Positions 1-64,000 of a stretch of DNA of 64,000 bases are shown piece by piece. The notes under the pieces were generated by a model. The model did not search any database, was not told where the DNA came from, and saw only the letters and a program-made list of their open reading frames with translations. Position 1 is the stretch's first letter. Each line of letters opens with the position of its first letter. This DNA comes from Bacteriovorax sp. Seq25_V. GTDB lineage: Bacteria > Bdellovibrionota > Bacteriovoracia > Bacteriovoracales > Bacteriovoracaceae. The position numbers and the translations under genes are program-made. The stretch covers positions 248,001 through 312,000 of the forward strand of contig NZ_AUNI01000009.1 of NCBI RefSeq assembly GCF_000447795.1. The letters are read 5' to 3'.

Positions 1-623
1 AGTAAATTTTTATCGAGTTCTCCATTTATTTCGAAAAAGTGTGACGCTCCACCGGTCACCACTGTCTTAAAATCTTTTGTTAAATAAGTAATAGAATCCA
101 TAAAACATGCAAGTGAAGAAAGTATTGCTTCGTCTGTACTTTGTGGGTACTGCTTTTGAGATGGCCGATCTTTTGGCATAAGAATGGGAAGTTTCGCGCC
201 TGCACTATAAGAATTAAGATATGTCTGTACACCTGGAAATATATAACCACCTAGATGAACTCCATCTTTTATAAAATCTACAGTTGTGAATGTACCGGCA
301 CTAATAATTGCTAAAGAGTCAGTTGGATATTGTTTTTGAAGTGAGTAACAAATTGCAAAACGATCACTGCCAATTTGATTTGAGTACCTCGATTTAAAAT
401 CAAGAGTCCCTTTTACTTTTTCAAAACTTTCTATTTTTTCTGACGTAGTGATATTTAAGTTTACTGAGCACGAAGCAAAGTAATCATTAGAGTTATTAGT
501 TATAAACTTATCGAGGTCCTCTGGCAGTAAACTATCAATACGATTGACGATATTTCCTGCTTTATCGAAGGTTGCAACTTTTAGATTAGTATTACCTGAA
601 TCAATGATGTGATAATTGTGCAT
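1..623 (-). CDS. coaX: Type III pantothenate kinase, partial (C-terminus off the left edge)
   Basis: ATP-dependent phosphorylation of pantothenate, the first step of CoA synthesis. The frame opens with ATG at 623 on the minus strand and stays open to base 1, giving about 207 residues of a usual ~250. The N-terminal phosphate-binding motif DSGNTNLK is present, as are a YSNQIGSDRF segment (family G-x-D-R), an SAGTFTTVDF segment carrying the catalytic-type Asp, GGYIFPG, and a late VVTGGAS motif. These are CoaX hallmarks and differ from CoaA or CoaW. The start overlaps the end of panB by 23 bp, so the two are probably one transcript with translational coupling. The missing part is only the C-terminal end. 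Confidence 0.9.
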   Translation of the reverse strand, partial: MHNYHIIDSGNTNLKVATFDKAGNIVNRIDSLLPEDLDKFITNNSNDYFASCSVNLNITTSEKIESFEKVKGTLDFKSRYSNQIGSDRFAICYSLQKQYPTDSLAIISAGTFTTVDFIKDGVHLGGYIFPGVQTYLNSYSAGAKLPILMPKDRPSQKQYPQSTDEAILSSLACFMDSITYLTKDFKTVVTGGASHFFEINGELDKNL

Positions 624-1419
624 TATCGCTTTCTCTTTGATCGTTAATATATTCAGTAATCAAGTCTCTTTTAAGTTGGAATAAATCTGCAATAGGCGTG
701 CAGAATTTAGGAGGTGTATTAGGTCCCATCTTTAGAAGGTCGTTGATTACTAACACTTGACCATCTGTTCCGCGGCCAGCCCCAATACCAATTGTTGGGA
801 TGGAAAGAGTTTTGGTGATCTTAGAAGAAATATCTTCTTGTACGCATTCAAGAACAATTGCAAAACATCCAGCTTTTTCAAGTTTAATCGCCTCGGCCAT
901 GAGCTTTTCTTGGTCTTCTTTATTTTTGCCATGAGTATAGTAGCCACCTAGCTCGTGTACAGATTGGGGAGTTAAACCGATATGGCCCATAACTGGTATC
1001 CCTGATTGAGTTAGGCGTTTGATAATTTCTAATTGGTAGTCAAAAGCTCCTTCAAGCTTTATTGATTCGCACTTTGTTTCTTTGAATAACTTTGTTGCAT
1101 TCTTGATCGCTTCATCAAAAGTTGAATAACTTCCAAATGGCATATCAACAACAGTAAACTTTTCTGGTGCTCCTCTTTTAACTGCTGAGCCTAGCATTAT
1201 CATTTCTTCAAGTGTTACTTCTACAGTGGTATCTTTTCCTAGAACAACGTTTCCCGCACTATCTCCAATGAGAAGTAGATCGATATCTGTTGTATTTAAC
1301 ATCTGTGCAGTTTGAAAATCGTAACAAGTAAGCATTTGCAAGGAAGACTTTGTTGTCGCAAACTTTGCCTTTCTAATTTTTCTTGTATCAAGAATTTTCT
1401 TTTTAGCTGTTTTTTCCAA
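601..1419 (-). CDS. panB: 3-methyl-2-oxobutanoate hydroxymethyltransferase (ketopantoate hydroxymethyltransferase)
   Basis: Transfers a hydroxymethyl group from methylene-tetrahydrofolate to alpha-ketoisovalerate, making ketopantoate for pantothenate synthesis. The 272-residue length is normal. Family motifs are visible in order: LTCYDFQTAQ, LLLIGDSAGN (metal-binding Asp), VVDMPFGSY, a KLEG segment, MGHIGLTPQS, and IGIGAGRGTDGQVLV near the C-terminus. The start is a TTG at 1419 with an AGGA Shine-Dalgarno about 8 bases upstream; no ATG fits better. It overlaps the IlvC-like gene upstream by 17 bp and coaX downstream by 23 bp, so the three genes form one pantothenate/CoA operon. Confidence 0.95.
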   Translation of the reverse strand: MEKTAKKKILDTRKIRKAKFATTKSSLQMLTCYDFQTAQMLNTTDIDLLLIGDSAGNVVLGKDTTVEVTLEEMIMLGSAVKRGAPEKFTVVDMPFGSYSTFDEAIKNATKLFKETKCESIKLEGAFDYQLEIIKRLTQSGIPVMGHIGLTPQSVHELGGYYTHGKNKEDQEKLMAEAIKLEKAGCFAIVLECVQEDISSKITKTLSIPTIGIGAGRGTDGQVLVINDLLKMGPNTPPKFCTPIADLFQLKRDLITEYINDQRESDNAQLSHH

Positions 1420-2359
1420 GTTCTCTTCCTAGTGTGTTGTATATCTGTTGTAGTCTCGTATTTTCCCAATCATTTAATACAGTAGATTGAAGTGATTGAA
1501 AATCTGTATGAGTTGTTTGCCTGTAAAAATCACCAGATTTAATGTCATTGAATAATTGAGTTAACTTTCTATCCATCTCTTTATCAAAGATAAGTTCACT
1601 TGCCTTTATTCCTCCCAGAAGGGCATTTGGAGATATCATTGAGAAGAAAGCTTGGGGGCCAATCTTGATCATTGCATTTGCAATAAGCTTAACCTCATGC
1701 CAGCATTCGATATATGCGATTTCCTCAGAGATGCCATTTTGCACAAGCTTTTCAAATGACTTTCTTGCTCCAAAAGGGATAAGAGAGCAAAGGATACTTT
1801 GCTCTGAAAATAAATCAGCTTCCGCTTCTTCTTTAAATGAGGAATGGATGGGACCAATATTAACTCCAAGTCCTTTGCACAACTTTTCAAATGCTTCTTG
1901 AGTTTCTTCTTTAAAATGAGTGACCAAAGTTTCATCTACGACTGCCGTTAATGGAGCTTTTGTTTCAAAGTTAAACCTTACTTCACTGGCAATTGCTTTT
2001 GGTGCGAGAAGTAGAAAATTAAGATGAGGATAGAGTTCATCAAGCTTTTCATAATAAACACTAAAGCCATGTGCAAAGATCAGTGATTGAGCTGTGGATA
2101 ACTTGTTAGAAATATTTTTTAAAATAGTGTTGTGACTATTATCTGGTGTTAAGAAGCAGAGGAACTGAAAATGGTCAAGTCGATCTATGTCTAGGTCTAT
2201 AACGTTAAAACCTGCTTCTCGCGCGAGCTGTGTACTTTGGCTATTAGCTCTTAGGCCGATGTTAACAGCATAGCCTGAGTCCCTAAAGTTCAACGCCCAT
2301 GCCTTTGCCTGAGCACCGTAACCTATGATAAGAATAGAGTTATCTAAGAATTTAGTCAT
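1403..2359 (-). CDS. IlvC-like ketol-acid reductoisomerase homologue, candidate ketopantoate reductase
   Basis: A Rossmann NAD(P)H-dependent enzyme of about 318 residues. The N-terminus carries IIGYGAQAKAWALNFRDSG, matching the IlvC dinucleotide-binding loop. AHGFSVYY matches the IlvC AHGF segment. The C-terminal domain retains the metal-ligand regions: DLFSEQSILC (usual DLFGEQAVLC), ECWHEVKLIA (usual ECLHELKLI) and SMISPNALLGG at the substrate serine region. Other stretches, for example APKAIASEVRFNFE, are well diverged. It is in an operon with panB and coaX rather than with ilvB/N. Known IlvC enzymes can reduce ketopantoate, so I infer a PanE/PanG-replacing role. ATG at 2359 is preferred; a GTG at 2374 is in frame. 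Neither has a clear Shine-Dalgarno. Confidence 0.75.
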   Translation of the reverse strand: MTKFLDNSILIIGYGAQAKAWALNFRDSGYAVNIGLRANSQSTQLAREAGFNVIDLDIDRLDHFQFLCFLTPDNSHNTILKNISNKLSTAQSLIFAHGFSVYYEKLDELYPHLNFLLLAPKAIASEVRFNFETKAPLTAVVDETLVTHFKEETQEAFEKLCKGLGVNIGPIHSSFKEEAEADLFSEQSILCSLIPFGARKSFEKLVQNGISEEIAYIECWHEVKLIANAMIKIGPQAFFSMISPNALLGGIKASELIFDKEMDRKLTQLFNDIKSGDFYRQTTHTDFQSLQSTVLNDWENTRLQQIYNTLGRELGKNS

Positions 2360-2396
2360 AGTGTTTTTTAGCACGTATGGGAAATTGGTGTAAAGA

Positions 2397-3194
2397 GTGA
2401 GAGTAGAAGTTATTAGTGAGCTAAGTGCTTGTAATTATAAATTAAATGAGAACTCAGGCTATCTTTATGGGCAAAGTGTTTTCACTTCGTCAAATTTAGT
2501 CGACGGGGAGCTTCCATTTATGGAGGAGCACCTTGAAAGACTTCAAAAAGGTGTCGCATATCTCTTTAATGAAAAGAGGCCCGATTTTAGCCCTGTGAGA
2601 GAGAATTTGAAGCTAATTTCTAGCAACGGCGAGACAACCGCGGCTAATTATATCAGGATCACAATCTCTAAGATGAATGATGAATTTCTCTGTTTAATTT
2701 ACCTTGGAAATAAGCTACTGGTCACCCGTGAGGTATCATTAAAAACTCATCGTTCCTTATTTAATAATGGTATGCCCCCATATGTAAAACTTGGAAATTA
2801 CGCATTTCAGTTTAGAGCAAAAATTATTGCTGAAGCTGAGGGCTATGATGATGTCCTCATGGTGCATGATAGGACAGGAAATATTCTAGATACTTCGACA
2901 TCTAATATTTTCTTCACGAAAGGAAAAAGTATTTTCTTCGCTCCATTACAATTTGGGGTATTTGATGGTATTTTAAGAAGAAATTTAATTGAATTCTGTC
3001 GTGATGAAAAAGACATCAAACTCGTGGAGTATGATATTAATGTCAGCTCTATTGCAGATTTTGATGGTGCTTTTATCACGAATAGTTTTAGTGGAATTAG
3101 AGTAGTTAAACGTATTGATGACATTGAGTTGAATGAAAGTCCGCTTGCCGAAAAGTTTAAGAAGAATGGTTTTTTATGGAAAAGAAAAAATTAA
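2397..3194 (+). CDS. Class IV PLP-dependent aminotransferase / aminodeoxychorismate lyase-like protein
   Basis: Fold-type IV PLP enzyme of 265 residues, the group that includes IlvE, D-amino-acid aminotransferase and PabC. Visible family features: GYLYGQSVFTS near residue 22, EEHLERL, the PLP lysine in PYVKLGNY (around residue 130), then VLMVHDRTGNILDTSTSNIFF and the FDGILRR cofactor-phosphate loop. The sequence does not decide between branched-chain aminotransferase and ADC lyase; the short length leans to a PabC-like enzyme. The start is a GTG at 2397, 37 bp from the divergent IlvC-like gene. The 3' end overlaps yacG by 19 bp. Confidence 0.8.
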   Translation: MRVEVISELSACNYKLNENSGYLYGQSVFTSSNLVDGELPFMEEHLERLQKGVAYLFNEKRPDFSPVRENLKLISSNGETTAANYIRITISKMNDEFLCLIYLGNKLLVTREVSLKTHRSLFNNGMPPYVKLGNYAFQFRAKIIAEAEGYDDVLMVHDRTGNILDTSTSNIFFTKGKSIFFAPLQFGVFDGILRRNLIEFCRDEKDIKLVEYDINVSSIADFDGAFITNSFSGIRVVKRIDDIELNESPLAEKFKKNGFLWKRKN

Positions 3195-3394
3195 ATATTC
3201 CGTGTGCAAAATGTAAGACGACATTTGAATATTATTCAAGTGAATTTCGTCCATTTTGTAGCGAAAAATGTCAAATGCAAGATCTCGGTATGTGGTTAAA
3301 TGAAAGCTACACTGTTCCAAGTGAAGAAGCTTTAACAGAGTCTGATCTTGAGCACGTATTACGCGAAAAAGAAAAAGAATTTTATGAGCACTAA
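3176..3394 (+). CDS. yacG: DNA gyrase inhibitor / zinc-ribbon protein YacG
   Basis: Small 72-residue zinc-binding protein. The CAKCK pair and the RPFCSEKCQMQDLGMWLNE segment reproduce the YacG pattern C-x2-C ... F-C-S-x-x-C-x-x-x-D-L-G-x-W. In E. coli YacG binds GyrB and inhibits gyrase. The C-terminal tail is acidic. The gene overlaps the aminotransferase gene upstream by 19 bp and the phosphatase gene downstream by 11 bp, so all three are probably co-translated. Confidence 0.9.
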   Translation: MEKKKLNIPCAKCKTTFEYYSSEFRPFCSEKCQMQDLGMWLNESYTVPSEEALTESDLEHVLREKEKEFYEH

Positions 3395-4226
3395 GATTGA
3401 TTATCTGCTTCTTGAAAAAAATATTGATACGATTGCTAAAAAAGCAGGTCGTCGAATTCTAAAATTTAGAAAGAAGCTTGATGAAGTAGGTGTTGTAAGT
3501 AAGGATGCGCACGGAATCGTTTCTGCTGCTGATATAGACTCTGAAAAGTTTATTGTTCAAGAATTAAAAAAGCTCTATCCTGAAATTCCTTTTCTTGCGG
3601 AAGAACAATTTTATGAGGAATACCAAGGCAAGAAAGAGTTTTATAAAAAATACGAAAATCTTCCATATCTTTGGGTAATCGATCCTCTCGATGGAACGAA
3701 TAACTTTCTTCATGGACTTGATTATTTTGCAGTTTGTATCTCTTTATTAAAAAATGGGGTACCTGTTGCAGGAGTTGTTCACGCACCACTTCGCAATGAG
3801 ACATTTCTTGCTTCCAAAGGAAATGGAACAAAATATACAAGTAAAAATGTGACGAAAACTGTTTATCAAAAAACTGGACGAAAAGAGTTGGGTTCCTGTC
3901 TACTTTCTACTGGATTTATTCGCTCTGGAAAAAAGAATTTTGAAAAACATATTAAACAATTTACTCAATTACTTTCTGAAGTTCGAGCGGTAAGAAGAAT
4001 GGGCTCTGCAGCCCTTGATCTCTGTTATACTTCAATAAATCTCTATGACGGTTTTTGGGAAGTTGGTCTTGCTCCTTGGGATATGGCCGCTCCAGCCATT
4101 ATTTGTCGTGAATCAGGTGTGAAAGTGACAAAAATTGATGGATCGAAACACTCGGTTTTCGTGGCCGATGTACTTTCGGCAAGAAATCCAATTCACAAGA
4201 TTCTCGTTAAAAAACTAAGCGTGTAG
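3384..4226 (+). CDS. Inositol monophosphatase family protein (SuhB/CysQ superfamily)
   Basis: Mg2+-dependent phosphomonoesterase fold. Key motifs are the AEEQ glutamate region (family GEE), VIDPLDGTNNF (metal-binding D-P-L-D-G-T) and WDMAAPAIICRESG (W-D-x-A-A near the C-terminus). The 280-residue length is typical. Substrate could be inositol phosphate, PAP or another small phosphate ester; the sequence alone does not decide. I chose ATG 3384, which overlaps the end of yacG; an in-frame TTG at 3348 is less likely. Confidence 0.88.
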   Translation: MSTKIDYLLLEKNIDTIAKKAGRRILKFRKKLDEVGVVSKDAHGIVSAADIDSEKFIVQELKKLYPEIPFLAEEQFYEEYQGKKEFYKKYENLPYLWVIDPLDGTNNFLHGLDYFAVCISLLKNGVPVAGVVHAPLRNETFLASKGNGTKYTSKNVTKTVYQKTGRKELGSCLLSTGFIRSGKKNFEKHIKQFTQLLSEVRAVRRMGSAALDLCYTSINLYDGFWEVGLAPWDMAAPAIICRESGVKVTKIDGSKHSVFVADVLSARNPIHKILVKKLSV

Positions 4227-4327
4227 ACGATATTTCCAATGATTTAAAAACTTGCACAAAATGGCAGGTATCTCTATAATTTTATTAACATTATGTTAAA
4301 ATTAAAGTGAAATTGTTTTTTCCAAGG

Positions 4328-5326
4328 ATGGATAGAGTGAGTCAGACAGCAACAAGATTTATCAGAGAAATGATGCATATTAGTGATAATGTATTTTATA
4401 TTTCTCTTTCGATACTACTGTTGATCCTATGTTTTATAATCATTTACTGGTTTTATACAAGAAAGAAGATGCAAGAATTAAAGCATCAAATACCTGCTAC
4501 AGTTTTGAAGAACTATCTTGATTCAGTAATTCAAAATTCAAATGCATTAAAGTCATCTCTCTTTAGAGGGGGAGGATTAGAAGCAGGTGAAGGTATTCCT
4601 TCTGTTGTTCCTGCTGGAAGTCTTCCGACTGGAAATGTTGGTGTGAGTTCAGAAGAGTTAGCTCAGAAGAATGCTGAGATCGCGGCTCTCAACGGACAAA
4701 TTGGTAATAAGAATGCACAGATTAAAGAACTTGAAAGATTACTTGCTGAAGGTGGTAGTTCGAATGATGGTGCAGAAGAAATTGCAAAACTTACAGGCGA
4801 AGTTGCTTCACTTAAAGCACAACTAGAAGCAGCAAGAAATGATCTTGCTGATGCGGGAAGTTCTGATGGTGGTGACTCTGAAACTGTTGCAGCACTTGAA
4901 GCAGAAAAAGTTGAACTTCAAAATAGACTTAAAGAATACGAGATCATTGAAGAAGATCTTGCAAACCTCAGACGTCTTCAACAGGAAAATGAACAGCTCA
5001 AAGAAACAATCAATCAGCTTCAAGCCGGTGGTGCAGCCCCTGCTCCTGCTGCTGAGCCTGAGCCAGCTCCTGAGCCAGTTCCTGAGCCAGCTCCTGAGCC
5101 AGTTGCTGAAGCAGCACCTGCTCCGGCAGAAGACTTAACTGATGCTCCAGTTGCTGATGAAGAGGAAGATCTTGAAGCTGCAATGGCTGCAGCAATTACT
5201 GAGTCTCAAGCACCTGCTGAAGAACCAGTATCTGCATCAGATGAAGATATGATGGTTCCTTCAAATGAAGGTGAGCAAAAGTCAGCAGAAGAGTTATTAA
5301 GCGAATTTGAAAAAATGCTAGGATAA
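4328..5326 (+). CDS. Membrane-anchored coiled-coil protein with Pro/Ala/Glu-rich tail, function unknown
   Basis: Not recognised. After a short N-terminus there is one hydrophobic segment (FYISLSILLLILCFIIIYWF). A soluble region follows, with long heptad-like stretches (NAEIAALNGQIGNKNAQIKE and VELQNRLKEYEIIEED) predicting coiled coils. Then comes a low-complexity P-A-P-E-P tract of about 30 residues and an acidic C-terminus ending SAEELLSEFEKMLG. The single N-terminal anchor suggests an inner-membrane scaffold with a large soluble domain, but the side of the membrane is not clear. The start is uncertain: ATG 4328 has AAGG immediately before it, a GTG lies upstream at 4307, and a GTG at 4337 sits 8 bases after an AGGA. 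It lies 3 bp before the HEAT-like gene, probably co-transcribed. Confidence 0.7.
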   Translation: MDRVSQTATRFIREMMHISDNVFYISLSILLLILCFIIIYWFYTRKKMQELKHQIPATVLKNYLDSVIQNSNALKSSLFRGGGLEAGEGIPSVVPAGSLPTGNVGVSSEELAQKNAEIAALNGQIGNKNAQIKELERLLAEGGSSNDGAEEIAKLTGEVASLKAQLEAARNDLADAGSSDGGDSETVAALEAEKVELQNRLKEYEIIEEDLANLRRLQQENEQLKETINQLQAGGAAPAPAAEPEPAPEPVPEPAPEPVAEAAPAPAEDLTDAPVADEEEDLEAAMAAAITESQAPAEEPVSASDEDMMVPSNEGEQKSAEELLSEFEKMLG

Positions 5327-5329
5327 TTT

Positions 5330-6097
5330 ATGAAAAACTTACGAATTACCATTTTAACTACTTTATTGATTAGTACTTCTGTAAGTGCAAGTGTGAGTAC
5401 TTCACAAATTAAGAAAGTTGAAGCCTCTCCAATAGAGCAGAAATTTAGAAAAAATTTAAATAAAAAAGAAATGATGGTTCTTCGTGATGAAGTTCTTAAT
5501 ATGAAAGGGAAGTCTGTCTCATCACTTATTAAAGTTATGAAAGATAAAACTTTTCCTGATAAGAATCGATGGATGGCAACTTTTTTACTAGGCCAAGTAA
5601 TGGGAAAAAAATCTGCTCCATTTATATCAAAATTCTCAACGCACCCTGATTGGATTATGAGAATGGCTTCTCTTAAGACGCTGGCAGCGCTTAAGCAAGT
5701 TCAATATAAAGATATCTACAAAAAACTTTTAAGTGATAGTTCAATGCTTGTAAGATACCAGGCTCTTGAGACTGTAAAAACTTTAGCATTAACAGATCTT
5801 GCTCCAAATGTGTGGGCAATGCTTTATGATAAGAAGAATTATCATGTCAGCGATAAGACAAAAGGTTCTAAAAGAACTCATATAATTAAAAATGTTATTA
5901 CGACAGTAGGTGAGCTAAAGTTTGAGAAAGCAAAAGAGCCTTTGTTATCGATGATGCAAAAAGAAAAGTACAAAGATATTCATGTTGAAATAGATGAAGC
6001 ACTTCAGAAGCTCTACAATAAAAAGTCTCCACAAGGTTCTTTAAAATTGAAAAAGAACTACTGGAAGAAAATTAAAATATCGAATACGCTAATTTAA
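5330..6097 (+). CDS. Secreted HEAT-repeat-like protein, function unknown
   Basis: A Sec-type signal peptide is clear (MKNLRITILTTLLISTSVSAS). The mature part, about 235 residues, is rich in paired helices of HEAT/PBS-lyase type, for example a WMATFLLGQVMGKKSAP unit, then WIMRMASLKTLAALKQV, MLVRYQALETVKTL and FEKAKEPLLSMMQKE. Such solenoids usually bind other proteins. The start lies 3 bp after the coiled-coil gene, so the two may work together at the envelope. No catalytic motif is visible. Confidence 0.65.
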   Translation: MKNLRITILTTLLISTSVSASVSTSQIKKVEASPIEQKFRKNLNKKEMMVLRDEVLNMKGKSVSSLIKVMKDKTFPDKNRWMATFLLGQVMGKKSAPFISKFSTHPDWIMRMASLKTLAALKQVQYKDIYKKLLSDSSMLVRYQALETVKTLALTDLAPNVWAMLYDKKNYHVSDKTKGSKRTHIIKNVITTVGELKFEKAKEPLLSMMQKEKYKDIHVEIDEALQKLYNKKSPQGSLKLKKNYWKKIKISNTLI

Positions 6098-6103
6098 TTA
6101 TTG

Positions 6104-6138
6104 AAAAGAGGAACTAAAAGTTTTTAGCTTCCTCTTTT
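6104..6138. terminator. Bidirectional intrinsic terminator between convergent genes
   Basis: AAAAGAGGAA (6104-6113) pairs perfectly with TTCCTCTTTT (6129-6138). An inner CTAAA/TTTAG extends the stem. T-rich and A-rich flanks allow use on both strands, serving the HEAT-like gene and the lipoprotein gene, whose stop codon lies inside the hairpin. Confidence 0.7.
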
Positions 6139-6644
6139 GCTTTCTTATCTTCGATACTCTTAATCATCTGTTCTCTAAGTAAGATTCTATTGATTCTATA
6201 AATAATTGTATTCTCTAAGATTCCATCAGAACGAACAACCTTCCATCCTTGAAGGAAATCCTTTTCAATCATTTGGCGCTTAAATACCGAAACCTTTGAT
6301 ACTTCTTGCGATCCTCTAAATCCTTTAACGACATTGATGACAAGTTTGAAACGTGCTGACTTAACCATATCCTGAGAACCAAACGCCTCATTGAAATTTA
6401 ATTGAATTGTGTTGTCGATCCAGCGAGTTTTTACAATACCGGCTTCTTGATTCTTAAGGGCAAGATCGTACTTTTGCATGATTTCAAGTACTGCTTGCCA
6501 CGTTTGATTAAAATTAAATTTAAAAACTTGAGATGGGATTTCTGTTTCTTCCGCAAGATTTTGAAACTGTTCGTAAGAGCTACAACCACTAAAAAGACTC
6601 AATGATAAAATTAGCAGTAGTGTTCTTTTGAGATTTTTAATCAT
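6114..6644 (-). CDS. Lipoprotein of unknown function (weak BamC-like character)
   Basis: The N-terminus is a lipoprotein signal: LLLILSLSLFSGCSS, with the lipobox Cys at about residue 21. The mature 155 residues contain a stretch starting FKFNFNQTWQAVLEIMQKYDL and then GIVKTRWI, a layout seen in BamC/NlpB-type helix-grip domains and in other outer-membrane lipoproteins. This similarity is by eye and weak. The C-terminus is charged and helical. It is divergent from kdsD, with a palindromic site in the shared promoter region. Confidence 0.6.
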   Translation of the reverse strand: MIKNLKRTLLLILSLSLFSGCSSYEQFQNLAEETEIPSQVFKFNFNQTWQAVLEIMQKYDLALKNQEAGIVKTRWIDNTIQLNFNEAFGSQDMVKSARFKLVINVVKGFRGSQEVSKVSVFKRQMIEKDFLQGWKVVRSDGILENTIIYRINRILLREQMIKSIEDKKAKEEAKNF

Positions 6645-6672
6645 TTTTGTTTCACTTTATTTAGTTATAAAA

Positions 6673-6686
6673 TGGTCATATGACCA
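6673..6686. promoter_or_regulatory. Perfect 14-bp palindrome, candidate operator
   Basis: TGGTCATATGACCA is perfectly palindromic and lies in the 104-bp divergent region between the lipoprotein gene and kdsD. It resembles the TGGT-N-ACCA operators of FadR-type GntR regulators. No such regulator is encoded nearby, so the assignment is only by pattern. Confidence 0.45.
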
Positions 6687-6748
6687 AGAATTTAATATTA
6701 TTATCTTATTAGTATAGTATAAAAAATAATTCAGTCAAAGAGGACGAA

Positions 6749-7729
6749 ATGAATGCATTAGAACAAATGAAAAGAGTTTTAGAGCTAGAAGCAAACTCTA
6801 TTACTAGAGTCATGAATCTCTTGGATGAAGTGAATTGTAATCTACTTGTTGATTTATATAAAAAAATTAGAGCAACCAATAATCAAATCGTTTTTTGTGG
6901 AGTAGGAAAGTCGGGTTTAATTGCTCAAAAACTTTCTTCAACTTTTGCTTCGTTAGGTCTGAGATCAATCTTCTTGCATCCTACAGAAGCTCTTCACGGA
7001 GATCTTGGAAGAATTGGAAGTGATGATGCTATTGCTTTTCTTTCAAAGTCTGGAAATACAGAAGAGATTTTAAAACTTCTCCCTTTTATAAGTAATTCAA
7101 AAGACAATCTTATTGCGATGGTAGGTAATACAAAAAATGAAATCGCACAAAAATGTGGGATCGTTCTTGATTGTTCAGTTGAAAAGGAAGCTTGCTTAAA
7201 TAACCTTGCCCCAACAACGAGCTCAACTGTAGCACTAGCTATGGGAGATGCAATGGCCGTTCTTTATGAAAGTGTTGTTAATCTTTCAAAAGAAGGTTTT
7301 GCAAAAAATCATCCAGGAGGACTTCTTGGCAAGTCACTTGTGATGAAAGTCAGAGACCTTATGTGGGATAAGGCGCAATGTCCTACACTTGATGGAGACA
7401 AAACATTAAGGGACGCAATTTTTGAGATGACAAAGAATCCAGCTGGGGCTTGCGCTATTTTAAATGCAAAAGGTGAACTAGAGGGGCTGCTGGTTGAAGG
7501 TGATATTAGAAGAAACCTAGCTAAGAGTGATCAGGCTATCAACTTTAAATTAAAAGATATTATGACAAAGAGTCCTGTTGTAACGACTGCAGATAGTCTT
7601 GCCTACAGTGCTCTTGAAGTGATGGAGACTAAGGAGCGACAAATATATGTGCTCCCAGTTCTTGATAATGGAATTTTTGTTGGTTTTCTTAGAATGCACG
7701 ATCTTTTAAAAGAGGGATTTTCGAAGTAA
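6749..7729 (+). CDS. kdsD: D-arabinose-5-phosphate isomerase
   Basis: Converts ribulose-5-phosphate to arabinose-5-phosphate, the first committed step of Kdo synthesis for LPS. The 326-residue protein has the N-terminal SIS domain, with FCGVGKSGLIAQKLSSTFAS, HPTEALHGDLGRI and SKSGNTEEILKLLP, followed by the APTTSSTVALAMGDAMAV segment and HPGGLLGKSL. A C-terminal pair of CBS domains spans about residues 205-320. This is the canonical KdsD/KpsF architecture. The Shine-Dalgarno AGAGGA lies 6-7 bases before ATG 6749. The 3' end overlaps lnt, on the other strand, by 41 bp. Confidence 0.95.
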   Translation: MNALEQMKRVLELEANSITRVMNLLDEVNCNLLVDLYKKIRATNNQIVFCGVGKSGLIAQKLSSTFASLGLRSIFLHPTEALHGDLGRIGSDDAIAFLSKSGNTEEILKLLPFISNSKDNLIAMVGNTKNEIAQKCGIVLDCSVEKEACLNNLAPTTSSTVALAMGDAMAVLYESVVNLSKEGFAKNHPGGLLGKSLVMKVRDLMWDKAQCPTLDGDKTLRDAIFEMTKNPAGACAILNAKGELEGLLVEGDIRRNLAKSDQAINFKLKDIMTKSPVVTTADSLAYSALEVMETKERQIYVLPVLDNGIFVGFLRMHDLLKEGFSK

Positions 7730-9248
7730 TTCCAATAAGTCCAAATATAAAAATCATGAGCCCAGTATAATTTAAAAAACCATATTTTAAATATAACGAG
7801 GGCTCATACTTCACACTATTAAATTTAAAATCTAATGTAGTCTGTTCAAAATTCTTAGTTCTTGCAATCTCTTGTCCATTTGCATTCATTCCAAGTGAGA
7901 TACCAGTGTTTGTTGCTCGTACAAGTGGTAGCCCAAATTCATAGCTTCTCCATTTAGCAAGGAAGAGATGTTGCTCTTGTTCAGCATAAGGACCATACCA
8001 AGAATCATTAGTGAGATTCATCATAAAAGAAACCTCATCATCGACAGAGTTTAAATAACTTCTTAAGTATTCAGGAAAAAGAATTTCATAGCATATTAGA
8101 CTAATAAACTTTGAACTCCTTAAAGTGAAGACAGTCGAGTTTTGTCCCTTTGCAAAAAAGGAAATATTTCTAACATAAGGAGCGATATGACGATTAAGAG
8201 AGCCAAATGGAAGACCTTCTCCAAAAGGGATTAGGACTCTCTTGTGATAGACCTTATCCATTGTTGAATCTGCATTAAACTGTATGGCAGTATTATACTG
8301 TTGCTCGTATGAGTCCATTCTTTGATGAGCAAGGTCGTAAGTACCAATAAATAATTTAGCACCACTTCTTTCAATCGTATCCTGAAGTTCCCAAGGTGCC
8401 TTAGGAGAGTGAGTCGTCGAAAGAACACGTGGATAAGCCGTCTCTGGCCAAATTACGAGATCAGTGTCACTTGGAAGATCTTTTAGAGACATCGCCTTAT
8501 ATGTATTTACTACTTGAGAAGCTGCTAGTTGCAATCCTTGCTCTGATTTTAATTTAAGATCATTTCCTATATTTGCTTGCACAATTCTGAGGTTTAATTC
8601 TTCATTTGTTTTTGATTCTATCTTTCCTGCAAGAAAGTTGATTGTCAGTAGAACCAATGAAAGGACCAGATAAAGATTACTTTTTCTTATCTTTTGCTTC
8701 TTTAAGATAATTCCAACTGCTATCAGCATTGTTAGAGCAGAGTAGAAAGGCACTCCAAAAATTCCTGCAAGGTTAAGATATGGGGTTAGTACTTGCCATG
8801 GGTGTCCCAGGTGGGCGGGAAACTGCTGAGGAATGTAGTATTCGAGAGTCGTGTAAACGAAGACTAAAATTGCAGGATAAATGATTGTTGTTGAAAATCT
8901 CTTCTGTACATAGTGTGAGATGCAAGTAAATAGAAGAATATGTGGAGCAATGATTAGAGTGAACAATTGCCACATGAGTATATTAAAAGGAGGGTAGAGT
9001 CCACCAAACTCGAAAAGAGTAAAGTTTAGCCAGTAATACCCTACACAGTTATAGCCCCATATATAAATCAAAGTATTGAAGAGTTTCTTTTTTAAAGTCA
9101 GCCCTGAATTAAAAAACTGAGAAAGAAAAATTGCACTGGAAATAATTATTCCTGGCATAAAATATGATGTTTCAAAAAATGGAAAGGCGAGAGCGTAAAG
9201 AGCACCACCAATGAAGAAGATAATTTCGTTTTTATATTTCATCTTCAT
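7689..9248 (-). CDS. lnt: Apolipoprotein N-acyltransferase
   Basis: Inner-membrane enzyme that adds the third acyl chain to the N-terminal Cys of lipoproteins. The N-terminal half has several hydrophobic segments. The C-terminal half is a nitrilase-type domain with the catalytic Glu in LVIWPETAYP, the Lys in YHKRVLIPFGEGLPF and the Cys in LICYEILFPEYL. It is followed by NDSWYGPYAEQEQHLFLAKW and RATNTGIS, as expected. The length of 519 residues is standard. ATG 9248 is used; a second ATG lies two codons in. A functional Lnt fits the many lipoproteins in this window. Confidence 0.95.
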   Translation of the reverse strand: MKMKYKNEIIFFIGGALYALAFPFFETSYFMPGIIISSAIFLSQFFNSGLTLKKKLFNTLIYIWGYNCVGYYWLNFTLFEFGGLYPPFNILMWQLFTLIIAPHILLFTCISHYVQKRFSTTIIYPAILVFVYTTLEYYIPQQFPAHLGHPWQVLTPYLNLAGIFGVPFYSALTMLIAVGIILKKQKIRKSNLYLVLSLVLLTINFLAGKIESKTNEELNLRIVQANIGNDLKLKSEQGLQLAASQVVNTYKAMSLKDLPSDTDLVIWPETAYPRVLSTTHSPKAPWELQDTIERSGAKLFIGTYDLAHQRMDSYEQQYNTAIQFNADSTMDKVYHKRVLIPFGEGLPFGSLNRHIAPYVRNISFFAKGQNSTVFTLRSSKFISLICYEILFPEYLRSYLNSVDDEVSFMMNLTNDSWYGPYAEQEQHLFLAKWRSYEFGLPLVRATNTGISLGMNANGQEIARTKNFEQTTLDFKFNSVKYEPSLYLKYGFLNYTGLMIFIFGLIGITSKIPLLKDRAF

Positions 9249-9307
9249 ATCATACTAAGCTCAATTTAAATTTGCCAGAAGCTACTGAGCTTTATTACAA
9301 TAAATAT

Positions 9308-9952
9308 ATGGATATCGAATTTTTAAATGACGTAAAAAATAATTCTCATCTCTTTCATCAAGGTGAGGGAGAGGTTTGCCCGAAATGTGATTCATTTGCT
9401 TATGATAGTGGTGTTTGTGATACATGTCACTATGATGGAAATAAATCAGTTCTAGGTGAACCGCTAGGGGAGAAGTCATTTTATACGATGAAGGAGAACT
9501 TCTTTCTTTCTCTTTCTCGATTAGAAAGAGAACATCCAAAATTATTCCTTGAAGATAATAGATTCAAGCAATATATCAATAAAATCAAACTGAGATATAA
9601 CGATCTTCTTGATTACTTTTATAGTGATAAGAGCATTGCTGATAATAATCGAGCACTGTACTTACAGGAGCTTCGAGATACGATTCTTGAATTGATGGAT
9701 TTTGGGGTTGAGGAAAGTGAGCTGTGGCATCCGCTTAATCGTCGTAATGTCGAAAATCACTCTCTATTTTCAAGAATCAAAGATGTTATCACTGAATATA
9801 ACCTAGAGAAAGCTTCTGTTAAAAAGCTCTCTCTAAGTTATAAATTCGGGGGGATTATTTCAATTGGTACTATTTTGTTAACTTTGATGATGGTGACAGT
9901 TTTGATGTGCCTGTCTTACACATTTTTAACTTATTCAAAGTTTTATAATTAA
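9308..9952 (+). CDS. Zinc-ribbon protein with C-terminal membrane anchor, unknown
   Basis: Not recognised as a named family. Near the N-terminus CPKCDSFAYDSGVCDTC forms a C-x2-C / C-x2-C zinc ribbon. A long charged helical region follows, and a single strong transmembrane segment lies at the C-terminus (IISIGTILLTLMMVTVLMCL). This suggests a tail-anchored cytoplasmic protein. ATG 9308 is preferred over an in-frame TTG at 9272. The last 4 bp overlap the convergent subtilisin gene. Confidence 0.65.
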   Translation: MDIEFLNDVKNNSHLFHQGEGEVCPKCDSFAYDSGVCDTCHYDGNKSVLGEPLGEKSFYTMKENFFLSLSRLEREHPKLFLEDNRFKQYINKIKLRYNDLLDYFYSDKSIADNNRALYLQELRDTILELMDFGVEESELWHPLNRRNVENHSLFSRIKDVITEYNLEKASVKKLSLSYKFGGIISIGTILLTLMMVTVLMCLSYTFLTYSKFYN

Positions 9953-11112
9953 CGGTTAAGTCTATAGATGATTTTTCCCGTTGTTTTAGAGTTTGCTACA
10001 TCTCTTGATTTCTCATTCTTTGCAACTTTTGAATCATTTCCGTGGTTAAGTAATTTTGCTGCTAGCTCTTGAGCTTTAGCTGCATCAACTCTTCCTTCTG
10101 ATTTACACTTATTAACAAAGCTAAATTCTTTCTTTGCTGATTCTGTAATTACTTTCTTCATTTGAGCAGCTGTAATTTCTGGGAATTGAGCTTTTAAAAG
10201 AGCTGCTACTCCAGAAACAAATGCTGTCGCTTGACTTGTTCCAGTTAAGAAACCTGCTTTTCCAAAGTTAAGTGCAGACTTAATTCTGTAACCTGGTGCT
10301 GCTACGTCTACGCTGTTCTTTCCGTAGTTAGAAGAGCTTAGAATTTGTAGACTTTGATTATAAGCAGTTACTGTAATAATGTTGCTAAGTTTATAGCTTG
10401 CTGGAAAGTAAGCGTTCTTTTCTTGGTCAATATTTGACTCTTCATTACCAGCAGCAGCTACAACTAGAATTCCTTTTGCTTCAGCTTTCTTAAGGATTTC
10501 AAGTTCTGCATAATCTGGCTCTGGACCTCCACCTGAGTAGTTAATAATATCGACACCACTATCAACTGCGTATCTAAGTGCAGCGATTGTAGAATCTAGA
10601 TTATCTTTACCTGATGCTGTTTTATCATAATACTTTAATGGTAGAATTTTTACTTTTGGGAATACACTTTTAATAATCCCTGAAACGTGAGTTCCATGTC
10701 CGTGAGTATCAATTGGTTGAAGCTTATTTTTAGTACTTTTAGAAAAGTCCATTCCGTAATTTGTAGAAGATGCCGTACCATTCTTTGTATAAAGATTATC
10801 TTTTAAGAATGGGTGAGTTGGATCAATTCCTGTATCAATAACGGCCACAACGATTTCTTTCTTACCTTCAAACTTCTTCCAAGCATCTACAATATTAATA
10901 GATGATGATTGGTTCTCTGGTTGAACACCCCAGCTCACATAACGTGACTTTAAGATGCTTTCAGAATCAAATGATTCTTTTTGAAATTCTGGCTTAGTAA
11001 TCTTTTGCTTAAGATCATTTAAAGAGATCGAAGGAGTTTCAGCAAACGTGAGCGAAGTAACAGCTAAAAGTGATGCAGCAAGGATAAATGGACGTGTTAA
11101 AAATTGCTTCAA
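9949..11112 (-). CDS. Secreted subtilisin-like serine protease (S8 family)
   Basis: A 387-residue secreted protease with an N-terminal signal peptide (FILAASLLAVTSLTFAE) and a short propeptide region. The catalytic triad is intact: Asp in VVAVIDTGIDPTHPF, His in DTHGHGTHVSGI and Ser in LTGTSQATAFVSGVAALL. The Ser motif has QATAF where the family usually has MATPH. The oxyanion-side AAAGNEESN motif is present. The C-terminus is a basic tail rather than an extra domain. In a predatory bacterium it could help digest prey, but that is inference. Confidence 0.93.
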   Translation of the reverse strand: MKQFLTRPFILAASLLAVTSLTFAETPSISLNDLKQKITKPEFQKESFDSESILKSRYVSWGVQPENQSSSINIVDAWKKFEGKKEIVVAVIDTGIDPTHPFLKDNLYTKNGTASSTNYGMDFSKSTKNKLQPIDTHGHGTHVSGIIKSVFPKVKILPLKYYDKTASGKDNLDSTIAALRYAVDSGVDIINYSGGGPEPDYAELEILKKAEAKGILVVAAAGNEESNIDQEKNAYFPASYKLSNIITVTAYNQSLQILSSSNYGKNSVDVAAPGYRIKSALNFGKAGFLTGTSQATAFVSGVAALLKAQFPEITAAQMKKVITESAKKEFSFVNKCKSEGRVDAAKAQELAAKLLNHGNDSKVAKNEKSRDVANSKTTGKIIYRLNR

Positions 11113-11263
11113 AATATTCTCCTACTTAATACTATTTTTAATTGCTCACTTCTGACAATTAATTTGTCATGTATTACAAAGCAATACTGATGCCAGATAG
11201 GTGAGTAATATAATCAGGAACTTGAGTCTCTAGTGTCTACTTGATGTGTTCAATTTTTTCATG

Positions 11264-11331
11264 GGTGTCAAAATACTAATCACTTTTCTTGGGGGCGGTG
11301 TCTATTTGACGGTCACTTTAGCACTGACACC
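11264..11331. repeat. GGTGTC direct copies with inverted TGACACC, possible enhancer sites
   Basis: GGTGTCA occurs at 11264-11270 and GGTGTC at 11297-11302, with the inverse TGACACC at 11325-11331. They lie about 35-100 bp upstream of a sigma-54-type promoter, where bacterial enhancer-binding proteins usually bind. The role is inferred from position and symmetry. Confidence 0.4.
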
Positions 11332-11362
11332 ACTTAAATAGATGAATTCTTGTACAAAATTT

Positions 11363-11377
11363 TGGCCCAGGCTTTGC
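11363..11377 (+). promoter_or_regulatory. Candidate sigma-54 (-24/-12) promoter
   Basis: TTGGC...TTGCT: the GG at 11364-11365 and GC at 11376-11377 have exactly the spacing of the consensus TGGCAC-N5-TTGC. The expected start site is near 11389, leaving a ~36-nt leader with a strong Shine-Dalgarno before the small secreted ORF at 11425. The rest of this 312-bp gap holds no other gene I can support. Confidence 0.6.
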
Positions 11378-11424
11378 TCATAGATTGGTAGGCAGGATGC
11401 CTAGATGAGTTCAAGGAGAGAAGC

Positions 11425-11673
11425 ATGAAATTAGTAAGTGTATTTCTATTAGGGTTATTAGTAACAGTTCTAGCTATGTTTAATGAACAGACTCAGAACG
11501 GGGAGGTAACAGGAATTGGATTTAATACAAGCAAGCGTAATTTGGCTTCGACAAAGGCATTATATGCTACAAATCTGGATAAAGAGGTTTCGAAGTTAGT
11601 CGCCTTTAAGGCAGCAGATCACTTTAAATATCGAGGTGAAATTTTTCAACCAATAAAAAAGGCCAGTTATTAA
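11425..11673 (+). CDS. Small secreted protein of 82 residues, unknown
   Basis: Not recognised. AAGGAGAG is placed 6-8 bases before ATG 11425, a near-ideal ribosome binding site. The N-terminus MKLVSVFLLGLLVTVLAMF is a signal peptide or anchor. The remaining ~62 residues are basic, ending in EIFQPIKKASY. A terminator follows at once, so this is a monocistronic unit behind its own sigma-54-type promoter. No paralogue is in the window. Confidence 0.7.
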   Translation: MKLVSVFLLGLLVTVLAMFNEQTQNGEVTGIGFNTSKRNLASTKALYATNLDKEVSKLVAFKAADHFKYRGEIFQPIKKASY

Positions 11674-11690
11674 CTGGCCTTTCTTTTATT
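11658..11690. terminator. Bidirectional intrinsic terminator
   Basis: AAAGGCCAGT (11658-11667), loop TATTA, ACTGGCCTTT (11673-11682), followed by CTTTTATT. On the minus strand the hairpin is followed by TTTTTTATT, so it also ends the convergent DksA-like gene. Confidence 0.85.
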
Positions 11691-12060
11691 AACTAACTCG
11701 CTTGAAACGATGGTCAGATCTTTCTCTTTCTTCAGCGTGAGCAATACAATATTCGGCCCATGGCTGATTCTCTAGTCTTTTATGAGCAATTGGCTCATCA
11801 CAATCCTCACAGTGTCCGTAACTTCCTTCGTTGATTCTTTGAAGTGCGAATTCTATGTGTCTTAACTTATTTAATTCTCTATCTCTCATGTTAAATGAGA
11901 TTTCTTGTTCAATTACATTTTGAGCGATATCTGCTTCATCCGGAAGATCATCTGAAGAAATATGTAAATCGTCTCTTTTAGAAAGAATACCGCTATTTAA
12001 TATTTCAGACTTCATTTGAAGAAGCTTTGCTTTGAAGTACTCTAATTTTTCCTTATCCAT
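11689..12060 (-). CDS. DksA/TraR-family zinc-finger transcription factor
   Basis: Predicted RNA-polymerase secondary-channel regulator of 123 residues. The N-terminal half is a helical hairpin with the acidic tip motif DEADIA (the family D-x-x-D-x-A). The C-terminal zinc finger is HCEDCDEPIAHKRLENQPWA then YCIAHAEE, i.e. C-x2-C ... C-x2-H with His in place of the last Cys. The final residues are basic. A good AGGAGG-type site precedes ATG 12060. It is shorter than E. coli DksA (151 residues). Confidence 0.85.
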   Translation of the reverse strand: MDKEKLEYFKAKLLQMKSEILNSGILSKRDDLHISSDDLPDEADIAQNVIEQEISFNMRDRELNKLRHIEFALQRINEGSYGHCEDCDEPIAHKRLENQPWAEYCIAHAEERERSDHRFKRVS

Positions 12061-12108
12061 TTATCTTCCTCCTTGAGAAGCTTATTTCTAAACAATGCTA
12101 GGCACAAT

Positions 12109-12155
12109 AATTTTATAATCTAAATAAGTATTATAAAATTGGGGCAATGATTGCC
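12109..12155. repeat. Two inverted repeats in the dksA-like/flavin-reductase-like divergent region
   Basis: AATTTTATAAT (12109-12119) and ATTATAAAATT (12130-12140) form an 11-bp perfect inverted repeat with a 10-base spacer. Directly next to it is GGCAATGATTGCC (12143-12155), a perfect odd palindrome. They lie in a 283-bp divergent gap and are candidate operator sites; nothing else was seen in the gap. Confidence 0.4.
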
Positions 12156-12343
12156 TTAGCTCCTCAAACAAATTAGATTGTTTTTGTGCTAAAACAATAT
12201 AGGCCTTATTCGGAAGATGAGCTTAAAAAATTAAGATATCTGTGTTTTTATAGCTGTTTGGAGATTTTTGCCGAAATGAACACGTGTAGATTAAACTTAA
12301 AAATAGCCAACAATATTAGTCAAAATTAGATAAGGAGTTGAAA

Positions 12344-12817
12344 ATGAGTAGAGATATTGCAAAAGCAGTGGGGCATATCCCGTCTGGTCTATTTGTTGTT
12401 ACGACAAATAATAATGGTCAAAAAGACGGCTACCTTGCAAGTTGGGTACAGCAAGTTTCTTTTTCTCCACTAATGGTAGCTGTAGCCATTAAGGAAGATC
12501 GTGTTTGCTACGGTCCAATTAAGGAAGGCCAGACTTTCACAATCAATATCGTCGGAAAGCATGACATGAACTACTTGAAGTACTTTTGGAGTGGTTATGG
12601 ACCTGAAGATAATCCATTTTCTGAAATCGCGCATCGAGATGGAGATCATGGGGGAGTTATTCTTGAGGGAGCAAAATCGGCCATTGAGTGTAAGATGGTT
12701 TCGATGCAAAAGCCTGGAGATCACACCATCGTATTTGCGGAGGTAATCGCAAGTTATGTTAATGATGAAGCAGCCGAGGTCAAGACTCATATTAGGAAAT
12801 CAGGACTCGATTATTAA
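12344..12817 (+). CDS. Flavin-reductase-like FMN-binding split-barrel protein
   Basis: About 157 residues of the flavin reductase-like domain. The segment SGLFVVTTNNNGQKDGYLASWVQQVSFSPLMVAVA follows the family pattern (G-V-x-V-V-T-t, then S-F-x-P-P-L-v-x-v), cut here by my reading into its halves GLFVVTT and VSFSPLMVAVAI. The stretch TFTINIVGKHDM also fits. The partner or substrate is unknown. ATG 12344 has AAGGAG six bases upstream; the in-frame TTG at 12338 abuts that site and is unlikely. Confidence 0.82.
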   Translation: MSRDIAKAVGHIPSGLFVVTTNNNGQKDGYLASWVQQVSFSPLMVAVAIKEDRVCYGPIKEGQTFTINIVGKHDMNYLKYFWSGYGPEDNPFSEIAHRDGDHGGVILEGAKSAIECKMVSMQKPGDHTIVFAEVIASYVNDEAAEVKTHIRKSGLDY

Positions 12818-12901
12818 ATAGATTTTGTAAATTTTTCAAAAGCTATATCCAACCATTACAATCCTTCGATATGAGAGAAGAATCATATTTGGGGGGTTGT
12901 A

Positions 12902-13378
12902 ATGAGTAGGATTAAGTTTATTCTTGTCGCATTTTTTGTCGCGATTTCTGCATTTGGTGCTGTTAATAAGTATCATGCAATGAATGTTTTCAAAGGTGAT
13001 TATAAATTTAAAAATCCACAAACAGGCAATGATGTACTCTTCTCAATCACAAATAAGGGAGAGATCACTTTATTAGAGAATGATGATTTCTATAACGCAA
13101 AGGTTGAAGTACAATCGCTTGGAAATAATCTTGGACCAGATGGTTTAAGTGTGATGACTGTCATGCTTGCTGGTGGAAGTGATGAGCAGACAATGACAAC
13201 TTTTATTAGGTTATACCCTGTTCAAATAGATGATAAGGACTCTGTTAAGGTCGCGATGATAGATGCAATTCAAGTGGAAAATGATGGTCCAAACGGTGTA
13301 ACATTTTTAACAAGAGAAAAAATTAAACTTTATAAGAAATTGAAAAATTCAGATAAATACTTCGCTGTCGGTAACTAG
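12902..13378 (+). CDS. Secreted protein of unknown function
   Basis: Not recognised. There is a clear signal peptide (FILVAFFVAISAFGA) and a mature ~138-residue protein rich in beta-strand-like stretches (YKFKNPQTGNDVLFSITNK, EITLLEND, TFIRLYPVQID). It has no Cys in the mature part and no catalytic motif. The leader before the ATG contains a G6 run rather than a classical Shine-Dalgarno. The 3' end overlaps the convergent PilZ gene by 4 bp. Confidence 0.6.
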   Translation: MSRIKFILVAFFVAISAFGAVNKYHAMNVFKGDYKFKNPQTGNDVLFSITNKGEITLLENDDFYNAKVEVQSLGNNLGPDGLSVMTVMLAGGSDEQTMTTFIRLYPVQIDDKDSVKVAMIDAIQVENDGPNGVTFLTREKIKLYKKLKNSDKYFAVGN

Positions 13379-14472
13379 ACCATTTTTAAGTAGGAGCGGG
13401 GATCTAAAATGATTTCCCCACTTCTTTCCTTTTCACTAATAAATTTACATATAGCATCTTGGGCCTTGTTAATTGCCGAAGCAGGTTTTTGCTCATCAAG
13501 CTTTTCTAAGAATTCATCTCGGATACTGTCTGTGACTTCACTAAATAGATCAAAGATTAACTCTTTTGATGACATTCTCATGGCACAAGCTAGGAGATCA
13601 TGATTCACTTCGAGTAAGAAGGCACGTTTCATTTCAATTGTGAGGTAGCGAAGGCGATCAATGTCCTCGGAGCGTTCCCTAATATTGAGGGCTAATTGCT
13701 TATTAGACTGGGCAATAGTTGAAATTGCTCTTTTAAATTCATCAGGGTTTAGCCCATTGAATTTAGTTGTATCAAGTCCTTTTATCTTCTCTTGTTTCGA
13801 TTTAACTATTTTACTAATAGAGCGGTATGAAATCGAATCCATTGGCGAAGTGAACTCAACACCTATTTGAATAAGTTCGCTATTCGCTTCGCGAGAAAGT
13901 TTAAATGGAGTAAGGTAAATGACCCTTGCTTCTAATACTTCTTCAAGGTTTTGATCAGTAAGACTTACAATTAAGATTTTATTATTCTTACTAATCTTAT
14001 TCCTATCCTTCTGGTTAACAACAAAACTTAAACCTGTTGTCGAAATATCAGTAAGAATATGATTATGAATGATTTCAGAGTCATCAGTGTGAAATGAGAT
14101 ATTCTTGAAATCTTGGTATTTATAGTAGAAACGTTTTGAAACTCTAAGATCTCTAAATTTTACTTCAGTTGGAGTTTTAAAACTGATGATATTCCCGGTT
14201 TCAATCGTGAAGATATCTTTTTTAAAAAGCATATCTCTTTTTGGATAGTGAAAGAAAATAGGGTTTTGCACATGGATTCTTCCATAAGCATTTTTATATT
14301 TTTCATCGAGTTGGATTTTACAATTTTGACTTGATACTTCTGTGAAGTAGCCAGAGAATTTTTCGCGATAGTCATCAAGAGTCTGCCACATTTCGACAGT
14401 CTCAAGTTGTTCCTTCATGCGATTAAACTCAGCCTCTATGTAGTCAGGAGAGTAACAAGACCAAAGGTTCAT
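13375..14472 (-). CDS. PilZ-domain protein, possible cyclic-di-GMP receptor
   Basis: A 365-residue cytoplasmic protein. The PilZ signature lies in the middle: RVSKRFYYK (R-x3-R-like) followed about 30 residues later by DISTTGLSFVV (D/N-x-S-x-x-G). Beta-strand segments follow, up to LIQIGVEFTSP. About 130 residues precede it with no known motif, and a helical C-terminal region of ~130 residues follows. Its start overlaps mltG by 4 bp, so it is the last gene of a ruvX-mltG-PilZ run. Binding of c-di-GMP is inferred from the motif. Confidence 0.72.
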   Translation of the reverse strand: MNLWSCYSPDYIEAEFNRMKEQLETVEMWQTLDDYREKFSGYFTEVSSQNCKIQLDEKYKNAYGRIHVQNPIFFHYPKRDMLFKKDIFTIETGNIISFKTPTEVKFRDLRVSKRFYYKYQDFKNISFHTDDSEIIHNHILTDISTTGLSFVVNQKDRNKISKNNKILIVSLTDQNLEEVLEARVIYLTPFKLSREANSELIQIGVEFTSPMDSISYRSISKIVKSKQEKIKGLDTTKFNGLNPDEFKRAISTIAQSNKQLALNIRERSEDIDRLRYLTIEMKRAFLLEVNHDLLACAMRMSSKELIFDLFSEVTDSIRDEFLEKLDEQKPASAINKAQDAICKFISEKERSGEIILDPRSYLKMV

Positions 14473-15503
14473 TGTTTAAGATCTCTCCAACTTTTTCCAG
14501 CTCTGTTCTTTCTATTGATCTGCCAAGTTTTAACAGCTTCATTGTGATCTTTATAGCTTTTAGAAAAGATATGAGTACCATCATTCTTACTTACAAAGTA
14601 TAGAAACTGATGTTGCTCTGGCTCAAGCACAGCTTTAATCGATTCTATTCCAGGATTTGAAATTGGACCAATTGGAAGGGCAGGTATCTTATATGTATTA
14701 TAAGGAGTTTTCTCAAGAAGATCTTTTTTTCTAAGGTTACCATTGTAGTTTTCATAGATTCCGTAAATCGTTGTCGGATCTGATTGAAGTCTCATTCTCT
14801 TTGCTAGTCTATTATGAAATACACCAGCGATACGAGGTCTTTCAAACTTTGCACCTGTTTCTTTTTCTACGATGGAAGCAAGAGTGATGACTTCAAATTT
14901 AGAGAGATTTGTTTTTGAAAAATCAAGATCAGCTGTCTTTGCTTGGAACACATTATACATTGACTCGATAACAAACTTTGGAGTTGAATTCGGAGTGAAG
15001 TTATATGTATCGGGATAAAGATAACCTTCAATTCTTTGAGCATTTAATCCCAGACTTTTTACAAAGTTTTCGTTTTTAGCAAGTCGAATAAATTCATCAG
15101 CAGAGGCAATGATTTTTGCTTCCTCGAGAATCTTAGCGACCTCAAAGAGGTTCTTTCCTTCTGGAATCGTAACCTTTGTTGTTATTGAGCGACCACTAGT
15201 TAAAAGTTCAAGTACTCCTGACATTGTAAGACCTTGTTCAACTTCGTAAACTCCAGCTTTGAATGAAGTGAGCTTTTGACTGAACTTAGAGTAACGGTGA
15301 AAAAGTCTTGCACTATAAATCATCTTATTGTCAGCAAGGCGGAAATTGATTGGGCCAAATGAATCACCTGGCTTAATTTCAAAAGTTGTTGTTGGGCCTT
15401 TAAACTCCCAGACGTAAATTCCGTAATAAATATGGATTACTGAAAGAATTAAAGCGAAGGCCGGGGCCAGAAATAAAAATATAAAAAGATTTTTCTTACT
15501 CAT
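14469..15503 (-). CDS. mltG: Endolytic murein transglycosylase MltG (YceG-like)
   Basis: Membrane-anchored lytic transglycosylase that cuts nascent peptidoglycan. One N-terminal transmembrane segment (FIFLFLAPAFALILSVIHIY) is followed by a LysM-like part and the YceG domain. That domain has the catalytic Glu in LASIVEKETG, then RPRIAGVFHNRLAKRMRLQ, SDPTTIYG, YNTYKIPALPIGPISNPG and a FLYFVSKNDGTHIFSKSY C-terminal block. The length of 344 residues is normal. It overlaps the PilZ gene by 4 bp; the pairing may couple wall cleavage to c-di-GMP, which is inference. Confidence 0.93.
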   Translation of the reverse strand: MSKKNLFIFLFLAPAFALILSVIHIYYGIYVWEFKGPTTTFEIKPGDSFGPINFRLADNKMIYSARLFHRYSKFSQKLTSFKAGVYEVEQGLTMSGVLELLTSGRSITTKVTIPEGKNLFEVAKILEEAKIIASADEFIRLAKNENFVKSLGLNAQRIEGYLYPDTYNFTPNSTPKFVIESMYNVFQAKTADLDFSKTNLSKFEVITLASIVEKETGAKFERPRIAGVFHNRLAKRMRLQSDPTTIYGIYENYNGNLRKKDLLEKTPYNTYKIPALPIGPISNPGIESIKAVLEPEQHQFLYFVSKNDGTHIFSKSYKDHNEAVKTWQINRKNRAGKSWRDLKQ

Positions 15504-15541
15504 TAAAATAGTCTAGCTATTAATGAAGAGAAATCAAGCCC

Positions 15542-16003
15542 TTAAATTTTCCTAATAAAATCCTCAAGAATTATTATTGCACTAACTTCATCTATTTTTT
15601 TAGGGTCTACTGTGAAGTTATACTCTGCAGAGTTTAACATTCTTTCTTTAGCAGTGACTGTTGTCAGCGTTTCATCTTGCTCAATAACGAGGACGTCTTG
15701 AAATTTTTCTCTTACTGCATCACAAATAGATTTTAATTCACGCGTCTTATCTGTTTCAGTACCATCAGTAAGGTAAGCAATGCCAAAGATAATGACTTCA
15801 ACGAAATCATCTTCAATAATTTGAGCGATCTCTTTAAAGAAGTGCTCAAGTCCTGAATTTATAATTCTACCACGGGATATTGGATAGGGCTCACGACCTG
15901 GTGTAAAGGTAGCAAGGCCTATGACTTTTTCACCAAAATCAATTGATAAAATAGTTTTGTTTTTGAAGAGTTCGTAATTTGGGTAGTGCTTAAAATCTTG
16001 CAT
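15542..16003 (-). CDS. ruvX: RuvX/YqgF-family Holliday-junction resolvase-like nuclease
   Basis: An RNase H-fold nuclease of 153 residues, implicated in pre-16S rRNA maturation and proposed as a Holliday-junction resolvase. Visible motifs: LSIDFGEKVIGLA (catalytic Asp), FGIAYLTDGTETDKTRE (family G-x-P-x-x-x-D-G), EQDETLTTVTAKERM and the terminal IDEVSAIIILEDF (usual D-x-x-A-A-x-x-I-L). It is the first gene of the run with mltG, a pairing common in bacteria. Confidence 0.88.
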   Translation of the reverse strand: MQDFKHYPNYELFKNKTILSIDFGEKVIGLATFTPGREPYPISRGRIINSGLEHFFKEIAQIIEDDFVEVIIFGIAYLTDGTETDKTRELKSICDAVREKFQDVLVIEQDETLTTVTAKERMLNSAEYNFTVDPKKIDEVSAIIILEDFIRKI

Positions 16004-16052
16004 GCAATCTATTTAAATTAGGTTGTGCTATACGTCAATGATTGATATTGTG

Positions 16053-16081
16053 TTGACTAATGTCCCATAGGCGCATAATAT
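16053..16081 (+). promoter_or_regulatory. Sigma-70-type promoter for rho
   Basis: TTGACT (16053-16058) and TAATAT (16076-16081) are separated by 17 bp. The expected start is near 16088, leaving a ~112-nt AT-rich leader before rho, which in other bacteria is used for autoregulation. Confidence 0.65.
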
Positions 16082-16199
16082 AAATTTATCCAAATAAACC
16101 CCAAAAAAATACCTTTATTAATATAATCAATAACTTAGAGGCATTCTCAACTTTTCAATTAATAATTATATAAAATTTCTATCAGGAGTATCAGCGGCT

Positions 16200-17447
16200 A
16201 TGCATCTTAATGATCTTAGAGAAAAAGAAATCAACGAGCTTAACACATTAGCTGAAAGTATGGACATCGAAAATCCATCAAGCTTGAAAAAACACGAACT
16301 AATTTTTGCCATTCTAAAGACTCATGCGAAAAATGATGAAGAAATCTTTGGAGCAGGTGTTTTAGAAATTCTTCCAGATGGTTTTGGTTTCTTAAGATCG
16401 CCAGGATATAACTATCTCCCAGGTGCGGATGATATCTACGTCTCGCCAAGTCAGATTAGAAGATTTGGTTTAAGAAAAGGTGATTCAATCGAAGGTCAAA
16501 TAAGACCTCCAAAAGATAATGAAAGATACTTCGCGCTTTTAAAAGTTTCGACAATCAATGCACAGTCCCCAGAAGCTCATAAGAAGACAGTTCTTTTTGA
16601 TAACTTAACTCCACTGTACCCAGAGAGAAAGATTGATCTTGAGTACAAGCCAAATAACTACTCGACAAGAATGATCGATATGTTCGTACCACAAGGTTTT
16701 GGTCAGCGTTGTCTAATCGTTGCTCCACCAAAAGCTGGTAAGACAGTTCTTCTGCAAGAAATTGCAAACGCAATTACAACAAATCACCCAGAGTCTGTAC
16801 TGATTGTTCTTCTAATTGATGAAAGACCAGAAGAAGTTACAGATATGAAGAGAAACGTAAACGCTGAAGTTGTATCAAGTACATTTGATGAGCCAGCATC
16901 ACGTCACGTACAAGTCGCTGAGATGGTTCTTGAAAAAGCTAAAAGATTAACTGAAGCAAAGAAAGACGTAATTATTCTTCTCGACTCAATTACACGTCTT
17001 GCTCGTGCATATAACACTGTAGTTCCACCATCTGGAAAGATTCTTTCTGGTGGGGTTGACTCAAATGCATTACACAGACCAAAGAGATTCTTCGGTGCTG
17101 CTAGAAATATTGAAAAGGGTGGGTCTCTTACAATTATAGCAACTGCACTTGTTGATACTGGTTCAAGAATGGATGAAGTTATTTTCGAGGAGTTTAAAGG
17201 AACTGGTAACTCTGAAATCCAACTTGATAGAAAGCTTCTTGAGAAGAGAATCTTCCCAGCTCTTGATATCAATAAGTCTTCAACAAGAAAAGAAGATCTA
17301 CTTATGGATCAAGCAAATCTTCAGAGAACTTATGTTCTTAGAAAGGTGCTTCACCCAATGACTACTATTGATGCGATGGAGTTTATGCTTCAAAGAATCA
17401 CAAAAACAAAAACAAATGCTGAGTTCATGGAGTCAATGAACAGCTAA
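16200..17447 (+). CDS. rho: Transcription termination factor Rho
   Basis: Hexameric RNA helicase for factor-dependent termination. The 415 residues include an N-terminal helical domain ([18 protein letters not shown]) and the primary RNA-binding cold-shock-like fold ([20 protein letters not shown] and [19 protein letters not shown]). The P-loop APPKAGKT lies at about residues 175-182, Walker B in [17 protein letters not shown], and the Q/R-loop region downstream ([15 protein letters not shown]). There is no insertion in the N-terminal domain. The gene has its own promoter and leads a run with prfA, prmC and murA. Confidence 0.97.
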
Positions 17448-17473
17448 GATCCTAAGGAAGGAATAATTTTTTT

Positions 17474-18547
17474 ATGAATATGTTTGATAAGCTCGATGCT
17501 GTATGTGAGCGATACGAATCTTTAACGGAAAAACTAGCGGATCCATCAATTTATGATCGCCAGGATGAATTCAAAAAAATCTCATCTGAAAGAGCGAATA
17601 TGGAAGATGTTGTAACAACTTACCGTGAGTATCGCCAAATCGTTGATGATCTAGCTGAAGCTAAAGAAATTCTAAAAAATGAAAAAGACGAAGATATGCG
17701 TGAGATGGCTAAAGAGGTCATCGATGAAAATGAACCACGCATTCCAGATTTTGAAGAAAGACTTAAAATTCTTCTTCTTCCAAAAGATCCTCTAGATGAT
17801 AAGAACGTTATCGTGGAAATCAGAGCAGGTGCCGGTGGTGACGAAGCTTCGATTTTCGTAGGTGACGTTTTCAGAATGTATCAAAACTACTGTCGCGAAC
17901 AGGGATGGAAAATCGAAGTTGATTCGATGTCTTCAAACGATGAAGGTATTAAAGAAGTTGTTTTCACTGTTTCTGGTGACAAGGTTTATTCAAAACTAAA
18001 ATATGAATCAGGTGTACACCGTGTTCAAAGGGTTCCTAAAACAGAATCTCAAGGTCGTGTACATACTTCAACTATTACTGTGGCGGTTATGCCAGAGACA
18101 GAAGATCTTGATTGGAAGCTTGACCTTAATGACGTAAAGATTGACGTTATGAGAGCTTCTGGTTCAGGTGGTCAGTCCGTTAACACGACTGACTCCGCTG
18201 TTCGTGTGACCCATATTCCAACAGGGATGCAAGTTCATAACCAAGAAGAAAAATCTCAGCTAAAGAACAAAGAGAAGGCCTTAAAGCTTCTTTCTGCTCG
18301 TATTTTCCAAATCATGTTAGATGAGAAAAATGCAAAAGAAGCAGCTGATAGAAAAGGCCTAATTGGTACGGGAGATAGATCGGAGAGGATTAGAACTTAT
18401 AATTATCCTCAAGGAAGATTAACTGATCACCGTATTGGTTTAACTCTTTACTCTCTTGATAGAATTATCGAAGGCGATGTCGGCCCAGTTATCGATGCAT
18501 TGATTGCTTACAATCAAGCAGAGATGCTTAAAGGTGAAGACGAATAG
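17474..18547 (+). CDS. prfA: Peptide chain release factor 1
   Basis: Terminates translation at UAA and UAG. The 357-residue protein has the tripeptide anticodon region VPKTESQGRVHTS (P-x-T at 188-190, an RF1 signature as opposed to the S-P-F of RF2) and the catalytic GGQ at 232-234 (GSGGQSVNTTDSAVR). It also has the RAGAGGDEASIF segment. A second ATG two codons downstream is possible. It is the expected neighbour of prmC, whose product methylates the GGQ glutamine. Confidence 0.97.
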   Translation: MNMFDKLDAVCERYESLTEKLADPSIYDRQDEFKKISSERANMEDVVTTYREYRQIVDDLAEAKEILKNEKDEDMREMAKEVIDENEPRIPDFEERLKILLLPKDPLDDKNVIVEIRAGAGGDEASIFVGDVFRMYQNYCREQGWKIEVDSMSSNDEGIKEVVFTVSGDKVYSKLKYESGVHRVQRVPKTESQGRVHTSTITVAVMPETEDLDWKLDLNDVKIDVMRASGSGGQSVNTTDSAVRVTHIPTGMQVHNQEEKSQLKNKEKALKLLSARIFQIMLDEKNAKEAADRKGLIGTGDRSERIRTYNYPQGRLTDHRIGLTLYSLDRIIEGDVGPVIDALIAYNQAEMLKGEDE

Positions 18548-18551
18548 TCCT

Positions 18552-19451
18552 ATGGAACTATTGTCTTTGGATGAATATACGCGCTCCTTTTTTAATAGTG
18601 AGCGCGAAGGGCTTGAAAAAAACTACCCAGGTATCTCTGAAGAGAGAATTCGTAGGGAAGTTCGTCAATTACTCAGTCAGACTCAGTTAAATCCAAGTGA
18701 CACATCAAAAGCAATTTTCTTTCCTTCTGCGACAGATGAAGTAACTCTTTTTTTTGAAGAGTTAAAAACAGGTCGACCAATTGAGCAAATTAGAAAGCGT
18801 GCATTCTTTTACCGCTCTGAGTTCTATGTTAATGAAAGTGTTCTTATCCCTCGTAGTGAGACAGAAATCCTCGTTGAAGAAGTGGCCACTTATATTAATA
18901 AGACTTTAAGCAAATCAGTTTCAATTTGTGATATTGGTACGGGAAGCGGAGCAATTATTCTCTCGCTTTTACAAGAATCACAGTTTGAGATTAATGGACT
19001 TGCAACAGATATTTCAAAAGAAGCACTAGAGGTAGCAAAGAGAAACCTTTTTTTACAGCGCTTTAAATTTAATAAGAATTCTCATCTTGATTTTCACCAA
19101 GGTGATAGACTGGCCGGAGTTGATACGAAATTTGATATTATCGTTTCAAATCCACCGTATATAAAATCAATTCAAGACTATCCAACTGTTCATCATCAAG
19201 TATCAACATTTGAGCCTCATTTGGCGCTCTTTATTGAAGATGAAAAGTATGATGAGTGGTTTGAAGAATTGTTTAAACAAGTAGAAAATTGTCTTCATGA
19301 AAGAGGCCTTTTTTATATGGAAGGACATGAAGATCATCTCGAAGAGCTTGCAAAAAAATTAGAAAATGCAGGCTTCTGTAATGTGGAAATAATAAAAGAC
19401 TATACAAATAGAAATAGATTTATAAAGGGATATAAAAATGCAAAAGCTTAA
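18552..19451 (+). CDS. prmC: Release factor glutamine methyltransferase
   Basis: SAM-dependent methyltransferase that modifies the GGQ Gln of RF1/RF2. An N-terminal helical domain comes first. The Rossmann fold has CDIGTGSGAIILSLL (SAM-binding loop) and the catalytic VSNPPYIKS. The motif PRSETEIL just before it is the family P-R-x-E-T/D. ATG 18552 lies 4 bp after the prfA stop; the longer TTG start inside prfA is rejected. The 3' end overlaps murA by 14 bp. Confidence 0.94.
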   Translation: MELLSLDEYTRSFFNSEREGLEKNYPGISEERIRREVRQLLSQTQLNPSDTSKAIFFPSATDEVTLFFEELKTGRPIEQIRKRAFFYRSEFYVNESVLIPRSETEILVEEVATYINKTLSKSVSICDIGTGSGAIILSLLQESQFEINGLATDISKEALEVAKRNLFLQRFKFNKNSHLDFHQGDRLAGVDTKFDIIVSNPPYIKSIQDYPTVHHQVSTFEPHLALFIEDEKYDEWFEELFKQVENCLHERGLFYMEGHEDHLEELAKKLENAGFCNVEIIKDYTNRNRFIKGYKNAKA

Positions 19452-20688
19452 AATCAAAGGTCCAGTAAGCTTAAATGGAGAAGTAGAAATCTCTAGAGCT
19501 AAGAATGCATACCTACCAATTCTTGCTGCAATACTTTTAACTGATAAGAAAGTAAGACTTAAAAATCTTCCAAATTTAAGAGATATCAAAACGATGATCC
19601 AGCTTCTAAAGAATCTTGGTGTTCAAATTGAAGAAGATGGAGATTACACAGTATTTGATGCTTCGACATTAAATTCTCATGAAGCAACATATGAATTGGT
19701 AAAGACGATGAGAGCATCTATTTTTGTTCTTGGGCCATTACTTACTCGTCTTAATAAAGCAAAAGTTTCACTACCTGGTGGTTGTGCGATTGGTACTCGT
19801 CCAATCGATATTCACTTGTCTAACCTAGAAAAGATGGGTGCAAAAATCGATCTACGCGCAGGTTACGTCGAAGCTAATACTGATGGACTACAAGGAGCTA
19901 AACTTCCACTTAAGTTCCCATCTGTTGGTGCGACAGAAAACTTAATGATGGCCGCTGTTTATGCAAAAGGAACAACAGTTATTGAAAACGCGGCAATGGA
20001 GCCAGAAATTGACGACCTTGCAAATTTCCTAAACTCGATGGGTGCGAAGATCTCAGGGATTGGAACAAATAAAATCACTGTTGAGGGTGTCGATGAGCTT
20101 TGTGAAACAGACTATGAAGCTATTGGGGATAGAATTGAAGCTGCAACTTATGTTATTGCAGGACTGATGACTAACTCCGAAATTAAAGTAACAAGATTTA
20201 ACCCTGAACACTTAGAGTTTGTTCTTGATAAGCTTATTGATATGGGTGCTAAGCTTGAAATAGGTAAAGACTATGTTAAAACTTTTCCAAGTAAGCTTAA
20301 GGGAGCAAAAATTGAAACTGCTCCATTCCCTGGCTTTCCAACAGATGTTCAAGCACAGATGGTTGCCTTGTGTGCAGTGGTTGAAGGAAACTCTATAATC
20401 GCAGAAAATATTTTTGAAAATAGATTTATGCACGTTCCAGAACTTATGAGACTAGGATCAAAAATGGATCAGCAGGGAAGTTCTCTCTTTATTGAAGGTG
20501 GAGCAAAACTTGTTGGAGCACCTGTAATGTGTACAGACCTTAGAGCTTCAGCAGCTCTAGTGTTAGCTGCTCTTGTGAGTGAAGGCGAGACTATTATTGA
20601 TCGTATTTACCACCTTGAGCGTGGTTATGAGAATCTAAGTTTAAAGTTTCAAAAGCTTGGAGCAAAAATAGAAGTAATCAACGAATAA
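19438..20688 (+). CDS. murA: UDP-N-acetylglucosamine 1-carboxyvinyltransferase
   Basis: First committed step of peptidoglycan synthesis: transfers enolpyruvate from PEP to UDP-GlcNAc. The 416-residue, twofold-repeated EPSP-synthase-like fold starts with KIKGPVSLNGEVEISRAKNA. It has LPGGCAIGTRPIDIHL, with the PEP-binding and fosfomycin-target Cys at position 116, and PFPGFPTDVQAQ and DLRASAALVLAAL downstream. It is complete and intact, translationally coupled to prmC. Confidence 0.97.
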   Translation: MQKLKIKGPVSLNGEVEISRAKNAYLPILAAILLTDKKVRLKNLPNLRDIKTMIQLLKNLGVQIEEDGDYTVFDASTLNSHEATYELVKTMRASIFVLGPLLTRLNKAKVSLPGGCAIGTRPIDIHLSNLEKMGAKIDLRAGYVEANTDGLQGAKLPLKFPSVGATENLMMAAVYAKGTTVIENAAMEPEIDDLANFLNSMGAKISGIGTNKITVEGVDELCETDYEAIGDRIEAATYVIAGLMTNSEIKVTRFNPEHLEFVLDKLIDMGAKLEIGKDYVKTFPSKLKGAKIETAPFPGFPTDVQAQMVALCAVVEGNSIIAENIFENRFMHVPELMRLGSKMDQQGSSLFIEGGAKLVGAPVMCTDLRASAALVLAALVSEGETIIDRIYHLERGYENLSLKFQKLGAKIEVINE

Positions 20689-20697
20689 GAGGTAATC

Positions 20698-21042
20698 ATG
20701 GAAGACTGTTTATTTTGTAAAATTTTAAAGAAAGAAATTCCATCTACTAAAGTTTATGAAGATGAAAAAGTTTACGGGTTTGTAGACATCTATCCGATGT
20801 CAAAAGAGCACTATCTTTTCATTCATAAGAATCATACTTCAAATGTAAATGAAATGAGTAAGGCGACACCTAATGAAATAGGCGAAGTTTATCAGGCTAT
20901 TTCAAAATATACCGAATCAAATGAATTATCAAAAAATGGGTTTAGAGTAGTGACTAATGTTGGGCCAGATGCTGGTCAGACTGTTTTTCACACTCACTTC
21001 CATGTATTAGGCGGTGAAAAACTAGGACGCTTTGGTTCTTAA
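20698..21042 (+). CDS. HIT-family nucleotide-binding hydrolase
   Basis: A 114-residue histidine-triad protein. It starts CLFCKILKKEIPSTKVYEDE (typical HinT N-terminus) and ends with the triad HTHFHVLGGE, the H-x-H-x-H motif. Members hydrolyse phosphoramidates such as adenosine 5'-phosphoramidate; the cellular role is usually unclear. It lies 9 bp after murA with an AGAGGT-type site before ATG 20698, so it ends the rho-murA run. Confidence 0.9.
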   Translation: MEDCLFCKILKKEIPSTKVYEDEKVYGFVDIYPMSKEHYLFIHKNHTSNVNEMSKATPNEIGEVYQAISKYTESNELSKNGFRVVTNVGPDAGQTVFHTHFHVLGGEKLGRFGS

Positions 21043-21057
21043 AGCGCCCTTCCTATA

Positions 21058-21813
21058 TTAACGAGAAAGTGCTGTGATAAAGTTTTGCAGCACTGATTGT
21101 TGAAGTCTTGAAATCTCAGTGATATTTGCCATTATGATATAAGGACTATTTTTAATATTTCCTGCGATTACTAACTGGCCTTTGCTTGCTACGTACTCGA
21201 CCATATTAAAATGTAGTGCGAATTCCTCTTGATAATTTTCCATTAAGCTTTTTTCGAGATCTCCACCTTCTACAGGGTTAGGGTTGCGATCACCTTCAAT
21301 AGAAACTTGAATGAGAGTATTTTTGTCATCATTTTTTCCCATTTTCTTTAGATCGTTATAGATTACTCTTAAAGAAAGTGCACCGAGGTTTTTCTTGATA
21401 AGAAACCAAAACTCTTCAAAGTAAGTCGTTCTATCATTGGGCCAAAGCGCATTAAGGTGATCGATTACAGTGTGCATATTCTCAAGAAGGGAAATATTGT
21501 TTTGAAGTGTCCAAGTCTGATTAACTTTATTAAAAATTGTTACAAGTTGATCAAAACTCATTTTCTCAAAGTTGTCATTATCAACTCCGGCTTCACCTGC
21601 TTCTCTGATTGGATAGAATTTAGCATTCTCGAGAAGACTTTCCTTTATCGACTCATCTTCAAGAAGTGACTTATCAATAAATAAGCATGATAGAACTTCA
21701 CTTTGAATTGTTTCAAGAGAAACAACTTTTGATGATGAAGACTTATCTCCAAAATTTAGAGTTCTAATAACTAGCTGCTTACTATTTTTGAGATGTCCTA
21801 ATTGAAGAATCAC
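21058..21813 (-). CDS. Conserved-looking cytoplasmic protein, unknown
   Basis: Not recognised. The 251 residues have no signal peptide and no transmembrane segment. The N-terminus is basic (LKNSKQLVIRTLNFGDKSSSSK), the middle is helical and acidic, and the C-terminus is mixed alpha/beta (FNMVEYVASKGQLVIAGN). It is convergent with the HIT gene (15 bp gap). The codon use and base composition look native. Confidence 0.5.
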   Translation of the reverse strand: MILQLGHLKNSKQLVIRTLNFGDKSSSSKVVSLETIQSEVLSCLFIDKSLLEDESIKESLLENAKFYPIREAGEAGVDNDNFEKMSFDQLVTIFNKVNQTWTLQNNISLLENMHTVIDHLNALWPNDRTTYFEEFWFLIKKNLGALSLRVIYNDLKKMGKNDDKNTLIQVSIEGDRNPNPVEGGDLEKSLMENYQEEFALHFNMVEYVASKGQLVIAGNIKNSPYIIMANITEISRLQQSVLQNFITALSR

Positions 21814-21938
21814 CTTTATACCTCACTGAATTGGTCAATTTTTTTGTAAATAGTAACTTATAAAATACTTGATGTGAATGAATGGAGGCAAAATATGTGT
21901 AATTAGACTAATTTTTTGCATAGGGTTAAAATAAGGAA

Positions 21939-22556
21939 ATGATGAAAATCTTTATACTTACCATTCTTTCTATCAATCTCTTGGCCCAAGATGAGTGGTT
22001 TTTCAAAGATATGCTGGATGGGGAGATTACCCTGCCAAAAGAAGCTCCCCGTAAAAAGCACTTCATATCAGCACCTAAAACATATTCTTTTGATATTTCT
22101 GGCGATGGAATTAATGAGTTTTTAAAGTTTCAATTCGTAGATGGTTTGACTTACTTTAAACTTTTTAACCATAAGAAAGAGCCTATCTACGACTATAAGT
22201 TTGAAGTAAAGGGCTTCGATGCGAGACCATATAAAATCGTAAAGAAAAATATTTCTGAAACAGAAATCGCGACGCTTATATTTTTTTTCGAGGGAAAGAC
22301 TGGCTATCTTGAAAATCAAGGTAGTTCATCTATCTATATTGGTGTTACAAAGAAAGGTGAGGTGACCAACTATTCTCTCCAGAGATTAACTAATGTTTGG
22401 TATGAGCTTGGAGATGGTGATACCTACATACGTAGACCTTATGAATATAAATTTGACGATGTTAATAATGATGGGGTTCTGGATATCATAGTCTATAGTG
22501 GAAGAGTTAAAAGAATATTCTTCTATGGTAGAGATGGACGTTGGACTGATGAATAG
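21939..22556 (+). CDS. Secreted protein with FG-GAP/VCBS-like calcium-loop motifs, unknown
   Basis: A short signal peptide (IFILTILSINLLAQ) leads a mature protein of about 190 residues. Two segments, FDISGDGINEFLKFQ and FDDVNNDGVLDIIVYSG, show the D-x-N/S-x-D-G-x-x-D pattern of FG-GAP/VCBS or EF-hand-like calcium loops. The rest is beta-rich. There are two adjacent ATGs at 21939 and 21942. It may belong to extracellular beta-propeller-type proteins, but it has only two such loops. Confidence 0.55.
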   Translation: MMKIFILTILSINLLAQDEWFFKDMLDGEITLPKEAPRKKHFISAPKTYSFDISGDGINEFLKFQFVDGLTYFKLFNHKKEPIYDYKFEVKGFDARPYKIVKKNISETEIATLIFFFEGKTGYLENQGSSSIYIGVTKKGEVTNYSLQRLTNVWYELGDGDTYIRRPYEYKFDDVNNDGVLDIIVYSGRVKRIFFYGRDGRWTDE

Positions 22557-22572
22557 ACTTAATTAATAAAAA

Positions 22573-22595
22573 AAGGGATGATAATTTTCATCCCT
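22573..22595. terminator. Intrinsic terminator between convergent genes
   Basis: GGGATGA (22575-22581) pairs with TCATCCC (22588-22594). On the minus strand a run of seven T follows, ending the gene at 22615. It may also serve the plus-strand gene ending at 22556. Confidence 0.75.
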
Positions 22596-22614
22596 ATATT
22601 TGAGAAAGTCTCTG

Positions 22615-23028
22615 TTAAGAAGCTTTTGGAATATCGTCGTTCTTTTCTTCTTCTCTTCCTTTCCTGTTACGAAGTTCTTCAAGTGAAACAACATTTGAAT
22701 GATCTTTGCGAGAAACTTTAAAAAAAGCAAAGCCACTTGCAATGATAGGTAGAAACATAAAGAATAAGAAAAGAAGTTTGCTTGTACTTGATGTTTCAGT
22801 AAGTGATTTAACTTCAATTCCCTCTGGAGAGTGAATTCTTTCTTCTGGTTTTTCAACTACAGCATTTGGATTATTAGCATCTGAAAAGTCGTAACCTTTA
22901 GCTTTTTCTGGTGGGACTTCCTTATACTCTTCAATTGATACCCCTAATATTGGTTCCACCGCCGGCTTCCTCGCCCAACTTGGTGAAGATATCAGAAATA
23001 AAATAGTAAAGAACATATATTTGCTCAT
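22615..23028 (-). CDS. Small secreted/membrane protein, unknown
   Basis: Not recognised. The signal peptide MFFTILFLISSPSWA is followed by ~70 polar residues, a single hydrophobic segment (KLLFLFFMFLPIIASGFAFF) and a short charged tail (RKDHSNVVSLEELRNRKGRE). This gives a bitopic protein with a small periplasmic domain. A GGAGG-type site precedes ATG 23028. Confidence 0.55.
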   Translation of the reverse strand: MSKYMFFTILFLISSPSWARKPAVEPILGVSIEEYKEVPPEKAKGYDFSDANNPNAVVEKPEERIHSPEGIEVKSLTETSSTSKLLFLFFMFLPIIASGFAFFKVSRKDHSNVVSLEELRNRKGREEEKNDDIPKAS

Positions 23029-23194
23029 CGATCCTCCATGATCCCTTAAAGCAATCTAAGGGAATAATCCCTTATCGTATTATTTTACCATTAAATTAAA
23101 TTTAGAAATAGTCGGACAAATTTCACATAATATTTCTGTACCGTTTTAGTCGGTGTTGAGTTAAGTATCGAAATTTTTTACCGAACAGTAATTG

Positions 23195-24094
23195 ATGAAA
23201 ATACTAAAAAAAATGAAGGGCGAGTCAGAGTTCTTCGAACAATATTTTTTTAATTTTGTGAAAGAATTCATAACAAGATTCTTAAGTGCCATTTTTCTTT
23301 TTAAAAAAAGAAAAGGGGAGGTACTTGCTGGGGCAACAACATTCTTTACGATTTTAAGCTTTGGACCCGCGATTCTATTGATTATATCAGTAATAGGCTT
23401 GTATGTAGGAGATAATGAAATCGCAAAGGAGCACGTTATTACGACTCTTTTTTCAAGTTTTCCAAAAATCGATCCATCTATTTTAAAAAGCCTACGTATG
23501 CTTATTGAAGAACAAATTTCCGGGCATAGTGTAAAGCTATATCAAGTTGGAATTTGGTTTTTTGCGTGTTTAGGAATTAGTACATCCTTCGTTTTTGGAA
23601 TTAATACACTTTCAAAAGTCGATGTGGATGGTGGCTTTTTTCAAGATGATGTGAAGTCATTTATTTTTGGTGTCCTTATGGCACTGTTTTTTCTTGTTGT
23701 TTTCATGCTCTTTGAAAAGCAATTCATTTTAACTCTTGTCGAAACTTTTTTAACTGACAGTGATACTATTTTAAAAATAATTGAAATTGTCGTTTGGCCT
23801 TTTGCAATTCTTTTTTTTGGGCTTTTTTATAAGTTTAGTGCGCAGATTGAAGTGAGTTTGAAAGATGCTCTATGGGGAGGATGTGTATTCACATTACTAT
23901 TTTTCCTCGGGAAGTCCAGTTACTGGTTATATTTAAAATATTTTAAGGATGATCTTTATAGGGATTATGGAAACTTCTATAATTTTATGGTTGCCATGCT
24001 ATGGGTCTATTTCATTGTTTGCTCTTTCTATATTGGAGCTAGTTTTACGTATGTTAATAAGGTAAAAGTTTTTGTTAAGGCAAAGAAGAAATGA
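23195..24094 (+). CDS. YihY/BrkB-family inner-membrane protein
   Basis: A ~300-residue polytopic membrane protein. After a polar start, five or six hydrophobic segments follow. The family motif region GATTFFTILSFGPAILLII (usual A-A-A-L-A-F-Y-x-x-L-S-L-x-P) comes first, and YNFMVAMLWVYFIVCSFYIGASF at the end matches the usual W-x-Y-x-x-x-x-x-x-G-A-E. The family was once called ribonuclease BN in error; its role is unknown. ATG 23195 has no evident Shine-Dalgarno. It overlaps the next gene by 4 bp. Confidence 0.8.
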   Translation: MKILKKMKGESEFFEQYFFNFVKEFITRFLSAIFLFKKRKGEVLAGATTFFTILSFGPAILLIISVIGLYVGDNEIAKEHVITTLFSSFPKIDPSILKSLRMLIEEQISGHSVKLYQVGIWFFACLGISTSFVFGINTLSKVDVDGGFFQDDVKSFIFGVLMALFFLVVFMLFEKQFILTLVETFLTDSDTILKIIEIVVWPFAILFFGLFYKFSAQIEVSLKDALWGGCVFTLLFFLGKSSYWLYLKYFKDDLYRDYGNFYNFMVAMLWVYFIVCSFYIGASFTYVNKVKVFVKAKKK

Positions 24095-25506
24095 ATAAGT
24101 CAGAAGTAAAATTACTATTATGTCACTACTTTATCTCGAACTCTCACTACGATCTAATCGAAGCAGAGAAGTTTTTGAACTACTTTAATTTTTCTTACCA
24201 GATGCAGATGAGTAAGTTTGAAAAAGATGTGAAGCTTGTTGAGGTGAAGCGTATCACGATGAAGCTACCTGAGAGTGAATTGAGACTTGCGAAACTATAT
24301 TTTAATAGCGATGAACTCTATTCAGTTTACGAGTTAGTTTTCAAATACTTTTTTACGACTAAGAGAAATGGAAAAACAATAGATATTCTACAGAATGTCG
24401 AGAGAGTTTGGGATTTATGTCCTAGAAAATGTTTTTCTATACGATATAAATTTTTTGAAAAGCTTTATGTTAAAGATATATCACTTCATGACTATTCGAG
24501 AGCTGTTCTTTCATATTTCATGATTTCATTTGGTAATGATGGAATACTAGACGACCAAGAGCTTAGTCACTTTAGAAGTCTTTTACATGCTACAAAATAT
24601 CGTCCAAAGATGCCAATTGAGTTCTTTGAATTTAATAATGTATTAGATTTAATTTCAATAGAAAGAGAAGAGGCGATGAAAATTAGAGAAACTCTACTTG
24701 GAGCTGCAAATAGTGATGGAAGTTATCATGTTAGTGAAATTAAATATATCAAAGAGATCATTGATAGACTTGGACAAAAAAAGAAACATCGTAAATTAAA
24801 TATTGATCTTCTTCCATTCCTTACGCTGGATGTGTTGATGAGTGATGGAAAATTAACTGCTGGCGAGAAGAAGTGGTTTACAACGCGTTTTAAACAAGTT
24901 CCTGTTGCCGAAAGTATCAATGAGTATTTTCTTATTTTTGCACTAGTAAGTAAAAATTTAGCTATATATAAAGAGAATAAGGATTTTTTTAGAAGACTTA
25001 TGCCGCGTGGTGCTGCCTATACTCTTGCAGCAAAATTATATGTTCTTTTTATGAATCGTTACATGAAGTTAAGTGAATTGGATCTTCATTATTTTGCAAA
25101 GCAAGTTTTTGGAGAGAGTGATATAGAAATTCTTGATTTTGCAATGGGACTTAATCGTGAGCAAATTCGCTCTGAAGAAGTGTTTATGCTAATGAATTTT
25201 ATCACTAATGAACATATCGACACAAGAATGCTGAATGGCTATCTCGATGTAGGTTATATTAAGTCTATATATCAAAAACTTTCTGCGAATAAATCCTTGC
25301 TAGAATATTACTTTATTTGCAAGTCACTTTTTGTGGATAGAAAATTGTCTGCAAGAGAATATGAATTATTGTGGAGTGCGTTTGTAGAGCTTGATATTGA
25401 CTTTACAATTCTTGAGCAGGCGATAAGTGATTATTCACTTCTTTATGTACAAAATTATTCAATTGATAAATATTTTGAATATCTTAAGGAAGGTGAAGTG
25501 ATTTAA
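24091..25506 (+). CDS. Protein with several TerB-like helical repeats, unknown
   Basis: A cytoplasmic 471-residue protein, almost all helical. At least four segments resemble the TerB/DUF533-type acidic turn (D/N-G-x-L-x-x-x-E): GNDGILDDQELSHF, NSDGSYHVSEIKYI, MSDGKLTAGEKKWF and FVDRKLSAREYELL. The repeated spacing suggests a solenoid or tandem TerB modules, which are linked to metal-stress and membrane-associated complexes in other bacteria. This is recognition by eye, not a database hit. The ATGA overlap with the YihY gene implies coupled synthesis and perhaps a joint role at the membrane. It ends 1 bp before the convergent amidotransferase gene. Confidence 0.6.
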   Translation: MNKSEVKLLLCHYFISNSHYDLIEAEKFLNYFNFSYQMQMSKFEKDVKLVEVKRITMKLPESELRLAKLYFNSDELYSVYELVFKYFFTTKRNGKTIDILQNVERVWDLCPRKCFSIRYKFFEKLYVKDISLHDYSRAVLSYFMISFGNDGILDDQELSHFRSLLHATKYRPKMPIEFFEFNNVLDLISIEREEAMKIRETLLGAANSDGSYHVSEIKYIKEIIDRLGQKKKHRKLNIDLLPFLTLDVLMSDGKLTAGEKKWFTTRFKQVPVAESINEYFLIFALVSKNLAIYKENKDFFRRLMPRGAAYTLAAKLYVLFMNRYMKLSELDLHYFAKQVFGESDIEILDFAMGLNREQIRSEEVFMLMNFITNEHIDTRMLNGYLDVGYIKSIYQKLSANKSLLEYYFICKSLFVDRKLSAREYELLWSAFVELDIDFTILEQAISDYSLLYVQNYSIDKYFEYLKEGEVI

Positions 25507-26355
25507 CTACTTCACTTTTGCGAAATTTAATTTCATATGATTATCAACACCAATTATTTGATAATCTTCCATCTCTATCCAAATATTTTCTCCAGATAGA
25601 GGCTCTGAAGTAAATATCAAATGATTCACATATCCTGTTTCTGATTTTGCTTCACATTCTGGTGAATAGCTAGGACAAGTGTCACGATCACGGCATTTAT
25701 TTTTAAAAGTACTGTAGTAAAGTTTCTTTCCGGCACTAAGTCCTACCATGACATGACCATTAGTAAGAATAAAGGTCAAAAAGTTTTCACATGGAGCGGC
25801 TGCCTTTTCTAGGCAAACATCACCAGTTATTTTAATTAGTTCTTTAAAGGCATCTTGAACACTTTTCATGACGACTTCAATTTTTAGACCGCGGTCAGAG
25901 ATATCGAACTCATCACCCATATAAGAAAGAATGAAGTAAAATAAAACCTCACTATCTGTGGAACCTAAGATAAATCGTTTAAACCGTGGTGATATGGCCT
26001 TAACCAGCTCATCTCTCTTTTCTAGAAAGTTCTTGATATTTCCATTGTGAGCGAAGGTCCAATTGCCAAACTGAAATGGGTGAGTGTTAAGGATATTTAC
26101 TTCACCCATAGTGGATTTTCTAATATGAGCAAGAACTGTTTGCGAAGAAACAATCCCCGAAAGTCTTTTAAAAATTGAGTCATTTATAGCTGTCTTTTCT
26201 GATTTTATAACATGAGGGACGTGGTTGATGTAGTAAGCAACTCCCCAGCCATCTGGGTGGTCGCTACTTTGTGAGCCTAGTGCATTTTCTGCTTCGACTA
26301 AACTCGAGTGAACCTGACTTTGAATAACTGAACGAAAACCAAATAATCTACACAT
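25507..26355 (-). CDS. Class II glutamine amidotransferase (YafJ/EgtC-like)
   Basis: An Ntn-hydrolase amidotransferase domain, 282 residues. The sequence begins MCRLFGF, giving Cys2 as the N-terminal nucleophile after Met removal. GWGVAYY, AHIRKSTMGEVN and THPFQFGNWTFAHNGNI follow, as in YafJ and EgtC. A Cys-rich patch (KCRDRDTCPSYSPECEAK) about residues 225-245 is unusual and may bind a metal. The partner synthase domain is not present here. It is 5 bp downstream of the TetR gene and may be in the same transcript. Confidence 0.85.
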   Translation of the reverse strand: MCRLFGFRSVIQSQVHSSLVEAENALGSQSSDHPDGWGVAYYINHVPHVIKSEKTAINDSIFKRLSGIVSSQTVLAHIRKSTMGEVNILNTHPFQFGNWTFAHNGNIKNFLEKRDELVKAISPRFKRFILGSTDSEVLFYFILSYMGDEFDISDRGLKIEVVMKSVQDAFKELIKITGDVCLEKAAAPCENFLTFILTNGHVMVGLSAGKKLYYSTFKNKCRDRDTCPSYSPECEAKSETGYVNHLIFTSEPLSGENIWIEMEDYQIIGVDNHMKLNFAKVK

Positions 26356-26360
26356 AGTGA

Positions 26361-27005
26361 TTATTTATCGGCATCCTTATTTAAATAGTTAAGGATAGCT
26401 TCAGTAAACATGAAAAGACTTTGCCTTTTATATTCCTCTGAAAAAAATGGATTTTTAGAAATCATTAGCTTTCCTAGCGTTGAGCAAAGAATTAATGAAT
26501 TGTGTGCAATGTATGAGAACATTGCCTTAACCGCCCATTCCAGTTTTATTGGATCAATATTCGCAGGAACTTCTTTTGCAAGGAGCTCTTTCATAGGAGT
26601 GAATCCGGGAGGAACTAATGTATTGCAGTCACAAGCATCTGGTATGAATGCTTCATCCTCAGGGAGAGTATTACTGATAAATAATTTAAAACTATTAATA
26701 AAAGTTTTTGGGTTTTCAGTGAATTGACAGAATATTTTCCAGTTGAAGTCTTGAATGTCTTTAGAATCAGAGGCGATCGATTTAATCGATGCCTCCAACT
26801 TAATCATATTTGTATTCATAACTTCTTTATAAAGATTTTGTTTATTTTTGAAATGATAATTAATTGATGCAACATTAACACCTGCCTCTTGAGAAATATC
26901 TCTAACAGAAGCACTATCGTAGCCGTGCTCTGCAAAGAGAGTTCCGGCTACATCGATAATTTTATCTTTTGTGTTTAATTGCTCTTTTAATTCATCATTA
27001 CTCAT
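26361..27005 (-). CDS. TetR-family transcriptional repressor
   Basis: An N-terminal helix-turn-helix is clear: IDVAGTLFAEHGYDSASVRDI then QEAGVNVASINYHFKNKQNLY, as in TetR/AcrR members (the SINYHF-type recognition helix is shared with the CecR group). The C-terminal ligand domain carries DACDCN, which could bind metal. ATG 27005 overlaps the RND stop by 8 bp, so it is the last gene of the efflux operon and probably represses it through the AAAC-N4-GTTT sites upstream of the TolC gene. Confidence 0.9.
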   Translation of the reverse strand: MSNDELKEQLNTKDKIIDVAGTLFAEHGYDSASVRDISQEAGVNVASINYHFKNKQNLYKEVMNTNMIKLEASIKSIASDSKDIQDFNWKIFCQFTENPKTFINSFKLFISNTLPEDEAFIPDACDCNTLVPPGFTPMKELLAKEVPANIDPIKLEWAVKAMFSYIAHNSLILCSTLGKLMISKNPFFSEEYKRQSLFMFTEAILNYLNKDADK

Positions 27006-30000
27006 TTCTAACCTCATCCAAAACTACCGACCCAATAAGGTCTTGTTCCGCTTCACCTTTAATGAACTTGCTCTTAATTTTTGCAACAAGGGTGAAGTAG
27101 TCTTCAAGTATAGCATAAGCACTTGGTATAAAGACAAGTGTTAAAATTGTTCCTGAAGTTAAGCCCCATGCCATCGCCATTGTCATTGGTACAAGCATTG
27201 AGTCTGTACCACCTATACCATAAGCAGTTGGAATTAGGCCACTGATTGTAGTTAGAGATGTTACTAAAACAGCTCTCAGACGCATTCCTGAGGCCTTGAC
27301 AAGAATTTCGTGAAGACTTAGACGGCCTTCTTCTCTCATTTCGTCAATAAAACTAATTAAAACGATACCAGAGTTAACAATAATTCCTGAAAGACCAATC
27401 ATACCAATTAACGCAAGAAAACTTATTGGTCTTGAGGAATCAGCGTGACCAGAAAGAACCGGAGTTGCAAACGCAATAGACATACCAAGAAGTCCAAGCG
27501 GGATAGTCATCATAATGATCATTGGTCGTAAGAAACTCTTGAATAGGAATACTAGGATTGCAAAAATCCCAATTGCGGCAAGTAATCCTGCGCTCGCGAG
27601 TGACTCCATCGATTCTTTTGTACTTTCTGCAGCTCCTCCAAAGCGTAATGAAACACCAGGGAAATCTTTTGAGACATCATCAAAAATTTCTTTTAGCTTT
27701 TTGTTCGCAATTTGCGAAGTGATGATATTCTCATCAATATTACCTAAGAGTGTTTTACTTTTTTTGTAATCATATCTTTTAATTACAGCAGAGCCATCTT
27801 GGACATGAACTTTTGCAATATTTGCAATTGGAACAAGGTTTCCTTTATTATCCATAACTTTTACATTGAGGATATCATCTAGGTCTCTTCTTGTATCAGC
27901 TTTTGCTCTTACTTCAAGATCAATGTCTTTGTTTTCAAGAGTTACGTTACTTACGATATTTCCCGAGATAAATGATCTAATATTTTGCCCAATTCCATTA
28001 ACATTAAGTCCTAGTTGATCAGCTTTTTTATAATCAACATCGACATAAACCTCTTCATCACCAAATACATCATCTACTTTTAGATCCAAAATACCTTCAA
28101 CTTTTGAAAGTCTCTCAGAGACAACTTTAATAATTTGATCAAGTTGTTCACTGCTATTTGCTCTAAAGGTTCCTTCGATGGCATCTCCTACAGGTGGACC
28201 ATTGATTTGAGCCTCAAAGCTTAAGCGAGTCATCTCTGGAACTTTAATCTCTCTCAAGAGAGGTAAGATTTCAGTGTGAGGGCGATTGAATTTTGCATTG
28301 TCGCTCACATAAATGAAGAGAATACCAACATTGTTGCCATCCTCTGCTTTAGGATCTGCAAGCTGAACTTTAGAACGACCAGCGAAGCCAACAACATGTT
28401 TTGCATCGTCTTTAAGAACTTCTTTTACTTTCACACTTAAATTTTCAAGAATTTCTTCAGTTCTCTCGACAGTTGTCCCACGCTCTGTTTGATATCTTGC
28501 GATGTAGATTTCTGTTTGATCAGCTGGGAAGAGAATAAACTTGTTACCAATTGCCATCAGCAGGAATGATCCAACGATAATACCTGTGAAAAATATTGCC
28601 GTGAAATAGCGGTGGCGAACAGTTAGATCCATTAACTTTTCAAACCACTTCTCAAACTTTTTAAACCAATTTTGTGAATCACTGTCATTCTGTTTAATAC
28701 TGTTGGCGATATCTTTTGCACGTCCTCCAAATGCGACAAGTCTCATTGGAAGGAAGAGAAAACTTTCTAGTAAACTTAGAATAAGAGATATCGTTACGAT
28801 CACAGGAATCCATTTAATAAATTGTCCCATGATACCTTTTGTAACTAACATTGGCATAAAGGCAGCCATTGTAGTTAAGGCCGTTCCAGTAATAGGAACC
28901 CAAAGTGATCTAATACTCTTAAGAGCTGCATCCATTGGTGTGTCACCCTCTGCAAGAAGGCGAGTGTAGTTTTCAGAAATAACAACGGAGTTATCAACGA
29001 GCATTCCAAGAGCAATAACAAGAGCTAGAATTGTAATTGCATTTAAGCTCATTCCAAAAGCTGGCATGATACCAATTGTACCCATAACCGCAAGTGGTAA
29101 CGATAAACTTGCTAGGATTCCAATTCTTCCTGGGAGGAAGATGAATAGAAAAATCATAACAAGAGCAAGACCAGATACTGCGTTTGAACTTAGTACTTCG
29201 AGTTTGTTTTTAACTTTTGTCTGTTCATTGTTATAAACAGAGAACTGGTGGTTAGGGTAGTGCTTTTTAAAAGCTTCAACTTTCTCAATGATTCGATCAA
29301 CCATTTCAATTGTATCTGCACCGGCTTTTTTACTAATGGTCATAAGAGTGGCTTCTTGACCATTATATGTTGTTCTTACTTTGATCTCTTCTTTTCCATC
29401 AACGATTTCTGCAACATCTTTTAAGTAAACGTTACTTCCAGAAAAATTAGAACGAATTAAAACATTTCCAAGTTGAGTTACATCTTCTATTTTCCCTTCA
29501 ATACGAACAAGCTTTTGCTTTTCCTGTCCTTTGAGAGAACCACCTGGGATGTTAACATTTCTTGATCTTAATTTATTGATAACTTCTTCAATACCAATAT
29601 AGTTTGAGTCAAGCTTGTCAGTGTCGAGGATGATTTCAAATTTTCTCTTTGCAAAACCATCGAGAGTAACACCTTTTACAGTTTTCAAGTCTTCAATATC
29701 TTCCTTTAGAGTATCTGCAATCTTATCTCTTTGTCTTCCGTCATTAGTTCCTGTCACTGCGATCTGATAAACTGGGAACTCTTCAGAGTTGATCTCTTGA
29801 AAGCGTGGAGGATCTTTTAGGTCAGATGGAAGATCTGAAACACGATCAACCGACTTTTGAAGATCTGACATAACCTTGTCAACATCGTCGACATTGTCCA
29901 TGTCAACTCTGATTACGATTGTTGATAAACCTGCCTGCGATGTGGACTTCACATCTTTAATACCAGAAACTGTTCTTACCTCATCCTCAATCGGTTTCGT

Positions 30001-30192
30001 AATTTTAATTTCGATGTCTTCAGCACTTGCCCCATCATAAACTGTCGTTACATAAGCTGTTGCAAAACTTACTGCTGGATAACTTTCTGCGGTCATTTTT
30101 TTCAGGCCGAGAAGTCCATAAATAATTAAGAAAAATGAAAGTACAATTGTGAACTTATCATTTTCAATAAAAAATCGAGATAACTTTTCCAT
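26998..30192 (-). CDS. RND efflux pump, AcrB/HAE type
   Basis: Inner-membrane proton-driven exporter, 1064 residues, with the expected two halves of transmembrane segments and two large periplasmic loops. The transmembrane helix 4 motif reads ALGMLVDNSVVISENY, so the first of the two AcrB aspartates is kept and the second is Asn, as in many HAE members. The N-terminus (YPAVSFATAYVTTVYDGASAEDIE) and the second-half GLLGMSIAFATPVLSG region are typical. The start lies 8 bp after the TolC-like gene. No membrane fusion protein gene is next to it. Confidence 0.95.
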   Translation of the reverse strand: MEKLSRFFIENDKFTIVLSFFLIIYGLLGLKKMTAESYPAVSFATAYVTTVYDGASAEDIEIKITKPIEDEVRTVSGIKDVKSTSQAGLSTIVIRVDMDNVDDVDKVMSDLQKSVDRVSDLPSDLKDPPRFQEINSEEFPVYQIAVTGTNDGRQRDKIADTLKEDIEDLKTVKGVTLDGFAKRKFEIILDTDKLDSNYIGIEEVINKLRSRNVNIPGGSLKGQEKQKLVRIEGKIEDVTQLGNVLIRSNFSGSNVYLKDVAEIVDGKEEIKVRTTYNGQEATLMTISKKAGADTIEMVDRIIEKVEAFKKHYPNHQFSVYNNEQTKVKNKLEVLSSNAVSGLALVMIFLFIFLPGRIGILASLSLPLAVMGTIGIMPAFGMSLNAITILALVIALGMLVDNSVVISENYTRLLAEGDTPMDAALKSIRSLWVPITGTALTTMAAFMPMLVTKGIMGQFIKWIPVIVTISLILSLLESFLFLPMRLVAFGGRAKDIANSIKQNDSDSQNWFKKFEKWFEKLMDLTVRHRYFTAIFFTGIIVGSFLLMAIGNKFILFPADQTEIYIARYQTERGTTVERTEEILENLSVKVKEVLKDDAKHVVGFAGRSKVQLADPKAEDGNNVGILFIYVSDNAKFNRPHTEILPLLREIKVPEMTRLSFEAQINGPPVGDAIEGTFRANSSEQLDQIIKVVSERLSKVEGILDLKVDDVFGDEEVYVDVDYKKADQLGLNVNGIGQNIRSFISGNIVSNVTLENKDIDLEVRAKADTRRDLDDILNVKVMDNKGNLVPIANIAKVHVQDGSAVIKRYDYKKSKTLLGNIDENIITSQIANKKLKEIFDDVSKDFPGVSLRFGGAAESTKESMESLASAGLLAAIGIFAILVFLFKSFLRPMIIMMTIPLGLLGMSIAFATPVLSGHADSSRPISFLALIGMIGLSGIIVNSGIVLISFIDEMREEGRLSLHEILVKASGMRLRAVLVTSLTTISGLIPTAYGIGGTDSMLVPMTMAMAWGLTSGTILTLVFIPSAYAILEDYFTLVAKIKSKFIKGEAEQDLIGSVVLDEVRNE

Positions 30193-30200
30193 AATATTTC

Positions 30201-31642
30201 CTATTTATTAATTGAACATGGTGTTTCAGTAAAAACTGAAAAGTAGTCAATTAGCGTACTGATTACATTATATTTTGTGTTAATTTCATTTAAATTAGAC
30301 TGAAGTAAACTGTCTTCATCCTGAATAAGTTCTCTAGAAGAAAGTCTCGCTTGCTTGAACTTCTTTTTTGAACTCTTGAGAGTTTCATCAAGTAATATTG
30401 AATTACGTTTTTGGGCCGCAATTACTTTGTATAGAACATTGATTGATTGCACTGTCTGAGAGTGGAAAGCGGAAAGTTTTCCTTCGACTTCTTGGTAACG
30501 AGAAATATTAGATTTTTGAATTATTTCTTCCCTGATAGCTTGAGTGTCTTTTTTTGCACTTCCAAGAGGAATATCAAGTTGGAAACCAACCGCATATTGC
30601 TGTCTCCCCTTATCTTTTAACTCATCAATTGCATCACTATGGCTGAAATCTTTACCGATATAATTAACTTCAGAAATAAGCTTGATATCAGCTTTTGAGT
30701 AACTCTCATTAACTCTTTGGCTAAGTTTTAAATCTTGCTTTAAAAGTTCAAGAACTTCATCATACTGAGTAAACTCTTTAGGAGCTTCTGCTTTAGAGCT
30801 AATATTCGCAGTACATGCTAATACTTGTGCAATTGTATTATCTAAAGAATAATTCGCTAGAGTTAAATCTTGTGCTCCAATTTTTTGCGGGAACATTTCT
30901 TTTAGTCTTTTAAAAAGCTCTGATCTTTCAAATTCTAAAAGTAGGATTTGACCATTCCTCGCTTCTACTTGAGATCTCGTACGAGATAGTTCACCTTTAT
31001 CTGCAACATTATTTTTGTAACGATCGAATGTGTCTTTTTCTAAGCTTTTTTGTCCGTATCAAGAAGTTCTCTTGCAATTTTTAATGATTCATTATTTGCA
31101 ACTAAGGACCAGTATAGTTTTCTAACTTGTCCGATATAAGCGTGAGTTGTGATTTCACTTTCTTTTTTTGCAATTTCTTTTTTGATTAAAAGAGATTCGT
31201 GATTAGCTCTTGTTGTTTTACCAAATAAATCTTTGTAGAGATCAATTGCAATGGCTGCACCAAATTTTGCGGTTGTTCCATTTTGATAAAAATTATTTGA
31301 TACCTGACTGGTTCCTGCTGTAACAGAGCCTTGAACTCCATACATTGTCGGCTTAGTCAGCATTACTTGAGCTTCTTTGATTGGACTTGTTACGGGAGCA
31401 AAAGTAGAGAAAGAAGTTTCTTTCGTCTTGAGATAATTATATTTGGCCTGTAATGTTGTCTGGAATTTATCTTCAAATGAGTTGTAGTTAAATTCAGAAT
31501 TTAATTTTTCGAGTTCTAGTTTTTTTGCATTGAAACTTTCACTTTTTGCCCACTCAATTAGTTTATCTTCCGAAACACTTAAAGCATAAGTATTCCCCGA
31601 TAAGACAAGAAGGCATGAAATTGGTATTAGAGTCTTTTTCAT
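30201..31642 (-). pseudogene. TolC-like outer-membrane efflux protein with a frameshift
   Basis: The reading frame starts at ATG 31642 with a signal peptide (MKKTLIPISCLLVLSGNTYA) and TolC-type helical repeats. It stops at 31040 just after an A6 run (T6 at 31046-31051 on the plus strand). In the -1 frame the protein continues without a break from that run (DKKSLEKDTFDRYKN...) through SRTRSQVEARNGQILLLEFE to the end at 30201, the second TolC half. One missing A in the run restores one ~480-residue protein. This could be a true deletion, a sequencing error or slippage. The run in codons is C AAA AAA G, not a classic X-XXY-YYZ slippery site. Confidence 0.85.
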
Positions 31643-31658
31643 TTTTATTTCCTACTTT

Positions 31659-31705
31659 AAACGATTGTTTGAATTAAACGGATGTTTGAATTTAAACACA
31701 TGTTT
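31659..31705. promoter_or_regulatory. Triple AAAC-N4-GTTT operator over the efflux promoter
   Basis: AAACGATTGTTT (31659-31670), AAACGGATGTTT (31676-31687) and AAACACATGTTT (31694-31705) are three copies of one palindrome, 17 and 18 bp apart. They overlap a minus-strand promoter with TTGATT at 31713-31718 and TTAAAT at 31690-31695, 17-bp spacer. The TetR protein at 26361-27005 is the obvious ligand-responsive repressor. Confidence 0.75.
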
Positions 31706-31767
31706 TAAATTTAATCAAGTTAATTTGACTGCTTTTGAAATAGATTGTAAGTGCTTGATTTTAAGGA

Positions 31768-33138
31768 TTAGGCGGCAACGTTAGTTGATGGTATTTGATT
31801 TCTACTTATCTTAAGAACAAGAGAGTAGCCAGACATTGTTGTCTTCATATAGATCTCAGCTTGATTTTCACTTGATAAAGCTTGCGCTAGAATAAGGTTG
31901 TAAACAAGAGGATTTTGAATTAATTCACTCGTTTGGTTAAGTGCATTTTTGATTTCATCTTTATCGACTTCACATGATGAATGACTTACTTCAAAATACG
32001 AAAATTTATTATCTTCATTATAATCTAGTTTTATCCAGCCATGTGGTTTGTTTGCAGAGAGCTGGAAAGCATTCGTGATTAAACTTAAAAGAATTTGAGA
32101 GATACTAGTAGAGTTACAAACAAGCAAAGATTTGCACTCATTCACTTCGTTATAGAACTTGATGTTTGAGCACTTAAGCTTTTCGTTAATAAAGCCAACT
32201 GCATCATCAACAATTTTGCTAATTTCGACTTCTTCTATATTTGTGTTCTTATCATTTTTGGACATCTTTTTTAGAGAATCAATTGTCTTTGCTATTCTTT
32301 CAACATTCTCAAGGCAGCGATTAATACTGGTTTCTGATAAATCGTCAACGTTTCCGCTATTCATCGATTTTATTCTTCGAGAGAGTAGGGTGAGATTTCC
32401 TCGAATTATTGTTAGTGGGTTATTTATTTCATGGGCCATTCCAGAGGCCATCTCTCCAATAGCAGCCATTTTGGATGACTGCAATGCCTGCCTCTCTGTG
32501 TTTATTCTCTTTCTATCAGACTCCTCAATTTCAGAGAGAAGGTACTCTTTATCTAGGCGTAGAGAAATATTTTTTACAATTGATTGATTGACCATTTGCA
32601 TGTTGAAAGCAAGTCCAACAAGATATAATAAAAAGATAATGATTAACGTTTCTTTGACTTCACTGTGTCCAAGAGAAAAGCCAATGATTGCAGAAATAAT
32701 TAATGCAAAATTAAATGCGTAATTACCTTTTAACGTTGCACCATTAGAGCCGGTAGCACCTGCACATACTCCTGCATATATTGTCATTGCAATAAGCATC
32801 TTCTCTGAAGGTACATCGGTCAGAAATAGAATTGATGATGTTCCCCAGAGAAGGCCACCGTAGAAACAGATAATTGAATTGATAAGTTCGAATTGAGAAA
32901 TTGTAATGTCTCTAGTTGATTTATTTTTCCAATAAAAATCTACCGATAGTTTTCTGAGAAAGAAATAGAATGCAAATGAAGTAAGCCAGGCGATAAATTC
33001 TAGTTGAAGATCATCTCGGTAATAGTAGTAACTAAAAACACTAGCACATGCGAGCGACACAACATAGATTGCAATCTTTCTCGAATAAACGAGATCGAGC
33101 CTTAGGTAGTCGAATGTGTCACTACTATTCATCTTCAT
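31768..33138 (-). CDS. Membrane histidine-kinase-like protein with degenerate ATPase domain
   Basis: Five or six N-terminal transmembrane segments (about residues 20-185) form a MASE-like sensor. The dimerisation domain is intact: SKMAAIGEMASGMAHEINNPL with the phosphoacceptor His. The ATP-binding region keeps the N-box (ISQILLSLITNAFQLS). The G1 box is missing: where D-x-G-x-G is expected it reads YFEVSHSSCEV. No G-L-G-L G2 box is visible in the following NPLVYNLILAQALS. Catalysis is therefore doubtful. It may be a phosphatase-like or pseudokinase partner. It is divergent from the YkgJ-type gene; no response regulator is adjacent. Confidence 0.78.
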   Translation of the reverse strand: MKMNSSDTFDYLRLDLVYSRKIAIYVVSLACASVFSYYYYRDDLQLEFIAWLTSFAFYFFLRKLSVDFYWKNKSTRDITISQFELINSIICFYGGLLWGTSSILFLTDVPSEKMLIAMTIYAGVCAGATGSNGATLKGNYAFNFALIISAIIGFSLGHSEVKETLIIIFLLYLVGLAFNMQMVNQSIVKNISLRLDKEYLLSEIEESDRKRINTERQALQSSKMAAIGEMASGMAHEINNPLTIIRGNLTLLSRRIKSMNSGNVDDLSETSINRCLENVERIAKTIDSLKKMSKNDKNTNIEEVEISKIVDDAVGFINEKLKCSNIKFYNEVNECKSLLVCNSTSISQILLSLITNAFQLSANKPHGWIKLDYNEDNKFSYFEVSHSSCEVDKDEIKNALNQTSELIQNPLVYNLILAQALSSENQAEIYMKTTMSGYSLVLKISRNQIPSTNVAA

Positions 33139-33268
33139 AGATAGCTTTTCGACAACTTATATTGTTTACTTTAGCAAATCGATAGGCTGAAATGGCAGAA
33201 TTTTCCTACTATACATAAATTATTGAAAAAATTGATAGAATAATAACTGAGCGTGTCAGGAGGACAAG

Positions 33269-33988
33269 ATTAACTTTCCACAACGTGCATTTGAAACATT
33301 CAAAAGATTAAAAAATCTTCATGAATTTGTGGACCTCTACAACTATATGCTTAATTTCCTTTCGCGTATTGAAGATCCAATTCTTCGGGCCCGAAAATCT
33401 CACCAATATGTCTCACAGTATACAAATGAAGTTTTAAATAATCCCATCGCAAAGAAATTTGTTACATGCCATCGTGGGTGTAGTGCTTGTTGCCACACTC
33501 AGGTTTCTGTCAATGCAGATGAAGCGCAATTACTGGCGAGTAAGGTTATAAATAACGAAGTTCAAGTCGATCTGACAAAACTTTATATCCAGGGAAATGT
33601 TGAAAATAATAGTGAGAAGTGGTTTGCACTTCCTTACGATGTTCGAGGTTGTGTTTTTCTCGACGATAAAGGTGCTTGTACTGTTTATGAAGATCGACCT
33701 TCTGTCTGTCGTACCAATAACGTTCTTTCTCCGCCAAAAATGTGTGAAACAAGAGATGGCGTAGAAAGGCCAATTCGGTTACTGAATACAGAGAAGGCAG
33801 ACATGGCGATTATTGCTTCATATGAGGTGAGTGGAGACGCTGGAACATTACCGTCAATGCTTTGGAAGGCAATGAAGCAATATGGTGAACCACCAAAGGT
33901 TAGTGAGAAATCGTGGTCAAAAAAGGTGACGAAGAAAGCATACCTCTCCCAATTGAAAAAAGACCTTTCCAAAATTTTCGAAGTGTAA
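33269..33988 (+). CDS. YkgJ-family Cys-cluster protein (putative zinc/iron-chelating)
   Basis: The YkgJ pattern is clear: CHRGCSACC near the N-terminal third, then RGCVFLDDKGACTVYEDRPSVCR. Such Cys clusters are thought to bind Zn or Fe-S and some members act on proteins or tRNA. The usual start would be GTG 33329, but it lacks a Shine-Dalgarno. The frame is open back to 33251, and a perfect AGGAGG (33258-33263) lies 5 bases before an ATT codon at 33269. I list the longer form with the ATT start as a hypothesis; the minimum CDS is 33329-33988. A methyltransferase gene follows after 12 bp. Confidence 0.7.
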   Translation: MNFPQRAFETFKRLKNLHEFVDLYNYMLNFLSRIEDPILRARKSHQYVSQYTNEVLNNPIAKKFVTCHRGCSACCHTQVSVNADEAQLLASKVINNEVQVDLTKLYIQGNVENNSEKWFALPYDVRGCVFLDDKGACTVYEDRPSVCRTNNVLSPPKMCETRDGVERPIRLLNTEKADMAIIASYEVSGDAGTLPSMLWKAMKQYGEPPKVSEKSWSKKVTKKAYLSQLKKDLSKIFEV

Positions 33989-34000
33989 TAAACCATATAA

Positions 34001-34627
34001 ATGAAATGTCGACTGTGTGGATCTGATTCACTTCAAATTTATTTTAATGAATATTCTAAATGCAATAACTGCCAGATGATTCAACAGGATGAATCAACAC
34101 TACTTAGTTTTGAGCAAGAAAAAGAACGTTATTCACATCATAATAATGATAGTGAAGACCCTGGCTATATTAAGTTCTTAAAACAACTCACTGACCCTCT
34201 TCTCGATTACATTGATAAAGATGCTAGGGGACTAGACTTTGGGTGTGGGCCAGGACCAACAATTTCTAAGATTCTTGCTGAAGAAAATATTAGTTGCGAT
34301 AATTATGATCCAGCATTTTTTCCAGATAAAGAATTGTTAGCAACAACTTATGATTTTGTAACTTCATCTGAGGTTTTTGAGCACCTTCATCAGCCAAGAG
34401 AAGTTATTGAGAACGTTTGGTCTTTGGTTCGACCTGGTGGGCTTCTTGCGATTATGACAGTGTTTTACCCTGGGAATCAGGACGAGTTTCCAAAGTGGTG
34501 GTATAAGAATGATCCAACTCATGTGTGTTTTTACAATGAGCAAGTTTTTGAGTATATTGCCAATAAATTAAATGCAGAAATTTTATCGATGAATAAGAAA
34601 ATCGTTATTCTTAGGAGAGCTCTATGA
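34001..34627 (+). CDS. Class I SAM-dependent methyltransferase with N-terminal zinc ribbon
   Basis: A CRLCGS ... CNNCQMIQ ribbon at the N-terminus precedes a Methyltransf_23-type fold: LDFGCGPGPTISKIL (motif I), then DFVTSSEVFEHLHQPREVIEN and LVRPGGLLAIMTVFY. WYKNDPTHVCFYNEQVF follows, as in zinc-ribbon methyltransferases acting on sugars or small molecules. The substrate is unknown. It is in a tight run with the YkgJ-type gene and the ArsC-like gene (4-bp overlap). Confidence 0.82.
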   Translation: MKCRLCGSDSLQIYFNEYSKCNNCQMIQQDESTLLSFEQEKERYSHHNNDSEDPGYIKFLKQLTDPLLDYIDKDARGLDFGCGPGPTISKILAEENISCDNYDPAFFPDKELLATTYDFVTSSEVFEHLHQPREVIENVWSLVRPGGLLAIMTVFYPGNQDEFPKWWYKNDPTHVCFYNEQVFEYIANKLNAEILSMNKKIVILRRAL

Positions 34628-34959
34628 AAGTATACGGAATTAAAAATTGCGACACTGTAAAAAAAGCGCTGAAGTTTTTAGAAGAAAATAAAATTGATTA
34701 CACTTTTGTTGATTATAAAAAAACACCTCCAACAAAATCAGATATCGCGAGATGGAAAAAAGAATTTGGTGAACTTCCAGTAAATAAAAGAGGACCAACT
34801 TTTAGAAAAATTAAAGATGCTTTTGAAGCGGCAAGTGCAGCGGAAAAAGTACAACTTCTTATTGATAATACTTCGGCAATTAAAAGACCACTGGTTGAAG
34901 TTGATGGAAAAGCAATCCTTCTAGGCTTTGATGCAAGTGAGTGGAGTGCAAAGCTTTGA
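34624..34959 (+). CDS. ArsC/Spx-family thioredoxin-fold protein (YffB-like)
   Basis: A 111-residue protein starting MKVYGIKNCDTVKKALKFLE, the YffB-type N-terminus with one conserved Cys in the C-D-T motif and no C-x-x-C. TFVDYKKTPP and the P-T-F-R-K segment also fit. The terminal FDASEW is typical of this group. It is related to arsenate reductases, but the family seldom reduces arsenate. It overlaps the neighbours on both sides. Confidence 0.85.
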   Translation: MKVYGIKNCDTVKKALKFLEENKIDYTFVDYKKTPPTKSDIARWKKEFGELPVNKRGPTFRKIKDAFEAASAAEKVQLLIDNTSAIKRPLVEVDGKAILLGFDASEWSAKL

Positions 34960-35651
34960 GATGTTTGAAGTGTTTTAGACCTGAAGATTTTTGTTTGTGC
35001 TCACATGTGCGAAAGTTTACTCCAAGGTCAAAAATCATCATTCTCATTCACCCAATGGAAGCCAAGCGCGAGAAGCTTGGCTCGGGCCGTATTACACGCG
35101 AAACACTCGAAAATAGTGAATTGATTATGGGGATCGATTTTACTGATGATAAGCGTGTAAATGAATTGCTTGCTGATGATCGTTATCTCCCTCTTGTTCT
35201 ATATCCTGGGGACGATTCAATTAGTGCTACGAATCCAACCAAAGAACAAAAAGAATTACTCTCAAATAAAATACCATTGATTTTTGCGATTGATGGCACT
35301 TGGCCGTGCGCTAAGAAAATGATGAAACTCTCATCGAATATAAATTCACTTCCAAGAATCTCGTTTGAAACAGATAGAGTTTCTGAATTTCTCATTAAGC
35401 ATCAGCCCCATGTAAAAGCTCTTTCTACAATCGAATCAATTCACGTCTTACTGGATGATCTTGACCGAAATGGTCTTGAAAACCTTGAAAGAAAACATGA
35501 TGCCCTGATTGATGTGTTTAAAAAGATGGTTCAGATGCAAATTGCCGTGGCGACTGACCCAAATAGACCAAGTTATCGCGGGCGTAAAATGTCTAAAGAT
35601 AGAACTTTACTGATCAGAGAAAAGAAGAACAGAAGCTTCATTTTAAAGTAA
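34941..35651 (+). CDS. DTW-domain tRNA-uridine aminocarboxypropyltransferase (TapT/YfiP-like)
   Basis: The N-terminus RCLKCFRPEDFCLCSHVRKF gives the zinc-binding C-x2-C ... C-x-C of DTW proteins. The signature Asp-Thr-Trp region reads AIDGTWPCAKKMM, i.e. D-G-T-W. RISFETDRVSEF and STIESIHVLLDDL complete the pattern. Members install acp3U in tRNA. The start is GTG 34941 or TTG 34956; the second gives an N-terminus closer to homologues. It overlaps the ArsC-like gene. Confidence 0.82.
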   Translation: MECKALRCLKCFRPEDFCLCSHVRKFTPRSKIIILIHPMEAKREKLGSGRITRETLENSELIMGIDFTDDKRVNELLADDRYLPLVLYPGDDSISATNPTKEQKELLSNKIPLIFAIDGTWPCAKKMMKLSSNINSLPRISFETDRVSEFLIKHQPHVKALSTIESIHVLLDDLDRNGLENLERKHDALIDVFKKMVQMQIAVATDPNRPSYRGRKMSKDRTLLIREKKNRSFILK

Positions 35652-35786
35652 ATTGCCACTTTTCTTGGCCATCCCACGCCTAAAGTAAGTATCTAAAATT
35701 ACTGACTTCGGCTAGAAATTCCCTGTTTTTTCGCTTTGCATATAAAGATACAATAAAATGTACTAAATACATTTAAGGATATCGTT

Positions 35787-37859
35787 ATGGAAAAGCTAAC
35801 AAAAATTTGGAAACAATTCATTATCACTCTCTCAAGTATCATGCTCTTGAATATGAGTTTTGTTTATAATGTTGAGGGACTGAAGTTTAGTTTTTCGAAC
35901 TCTGCTTATGCACAAGAATCAACGAATACAAAAGGTAGTACTGGGACAATTAATATGAGTGATGGAGGCGGAAACTTTCTCACTGACTCATCAACTGCAC
36001 TTCTAGTTTTCATCGCAACAGCAATTGTTATCTATAAACTAACTACAAGTTGTTCAGGTGGAACACCTTGGGATCTTTATGGAGCTGCACTTGGAGCAGG
36101 TATATTTATTGTCGGTGAATTAATGGCAATAATGCAATCTAAAGAAGAGCTCAGTAATAAAGCAATAGAATATAAGACTCGAGGAGAAGATGGACAGATT
36201 GATGATGAACAATATGCAGCTCTTTTAAAAGAAAAAGAGATGATGGATAGTATTTCTGAATCTGCTGAGAAGAGATCAAAGATGCAAAATGCTGCAGCTG
36301 TAGTATTTGCAGGGAGTGCGGCATTAGCTTTTTTTGCAGAAGTACAGAATCAAACTTTGACAGCTTCTTGTACAGCAGCAGCTTCTTCTAGCTTAACTTG
36401 TGCTCCGACAATTATCCCTCTTAATACAAAACAAGAGGTTGTTAAAAACGTTCCTCAACCGTCTGTTACAAAATATGGAGAGATAAAAGTTATATCAGCT
36501 GGAATTGCAGCAGGGGGAAAATCCTGTGTTGCTGAAGCCGAAGTGGCATTAGCTACTGCTGAAGCAGCAACTCCTGTATCGGCTGCAGTAGTAGCAGCAG
36601 CATATGCAGAGTTAACAAAGGCGCTTGGAGCAGAAACAGCATGTTCAATGAAGGTAGCTTGGGGAGAAAATAATGACGTTGCTTGTGTTCTAAGTACAAA
36701 TCCTCTGTTTGGCTCAAATGATAAAAACATGCCTGGAGAAGGAGACGTTAAGTCTTTTTACGCTAGTGTAATCGATATGATTATTCCAAAAGCTGAAGCC
36801 GCTGGAATGGGAGACCTGCTAAAGGGGATTGCCGGAGCGATTGCTGGATACTATATTGGACAGTCAACTATGATTAATTCACTTATAACAACGCCAAATC
36901 ATCGTGCTATTCTTTGGGGATCGCTTGCTGCTTATGGTTATATGGTTGCTAGTAATACGAAAGATACCGCAAAAACAGCAAAAGAAAATGCTGAAAAAAT
37001 TAATAAGATACTAAAGAAAATGGATCGTTCAAGAGCGAGTGTACAAATGAATACCAAACTAGCAGGTGCTTCTGCTGCTAATTTGGGTAGACAAATTAAT
37101 ATAGGTAGAAAAGCTCAGGAGCTAGGAACAACATTTCCTTGTTCAAATGGTTCAAGTAAAGATTCAAATGGTAATGTTGTATGTAATCCTGCACCATTCA
37201 CAACAAACTCAAGCTTTTCCGGCTCTGGAGGATTTCCATCTGCAGTGGCTCCATTGATGCAAGCTGCTGGGAGATTTGTTGGCTCTACTCAAGGTGGTAG
37301 TTCTGTAAGTGATGGTAGCATGGCGAATATTGATACGATTAATGGTCAACAATCTGCGATAAATGGGCTACTTGATAAAGCGAAGAAAAACTTAAACAAA
37401 ACACTTTTAAGCTCAGGGAAAAAACCAGTTGATTTCAATAAACAACAAAACCAAGTGATGAAAGGGTTAGCTAATGCGGTTAAGTCTGGACTGAATAAAT
37501 CAGGAACTACAGGACCAAGTTTACTTGCAAGAATGGGCTATGGACCACAATCTGAATCCGCAAATAAGAAAGAGACTGATGTTGCAGAGGCCGCTAAAGA
37601 AATTACAGCATCCGTAGATAAAAACTCAGGAAAAGGTCTTGAAGCAAAGAAACCAGGTTTTGATTTTGACTTCTCTGCTGGAAATACTGATGCAATTGTA
37701 GCAGCTAAGAACGAAGAGTTTGATGCTAATGCTGCTGCTGCAAATGCAGACGCTGAGATCAAGGATGATATTATTCAGGATAAGAGTGTTTCTATCTTTA
37801 AAGTAATTTCAATCCGTTATAAAAAATCTGGATTTAAAAGACTCCTAGATGAGCTGTAA
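35787..37859 (+). CDS. Large secreted/membrane protein of unknown function
   Basis: A 690-residue protein. Its signal peptide is long and unusual, with basic residues then FIITLSSIMLLNMSFVYNV and an A-Y-A site near residue 42. Hydrophobic segments follow (ALLVFIATAIVIYKL, LYGAALGAGIFIVGELMAIM, AAAVVFAGSAALAFFAEV). The middle is Ala/Cys-rich with disulfide-type cysteines; a later part has KINKILKKMDRSRASVQ, and the tail is Ala/Asp-rich. No known domain was seen. A Shine-Dalgarno TAAGGA precedes the ATG and a strong terminator follows at 37912. Confidence 0.65.
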   Translation: MEKLTKIWKQFIITLSSIMLLNMSFVYNVEGLKFSFSNSAYAQESTNTKGSTGTINMSDGGGNFLTDSSTALLVFIATAIVIYKLTTSCSGGTPWDLYGAALGAGIFIVGELMAIMQSKEELSNKAIEYKTRGEDGQIDDEQYAALLKEKEMMDSISESAEKRSKMQNAAAVVFAGSAALAFFAEVQNQTLTASCTAAASSSLTCAPTIIPLNTKQEVVKNVPQPSVTKYGEIKVISAGIAAGGKSCVAEAEVALATAEAATPVSAAVVAAAYAELTKALGAETACSMKVAWGENNDVACVLSTNPLFGSNDKNMPGEGDVKSFYASVIDMIIPKAEAAGMGDLLKGIAGAIAGYYIGQSTMINSLITTPNHRAILWGSLAAYGYMVASNTKDTAKTAKENAEKINKILKKMDRSRASVQMNTKLAGASAANLGRQINIGRKAQELGTTFPCSNGSSKDSNGNVVCNPAPFTTNSSFSGSGGFPSAVAPLMQAAGRFVGSTQGGSSVSDGSMANIDTINGQQSAINGLLDKAKKNLNKTLLSSGKKPVDFNKQQNQVMKGLANAVKSGLNKSGTTGPSLLARMGYGPQSESANKKETDVAEAAKEITASVDKNSGKGLEAKKPGFDFDFSAGNTDAIVAAKNEEFDANAAAANADAEIKDDIIQDKSVSIFKVISIRYKKSGFKRLLDEL

Positions 37860-37911
37860 AAAGTAAGTAAATTTTTCCAAAGTTTACATCTCTAAATAGA
37901 AAAATGTTATG

Positions 37912-37940
37912 CTCCCGGCTTAGATCGGGAGTTTTTTTTT
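37912..37940 (+). terminator. Strong intrinsic terminator overlapping the next gene's ribosome site
   Basis: CTCCCG (37912-37917), an 8-base loop, then CGGGAG (37926-37931), followed by nine T. It ends the 690-residue-protein gene. The GGGAG of the right arm is also the only ribosome-binding-like sequence for the TTG start at 37939. Confidence 0.85.
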
Positions 37941-38760
37941 GAAGCATTTATTTTTAATATTCTCTATAGTTTCGTCATCAGTTTTTGCTGTCAGATTACG
38001 TGTGGGTGATGCCAGAGAGCGTTTTGATGTTAATATAAAAAAGCTAAGCTTGATGAGTGATATTGAGAAGAAAATTATATTGGCGACGCTCAAAGTAAAT
38101 AACAAAAAGTCCAATTCAATCGGAACAGCTATCGTTTTGAAAAAAGAGGGACAGAATTTTTATTTCATTACAAATAATCATGTCATAAAAAATCAAGACG
38201 AATGTGATAAAGTAATACTAACAGCACTTGATCGGGATTATAGTCGAACAAATTTGAAGTGCGATAAAATAATAGAGACAAAGGCTAAGAGCGATAATCT
38301 TGATTATACAATTTTTACGATAAAAAATTCTGATAAGGTCAGCGAAATTTTTAGTGACCGTATTGTCGAAATTGCGGATAAGGATCCAGCTCCGGGGGAA
38401 CTTTTTATAACAGCAGGTTTTGGTAGTAAAAGCTTTAATGAGAGAAAATTTGATATCTCATTATCTAATGATAGTGACTGTAAGATGCTAGCTGGGCCAA
38501 TTGATTTAACCATTCAAGACTACAAAATGAATAATACCATTGCTCTTGGTTGTGATGTTTCTAGTGGAGATTCTGGATCGGGAGTTTTCTCAAGACAAAC
38601 AGGAAAGCTCGTTGCTATCTTTTTTGGTGCCGCTAAGATTAGTCGTAAAAATAAAGAACTCACATCAGCAGAGATTGAACAAAATATTGGTGATAATAAT
38701 TATGTGAGAAACTGGAGTGCGTCTTCGTGGGCGACTCAGTTGACGAATTTAAATCCATGA
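37939..38760 (+). CDS. Secreted trypsin-like serine protease (S1 family)
   Basis: A short signal peptide (HLFLIFSIVSSSVFA) leads a chymotrypsin fold of about 250 residues. The triad is present: His in FITNNHVIKN, Asp in SDNLDYTIFTI and Ser in SSGDSGSGVFSR. Cys residues may form disulfides near the Ser and in the middle. The start must be TTG 37939, because the signal peptide begins there; it sits in the U-tract of the preceding terminator with GGGAG 7 bases upstream. It is probably read through from, or separate from, the large secreted protein upstream. In a predator it could act on prey, by inference. Confidence 0.82.
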   Translation: MKHLFLIFSIVSSSVFAVRLRVGDARERFDVNIKKLSLMSDIEKKIILATLKVNNKKSNSIGTAIVLKKEGQNFYFITNNHVIKNQDECDKVILTALDRDYSRTNLKCDKIIETKAKSDNLDYTIFTIKNSDKVSEIFSDRIVEIADKDPAPGELFITAGFGSKSFNERKFDISLSNDSDCKMLAGPIDLTIQDYKMNNTIALGCDVSSGDSGSGVFSRQTGKLVAIFFGAAKISRKNKELTSAEIEQNIGDNNYVRNWSASSWATQLTNLNP

Positions 38761-38796
38761 CCCCAGAGGAAGCTAGGGCCATGGAATAAACCAGGT

Positions 38797-39156
38797 TTAG
38801 ATGTCGATCTTTTTCAGCCTGTCAGTGATACCAATGTTCTTATCACTACCATCCGGACAATCAACACTCTCGTATTTAAAAAGCTTTGTATTATCAAAGT
38901 GATCAAAATTTTTGACCCCCTGATAAAACCAAGAATTATTATGCCAAAAAGAAACTTTTAGTTTTGGAGAGTCATCTTCAAATTTCTTTATTTCATCAAG
39001 CTTATAAATCGAAATAGGACTCGTATCAATACTTGCATAGCTGCGATTAATTTCTTTAATACAGCTATTGGCCATAAAAGTTGGCCTGTACATCTTCGAG
39101 TTATCACATGAATATAAAGTCAAAGTAACCCCAAAAAATGTAAAAACATTTCTCAT
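38797..39156 (-). CDS. Small lipoprotein of unknown function
   Basis: The best start is one of three tandem ATGs at 39156-39162, with AGG just upstream. It yields MRNVFTFFGVTLTLYSC, a lipoprotein signal with Cys at about residue 17. The mature ~100 residues include KVSFWHNNSWFYQGV and two Cys (one in SCIKE). A longer start at 39234 would add a polar N-terminus and hide the lipobox. No homology was recognised. Confidence 0.5.
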   Translation of the reverse strand: MRNVFTFFGVTLTLYSCDNSKMYRPTFMANSCIKEINRSYASIDTSPISIYKLDEIKKFEDDSPKLKVSFWHNNSWFYQGVKNFDHFDNTKLFKYESVDCPDGSDKNIGITDRLKKIDI

Positions 39157-39306
39157 CATCATACCTATCTGTTGTGATTGTTTATCCTTAAGCTGGATAA
39201 TATCTTTATCGGAAGCAGTGTGGGATTTGTTCAATGTAAAATTTTGATATCAAAAGCAATAATCTAGCTAATTTTTAAATTAAGGTAAATGTAAGTGATT
39301 GAAAAA

Positions 39307-39383
<77 letters not shown>

Positions 39384-39405
39384 AAGGATATGATTAAGTT
39401 CAGTT

Positions 39406-39434
39406 AAAGTAATGGAATGATGCTCGTTTGTCAA
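39406..39434 (-). promoter_or_regulatory. Promoter for tRNA-Arg
   Basis: On the minus strand TTGACA (39429-39434) lies 17 bases from TACTTT (39406-39411), 22 bases before the tRNA 5' end. The -35 is perfect, the -10 is weak. Confidence 0.55.
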
Positions 39435-39472
39435 TGCTTCTCATAATTTATTCATGCTAAAAAAAAAAAATC

Positions 39473-40801
39473 ATGCTATGGTGGGCCATGTTATTAAAAA
39501 TATTCACGCCTAAAGACCTCTCAGATCTAAAAAATATATTGAGTCATAGCTCTGAATTATTACCGTTTGGTTCTGGTACCTCAACCGTGATTCCATTTTC
39601 ACATAAAGAAGTAATTGCTAGCGCTGGCGTGAAGGCCATGGTTGATCTTAGCTGTATGCCAAAAGCAATGAATCTTCTTTCTGATGAAATTGTTGAAGTC
39701 GTAGGAGCGGTTAGTTGGCAGGAACTAAGAGAGTTTTTAAATGTCCAAGGATTAGAAGTTGGGTGTTGGCCAACAGATCAAAGCGCATTAGTTCTATCTG
39801 GTCTTGCAACATCTGCAACAGGTGAGCGCTGCTTTAGCCGTGGGACACTTAGAGATCATTGTACTGAGATAACTTATTTAGATGGAGAAGGAAGTATCCA
39901 GACCCTATCTAATAATAGGCTTATTGATAGTGAGCTTGAAGCTTATCAAAATGCATATAAAGAAAAATATCTTGAGTTTAAAAATGCACCTTTTCCAAGA
40001 TTAGAAAAAGAGACTGATCTAATGATTGGAACTGAAGGGCAACTAGGAATAATTCTAAGCGCAAAGCTTAAGATCTTTAAGCTTTTAAAGACCAGCTTTA
40101 TACTTATTCCTTTTGAGTCTTTCTTAGATACAGATCTTTCTCAATATGAGCCGTTGATAAAATTCTCCAAATCAAATAAGGATAAAATTCTTTCATTTGA
40201 GTTTCTCGATAAAAACTCGGTACGCTTCTCAGAAGATAGTTCTCTTTCTGAGAGTGATTATCTGATTTTTGAAATAGTAGAAAGTGATATTGAGACGATG
40301 CTTGAAAGTCTTTCCTCTAAATTTTCTTTTCTCAACTTAGAAAGTGCACTTGTCCTTGAAGAATCGAAGTTCCACGCTCTTCGTGTGAAAATTCCTCGAA
40401 AGGTAAATGAGTATCTTTCAACTTCAAATATCATTAAAATTGGAACAGATGCCCAAGTGAAGCGAGAAGACTTTGCAAAACTTATGAGTTTGTATCGTGA
40501 GTTTGCGCACAAAGGTATTAATTACGTTCTATTTGGCCATATTGGAGATTGCCACTTACACTTTAATTTTTTACCGAACTCCTCTCATGATCAGTTGGCA
40601 AATGGTCTAATTGAAGAATTCTATGCTAATATAAAGAATATTGGTGGCTCTCCTTTTGCTGAACACGGCATTGGATTGATTAAGAAAAAATTTATAAAAG
40701 AATTTCACGGACCAATGATTGTGAAAACTTTTGAATATCTTAAACAGAAGTATGATCCGAAAAATAAATTCTTTTCAAAAGGTTTTATGAAGCATGAGTA
40801 G
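39473..40801 (+). CDS. FAD-linked oxidoreductase (GlcD/D-lactate dehydrogenase-like)
   Basis: A 442-residue vanillyl-alcohol-oxidase-type flavoprotein. The PCMH FAD-binding domain shows FGSGTSTVI and a VGAVSWQELREFLNVQGLEV region, with GTEGQLGIILSAKLKI closing it. The C-terminal substrate cap contains NYVLFGHIGDCHLHFNFLP (the conserved G-H-x-G-D-x-N/C-L-H) and FAEHGIGLIKKKF. Substrate is probably a 2-hydroxyacid. The start is ATG 39473 or ATG 39488; a G-rich stretch lies before the second. It overlaps rsgA by 8 bp. Confidence 0.85.
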   Translation: MLWWAMLLKIFTPKDLSDLKNILSHSSELLPFGSGTSTVIPFSHKEVIASAGVKAMVDLSCMPKAMNLLSDEIVEVVGAVSWQELREFLNVQGLEVGCWPTDQSALVLSGLATSATGERCFSRGTLRDHCTEITYLDGEGSIQTLSNNRLIDSELEAYQNAYKEKYLEFKNAPFPRLEKETDLMIGTEGQLGIILSAKLKIFKLLKTSFILIPFESFLDTDLSQYEPLIKFSKSNKDKILSFEFLDKNSVRFSEDSSLSESDYLIFEIVESDIETMLESLSSKFSFLNLESALVLEESKFHALRVKIPRKVNEYLSTSNIIKIGTDAQVKREDFAKLMSLYREFAHKGINYVLFGHIGDCHLHFNFLPNSSHDQLANGLIEEFYANIKNIGGSPFAEHGIGLIKKKFIKEFHGPMIVKTFEYLKQKYDPKNKFFSKGFMKHE

Positions 40802-41762
40802 CGAATTAATTAAAGCTCGAATTATTAGATCTCATCAACGAGAGTTTGATTGTAAGATCGAAACAGACAAGAGGATTGTTAAGGCAACTGCTCTTGGGAA
40901 TTTATTAAAACACGGTGATACCGTTGTTGTAGGAGATTACGTATTGCTTGAAGAAAGTGATGCCGGTGATCTTATTATTAAAGAAGTGTTAGAAAGATCA
41001 AATGAGATTTATCGTATCCTTGTTCGTGAATCAAAGAAGAAAGTTACTGCCGCAAATTGTAATTATCTTGTAATTCTAAACTCTGTTGCCAAGCCAAAAT
41101 ATAAACGAGGAATTGTTGATCGCTTTCTCGTGCGAGCTTACCAGTGGGGACTTACTCCTCTTGTCGTATTTAATAAGATGGATAAGTACGATGAAGATGA
41201 ATTCGATATTAACTTTGAAGTAGAACGTCTAAAAGATCTTGGTGTTGAGTGTTTTGAAATTTCGGCCCTGGAACAATCATATGAGAAGCGATTTCTTGAT
41301 AAAGGAATAAAAGAATTTAAGGAAGTACTCAAGGGGAAGACTTCTCTCTTCGTTGGCCAATCTGGGGTTGGAAAAAGTCAGACTATTACAAAGTTATCTG
41401 ATGGTGACGTGGTTTTAAAAACTAAGGCCGTTGGAAAAGCAGGGAAGGGGTCGCACACAACAACTTGGTCGGAGATCGTTGATTGTGGTGACTTTGATCT
41501 TATTGATTCTCCAGGAATTCGTTCCTTCTCACTAGATGATATCGACCCCGAAGAATTAATTGAGTATTTTCCTGATATTCATGAACTCAGTACTAAATGT
41601 GAGTACTCAACTTGTACTCATCTTCCAGATAATAAAGGATGTGTTTTTTATATTGGAGAGCTTGAAGAGAGTGATCTTGTTCACTCAAGGCTTGAGAGTT
41701 TTCTATTCTTAAAAGATGAGATTTCTTCGACTCCTTTCTGGCAAAAGAAAGCCAAGTACTAG
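40794..41762 (+). CDS. rsgA: Ribosome small-subunit-dependent GTPase RsgA (YjeQ)
   Basis: Circularly permuted GTPase in 30S subunit maturation. An N-terminal OB fold is followed by the G4 motif VVFNKMDKYD, then G1 SLFVGQSGVGKSQ, a HTTTW switch and G3 LIDSPGIRSFSL. The C-terminal zinc site is CEYSTCTHLPDNKGC. The order G4-G1-G3 is diagnostic. The length of 322 residues is normal. Confidence 0.94.
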   Translation: MSSELIKARIIRSHQREFDCKIETDKRIVKATALGNLLKHGDTVVVGDYVLLEESDAGDLIIKEVLERSNEIYRILVRESKKKVTAANCNYLVILNSVAKPKYKRGIVDRFLVRAYQWGLTPLVVFNKMDKYDEDEFDINFEVERLKDLGVECFEISALEQSYEKRFLDKGIKEFKEVLKGKTSLFVGQSGVGKSQTITKLSDGDVVLKTKAVGKAGKGSHTTTWSEIVDCGDFDLIDSPGIRSFSLDDIDPEELIEYFPDIHELSTKCEYSTCTHLPDNKGCVFYIGELEESDLVHSRLESFLFLKDEISSTPFWQKKAKY

Positions 41763-41876
41763 TAATTACTAGAGGAGAAGTCTTTTCCCCTAGATCATTT
41801 TCCCTATTTTTTCCTAAGAAATTGGCTCAATTCTTCGATAAGTCCCATGAAGAATTTAAGCCTATGAGGAGCGAAA

Positions 41877-42338
41877 ATGTCAGATGGTAAGGTAATTAGC
41901 TTTAAAGCAAAAAGAGAAGAAAATATCGAAAAGAAGAGAAGATCTTTTGAAAGGGTTGTATTTCAAAACCTTCTTGGAGCATATAGCGTTATCGACGCAG
42001 ACAGTACTGTTTATCCTGTAACTCTTGTCGACATCTCTCATGACGGTTGTCTTTTCCAAATACCATGGAGCCCAACATCGGATAAGAAGCTAGCAATTGG
42101 CTCTGAAATGAAGATGAGAATGTATTTTACAAAGAAATCATATATTCCAGTAATCCTAAAGATTCGTTATGGTAATGAATTTCAAGGAGATGATGGACAG
42201 ACATATATGCACTATGGCTGTGAATTTGATAAGTCGATGTCGTCTTTCAAGGCGATGGAAGAGTTCATTAGCTTCATGTATTCATTTGCTGAGCATTCAG
42301 TGATTGATCATGGTGACGCAAGAAGCTATTTTATTTAG
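41877..42338 (+). CDS. Small PilZ-domain protein
   Basis: A 153-residue protein with a PilZ domain. The basic motif KKRRSFERVVF and DISHDGCLFQIPW (D-x-S-x-x-G) are followed by MHYGCEFD (the G-x-x-F end). Likely a c-di-GMP receptor and the second PilZ protein in this window. AGGAG lies 8 bases upstream of ATG 41877. It is monocistronic, ending in a terminator at 42350. Confidence 0.75.
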   Translation: MSDGKVISFKAKREENIEKKRRSFERVVFQNLLGAYSVIDADSTVYPVTLVDISHDGCLFQIPWSPTSDKKLAIGSEMKMRMYFTKKSYIPVILKIRYGNEFQGDDGQTYMHYGCEFDKSMSSFKAMEEFISFMYSFAEHSVIDHGDARSYFI

Positions 42339-42349
42339 TTTTCTATATG

Positions 42350-42378
42350 AATCCCCTTGTTAAAAGGGGATTTTCTTT
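42350..42378 (+). terminator. Intrinsic terminator after the small PilZ gene
   Basis: AATCCCCTT (42350-42358), loop GTTAA, AAGGGGATT (42364-42372), then TTCTTTT. Confidence 0.85.
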
Positions 42379-42410
42379 TCTACATATTAATTCCGTGTTA
42401 AAAAATAAAG

Positions 42411-43637
42411 ATGAAAATTGCAATTATTGGAAATGGAGCGTTAGCGCTTGAGTGTGCATCTTACTTCTATGAGTTAGGGGCCGATATACGTTTATTTAAA
42501 AAAAATAGCGGTATCGACAATCTTCTCTACTCTGGAGTACATGATGAAAATTATCAGGCCCTTTATACTTCATGGTCTAATATTGATACTCCGAAGGAAA
42601 ATTCAAAAGAAAGTTATCTTACATATCTTGAAAAGCTAGAAGCTTCTCTGCTTTCTCTTAACGTCATCAAATATGGTGATGTAAAAAGAATTCATAAAAG
42701 AGTTCTTCGTCCAGGAGTTATGCCAGCGGATGGAAAGTCGCGTTTGGTAGATCTTTTTCGCGTTGTTTTTAAAATTGATGCGACTAAAGAAATTGAAAGG
42801 CAGCGCCTTGAGAACACAGAGATCTTTGAAAAACTTGGAAATGAGGTTTTGGAGTCTTTAAAGAACTCTATTGAATCATATGAAGACTTTGATCTTGTAA
42901 TTAATGCTACTGGATACTACCACACTCCTTTACCAATGGGGCCAGGGGATGATTACGCAATCAATGAGATCGAAGTATCAAAAGATAATAGTAATGTTTT
43001 TTATGGCCTGGTTAAAAAAGAAGACCTTGAAGATGCCAGAGTAATTACTCTTGTTGGAGATGATTTATTAAGCTTAATCAATCTTGAAGTAATTAGTGAA
43101 CTATTTAAAGAAAAAGAAAATCTTCGTCTGCAAATTGTTTGCGAAAGTTCAAATCCATTTTTTGATCGCGATAGAAAGTCTATCAACTCAAGAATATCAA
43201 ACTTTCATAATCTAATACAATTTAATCAAAATGAGTTTGATCGCCTAATTAAAGAATTCGAAGTGAAGATAAATGAGTGGAAGGCTTTAGATGATCATGT
43301 TAGAGCAAAAAAGCCTCGTCCTGCAGAGCCTGCGAGTCGTTTAACGATCTTTAATGGAGCTACTGTGAGTGCTGTGGATAAACTTCTCGATCAAAATGGT
43401 CTTTTTCTCACGATTGAAGGCTCGGAGCTACTAAGTACAAGAGAGCAACTTAAGACAATTGGTACAGATAAAATTATCGTCTCTCAAGGTGTTGCAAGAC
43501 AAGATGAATTCGAGAAACTAGTTATCGATGAAGTAGGATATTTTAGAATAAAAAATGAATCGCTAGCAGAAGGTCTTTCTGAATTTAAAAATATTGAAAA
43601 TGATATGATGAAATTCTTTTCTAGGGCGGAGGATTAG
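42411..43637 (+). CDS. Rossmann-fold (FAD/NAD(P)-binding) protein, possible oxidoreductase
   Basis: The N-terminus MKIAIIGNGALALECASYFYELGADI is a dinucleotide-binding fold (G-x-G-x-x-A/x-E), here read as IIGNGALALECA. VINATGYYHTPLP resembles the second conserved motif (A-T-G-x) of flavin monooxygenase/thioredoxin reductase-like proteins. ITLVGDDLLSLINLEV may be a second nucleotide site. The 408-residue length and long insertions do not match a family I know. It overlaps the lipoprotein gene by one base. Confidence 0.65.
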   Translation: MKIAIIGNGALALECASYFYELGADIRLFKKNSGIDNLLYSGVHDENYQALYTSWSNIDTPKENSKESYLTYLEKLEASLLSLNVIKYGDVKRIHKRVLRPGVMPADGKSRLVDLFRVVFKIDATKEIERQRLENTEIFEKLGNEVLESLKNSIESYEDFDLVINATGYYHTPLPMGPGDDYAINEIEVSKDNSNVFYGLVKKEDLEDARVITLVGDDLLSLINLEVISELFKEKENLRLQIVCESSNPFFDRDRKSINSRISNFHNLIQFNQNEFDRLIKEFEVKINEWKALDDHVRAKKPRPAEPASRLTIFNGATVSAVDKLLDQNGLFLTIEGSELLSTREQLKTIGTDKIIVSQGVARQDEFEKLVIDEVGYFRIKNESLAEGLSEFKNIENDMMKFFSRAED

Positions 43638-44377
43638 TGAAGTATATTATACTTGCTCTTTTACTTCTAGCCGGATGTGCGACACCCGAAGAACAAAAGT
43701 TTGTAAGAGTCGATGTGGATTCATACTATCGCCAAAATGGAGTAGTAAAATATTTCTTAGGAGTCCTTCCTCGTTGGTCGAATACGTCAAGTGCTGCAAA
43801 CTGTACAAGAGAGCATAGTGTAAATTATTTTGATTTTAATTCAGTAGGACAAAGTTTTTCTCTAAACTATGAACAAATCGCCGCTTTTCAATATCTCTAT
43901 GATAGCGAGTACTCGCAAGCTATTGCAAAGTCTGCAGGACGCGCTTTAACGTTAAAAGAAGAAGAGTCCCTATTTTTTGCAAGTCTTGATAAGATTAAGT
44001 CAGGTCAGAGATTGTTTAAGGTTCCAAGCTTTAATACTGTTAATGTCATTTGGGTTGATGATTTTAAGTCTACGGATAAATTAGGAGAGTTACTGAGTTC
44101 CTCTATTTTAAATAGTGGTCGTCCAGTTCTTCTTTCAATGTGTAAGACACGTTCTGAATTGAGAGAGTATTTTAGAAAAGAAAAAATAAATATTGAAGGG
44201 ATGAGAATTCTAACTTTTGAAAGCTTTAGTTACTTTTCTTCTGATCTTGTGCTTCAAGCAAGAGAAAGTATTGATCTTAATAAAGTCTTAGGTAATAAGA
44301 AGGTAAACTTTTATACAAGTAGAAGTAAAGTTCCAGAGAATATCCAAGGTAAAGTAACACTAAGAATATATAAATAA
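43637..44377 (+). CDS. Lipoprotein of unknown function
   Basis: The first base overlaps the TAG stop of the preceding gene, with a GTG start and GGAGG six bases upstream. The lipobox is LLLAGC at about residue 14. The mature part, ~230 residues, has no recognised domain; a Cys in NCTREHSVN and one in LSMCKTRSEL may pair. The tail ends in KVTLRIYK. It is cotranscribed with the Rossmann protein and, after 13 bp, with the cyclophilin. Confidence 0.6.
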   Translation: MKYIILALLLLAGCATPEEQKFVRVDVDSYYRQNGVVKYFLGVLPRWSNTSSAANCTREHSVNYFDFNSVGQSFSLNYEQIAAFQYLYDSEYSQAIAKSAGRALTLKEEESLFFASLDKIKSGQRLFKVPSFNTVNVIWVDDFKSTDKLGELLSSSILNSGRPVLLSMCKTRSELREYFRKEKINIEGMRILTFESFSYFSSDLVLQARESIDLNKVLGNKKVNFYTSRSKVPENIQGKVTLRIYK

Positions 44378-44390
44378 ATACGGAGGAATT

Positions 44391-44933
44391 ATGTTCGGTT
44401 TAGGTGGTGTAAAGAAAAATGATCATAAAGAAGATCTTGATAGAATTTATGCAAATTTTAAAACAACAATGGGTGATTTTAAAATTGAACTATTCGCAAA
44501 GGAATGTCCTGAAACAGTTTGGAACTTTGTAAATCTTGCCGAGGGGAGACAAGAGTCCCCTGCGAAATCTGGTCCATACTATGATGGTTTAATTTTCCAC
44601 AGAGTTATTGATGGTTTCATGATTCAAGGTGGATGTCCGGAAGGAAGTGGACGTGGGGGGCCAGGTTATAAATTTGCTGACGAGTGTACACCAGCTCTTC
44701 GTCACGACTCAGCAGGTATTCTTTCTATGGCAAATGCTGGACCGGGAACAAATGGTTCTCAATTTTTCGTAACACTTGTACCAACTCCACATCTTGATGG
44801 AAGACATACTGTTTTTGGAAAAGTTATCGAGGGAATGGATGTCGTTAAGAGTATCGGTTCTACAAGAACAGGAATGATGGATAGACCTGTTACTGATGTT
44901 GTAATTGAAAAAGTTGAAATCGTAAGAGAGTAA
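44391..44933 (+). CDS. Cyclophilin-type peptidyl-prolyl cis-trans isomerase
   Basis: A 180-residue cyclophilin. The core is ETVWNFVNLAEG, GLIFHRVIDGFMIQGGCPEGSG, GILSMANAGPGTNGSQFFVTL and PHLDGRHTVFGKVIEGMD. These contain the catalytic Arg (FHR), the Phe/Met of FMIQ and the Asn/Gln of SQFF. There is no signal peptide, so it is cytoplasmic; the first 20 residues are an extra N-terminal extension. GGAGG precedes the ATG. Confidence 0.95.
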   Translation: MFGLGGVKKNDHKEDLDRIYANFKTTMGDFKIELFAKECPETVWNFVNLAEGRQESPAKSGPYYDGLIFHRVIDGFMIQGGCPEGSGRGGPGYKFADECTPALRHDSAGILSMANAGPGTNGSQFFVTLVPTPHLDGRHTVFGKVIEGMDVVKSIGSTRTGMMDRPVTDVVIEKVEIVRE

Positions 44934-44940
44934 ATATAAA

Positions 44941-44970
44941 AAATCCCCTCAATCGAGGGGATTTCTTTTT
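44941..44970. terminator. Intrinsic terminator, bidirectional
   Basis: AAATCCCCTC (44941-44950), loop AATC, GAGGGGATTT (44955-44964), then CTTTTT. It separates the cyclophilin gene from the convergent Tsx-like gene. Confidence 0.85.
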
Positions 44971-45727
44971 ATAGAATCCACTTAATCATCCATTTTAAGT
45001 TATTTTCAACAGGTGCTCCCTGAATACCATACTTACGACTCCAGTACTGATATTCAAAACCGATAAGCAGCGACTCTGCTTTTCCCCAGAAATTTCCGAG
45101 ATCAAAATTTAATTGCTGTCCTGTCTGCCAGTGTGACTCTGTCAGAGTATTATTATCCTTTGAACCTTCGTCTCCATGAACAATATCAATATAAGCACTC
45201 CAGATGAAATGAATCTTTGAGGATAGAGTAATAGGCATTTTATAAGCAATTGTTGATTGTAGAGTTGTTCCAGTTTTGTCTGGATTATCTCTGAGGTATA
45301 AGTTGTAATTAAAAAATGTGAAGTATGGAATGTTGAAGTCTACACCAAAGCCATATAGCCTTGCTCTAGTCGGTGTACCACTATTTCCAAACTCGAAAGT
45401 GGTACTTAATAAAAAGTCTTTTACTAAGCGTTTCTGATTATAGAACTTAGCAATTTTACCAATGCTAAGTCTTGGACTCCATTCTCCATAGAGTTCAGTA
45501 TCATTTGAACCTGTACTTGAAAAAGGATCAGTAATATCAAGCCAAAAATAACTGTCTCCATATTTCATACTGACTGCATTATCAATCGTAAGCTCGCTTC
45601 TGTTATTATCCTTATTAAATACTGTAGCGAAGTTACTACCTCTTAAGTAAGAGATGCTAGACTGACTCCAAGTAGATGCATTTGTACTAAAGTTTGTTAA
45701 TAAAATTGTTAATAATATTTTCTTCAT
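44969..45727 (-). CDS. Outer-membrane beta-barrel of the Tsx/OmpK nucleoside-porin type
   Basis: A signal peptide (KKILLTILLTNFSTNAS) leads a beta-barrel of ~235 residues with alternating aromatic strands, such as YGDSYFWLDITDP, YLYLRDNP-type stretches and SLLIGFEYQYWSRKYG. It ends VENNLKWMIKWIL. The early W-Q-x-x-S and the final K-W motif are as in Tsx/OmpK. A nucleoside channel is likely but not proven; nothing near it is a nucleoside enzyme. Confidence 0.6.
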   Translation of the reverse strand: MKKILLTILLTNFSTNASTWSQSSISYLRGSNFATVFNKDNNRSELTIDNAVSMKYGDSYFWLDITDPFSSTGSNDTELYGEWSPRLSIGKIAKFYNQKRLVKDFLLSTTFEFGNSGTPTRARLYGFGVDFNIPYFTFFNYNLYLRDNPDKTGTTLQSTIAYKMPITLSSKIHFIWSAYIDIVHGDEGSKDNNTLTESHWQTGQQLNFDLGNFWGKAESLLIGFEYQYWSRKYGIQGAPVENNLKWMIKWIL

Positions 45728-45776
45728 ATTGTTCTCCCTTTTAATAATTATATATAAAAAGGGAGAAAGTTCTAGA

Positions 45777-47489
45777 CTATGGAAGTTCGACTTTATCTAC
45801 CATTAGTTGAATAAATTGATTGCCATTGAAATGATTAATTGAAAGTGTGAAGAAGAAGCTAGGGTCTTCGCCTGCCATCTTTTGTCTTTCAAAAACTTCA
45901 GCAGGGTGTGGGTGACCCCATTTGCCAATATAATTGAAGCTAATACCTTTTAGGCTAAGATTAGGATTCTTCTTTGATCCAATAGTCCAACGCACGTGAA
46001 CGTCTTTCATGAGATCAAAACTTTTTAAGTAACAATCACGTAACTTAAAGATTGGCTTTGCATTTCCCATACCGAAAGGCTCCAGCATATCAAGTGATTT
46101 AACAAGCAATGGATCAATATCTTCTGGAGAAATTTCAAGATCGTAAGTATCTGTTACTGTCCTTTCTATTTCAGGAATACTCTTTAGCGAGTTATTCATA
46201 TTCTGTTTGAAAGTTTCAAGGTTTTCTGCTGGCATTGAGAGTCCTGCAGCCGCTTTGTGACCTCCAAACTTTAGAAATAGTTCTTTATTTTCATCAAGAA
46301 GAGTAAAAATATTAAGAGGCCCCGCACTTCTTGCAGATGCCTTAATAATTCCTTCATGCTCACTTGCGCTAAATACGATGGCCGGTTTCTTGAATGTCTC
46401 AACAAGCTTACTTGCTACAATTCCAATAACACCTTCATGCCAGTGTGGAGCAAATACAATATTTATCAGTGGCTCTTCGCCACGGAAACTATCTAGGACT
46501 TGGTCCTTAGCTTCTTCATAAACTTCTTTTTGAATATTCTTTCGTTCATTGTTACAGTTTACGAGTAGTTGATAAAACTCTCGAGCTTTGTTGTAGTCAT
46601 CAGCAATGAGTAAATTAAGTGCCATCTCTGGATGATCAAGTCGTCCTTTAGAGTTAATTAAAGGGCCAACATTAAAAGATAATTTTTCTGACGGAATCAC
46701 TGCCTTGGCGCGATCTTCAGGCCCAAAAAATGCCTTTATTCCAGCATATTTCGTATCTTTAATGAGCTTCATTCCATGGCGAACAAGCTTTAAATTCATT
46801 GGGGTTAATTTAGCAAGGTCACAAATAGTTCCAATCGCTACGAACTGAAGAAGGTCGTAAACAGACTCTATCTCGCGACCAGAGCGAAGGAGTATCTTTC
46901 TCACTTCGACACAAATCGCGAATGCAACTCCAACTCCAGCGAGAGATGGCATATCCCCATCTTGAGGTTCATCACGTCTATTTGGATTAACAACTGCTAC
47001 TGCATCAGGCATTGTTTCACGCGCGTCTTTGTGGTGATCAGTAATAATGAGGTCTAGGCCACGCTCTTTCGCATAGGCTGCAGTTTCAACATTACTGATT
47101 CCACAATCTACTGTAATCAGAAGTTGAATGGCTTTTTCAAGTGCATTATCAATTGAGCTATCATGAATTCCATAACCTTCGACAAAGCGACTTGGTTGAA
47201 TAAGATCAACTGTAATATTCAATTTTCTAAAGAAGTGATAAAAGAGGGCACAAGAAGTTGTACCATCCACATCGTAATCCCCATAAATACCAATTTTTTG
47301 ATTATTATCGACTGCCTCAATAATTCTATTGGCACACTTTTCAATATCTTTTAGTTGGCTAAAGTCAGGAAGGTTTTTAAGATCCCATGAAAGAAATTCA
47401 TTGATTTCATTTGGTCCAAAACCTTTCTTAGCAAAGAGTTTGGCGATAACGGGATGTAAACTTTGTTGAGTTGTTTGTTGCTGTTCCAC
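45777..47489 (-). CDS. recJ: Single-stranded-DNA-specific exonuclease RecJ
   Basis: A 5'-3' exonuclease in recombination and repair. The DHH catalytic motifs are present: IGIYGDYDVDGTTSCALFYHF, ITVDCGISN, LIITDHHKDA and the second domain DHHA1 with FLKFGGHKAAAGLSM (G-G-H-x-x-A-A-G). A C-terminal OB fold follows. The GTG at 47489 gives an N-terminus that begins close to the family start; a TTG at 47525 would add 12 residues without support. The length is about 570 residues. Confidence 0.93.
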   Translation of the reverse strand: MEQQQTTQQSLHPVIAKLFAKKGFGPNEINEFLSWDLKNLPDFSQLKDIEKCANRIIEAVDNNQKIGIYGDYDVDGTTSCALFYHFFRKLNITVDLIQPSRFVEGYGIHDSSIDNALEKAIQLLITVDCGISNVETAAYAKERGLDLIITDHHKDARETMPDAVAVVNPNRRDEPQDGDMPSLAGVGVAFAICVEVRKILLRSGREIESVYDLLQFVAIGTICDLAKLTPMNLKLVRHGMKLIKDTKYAGIKAFFGPEDRAKAVIPSEKLSFNVGPLINSKGRLDHPEMALNLLIADDYNKAREFYQLLVNCNNERKNIQKEVYEEAKDQVLDSFRGEEPLINIVFAPHWHEGVIGIVASKLVETFKKPAIVFSASEHEGIIKASARSAGPLNIFTLLDENKELFLKFGGHKAAAGLSMPAENLETFKQNMNNSLKSIPEIERTVTDTYDLEISPEDIDPLLVKSLDMLEPFGMGNAKPIFKLRDCYLKSFDLMKDVHVRWTIGSKKNPNLSLKGISFNYIGKWGHPHPAEVFERQKMAGEDPSFFFTLSINHFNGNQFIQLMVDKVELP

Positions 47490-47557
47490 ACTTAGAATGT
47501 AGCACAGGGAATTTGAATTGAACAATTAAGAGTTGTGATGTGATAAGTCGAAATGAC

Positions 47558-47803
47558 TTACCACAGCACAGTTAGGCCTCTAATCATGTCTTCGTCATGC
47601 AATTCTGAAGCTCTAGAGAATAATTGAGTAAATTCTGTTGAATTTTTAGCGTGCACTTTTCCAAAATAGTTCATTGGTAAAAATGGCTTGTGACAGCATT
47701 CACACTTTTCAATTTCTTTCTTTGATTCCATTAAATGACCACATACGTGACACTTTTTAATAAGCTTAGAACTTCCTTCTGTTGCTCCAATCGTAATTTT
47801 CAT
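47558..47803 (-). CDS. Small zinc-ribbon protein, unknown
   Basis: About 81 residues. CHVCGHLMESKKEIEKCECC gives two C-x2-C knuckles (zinc ribbon), and NYFGKVHAKNSTEFTQLF follows. The ATG at 47803 has GGTGG upstream; a GTG at 47812 would add three residues. The family is unknown; a transcription or translation adaptor is possible. Confidence 0.6.
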   Translation of the reverse strand: MKITIGATEGSSKLIKKCHVCGHLMESKKEIEKCECCHKPFLPMNYFGKVHAKNSTEFTQLFSRASELHDEDMIRGLTVLW

Positions 47804-47960
47804 AATTTCCACCCTACCTCTTGTCTAGTGGCTTCCGTTCCTGGACTTCCTTGCTCTCATCTCCCTAAGCAAAGCTACCATTGTTAGACATCTTCTCGTC
47901 ATTTAAATATGAAGTTTTAGAAAAAAAAGGAAATTTATACCGGTGAGAAAAGGTCAAATA

Positions 47961-47990
47961 TAGGCCAGCCTAGGGGGGGGAGCTGGCCTA
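47961..47990. terminator. Hairpin with a G8 loop, possible terminator
   Basis: TAGGCCAGC (47961-47969) pairs with GCTGGCCTA (47982-47990); the 12-base loop carries eight G in a row. It lies 31 bp past the stop of the gene at 48022. The U-tract on the minus strand is poor, so terminator function is uncertain. Confidence 0.5.
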
Positions 47991-48021
47991 TTATTTAAAG
48001 ATAAGTCTCTAAAAAAGAGAC

Positions 48022-49272
48022 TTAGTTGAAAATTGCAATCGAGCTTGGAGCCATTGGTGAATAGCTTGCCAATGAGTTATCAAACATACTCTTCGTAGTA
48101 CTATTGAGCTCAAAATTGTAACCACTATTATTCATATTATAGTTTTGAGGTACGATTGAGTTTTGAGGCGAGTACATCATGGATTGTCTCTGAATGTACT
48201 GATCTGCAAAGCTTAATTGAGTTCCTGTGTTTAATCCAAAGTAAGATTCAGGTCTAAATGCCTTGTTCATATAATCTTGCTGACGATTATTCTCATTCAT
48301 TCTCATTGATTGAATTGTCGCGAGCATTGATATTTCTTGGTTTGCAGCATTGTTATAGAACTGGCCAGAAACATTCGGCATTCCATAAAGATCATTCACG
48401 ACGCTTCTTTGCTTCATTTGGGCAATGATCATCATTTGAAATTGCTGCTGTTGTAACTGTTGTTGCATCTCCTGATCTTGACGTTGTTGAATAATCATTT
48501 GATAGAAGCTCGCGTAAAGTTCCATATAGTCTGCATCTTGAAGGTTTTCTTTTGCTTTTGCTTTGTCTTTATCATCAGCAACTTTCTTCTTTGGTCGCTT
48601 GTCGTCATCTTCATCGTCTTTATCTTTGTCACCATCAGTGTCATCAATAAGTTTCTTTAACGTGTCAGCAATTTTTTGCTTATCTTCAGTCAAAATTCTG
48701 ATTTTTTCTTCAAGGCTTTCTTGTTTTTGTACCATGCAGGCTAGCTTCGAGTTCTCAGCTTTTAAAGCTTCGTTTTCTTCTAAAAGAGAGCTGATTTGAT
48801 TTTTAAATTCTTCAGCTTTTGCTTCAACTTCTTGAAGTTTTGCAATTGACTCACGTAACTTGCCAACCTCTTCTGATTTTTCTTCGAGAGCCTTGGCAAG
48901 TTCTTCTGATTTTTCTAGTGCGACTGCGGTATCTTTTTTGTTAAGTTCAATTTCTTCATTAAGCTTAGAAATCTCTAACTCTTTTTCCTTAACAACTTTT
49001 TCAAGCTCTTCCTTTTGTTTTTTGATTTCTTCAAGTGATACATCAACCTCTTTGACTGTTGCAGCTAGATCTTGTGAAGAATCTGAGATATTTATTTGAA
49101 ACTCAGTAGTATCATCAAGCATGAGCTTGATTGGTCCATTCTTAAGCATCTCTTCTTTTACTGAAGCTATTGTTCGACTTGGCATAGCAGTAGAACTGAG
49201 CTCGTTTGTAACATATGCTGTTGATAGCATACAAAGGCCAAGTAGACCGACATACATCTTTCTGTGTTTCAT
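48022..49272 (-). CDS. Secreted coiled-coil protein with Gln/Met/Asn-rich C-terminus, unknown
   Basis: A signal peptide (KMYVGLLGLCMLSTAYVTN) is followed by a ~130-residue heptad coiled coil (EEIKKQKEELEKVVKEKELE and so on). Next is a very acidic/basic linker (DDTDGDKDKDDEDDDKRPKKK) that may flex or bind ions. The last ~150 residues are rich in Gln, Met, Asn and Tyr (QDQEMQQQLQQQQFQMMI) with no known fold. It is likely periplasmic or surface-attached. It is divergent from the chaperone-usher locus, with a 326-bp AT-rich gap in between, and may share its control. Confidence 0.6.
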   Translation of the reverse strand: MKHRKMYVGLLGLCMLSTAYVTNELSSTAMPSRTIASVKEEMLKNGPIKLMLDDTTEFQINISDSSQDLAATVKEVDVSLEEIKKQKEELEKVVKEKELEISKLNEEIELNKKDTAVALEKSEELAKALEEKSEEVGKLRESIAKLQEVEAKAEEFKNQISSLLEENEALKAENSKLACMVQKQESLEEKIRILTEDKQKIADTLKKLIDDTDGDKDKDDEDDDKRPKKKVADDKDKAKAKENLQDADYMELYASFYQMIIQQRQDQEMQQQLQQQQFQMMIIAQMKQRSVVNDLYGMPNVSGQFYNNAANQEISMLATIQSMRMNENNRQQDYMNKAFRPESYFGLNTGTQLSFADQYIQRQSMMYSPQNSIVPQNYNMNNSGYNFELNSTTKSMFDNSLASYSPMAPSSIAIFN

Positions 49273-49535
49273 AAATACCCCCTAGTATCTGGATATTAAT
49301 AAGCAATAGTGATGCCAAAAATTGCTAAGTAAATCTTACTGGAATGGCTATTTTTTAGACAAAATCTTGAGGAGCGACCAAATAAGCTACACTTCCAAGA
49401 CTCCGTGTACTATGTATTGTTCTCATATTTACTGGGAATATGTTGCCTAGCAAAATTCTTTTTTTAAGGATAAGTATATAAAAATATAAGTTTGTGTTTA
49501 TTTATTAACAATTAAGTTACTGCAATTACTATAGA

Positions 49536-49551
49536 GTTAAGTAAAATTAAC
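49536..49551. promoter_or_regulatory. GTTAA-N6-TTAAC box in the pilin promoter
   Basis: GTTAAGTAAAATTAAC is an imperfect palindrome at about the -35 position of a TATAAC (-10, 49564-49569). The same motif occurs at 54221-54236 and, with one change, at 57509-57524. The rest of the 326-bp gap (49273-49598) is AT-rich with no gene or other clear site. Confidence 0.45.
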
Positions 49552-49598
49552 CGTACAGCTGTGTATAACAACAAAATATCTTTTTCAAAGGAGAATAC

Positions 49599-50081
49599 AT
49601 GAAAAGATTTTTATTTGGTTTAACAGCTTTAACGATGACAACATTTAGCTTTGTAACTATTGATAAAGCTCAGGCAGCTTCAGATACTGCTCAGGCCCTA
49701 GCAGTTGTAACGGCAGCGATTAATATTGCACAAGTAGCTGATCTTGATTTTGGATCTGCTGTTCAAGGTGATGCTCAATCAACTGTTGCTCCAGCGGATG
49801 CATCAGCAGCAGAATTTACTGTAACTGGACAACCATCAACAGCTTATACAATTACACTTCCATCTGATGGTACGATTGAAATGATCACTGGAGCAGGTGG
49901 ATCGGCTGATGAAAGAATTGCTGTTGATTCTTTTACTTCAACTCCTGCAGCTGGAGCAAATGGGTCTCTAGATGGTACAGGATCTGAAACTTTAAAAGTT
50001 GGTGCAACTAGAGCAGCTTTAAGCGCGACTCAAGTAGCAGGTAACTATGCTGCGACTTTTACAGTTGATGTAGTTTACTAA
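49599..50081 (+). CDS. Major fimbrial-type subunit, DUF4402 family
   Basis: A 160-residue secreted protein: signal peptide ending in KAQA, then a mature Ala-rich beta-protein. ADLDFGSAVQGDAQSTV is the DUF4402 N-terminal motif; FTVTGQPSTAYTITLPSDG and the terminal TFTVDVVY complete it. Between the signal and the core is a short alternating hydrophobic stretch (TAQALAVVTAAINIAQ), which can act as the donor strand in chaperone-usher polymerisation. A strong AAGGAG lies before ATG 49599. It leads the run with a chaperone, an usher-like protein and a second subunit. Confidence 0.78.
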   Translation: MKRFLFGLTALTMTTFSFVTIDKAQAASDTAQALAVVTAAINIAQVADLDFGSAVQGDAQSTVAPADASAAEFTVTGQPSTAYTITLPSDGTIEMITGAGGSADERIAVDSFTSTPAAGANGSLDGTGSETLKVGATRAALSATQVAGNYAATFTVDVVY

Positions 50082-50150
50082 TAGTATTTTTTCCTTGTTC
50101 TCTCACGGGTAAATGAGAGAGCAAGGATTATTTTTTTGGATTGTTTTAGG

Positions 50151-50939
50151 ATGAAACTTATTAAATACCTTATATTTTCTTTATTCTTTTCTTCAAATAT
50201 TTTTGCTGATTTACAGGTTTTTCCAACGAAAGTTGAACTTACTACCCGTGACAAGGTTAGCTCTATTACTCTTCGAAATAAAAGTAATAAGACAATAACT
50301 TACTCTGTAAGTAGTATTTTTTATCGACAACACATGAATGGAAATATGGAAAGAGTGAAAGAAGCGACAGCAGAAGAAAATTCACTCGTTAAGTTTTTAA
50401 AGTTTTCTCCACGTCGAGTAACGTTGAAAGCAAAAGAAGAGCAAGTCGTTCGAGTAATGCTCAGAGGAACAAATAAACTTGATGCAGGAGATTATCGTGC
50501 TCACTTAAGGTTTGAGCCAATAGAAGAGATTGTAAGTGATCTTGATAAAAAGATTGATAGTGTTATGTTGTCAATAAAAGCAAAGGTTGCCATCTCTGTT
50601 CCAATTATTTTTCATCAAGGACGTCCAAATGGTAAAATACTTTTGGATGATCTTAAAATCACTAAAGAAGCCGACGGGAATTTCTTCTACAGAGTAAGAA
50701 TGAGTAAGCAAGGAAAAATATTTCCTCACGGAACACTCAAGCTATTTTATGAAGAAAATAAAACCGAAGGTATTGTCGCTCTTATAAATGGTGTAAGTCT
50801 ATATGTTGATCAACGTGATTTGAAGTTTAAGATTGAAAACTTTGAGAAGAAAAAAGGAAAGTACATTCTTAAATTCTATCCAGATGAATATTCCCTTACG
50901 CCACTAGCAAGGGCAGAAGTCGAGTGGCAAGGACTCTAA
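50151..50939 (+). CDS. PapD-like periplasmic chaperone
   Basis: About 262 residues with a signal peptide (FSLFFSSNIFA). The first Ig domain has VFPTKVELTTRDKVSSITLRN and the key strand LKFSPRRVTLKAKEEQVVRVMLRG, with the conserved P-R-x-V-x-L and the R that anchor a subunit C-terminus. A second domain follows from about residue 150. This fits a fimbrial chaperone that completes subunit folds by donor-strand complementation. ATG 50151 is preferred to TTG 50136. It overlaps the usher start by 16 bp. Confidence 0.82.
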   Translation: MKLIKYLIFSLFFSSNIFADLQVFPTKVELTTRDKVSSITLRNKSNKTITYSVSSIFYRQHMNGNMERVKEATAEENSLVKFLKFSPRRVTLKAKEEQVVRVMLRGTNKLDAGDYRAHLRFEPIEEIVSDLDKKIDSVMLSIKAKVAISVPIIFHQGRPNGKILLDDLKITKEADGNFFYRVRMSKQGKIFPHGTLKLFYEENKTEGIVALINGVSLYVDQRDLKFKIENFEKKKGKYILKFYPDEYSLTPLARAEVEWQGL

Positions 50940-53431
50940 GTCTCCTACGTATTCTTTTAATATTGGTTGTAACTTATTCTGTGTTTGGAAGAGGGCAGGT
51001 TAGCGACTACAATGAATTGATATTCCAAGTGAAGAACAAGGGTAATTTTGTTTTTAATGATGCCTTAATTGTTTTTGACTTAGGTGGCGATGTATATTTT
51101 CCACTCAGTGAGTTATTAGAAAGTCTTGGCGTTGAAGTAAAGTCCTCTGGGGGAGATCAAATCATTGAGGGCTATGTTTTAAACGAAGTTTCAACATACA
51201 AAATTGATATATCAAAAAAGCAGTTCCAGTTAGGTGCTACTAAAACTTCATTGAAAGATGATGACTTTATCAATGGTGGAGATGGTATCTATATTCGGAA
51301 GAATATCGTCGAGCAAATTCTAAATGTACAGATGGATGTTGATTTCCTAGGGTCTGAAGTATCAATAATTAGCTCTTATCTATTTCCCCCGGAACAGAAA
51401 AAATTAAGATCGAAAAAAAATATTGGCTCTTTGACAACATACGCGGGAGAAGAAGCTATCGATGTCAAAAGAGATTGGCTTTCTGGGTTTAATTTTGATC
51501 AAGATATTTTTTATCGATTTGTTAAAGAAGGTCGTGGAGAGAATCATCAAGATGTTCTTCATCAGACATCCTTTTCAACAGAGTTTTTGAAAAGTGAACT
51601 TTATATGAGTTATACCGGTATCAATGATATGAAAGAAGCACAATGGCTCTCTCTATCTCGAACAGATCACAAAGGAAGAATTTTTGGTGACCTTGAGGCA
51701 ACGTCATTTAGTGTGTACAATTTTAATTCTTCTTCTGTTAAATTAATCGGAGGATCTCGAACTTTGAAAGGCGCTACAGTTTCAAATCGTCCTTTTAATA
51801 CTTCAGTTATTTTTTCTAAGCGAGACTTTGTAGGTCCTATTTCTGTGGGATGGGAGGTTGAACTTTATCAAAATGGAATTTTTATTGCACGAGATTCAGG
51901 AACAGCACAGAAACAGAGATATGAATTCAAAGATATAGATCTTTATTACGGTACAAATAGTTTTCACTTTATTTTTTATGGGCCGAAAGGTGAAGTTAAA
52001 CACTCTTATGAGACATATAATATTGATGATACTTTTCAAAAGACCAAAAAACCTATTTGGACTTTTTCTTCAGGTTTTGATGAGAAAGGCGAAAGCCACC
52101 ATTTTGCAGAAGTAGATTATTTATTTGGTGAAAAACTCTATGTTGAAAGTATTTATACCTCTTTTTATGATGACGGACTCAAGGAGTTTTATAGCTTAAA
52201 TGGTTCGACTTATCTTGGAAGTAGCTTGGTTTCTCTTAATAGTGCGTTCACGAGCAAGGATAATGCTTTTGAGTTATCTTCAAAATTTAAATTGTTTCAG
52301 GATCTTAGTACTCAATTGTCTTATACGCGTGTTAATGGGTTAACTTCTGAATTATTAGAAGGGGATTTAGGACTTAAAGATATTGCAAGACTTACAGTTC
52401 TGTTCCCATTGAAGTTTATTTCAAACTTGCAGTTATTTTCGGAATTTAAATACAAGAAATTCAAAAACACAGATACTCTGTGGCAGAGATATCGGCTTTC
52501 ATATTTTAAAGGAAAGCTATATTCATCATTTTATTTTGAAGATTTAGATGGTTATAGTTTTGTTGAACTATTTAATAGGTATGTTTTTGGAAAAAATGAA
52601 TTGCGCTTTGAGACTCGAATTTCGCATAGTGAGATTGAAAATATTAGTCTCGAACTATTACATCGAAACTCTAGGTTTTCACTGAGTGGTGATATTTCTC
52701 ATTATGTTGATAGCGAATTAACAACAACAACGCTTAGTTATAATCATCGTTTGAAATATCTTACTCTCGGAGCAAATCTTAGTCATAATAAAAAGGAAAG
52801 TATAATTGGAATCAATTTATCTTATGGACTGAATTACGATGATGGAAAAACACAAATTTATGAAAAGAAAACTAGTGCTTATGGAAGCTTGAAAATAATT
52901 GCATTCGAAGATCTCAATGGAAATAATACTTACGACGAAGATGAGCCATTGACTGAGAATGTTGAATTTAGAAAAGTTACAGGTTCATTAACTGAAAAAA
53001 CAAATGTTTTGGGAGTCGCGACCTTTACGCACTTGATTCCAAATAAGCCTGTTGATATTAAAATTAGTATGAAAGATGTAGAAAATATTTACTTGAAGGC
53101 TAATAAGAAAGGATTTCGTATTTGGCCAAGGGTTGGTAAAAATGCCACTATTTATGTACCTCTTTCAATTAGAGGAGAAGCTGAAGGAGAAGTTCAGTTA
53201 ACAAATCCGAATATAGTGATGAGTGATATCGATGTGTATATTATTGATACAAATAATGAGAAAAGAAAAATTCGAGTTGAAAATGATGGTTACTTTTGGG
53301 TAGATAATCTTGCTCCTGGAGATTATCATCTAAGGATAGAGTGCTCTAAATGTGAAATAGAAAGTTTTGAAAAAGAATTCTCAATGCCAAGTGGTGGAGA
53401 TAGCCTATTCATTGAAGGATTAAGAATATGA
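50924..53431 (+). CDS. Usher-like outer-membrane assembly protein
   Basis: An 835-residue secreted outer-membrane protein. After the signal peptide, the N-terminal region has DVYFPLSELLESLGVEV, as in usher/TcfC-like N-domains. A long beta-barrel with alternating aromatic strands follows; VELYQNGIFIARDSGT and LYYGTNSFHFIFYGPKGE match the usher plug/barrel pattern of V-E-L-Y-x-N-G and G-x-N. The C-terminus has SdrD/carboxypeptidase-regulatory-like domains (FEDLNGNNTYDEDEPL, then APGDYHLRIECSKCE). GTG 50924 starts within the chaperone gene. It most likely exports and assembles the two DUF4402 subunits. Confidence 0.78.
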   Translation: MARTLSLLRILLILVVTYSVFGRGQVSDYNELIFQVKNKGNFVFNDALIVFDLGGDVYFPLSELLESLGVEVKSSGGDQIIEGYVLNEVSTYKIDISKKQFQLGATKTSLKDDDFINGGDGIYIRKNIVEQILNVQMDVDFLGSEVSIISSYLFPPEQKKLRSKKNIGSLTTYAGEEAIDVKRDWLSGFNFDQDIFYRFVKEGRGENHQDVLHQTSFSTEFLKSELYMSYTGINDMKEAQWLSLSRTDHKGRIFGDLEATSFSVYNFNSSSVKLIGGSRTLKGATVSNRPFNTSVIFSKRDFVGPISVGWEVELYQNGIFIARDSGTAQKQRYEFKDIDLYYGTNSFHFIFYGPKGEVKHSYETYNIDDTFQKTKKPIWTFSSGFDEKGESHHFAEVDYLFGEKLYVESIYTSFYDDGLKEFYSLNGSTYLGSSLVSLNSAFTSKDNAFELSSKFKLFQDLSTQLSYTRVNGLTSELLEGDLGLKDIARLTVLFPLKFISNLQLFSEFKYKKFKNTDTLWQRYRLSYFKGKLYSSFYFEDLDGYSFVELFNRYVFGKNELRFETRISHSEIENISLELLHRNSRFSLSGDISHYVDSELTTTTLSYNHRLKYLTLGANLSHNKKESIIGINLSYGLNYDDGKTQIYEKKTSAYGSLKIIAFEDLNGNNTYDEDEPLTENVEFRKVTGSLTEKTNVLGVATFTHLIPNKPVDIKISMKDVENIYLKANKKGFRIWPRVGKNATIYVPLSIRGEAEGEVQLTNPNIVMSDIDVYIIDTNNEKRKIRVENDGYFWVDNLAPGDYHLRIECSKCEIESFEKEFSMPSGGDSLFIEGLRI

Positions 53432-53835
53432 AGTTTTTTCTGTGTTTTTTACTTTCGAAAATAGTCATGGCCATTGCAATAGAAGTCTCTGTCGTTCAGG
53501 ATATGAACTTTGGAAGCTTAGCTCAAGGCGATGCTGAAACTCGAGTTCGGACAGTTAAAGGAGACTCTGGAAATGCTCGTTTCACAGTAACTGGAGATAA
53601 GAGAGCAACTTACACAATCATTCTCCCTACAAGTTTTACGATCTCGCGCTTTGGAGCGGGTACTTTTCCGTTAACTGTATCTCAAATAGAATCTAATCCT
53701 GCTGCTGGAGCAAATGGAAACCTTGGGAGTAAAGGTACTGAGACTATTTACGTAGGGGGGACCTTACAGGCAATACCAAACAATCAACCAGGTGGTTCAT
53801 ACAGTGGGGATTTTTTGATTGAAGTTTTATATTAG
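53428..53835 (+). CDS. Second DUF4402-family subunit lacking the N-terminal donor extension
   Basis: A 135-residue homologue of the major subunit. It shares NFGSLAQGDAETRV, ARFTVTGDKRATYTIILP, AAGANGNLGSKGTETI and the terminal FLIEVLY. The signal peptide appears to end at about M-A-I-A, so the mature protein would start at the first core strand. The donor-strand extension of the major subunit is absent. A subunit without that extension can only sit at the tip of a chaperone-usher fibre. Its ATGA overlaps the usher stop by 4 bp. Confidence 0.75.
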   Translation: MKFFLCFLLSKIVMAIAIEVSVVQDMNFGSLAQGDAETRVRTVKGDSGNARFTVTGDKRATYTIILPTSFTISRFGAGTFPLTVSQIESNPAAGANGNLGSKGTETIYVGGTLQAIPNNQPGGSYSGDFLIEVLY

Positions 53836-54095
53836 AAAATCACCTCAATAACTGAATCTTTCTTAATTATAATTTCTTCTTTTTGACCAGCATATTTTTT
53901 TTCTATTCTTCGATTTGAATTAACTACTTTATCTAAATTTTTATTAAGAATTATTTTTTGTTCAGCATTATTGTTTATATAATCAACGGCAGGAAGAACC
54001 CTCATTCTAGCTGTCGCAGTTGCACTCGCTGCTTGAACATTTGTAATGCTCATAAGAAGTGCTGTAATAAATATGAAGATCTTTTTCGAACTCAT
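53832..54095 (-). CDS. Small secreted protein with a DUF4402-like N-terminus
   Basis: An 87-residue protein with a signal peptide (IFIFITALLMSITNVQA). The mature start SATATARMRVLPAVDY resembles the donor-strand and first strand of DUF4402 subunits; the end DSVIEVIF resembles their last strand. The long middle core is missing and replaced by a charged stretch. It is convergent with the second subunit (4-bp overlap). The relation to pilins is by eye and unproven. Confidence 0.5.
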   Translation of the reverse strand: MSSKKIFIFITALLMSITNVQAASATATARMRVLPAVDYINNNAEQKIILNKNLDKVVNSNRRIEKKYAGQKEEIIIKKDSVIEVIF

Positions 54096-54220
54096 AAGAA
54101 TATTTTGGACTAAACATCGAAATTCTTTGGGGTGAAGTTCTCTTAAGATTTTTTGGGAAAAGGTTAATTTTTAGCATTAGGTAATAGCCTGAAAATGTAT
54201 GAGAGTTAATTTAGACATCG

Positions 54221-54236
54221 GTTAAGAAAAATTAAC
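54221..54236. promoter_or_regulatory. GTTAA-N6-TTAAC box upstream of ompW
   Basis: GTTAAGAAAAATTAAC, extended to GGTTAA...TTAACC. It is in the 330-bp divergent gap, 190 bp from the ompW start and 126 bp from the small secreted protein's start. A GC-rich stretch (54240-54290) with short inverted pairs follows and could form RNA structure in the ompW leader. Confidence 0.45.
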
Positions 54237-54425
54237 CCTGTGTAGGACATTGCGCCAGGCCTCATAGTGCAAACTTCTGGAGGGGTCCCTGTTTTAAATC
54301 ATATTTTGATCTTTTCTAGATCTTCCTTATTTAAGTGCTTATTATCACATTCATAAATGATAGGCATAACTTACATACAAGATTTTATTCCTTAACTTAG
54401 AATCATCTAAAAAAGGAGTACACAA

Positions 54426-55037
54426 ATGAATAAATTAGTTTATGGAGTATTAACCCTACTTTCGCTTTCTTCACTAGCTGCTGAGAGCAACATGATGATG
54501 AGAATGAGAGTTATTAATGTGATGCCTGAGGAGAAAGGGACACCAACTGTGGTTGGTGGAGAAGTAAAGCTAAATAATGCTTCAGTTCCTGAAGTCGACT
54601 TTACCTATTTTTTTAATAAAAACTTTGCTGCAGAGTTGATTCTTGCAACTACAACCCATAAGGCGAGCGCTTATAAAACGTCATTAAATAACTTAGACTT
54701 AGGAGATGTCTCATTATTACCACCGACTCTTCTAGGTCAATATCACCATGATTTTGGAAATTTTAAGCCATATGTGGGAGCAGGTATTAACTATACTATC
54801 TTCTATGGTGAGGATACTGGCGTTGCTAAGAATGTAACATATGACAATAGTGTAGGTTATGCTTTCCAAGTTGGTGCTGACTATAAAGTTGCAGATAATC
54901 TCTATATTAACTTTGATGTTAAAAAGTTATATCTTTCAACTGATGTTGAGGTAGAAACTTATTCAAATGGAACTGTAAAAGCTGAAGTTGATATCGATCC
55001 ATACATCGTTGGTGTGGGATTCGGTTTCAAGTTTTAA
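54426..55037 (+). CDS. ompW: OmpW-family outer-membrane protein
   Basis: A 203-residue small beta-barrel. A signal peptide ends near LSSLAAE. The OmpW pattern is visible: MRMRVINVMPEE at the N-terminus, DFTYFFNKNFAAELILATT, LLPPTLLGQYHHDFGNFKPYVGAGINYT, and a terminal DPYIVGVGFGFKF with the C-terminal Phe needed for BAM insertion. AAAAGGAG precedes the ATG. Confidence 0.85.
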   Translation: MNKLVYGVLTLLSLSSLAAESNMMMRMRVINVMPEEKGTPTVVGGEVKLNNASVPEVDFTYFFNKNFAAELILATTTHKASAYKTSLNNLDLGDVSLLPPTLLGQYHHDFGNFKPYVGAGINYTIFYGEDTGVAKNVTYDNSVGYAFQVGADYKVADNLYINFDVKKLYLSTDVEVETYSNGTVKAEVDIDPYIVGVGFGFKF

Positions 55038-55045
55038 AATTGTAT

Positions 55046-55078
55046 ATGATACAAGGTCGGAAAAAGGCCTTGTATCAT
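55046..55078. terminator. Perfect 11-bp hairpin between convergent genes
   Basis: ATGATACAAGG (55046-55056) and CCTTGTATCAT (55068-55078) with an 11-base loop. There is no U-tract on the plus side and a weak one on the minus side. It probably protects or terminates the ompW and mini-IDH transcripts. Confidence 0.6.
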
Positions 55079-55483
55079 CTATAGCTTTAGAAGAAGTTCA
55101 TCCAGAGAATTTATAGCATTATCGTTGAATGCGTTAACTTCTTCCTTTAAACGATTACAAAAATTTTCAAGCTCTTTATTCTTATCATGGATCGCTATCA
55201 TGTTTAGAGCTTCAATCCATAATCTTAATATCGAAAGCAGGGAAACACTATTAGAAGAAGGACAGCGAAAACAAGCTACTTCACGCTCAACAACTTCTTC
55301 GGCTTCTGTCGAAACTTTTCCTGTCGTTAGTTCTATGTTTTCAGTAGAAAGATCAAAGTACTTAATCTTGATATCGAGAAAATGATTTATTACTTTATTT
55401 TTAATTTCCTGTGAGAAAATTCTTGCTTGACCTTCACCATCAAGTTCCACAATAGGACTTTTTATAAAGATCTTATTACTCAT
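55079..55483 (-). CDS. Internally deleted isocitrate-dehydrogenase-like mini-protein
   Basis: A 134-residue protein whose two parts align with the two ends of eukaryotic-type NADP isocitrate dehydrogenase. Residues 1-75 (KSPIVELDGEGQARIF, KIKYFDLSTEN, GKVSTEAEEV) match the N-terminal IDH block (VVE-x-x-G-D-E-M-T-R-I-I, DLGIEN, QVTxDAAEAI). Residues ~80-116 (SILRLWIEALNMIA and HDKNKELENFCNRLKEEV) match the C-terminal block around A-S-I-F-A-W-T-R-G-L and LDNNKELAFFANALEEV. About 250 residues between, with the isocitrate, metal and catalytic residues, are gone. It cannot be an active IDH. The frame is intact, and the start overlaps the pseudo-receiver gene by 4 bp (ATGA). Function unknown. Confidence 0.75.
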   Translation of the reverse strand: MSNKIFIKSPIVELDGEGQARIFSQEIKNKVINHFLDIKIKYFDLSTENIELTTGKVSTEAEEVVEREVACFRCPSSNSVSLLSILRLWIEALNMIAIHDKNKELENFCNRLKEEVNAFNDNAINSLDELLLKL

Positions 55484-55869
55484 CCCGGTAATCCAAATTT
55501 CTCGACTTTATCCAGTAGGGTCCCAAATACCTTATCGCTATAAACGATGTAGTCATTTGCTCCAATTTTAAACATTTCAAGAACATCTTCCTGGTCTGCT
55601 TTCTTGTCAACAAATAGTATTTGTAAAATATCTTTTTTCCTAAATTCTCTTGTTAGGCCTATAAGCTCTGCGGCAGACATGTCACTTGAATTTCCAAGGA
55701 CAATGAGGCTCTTATACTCTGGATCCTTTTCAAGCTGTGATAAAGCCTGAAAACCACTATTAGAAAGATCGGTATAGTAGCCTTGAAGCCTAAATCTCGA
55801 GGCCAAGCTGTCACGGCGAGATGCTTTTGAGTCAACGATCATTATTTTGGGTTTGGATTTTTCTTTCAT
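55480..55869 (-). CDS. Response-regulator receiver-like domain without phosphoacceptor Asp
   Basis: A 129-residue stand-alone CheY-like fold. The first acidic pocket is KIMIVDSKASRR (one Asp, D13). At the phosphoacceptor position the sequence is LIVLGNSSDMSAAELI, with Gly where Asp is expected. The C-terminal Lys is absent in GANDYIVYSDK. It is therefore a pseudo-receiver, probably a protein-interaction module. It is translationally coupled to the mini-IDH gene downstream, suggesting that the two bind each other. Confidence 0.72.
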   Translation of the reverse strand: MKEKSKPKIMIVDSKASRRDSLASRFRLQGYYTDLSNSGFQALSQLEKDPEYKSLIVLGNSSDMSAAELIGLTREFRKKDILQILFVDKKADQEDVLEMFKIGANDYIVYSDKVFGTLLDKVEKFGLPG

Positions 55870-55918
55870 TAGTGACTCTTCGGTGATTTTTTTTAAATTC
55901 TAAGTCTATAAATTAATA

Positions 55919-55948
55919 TTGACAAAATATAGGGAAAAAAAATAATAT
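55919..55948 (+). promoter_or_regulatory. Promoter for tRNA-Gly
   Basis: TTGACA (55919-55924), an 18-bp spacer, TAATAT (55943-55948), about 27 bases before the tRNA. The -35 matches perfectly. Confidence 0.6.
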
Positions 55949-55975
55949 TCTCTCCACAAAACTAGTCAGTTTTAT

Positions 55976-56051
55976 GCGCGAGTAGCACAGTTGGTAGTGC
56001 GCCACCTTGCCAAGGTGGAGGTCGCCAGTTCGAACCTGGTCTCGCGCTCCA
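55976..56051 (+). tRNA. tRNA-Gly (anticodon GCC)
   Basis: GCGCGAG acceptor, D-arm GCAC-AGTTGGTA-GTGC, anticodon arm CCACC-TTGCCAA-GGTGG, T-arm GCCAG-TTCGAAC-CTGGT, acceptor CTCGCGC and T-CCA. Anticodon GCC reads GGC/GGU. All stems pair; the CCA is encoded. Confidence 0.97.
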
Positions 56052-56054
56052 TAT

Positions 56055-56088
56055 AAAAAAGCCTTCCTTACGGAAGGCTTTTTTTTTA
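56055..56088 (+). terminator. Intrinsic terminator after tRNA-Gly
   Basis: AAAAAAGCCTTCC, loop TTAC, GGAAGGCTTTTTTTTT; the stem directly follows the tRNA and also faces the convergent gene. Confidence 0.9.
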
Positions 56089-56108
56089 TCTTTCACATAC
56101 TTTTTTAA

Positions 56109-57440
56109 TTAAGAAGGCAAGTGACTTTTAAATTGATCACAATAATCTGGAAATTCTCTACAGGCTTCAAATACAAGGTCTTCTATTGCTTCTTGTCGTC
56201 TCCCAATAGAAATAGAAGCAGATATTAACGAATCATAAATGCTAAAGCTTTTAATATCATTTTTTATTAGCTCAATTCCTTCTTTGAATATTTCACCTGC
56301 ATTTCTCGATCTTTTAAAAACATCAAATTCAAGTGCAAGGAAAGGTTTTATATCAGTATAGTTATGACGATATTTTTCGATAAACTTTTGTGCTAGGTCG
56401 TAGTTTTCTGACTCTTCAATAATACTATTGATAACCATTTGCAGGATATTGAAATTTTGACCACCTGATATCGCAATAGAGTCATTAAGTGCTTCTCCCG
56501 CGAGATTTGGTTTATCTTTCATTAGCGCTTTACCGGCAAGAGCGAGAGCTGCCGCAATATTAAGTTTGGTTTGTTGATCAAGGTCCGCGTCGTTCTTATA
56601 TGCTTCACAGATTTTTACGACTTCTACATTTGATTTATTAAATAATAAAATTTTTAAAATATTTGGAAGCTTACTCGCACTAGGAGTATAATGTTTTGTA
56701 AAGCTTGCAACATAGTTATATGCGAGATCAAAATTTCTTTGATTGTAATAAATATTAATAATTTCAGATAATGCAAAATAATTCTTAGCATCGATTTCAA
56801 TAATTCTTTTAAGAGAAGTTAGGGCATCATCAAAATTATTCAAAGAAAGGTTTATTCGAGCTGACATTAATTCTCTTTGAATTTCTGGAACATCAATTTC
56901 AAATGCTGCACCCATAAAAGATTTCGCTTTTTCTGAGTGCCCCTGATTAAGTAGTTCCATAATCTTAAAAGTGAAGAGGTGAGACTTTGTTACATTCACT
57001 CTTTTTTCAAACTTATCAGCAAAGTAATCTAGGGTAGTTTGAAAGTTTTGAACTCCAGTTAAAACACCGTCAATATCATAATCATGCTCTAGGTTCTTAA
57101 GGCTTGGGTGATCTAGCTCAGTTAATATAAAGAACAAACTTTTTAATCTATTGGCCTGCAAGTCAAAGTGAAGATTTCTTAGGTCGATAACATTTGCGCC
57201 TTCAAGCAGATAATTTGATACAATAATATTAGGAGAGTGTTCCTCTAATACTTCCTTTGCCGTTTTGTAGTCCTCCGCAATTCCAATACCTCCTATAGGA
57301 AAGCCCAAAGTCACAAAAACTCTTTTAAGGTTATTTCTCATGGCCTTGTTATTACTAACAATTAGTACCTGAGACTCACCAAAAGTCTTTTTGATCTTTT
57401 GTACAAGGTCTGGTGATACGACTTCGACTTCTTTATTCAA
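56109..57440 (-). CDS. Pseudo-receiver plus TPR-repeat protein
   Basis: A 443-residue cytoplasmic protein. Residues ~20-135 form a receiver fold: QVLIVSNNKAMRNNLKRVF lacks the acidic pair, and NIIVSNYLLEG has Asn76 at the phosphoacceptor position. The rest is a series of TPR-like helical pairs (SARINLSLNNFDDALTSLKR, YNQRNFDLAYNYVASF, ISASISIGRRQEAIED). It is a scaffold type seen in predatory and gliding bacteria, by inference. It is convergent with the tRNA terminator, and a GTTAA box lies upstream at 57509. Confidence 0.75.
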   Translation of the reverse strand: MNKEVEVVSPDLVQKIKKTFGESQVLIVSNNKAMRNNLKRVFVTLGFPIGGIGIAEDYKTAKEVLEEHSPNIIVSNYLLEGANVIDLRNLHFDLQANRLKSLFFILTELDHPSLKNLEHDYDIDGVLTGVQNFQTTLDYFADKFEKRVNVTKSHLFTFKIMELLNQGHSEKAKSFMGAAFEIDVPEIQRELMSARINLSLNNFDDALTSLKRIIEIDAKNYFALSEIINIYYNQRNFDLAYNYVASFTKHYTPSASKLPNILKILLFNKSNVEVVKICEAYKNDADLDQQTKLNIAAALALAGKALMKDKPNLAGEALNDSIAISGGQNFNILQMVINSIIEESENYDLAQKFIEKYRHNYTDIKPFLALEFDVFKRSRNAGEIFKEGIELIKNDIKSFSIYDSLISASISIGRRQEAIEDLVFEACREFPDYCDQFKSHLPS

Positions 57441-57508
57441 CTAAAACATCCTATTTACAGAGAAATCATGAAGATTTCTTAACTAAGTTTATCTAAGATA
57501 TGTTAGCT

Positions 57509-57524
57509 ATTAAGAAAAATTAAC
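57509..57524. promoter_or_regulatory. Third copy of the GTTAA-N6-TTAAC-type box
   Basis: ATTAAGAAAAATTAAC, one base different from the copy at 54221. It is 69 bp upstream of the pseudo-receiver/TPR gene start at 57440. Confidence 0.4.
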
Positions 57525-57539
57525 ACAATGCAAAATAGA

Positions 57540-58586
57540 CTAAATAGAGATTAATTTTCCATTCTTGTTCAAAACTTTACCTGTAAAATCAATTGCTTCG
57601 GGATTGTAGATGGGCTGTTTTCCATGTCCACCTGGGATGTCGAGAATATATGTTGGGAGTAACCATCCGGGTAAATGTGTCCTTAAATTGGCAAAAATTT
57701 TCCTCCCTTTTGGGATATCTAGCTGAAAATGCATTGCTCCTTTGACACGATCAGGATGATGTAGGTAATAAGGTTTTATATGATACCGGTTAATTTTCTT
57801 ATAAAGATCTATTAAAATCAGATGGTTATCATTAATTTTATTGAGTAAAACTGTTTGCGAGAGTAAGTTTAAAAACTGGATCTGTCCGAGCTTAGTTAAG
57901 CTGCTAGAAACAGGTTCATCAATTTCATCACAGTGGTTAATGTGAATTGCCATACTCAAAGTTTCAAATCTTTTTGAAAACTCACTAAGTAGTTCAACCA
58001 AGGCCTCGTCGATTCTAAGGGGAAGAATTACCGGTGTTCTTGTGTGAAGTCTCAAGTACTTTATTTGGGGGATCCTTGAAAACTCTTCAAAGTAAAAACG
58101 GAGCCTCTCATTACTTAACATTAGAGGGTCTCCTCCTGAGAAAATAACTTCTTCTATTTCTGGATGAGACTCGATATATGATTTTGCTTTTTCAAAATCT
58201 TGCTTGAAGATATCGTCACTTGCACTAAGTTCATTCTTTCTAAAACAGTAGCGACAGATTACAGGACATACAGTTGTGGGAAAAAAGAGAATTCGATTAT
58301 CGTAGCGATGAACGATAGCACCTTCTTTGCTATGAACTTTGTCTCCAATTGGATCTTCAAGACCATCTTCTTGTAGTGAACTCAATTCTTCAGTAGATGG
58401 AATAAATTGCTTCCAGAGTACACTCTCACTTCCAGCTTCTTTTATTCGATGGGCAAGATTATAAGGAACGATAATATCGTAGGGCATTTCTGGTAGATCA
58501 AGACCGAAGAATTGATTGATATGCTCAATACTCTTTAGAGCAAATCTAAAATCATCCTGCCATGTTTTGATCTCTATTTTATTCAT
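57540..58586 (-). CDS. KamA/EpmB-type radical SAM aminomutase
   Basis: A radical SAM enzyme of 348 residues. The cluster motif is CPVICRYCFRK (C-x3-C-x2-C). FSGGDPLMLSNERLRFYF and YLRLHTRTPVILPLRI are typical of lysine 2,3-aminomutases. The C-terminal IKPYYLHHPDRVKGAMHF and DIPGGHGK carry the PLP lysine region. The short length is closer to EpmB (EF-P lysylation) than to catabolic KamA (over 400 residues). No epmA is in the window. Confidence 0.85.
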   Translation of the reverse strand: MNKIEIKTWQDDFRFALKSIEHINQFFGLDLPEMPYDIIVPYNLAHRIKEAGSESVLWKQFIPSTEELSSLQEDGLEDPIGDKVHSKEGAIVHRYDNRILFFPTTVCPVICRYCFRKNELSASDDIFKQDFEKAKSYIESHPEIEEVIFSGGDPLMLSNERLRFYFEEFSRIPQIKYLRLHTRTPVILPLRIDEALVELLSEFSKRFETLSMAIHINHCDEIDEPVSSSLTKLGQIQFLNLLSQTVLLNKINDNHLILIDLYKKINRYHIKPYYLHHPDRVKGAMHFQLDIPKGRKIFANLRTHLPGWLLPTYILDIPGGHGKQPIYNPEAIDFTGKVLNKNGKLISI

Positions 58587-58592
58587 CGCTTA

Positions 58593-58838
58593 TTAGTTTT
58601 GTTCTTCTTGTTGTTGCTTGATTTCTTTGAGATGGTGGTACTTGGCCCAAGCGGCACAACCTCTAATAAGTAATGCACCATAAGTTCCAATCCCAGTAAA
58701 ATGGATGAGAACCTTCTCTGTTGATAGATTTCCAGTATTTTGTAATAGCCAGTAAATCCACGCGAGTAGGACAATGTGAATTACAAATATTAAAAACTGT
58801 TGAACTCTATAAAAAAGAGTTTTTCCTTTAATTATCAT
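58593..58838 (-). CDS. Small two-helix membrane protein, unknown
   Basis: 81 residues. Two hydrophobic stretches (FLIFVIHIVLLAWIYWLL and IGTYGALLIRGCAAW) suggest an inner-membrane hairpin with a charged Gln/Glu tail. It overlaps the exonuclease upstream by 11 bp and ends 7 bp before the radical SAM gene, so it is the middle gene of one operon. Confidence 0.6.
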   Translation of the reverse strand: MIIKGKTLFYRVQQFLIFVIHIVLLAWIYWLLQNTGNLSTEKVLIHFTGIGTYGALLIRGCAAWAKYHHLKEIKQQQEEQN

Positions 58839-59721
58839 CTTTGTTCTCTTTCTTTAGATCGGCTTTTTCAGTCTCTTCTTGTATTTCTCTAAACTCGACA
58901 ATCTTTTTTAAACTAAAAGACTTATACATATCACTTTTCAAACAGTGAGCGTAGAGCACGCTTCCTTGAGGAAGTGGAAGAAAGCTAATTGGACGAACTG
59001 GACGGAACTTACCACTCATACTTCCGCCTTTATACTTAATTTCAATCGGAGTTTGATTTTCTAAAAACTTTTTAATATCGGAAAGTTTCTCTGGAATTTC
59101 AGATTCAAGAGCTTTTTTAAATTCCTTAACATTGAAAATTCTTCCTTCAGCTAAGGCCCTATTTGATTTGATAAGTTTTAGTGTGTTTGTGAAAATTTTT
59201 AAACAAGCAAAAGTGTCATCAAGAGCCCTGTGGTGATTTTCAAGTTCGACTTTAAAGTGCTTCGCAAGAGTTTTTAGTTTGTGATTTTCACTTCCAGTGA
59301 CAAAACGTCTTGAAAGTTTGCATGAGCAAAAAACTTTTGAATCAAAGAATTCAAGACCGAGTCGGTGCATATCAAAAACGATGAAGCCGACATCAAATTT
59401 CGCATTATGGGCAACCCAAGTGTGGCCTTTAGAAAACTCAATAAATTTTGGGAGAATCTCTTCAATTGGAGCGGCATCTTTCACCATCTCATCAGTGATT
59501 CCATGAATATCTATTGTGTATTGAGGAATAGGTTTTGTTGGTTTTACAAGGTGGCTAAAAAACTCAACGTTGTTGTCGATAATTTTTATTGCCGCAATTT
59601 CAATAATCTCATCGACAAGAGGTGATAGGCCCGAAGTTTCAAGATCGAAGGCCACAAGTCCTTCAGGGAAGAACTTATTAATTAGCTTGAAATCTTCTTG
59701 AGATAGTTTAATATTGTGCAC
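58828..59721 (-). CDS. DnaQ-like 3'-5' exonuclease with C-terminal WYL-like region
   Basis: A DEDDh exonuclease: LVAFDLETSGLSPLVDEIIEI (Exo I), WVAHNAKFDVGFI (Exo II) and ENHHRALDDTFAC (Exo III with the His). The N-terminal ~180 residues match polymerase III epsilon. The C-terminal ~100 residues, with PIEIKYKGGSMSGKFRPVRPI and SVLYAHCLKSDMYKSF, resemble a WYL domain. Such fusions may process nucleic acids under ligand control; this is inference. ATG 59721 starts the operon toward the small membrane protein. Confidence 0.82.
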   Translation of the reverse strand: MHNIKLSQEDFKLINKFFPEGLVAFDLETSGLSPLVDEIIEIAAIKIIDNNVEFFSHLVKPTKPIPQYTIDIHGITDEMVKDAAPIEEILPKFIEFSKGHTWVAHNAKFDVGFIVFDMHRLGLEFFDSKVFCSCKLSRRFVTGSENHKLKTLAKHFKVELENHHRALDDTFACLKIFTNTLKLIKSNRALAEGRIFNVKEFKKALESEIPEKLSDIKKFLENQTPIEIKYKGGSMSGKFRPVRPISFLPLPQGSVLYAHCLKSDMYKSFSLKKIVEFREIQEETEKADLKKENKDDN

Positions 59722-59775
59722 CTTGTTGGAGTGTTGATTTATTACCTATGCGCTTTGCGTAACGCGTTCATTCTA

Positions 59776-59804
59776 TTGACATTGGGTCATGCCAAAATTA
59801 AATA
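59776..59804 (+). promoter_or_regulatory. Sigma-70-type promoter for lpdA-E2
   Basis: TTGACA (59776-59781), 17 bp, TAAATA (59799-59804). The leader to ATG 59883 holds a small GACC-CGTAA-GGTC hairpin. Confidence 0.65.
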
Positions 59805-59882
59805 AGTCATGTACTTTAAAATCTTTAATTTTAAGCTTTAATATCGAGTTAGACCCGTAAGGTCAATACAAAGGATACGTGA

Positions 59883-61271
59883 ATGAAAAAATTTGATGTC
59901 GTTGTAATCGGAGCTGGTCCTGGTGGATATGTAGCAGCTATCCGTGCGAGTCAATTAGGAAAGAAAACAGCTATCGTTGAAATGGATAAAATGGGTGGAG
60001 TATGCCTTAATAGAGGATGTATTCCAACTAAAGCAGTTTTAAAGTCTGCTCACACTGTACATGAAATTGCTCATATGGCAGATCTTGGAGTTAACGTTGA
60101 ACTGAAAGGTTTAGATGGTGCTCAAGCTGTTAAGAGAGCAAAGGGAATCAGTGATAAAATCTCTAAGGGTGTTGAATTTCTTATGAAGAAAAATAAGATT
60201 GAATCATTCAAAGGGTACGCAAAACTAAAAACAAAAACTCAGATTGAAATTAAGAATGAAAAAGGTGCAACGGAAGTAATCGAAGCAACAAATATCATTC
60301 TTGCTACAGGTGCTCACTATAAATCTTTTCCAGGCCTAGAGCACGATGGAAAGAGACTTATCGGAGCTTGGGAAGCAATTAAAATGGAAACTCTTCCAAA
60401 GAGTATTGGTATTATTGGTGCCGGTGCGATTGGTGTTGAGTTCGCTTACTTTTGGAATGCATTCGGTGTTGACGTTCATATCTTTGAACTTCAAAAAAAT
60501 CTTCTTCCAATTGAAGATACTGACTCATCTAAAGAAGTTGAAAAAGCATATAAGAAATATGGAATTAAGCTATCTCTTGGAATCGAAAAGGTTTCAGCTA
60601 AGAACAACGGAAAGGATGTCACAATCACTGCTGTTGAAAATGGTAAGACTGTTGATTACAAATTTGAGATGGGGTTAATTGCAGTTGGGATGACTGGAAA
60701 TATTGACGGAATCGGACTTGAGTCAGTTGGTGTTAAAACTGAAAGAGGTTTTGTTTCTGTAAATAATATGTACCAAACATCTGTATCAAATATTTATGCA
60801 ATCGGTGACCTTGCTGGACCTCCACTACTTGCACACGCTGCTTCTCACGAAGGTGTAACAGCTGCTGAGCATATTGCTGGTCTTCACCCTCACGCGATTG
60901 ATCCAATGAATATTCCTGGTTGTACTTACTGTCAGCCACAGGTAGCTTCTGTTGGTTACACAGAAAGAGCGCTTAAGGAAAAAGGAATTAAGTATTCTGT
61001 TGGTAAACTTCCGTTCCAAGCGAATGGTAAAGCAGTTGCTTCAAATGAAACAGAAGGGTTTGTAAAAACACTTATGGGTGAAAATGGAGAAATGCTAGGA
61101 GCTCACATTGTTGGAGCAAATGCTACAGAGCTTATTCATGAGTACGTTCTATTTAGACAAATGGAAGGTATTGATGAAGAAATTTTTGCAACAGTTCACC
61201 CGCACCCGACATTAGGTGAGTTCCTTGCAGAGTCAGTATTAAATGCAAAAGGTAGAAGTTTAAACTTTTAG
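59883..61271 (+). CDS. lpdA: Dihydrolipoamide dehydrogenase (E3)
   Basis: A flavoprotein disulfide reductase of 462 residues that reoxidises dihydrolipoyl E2. VVIGAGPGGYVAAIRASQLG binds FAD, GGVCLNRGCIPTKAVL has the redox-active Cys pair, IGIIGAGAIGVEFAYFW binds NAD, and the C-terminal AHIVGANATELIHE and HPHPTLGEF carry the His-Glu dyad. Complete. AAAGGA precedes the ATG. The E2 gene follows after 9 bp. Confidence 0.96.
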   Translation: MKKFDVVVIGAGPGGYVAAIRASQLGKKTAIVEMDKMGGVCLNRGCIPTKAVLKSAHTVHEIAHMADLGVNVELKGLDGAQAVKRAKGISDKISKGVEFLMKKNKIESFKGYAKLKTKTQIEIKNEKGATEVIEATNIILATGAHYKSFPGLEHDGKRLIGAWEAIKMETLPKSIGIIGAGAIGVEFAYFWNAFGVDVHIFELQKNLLPIEDTDSSKEVEKAYKKYGIKLSLGIEKVSAKNNGKDVTITAVENGKTVDYKFEMGLIAVGMTGNIDGIGLESVGVKTERGFVSVNNMYQTSVSNIYAIGDLAGPPLLAHAASHEGVTAAEHIAGLHPHAIDPMNIPGCTYCQPQVASVGYTERALKEKGIKYSVGKLPFQANGKAVASNETEGFVKTLMGENGEMLGAHIVGANATELIHEYVLFRQMEGIDEEIFATVHPHPTLGEFLAESVLNAKGRSLNF

Positions 61272-61280
61272 GAGAAATAT

Positions 61281-62909
61281 ATGAGACACGAAATTGTAAT
61301 GCCACAAATGGGAGAGTCGATCACGACTGGTACTATTACAAAATGGCACAAGCAAGTAGGAGAGACAATTAAATTAGACGAAGTTCTACTTGAGATCTCT
61401 ACAGATAAAGTTGAATCAGAAATTCCTTCACCATTTGAAGGAAAAGTTGTTGAGCTAAAGGCATCAGAAGGTGACACGATTGACGTTGGTGTTTTAATCG
61501 CTGTTATTGATGATGACGTTAACGCTTCGGCATCTGCACCAGCAGCAGCTGCTCCAGCGGCTTCAGCACCAGCGGCGGCTCCGGCAGCTTCAAGTGCACC
61601 AGCAGCAGGAAGTGATAGAATGGATATCGTAATGCCACAAATGGGTGAGTCTATTACAACTGGTACTATTACAAAGTGGCACAAGCAACCAGGTGATATG
61701 GTTGAAATTGATGAAATTCTTCTTGATATTTCAACTGATAAAGTTGAATCAGAAATCCCATCACCAATCTCAGGAAGACTTGAAGAAGTTCTTTTTGCTG
61801 AAGGTGAAACTATTGATGTTGGTGTAAAGATCGCATCGATTGAAATGAATACTTCTATCCCATTTGGTGGTGGAGCTTCTACAGCATCAGCTCCAGCGGC
61901 GTCTGCTCCGGCAGCAGCACCTGCTGCGGCAGTAGCTTCAACTCCAGTTGCAGCAGCTGAGCCAACAGGAAGAAGATTCTATACTCCACTTGTTAAAGCT
62001 CTAGCAGCGAAGCACGGAGTTGCTCTATCTGAACTTGCTAATCTTAAGGGTTCTGGGGCAGCTGGAAGAGTGAATAAAGATGATTTCATGAACTACCTAG
62101 GTAACCGTGGTACAGCTCCTGTGGCATCAGCTCCAGCAGCTAGTGCTCCAAAACCAGCTTCTGCATCATCTGCACCAAGTGCTGCTAATATTGCAGCGGC
62201 GACAAGTGGACGCGTTGAAATTATTCCAATGGATAACATGAGAAAAGCAATTGCTCGTAATATGATTGCAAGTAAAATGACTTCTCCACACGTTAACTCT
62301 ATTGATCAAGTTGATATGACAAGACTTGTGAAGTTTAGAGATTCATTTAAAAATGAATTTAAGAAGCAAGAAGGTTTCTCTCTAACTTATACTCACTTCA
62401 TTCTTTATGCTCTAGTTCAAGCGCTTAAAGAATTCCCTCTTGTTAACGCTTCAATTGATGGTGATAACATTATCGTTAAGAAAGACATTAATCTTGGATG
62501 TGCAGTAGCCGTTCCTGGAAATGGTCTTGTTGTTCCAGTTATCAAGGGAGCAGACAACTTAAATATTACAGGTATCGCGAGAGCTCTTGATGCTCTTGTA
62601 AATAAAGCAAGAGCGAAGAAGCTTTCAATGGATGATCTATCAGGTGGAACATATACATTCACTAACAACGGATCATTTGGAATTATGGCCGCGACGCCAG
62701 TAATTCTTCAACCACAATTGGGTATCTTCTGTGTTGGTACAATTAAAAAAGCACCAGTCGTAACTGATGACCTTGCGATTGCTATCAGAGATATTATGTA
62801 TGCAACACATACATATGATCACAGACTAATTGATGGAGAACTAGGTTCTAAGTTTCTTAAGCATGTAATTAACACGCTTGAGACAATGGACCCATCAAGT
62901 TTATTCTAA
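61281..62909 (+). CDS. Dihydrolipoamide acyltransferase (E2) with two lipoyl domains
   Basis: A 542-residue E2 chain. Two tandem lipoyl domains (about residues 1-78 and 114-190) each have the lipoyl-Lys in ISTDKVESEIPSP. Long Ala/Pro linkers separate them, a peripheral subunit-binding domain follows (PLVKALAAKHGVALSELANLKGSGAAGRVNKDD), and the catalytic domain ends with THTYDHRLIDGELG (H-x3-D-G). The DKVESEIPSP form suggests a branched-chain or mixed 2-oxoacid complex. E1 genes are not in the window, so the substrate is open. Confidence 0.92.
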   Translation: MRHEIVMPQMGESITTGTITKWHKQVGETIKLDEVLLEISTDKVESEIPSPFEGKVVELKASEGDTIDVGVLIAVIDDDVNASASAPAAAAPAASAPAAAPAASSAPAAGSDRMDIVMPQMGESITTGTITKWHKQPGDMVEIDEILLDISTDKVESEIPSPISGRLEEVLFAEGETIDVGVKIASIEMNTSIPFGGGASTASAPAASAPAAAPAAAVASTPVAAAEPTGRRFYTPLVKALAAKHGVALSELANLKGSGAAGRVNKDDFMNYLGNRGTAPVASAPAASAPKPASASSAPSAANIAAATSGRVEIIPMDNMRKAIARNMIASKMTSPHVNSIDQVDMTRLVKFRDSFKNEFKKQEGFSLTYTHFILYALVQALKEFPLVNASIDGDNIIVKKDINLGCAVAVPGNGLVVPVIKGADNLNITGIARALDALVNKARAKKLSMDDLSGGTYTFTNNGSFGIMAATPVILQPQLGIFCVGTIKKAPVVTDDLAIAIRDIMYATHTYDHRLIDGELGSKFLKHVINTLETMDPSSLF

Positions 62910-62916
62910 TTTTATG

Positions 62917-62945
62917 AAAGGCCTCGAAAGAGGCCTTTTTTTTTC
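62917..62945 (+). terminator. Intrinsic terminator after the E2 gene
   Basis: AAAGGCCTC (62917-62925), GAAA loop, GAGGCCTTT (62930-62938), followed by six more T. Confidence 0.92.
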
Positions 62946-63106
62946 CACCCGAAAGTAGATACGGAAATTTTATCCTTTAATTATTGTATAAAAACTATAC
63001 AGCTTTATAAGCTATGTCAGTCTAAATAAACGGTTAAGTTGTAAATCAATAAGAAAGCTGTTTTTTTTTAGGGAGATGTTGGCACTTATCTTGCTCTTTT
63101 AAAAAC

Positions 63107-64000
63107 ATGATAAGAATATTGTTTTTGTTTATTTTTGTTTTTCACTCAACGTTTGCCCAGGTGAGTGGTGAATATTATAATGGTTGCCGAAGTTTCTACA
63201 ATGTAAAGTGGGCCCACTCATATTTTAAAGTTGCGAATAGAGCTGATATTGATATTGAAGAACCAGTTATGGTTAACTATGGAGCTGGTTACGAGTCTAA
63301 TGAATTTAAGTCTAGTTTAAAAAGTTTTCAACTGAATCTTTTTCAAAAGCTTAATTATGAGATTGCGCGAAAAGTTCTCTTTAGAAGTGTTGATCAAAGT
63401 ATTAATATTTACTATTTGATTGATACTCAAAAAATGCCATCATCAGGTAGAACAATAAACCATATGATTTCTTATCTTCCTGGTTGGATTTCTAAGAATT
63501 ATTGTCGACACTATTGTGAAGATGAAACGAAGCTTAAGAATTATATTTCGGAAAAGCTTGATGGTATAAGTCGATATAATCCAAAAAGATACACATTTGA
63601 AGAGCTCTCTGAATCACTTAGTTTCCTCATAAGTAGTTTAAATAATAAGATTGATCGTAGAGAGTTTAAAACATACGAAGATTATTTGAAGTCATATTTT
63701 TTCATGTTTAAGGGAACTTTTGGCATTTTGATGTTAACTTCTGAAATTCAGGAGATCGTCGGTTTACCACTTACTAAAGAGGAGTTTCGAGACAGTTCAA
63801 AAAGACATAATGAAAAAATTGATGCTGAGGATGTCGAAGATGCCTATCGCGGCTATCTAAAAATGATAAAGAATAATTGGTCAAAAGTTGGAAATATCAT
63901 AACTAAAAATTTAGCGAGTGCTACACTAGCTAGGGAAAATAGTGGCTCTTATGAAGAAAAGGAAGAGAGATTGACGAATGAGATTAGTACCTTTAGCCAA
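63107..64000 (+). CDS. Secreted protein of unknown function, partial (runs off the right edge)
   Basis: The frame opens at ATG 63107 and stays open for 298 codons to base 64000. The signal peptide is RILFLFIFVFHSTFAQ. The visible mature part has no known domain; segments include NVKWAHSYFKVANRADI, YLIDTQKMPSSGRTIN, and YCRHYCEDETKLKNYI with two Cys. The C-terminus is missing. Upstream, 63060-63090 has a T9 run and GGGAG, with no strong ribosome site next to the ATG. Confidence 0.65.
   Translation, partial: MIRILFLFIFVFHSTFAQVSGEYYNGCRSFYNVKWAHSYFKVANRADIDIEEPVMVNYGAGYESNEFKSSLKSFQLNLFQKLNYEIARKVLFRSVDQSINIYYLIDTQKMPSSGRTINHMISYLPGWISKNYCRHYCEDETKLKNYISEKLDGISRYNPKRYTFEELSESLSFLISSLNNKIDRREFKTYEDYLKSYFFMFKGTFGILMLTSEIQEIVGLPLTKEEFRDSSKRHNEKIDAEDVEDAYRGYLKMIKNNWSKVGNIITKNLASATLARENSGSYEEKEERLTNEISTFSQ

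Follow-up and report, generated by a model that had tools for sequence, protein, structure and literature searches.

Among the chaperone-usher fibres that have been described, those most useful for comparison with the locus presented here are the alternative pili (ECP, with EcpA, EcpB and EcpC, and CFA/I, with CfaA, CfaB and CfaC), the archaic pili (Csu of Acinetobacter baumannii and CupE), the polyadhesive Saf and Afa/Dr fibres, and the type 1 and P pili. The Saf and Afa/Dr systems have classical FGL-type chaperones and ushers of the Pfam family PF00577. Archaic and alternative chaperones, on the other hand, are marked by a conserved arginine on strand F1 (Arg89 of CsuC and EcpB; PMC4654587). 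Tips that consist of a single domain are known from SafD and from the AfaD/DraD group, and SafD has been expressed complemented with the N-terminal extension of SafA (PMC5700814). Finally, FimI and PapH are terminator subunits, which donate a strand to the fibre and cannot accept one (PMC10673952).

The locus analyzed here lies in a stretch of 64,000 nucleotides from Bacteriovorax sp. Seq25_V (the window; all positions are counted from its first letter). Its four main genes and a small fifth one very probably build a thin surface fibre via the chaperone-usher route. More specifically, we hold with high confidence that the locus specifies a compact, non-classical fibre with a tip and a repeating subunit, for which assembly by donor-strand exchange is proposed. 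The working principle of such a fibre is already known; the usher group and the pilin family are new, and the small gene perhaps is new as well.

Organization of the locus

The ORF listing gives four ORFs at 49599-53835, all on the forward strand and all with intact frames (Table 1). The two DUF4402 genes among them are the only copies in the source genome of 3.45 Mb. An earlier note on this DNA had proposed a DUF4402 chaperone-usher locus within these limits, and this proposal is borne out by the structural model, the fold matches, the synteny and the co-occurrence described below. The note had also described the genes as one run with overlaps of 4-16 bp. Such overlaps are indeed found between the chaperone and usher genes (16 bp) and between the usher and second subunit genes (4 bp), but the genes of the major subunit and the chaperone are separated by a gap of around 54-69 bp, which contains a strong terminator-like hairpin. 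In addition, the locus extends beyond 53835, as a fifth gene follows on the opposite strand. The chaperone ORF was read from the ATG at 50151; translation might also begin at a TTG upstream of it, at 50136. Usher, chaperone and DUF4402 genes adjoin in most of the loci examined; at three loci (L056, L057 and L077) usher genes were present and neither DUF4402 nor a chaperone was found nearby.

Table 1. Features of the DUF4402 locus, with positions in the window
Feature	Position	Strand	Basis
Major DUF4402 subunit, likely pilin, 160 aa	49599..50081	+	Pfam DUF4402 55.1 bits; length of N-terminal segment; model pLDDT
Terminator-like hairpin, putative attenuator	50092..50127	+	14-bp stem, 8-nt loop, T-rich tail; z -4.4
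Periplasmic PapD-like chaperone, non-classical (archaic/alternative), 262 aa	50151..50939	+	Foldseek; VIA; Arg116/Pro87/Tyr218
Divergent outer-membrane usher (very probable), 835 aa	50924..53431	+	AlphaFold2; Foldseek; VIA
Second DUF4402 subunit, putative single-domain tip subunit, 135 aa	53428..53835	+	Pfam DUF4402 66.6 bits; lacks donor-strand extension
Small convergent gene, candidate fibre terminator/base subunit, 87 aa	53832..54095	-	Subunit-profile match; position in relatives; C-terminal motif

A probable divergent usher and a non-classical chaperone

Profile searches of the PDB sequences with the usher, chaperone and subunit families recovered no chaperone-usher relative, and folds were therefore used instead. 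Beyond the SdrD-like C-terminal matches, the chaperone-usher assignment thus draws on fold and synteny and on weak links by profile. The Pfam usher model PF00577 gave no match at E<1 in the 835-residue protein, and within the family of 32 usher sequences it matched a single member (E 0.0042). The AlphaFold2 model made from the alignment of these 32 sequences (mean pLDDT 86.2) nevertheless has the plan of FimD and PapC: six barrel strands (186-287), a plug (~296-367), another 18 strands (378-639) and two C-terminal beta-sandwiches (~650-835). The plug, one of the regions modelled with less confidence (pLDDT about 56-80), is thus located between strands 6 and 7 of a barrel of 24, as counted from the secondary-structure string of the model. 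The earlier note had named the lack of such a plug and barrel as grounds for refutation, and in the model both are present. The N-terminal periplasmic domain (~30-150), which in ushers recruits chaperone-subunit complexes, has two beta-beta-alpha-beta-beta repeats in the model (43-149) and remained unaligned to FimD in VIA.

When the model was compared with known structures, FimD and PapC filled the first 18 rows in Foldseek (best FimD E 6.6e-27 at 10% identity) and the first 15 rows in VIA, with Z-scores from 24.9 to 21.2 against 16.7 for the best non-usher. Both the usher-like nature and the SdrD-like C-terminal domains that the earlier note had ascribed to the protein are upheld in this way, the latter by SdrD_B matches in 28 of the 32 family members. 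At an E-value of 0.01 none of the 32 matched TcfC (PF16967) or CooC_C (PF15976). Within the source genome, the plug region shows a weak profile match to part of the second usher, which is of the SCPU type (E 1.3e-4). Considering the model and the fold matches, the protein is very probably a divergent outer-membrane usher that PF00577 misses. Surveys based on the Pfam usher model would consequently overlook this group of ushers, which ranges over Bdellovibrionota-like, gammaproteobacterial and alphaproteobacterial genomes.

For the chaperone ORF, Pfam yielded a PapD_N match below threshold only (E 0.005). The protein was modelled jointly with the major subunit, in one chain translated straight from the window, both genes being in the same frame and the stops being read as Gly. 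In the joint model (pTM 0.59) the chaperone part reached a pLDDT of about 95. Foldseek put CfaA (1.3e-11) and CsuC (3.2e-11) in the lead, followed by other chaperones of chaperone-usher systems, and CsuC came out on top in VIA (Z 13.9). These fold matches, together with the synteny, identify a two-domain Ig-like periplasmic chaperone encoded beside the usher, in line with the PapD-like chaperone that had been suggested from the letters alone.

The classical Arg8/Lys112 pair was rejected as a test for this chaperone, as a non-classical anchor fits better. Arg116 is present in at least 90% of the 14 family sequences and belongs to a motif, 'GDYRAH', that aligns with EcpB and with the chaperone of the SCPU system in the same genome; the latter chaperone in turn aligns with CsuC, of which the arginine in 'SYRL' is position 89. 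Because Arg116 thus aligns with Arg89 of CsuC and EcpB, the chaperone is of the non-classical kind. The earlier note had regarded a conserved subunit-binding Arg/Lys as decisive; an anchoring arginine is present, but it is of the archaic/alternative kind and not part of the classical Arg/Lys pair. Pro87, at the proline that is invariant throughout the superfamily, and Tyr218 are present in all 14 sequences. In domain 2, where CsuC has an anchoring Tyr196 and a supporting Arg174, Tyr218 is the candidate for the former, and the candidate for the latter varies between Lys and Arg.

Two DUF4402 subunits, one of which carries a predicted donor strand

Both subunits score well above the curated cut-off of 25.2 bits for DUF4402 (PF14352), the only Pfam family found in either of them, although the second subunit covers only profile positions 33-129. 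The two DUF4402 subunits of the earlier note are thereby confirmed; neither of them matches SCPU (PF05229). The major subunit consists of a signal peptide, an N-terminal segment of around 24 residues with a donor strand (ASDTAQALAVVTAAINIAQV) and an Ig-like domain that ends in ...FTVDVVY. This all-beta domain was modelled at a pLDDT of about 94-98 over much of its length. In a pilin-like manner, both subunits end at the last strand, V.VxY, with nothing after it, as is the case for pilins that miss the final strand of the Ig fold. The donor segment of the major subunit bears a weak resemblance to that of EcpA (E 0.006). At the level of the fold no known pilin was matched in any search, VIA lists included, and profile comparisons with FimA and an SCPU protein were uninformative for the subunits.

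The two subunits differ most clearly at their N-termini. In the major subunit and about twenty relatives, 24 residues separate the signal-peptide cleavage site from the Phe of DxxFG, against 10 residues in the second subunit and 10-13 in a second group of relatives (cleavage sites were assigned by a simple script of rules, in some cases wrongly). The difference equals about one donor strand, and at this locus a donor strand is thus present in one subunit only. Because a subunit needs a donor strand to be added behind another one, the second subunit would have to be the first to be incorporated, which makes it a putative single-domain tip. The layout varies between loci. At two of them (L053 and L058) both subunits that were found carry the donor strand. 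Gammaproteobacterial operons encode a two-domain DUF4402 protein of 332-333 amino acids, the layout that is usual for a tip adhesin, and two-domain DUF4402 proteins of about 280-330 amino acids occur at four loci (L010, L011, L064 and L067).

Given these characteristics, the likely function of DUF4402 is that of pilin in a chaperone-usher fibre. In this way a function is proposed for what has until now been a family of unknown function; a search of 5.39 million papers for the name DUF4402 returned no mention.

The hairpin and the small convergent gene

A hairpin with a T-rich tail was found at the equivalent site, between the genes of the major subunit and the chaperone, in all eight relatives inspected, with unrelated sequence. 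Its z-score against shuffles ranged from -1.0 to -4.7 over ten loci and was about -2.8 or lower in eight of the ten; the weaker values were those of G059 (-1.7) and G342 (-1.0, with a region shortened by the ORF start that was used). Partial termination at this site would leave the major subunit in excess over chaperone and usher.

The small gene, on the opposite strand, shares 4 bp with the second subunit gene at the stop codon of the latter. It encodes a signal peptide, a donor-strand-like N-terminus (ASATATARMRVLPAV) and a subunit-like last strand, VIEVIF, with only around 50 residues in between. In four relatives, which belong to two further genera, a gene of 81-98 amino acids occupies the equivalent place in the same orientation, likewise with a 4-bp overlap, and in G059 the start of such a gene is located on a contig end with the matching neighbour gene alongside. 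The count thus amounts to six syntenic cases only, all of which have the signal peptide and the donor-strand-like start. The subunit profile matches the N-terminus of the window copy with an E-value of 2e-4, and profile comparison gives 4e-5 with the signal peptide included; the similarity to the subunits is short and Ala-rich. Among the 244 other ORFs of the loci that are not chaperone-usher genes, only these small genes match the C-terminal motif [DE][VI][IVLF][FY]-stop, and every complete copy has it. Elsewhere in the genomes of the family the small-gene profile found weak matches (E from 1e-5 to 0.01); the strongest, in G100, does not lie beside a chaperone-usher operon. The small protein evolves fast: between three congeners of another genus it is 31-40% identical, with a pN/pS of 0.53-0.62 at saturated synonymous sites.

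With a donor-strand-like start, a likely chaperone-binding end and little between them, the small protein could, judging from its sequence, cap the fibre in the manner of FimI and PapH. The broader reading, that the DUF4402 operons form a separate non-classical chaperone-usher class and, jointly, that in this lineage the small gene encodes a minimal base-capping fibre terminator, a pilin reduced to donor strand and last strand that could not accept a further subunit, is offered tentatively, as we consider it possible but somewhat doubtful. If the protein is a terminator, the pilus would be closed off by an unusually small component, and a very compact system would become available in which to test how pilus length is controlled.

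Distribution and conservation

Of 369 genomes from the phylum, 30 gave a match to the usher profile and 28 one to DUF4402; both are present in 27, the usher only in three and DUF4402 only in one. The co-occurrence that the earlier note had proposed to check is therefore strong (Fisher p 1.6e-36), although shared descent among the genomes makes the p-value overstate their independence. In the lone DUF4402-only genome (G073) an usher is in fact present that has diverged even further, in an operon of the order subunit-chaperone-subunit-usher. Related operons also occur in MAGs named Gammaproteobacteria, Alphaproteobacteria and Rickettsiaceae.

The same note had suggested an attachment fibre in a predatory bacterium. 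Attachment is a fair inference by analogy with the chaperone-usher pathway in general. A role specific to predation is not supported: of the 129 family genomes, 8 have DUF4402 and 121 lack it, the five congeners examined all lack it as well, and operons of this kind occur in the MAGs named above. The link to predation was rejected as unsupported. The distribution fits an accessory adhesion fibre rather than core predation machinery. Between the three congeners of another genus, the major subunit is the most conserved (85-91% identity), before the chaperone (70-80%), the usher (61-66%) and the putative tip (56-70%), and the small protein comes last. Rapid change in the tip would be in keeping with a binding target that itself changes, although this is only suggestive.

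Alternative explanations

It is conceivable that the pathway is the same but that its product is a short surface oligomer or a capsule-like coat, with the second subunit acting as base or regulator and not as tip. Capsules of the F1 type are made by the chaperone-usher pathway, both subunits are small single domains, and a separate large adhesin domain is not encoded at the locus. The second subunit, however, has no donor strand and cannot be added after the first, and small tips are no anomaly given the single-domain examples of SafD and AfaD/DraD (PMC5700814). We consider this alternative unlikely, though it deserves the most attention of those weighed here.

The large protein could also be some other outer-membrane barrel, such as a porin or a TonB-type receptor, that is a mere neighbour of two secreted proteins and one Ig-like protein. 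The missing Pfam usher match would agree with this, and generic barrels do obtain VIA scores up to the non-usher maximum given above. Yet the plug and strand order are specific to ushers, the usher rows come first in Foldseek, the gap in Z is clear, the gene co-occurs almost exclusively with DUF4402 and the chaperone, and the plug region matches part of the second usher of the genome, which together make an unrelated barrel highly improbable. Equally small is the chance that the operon is a decayed, non-functional remnant, as its absence from the five congeners and from most of the family might suggest. The hairpin and gene order are kept in relatives, and decay was rejected on the basis of the intact frames and of the substitution patterns: in the three congeners of another genus, non-synonymous change is well below synonymous change in every gene. 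A fibre with a tip and a repeating subunit remains our preferred reading.

Proposed assembly

In the route that we propose, the DUF4402 proteins would be incomplete Ig-like pilins that end at the last strand. In the periplasm the chaperone would lend a strand to the pilin, with Arg116 and probably Tyr218 anchoring the C-terminal carboxylate of the latter, and the pair would then be delivered to the usher, a predicted plugged 24-strand barrel. The second subunit, accepting a strand only, would enter the usher first and end up at the tip of the fibre. Repeated addition of the major subunit by donor-strand exchange would yield a presumably surface-exposed fibre, built from a single repeating subunit and ending in a tip of one domain, while the hairpin 3' of the major subunit gene probably lowers the read-through into the assembly genes.

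Relation to known chaperone-usher systems

Type 1 and P pili (FimA/FimC/FimD/FimH and FimI; PapA/PapC/PapD/PapG and PapH) have an usher architecture like that found here, but differ in their classical chaperone anchor, their two-domain tip adhesin and their extra tip-fibrillum subunits. Moreover, the Ig domain is retained whole in FimI and PapH but not in the small protein. In the Saf and Afa/Dr fibres the major subunit is repeated and the tip is a single domain (SafD and AfaD/DraD, respectively), as is proposed here, although no sequence relation of the locus proteins to these systems was found. The archaic pili have the non-classical chaperone anchor in common with the locus, CsuC being the top VIA match, but their subunits are SCPU and not DUF4402; likewise, the SCPU-linked usher of the same genome matches PF00577, whereas the usher of the DUF4402 locus does not.

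The alternative pili differ from the locus in the pilin, which here is DUF4402, in the usher, as EcpC has the TcfC and CooC_C matches that the usher here lacks, and in the tip, for EcpD and CfaE are large adhesins and the tip here is predicted to be a single domain. With these pili the locus nevertheless shares the non-classical chaperone with an Arg89-type anchor, for which CfaA of CFA/I is the best Foldseek match, the CarboxypepD_reg/SdrD-like sandwich at the C-terminus of the usher and, more weakly, the donor strand, which resembles that of EcpA.

Gene content of the operon region and related loci

A small convergent gene whose product has pilin-like ends, lying beyond the locus coordinates of the earlier note, is conserved between the window and five related loci (see table), and its product is a candidate terminator, the subunit that ends fibre assembly at the base (as FimI/PapH). 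Immediately downstream of the operon region lies an OmpW-family gene.

Features in the window, its genome and relatives
Feature	Position	Strand
Small convergent gene	window 53832-54095	-
Relative's copy	L059 9134-9379	
Relative's copy	L060 5201-5482	
Relative's copy	L063 4613-4882	
Relative's copy	L065 4743-5039	
Relative's copy	L087 3-233	
Chaperone	window 50151-50939	
OmpW-family outer-membrane protein	window 54426-55037	
Second chaperone-usher system (L003)	G000:C14:271197-272741	

In relatives, an opposite-strand DUF4402 gene adjoins or lies within the operon (loci L061, L034, L066, L076, L070 and L072), at times between the chaperone and usher genes, and phase variation is conceivable at such loci. 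At locus L079 (genome G044) the operon encodes five or more DUF4402 proteins, and its usher is more distantly related. The window's own genome has a second chaperone-usher system, consisting of a 307-aa SCPU protein, a PF00577 usher and a chaperone.

Likeness to WxLIP proteins

WxLIP proteins are binders of WxL proteins in Gram-positive bacteria. When the major subunit and chaperone were modelled as one read-through fusion, structure comparison also paired the chaperone with Enterococcus faecium WxLIP proteins at Z 13.3, albeit with an rmsd of 7.8, and the Ig-tandem plan that the predicted chaperone would have in common with them may be worth a look.
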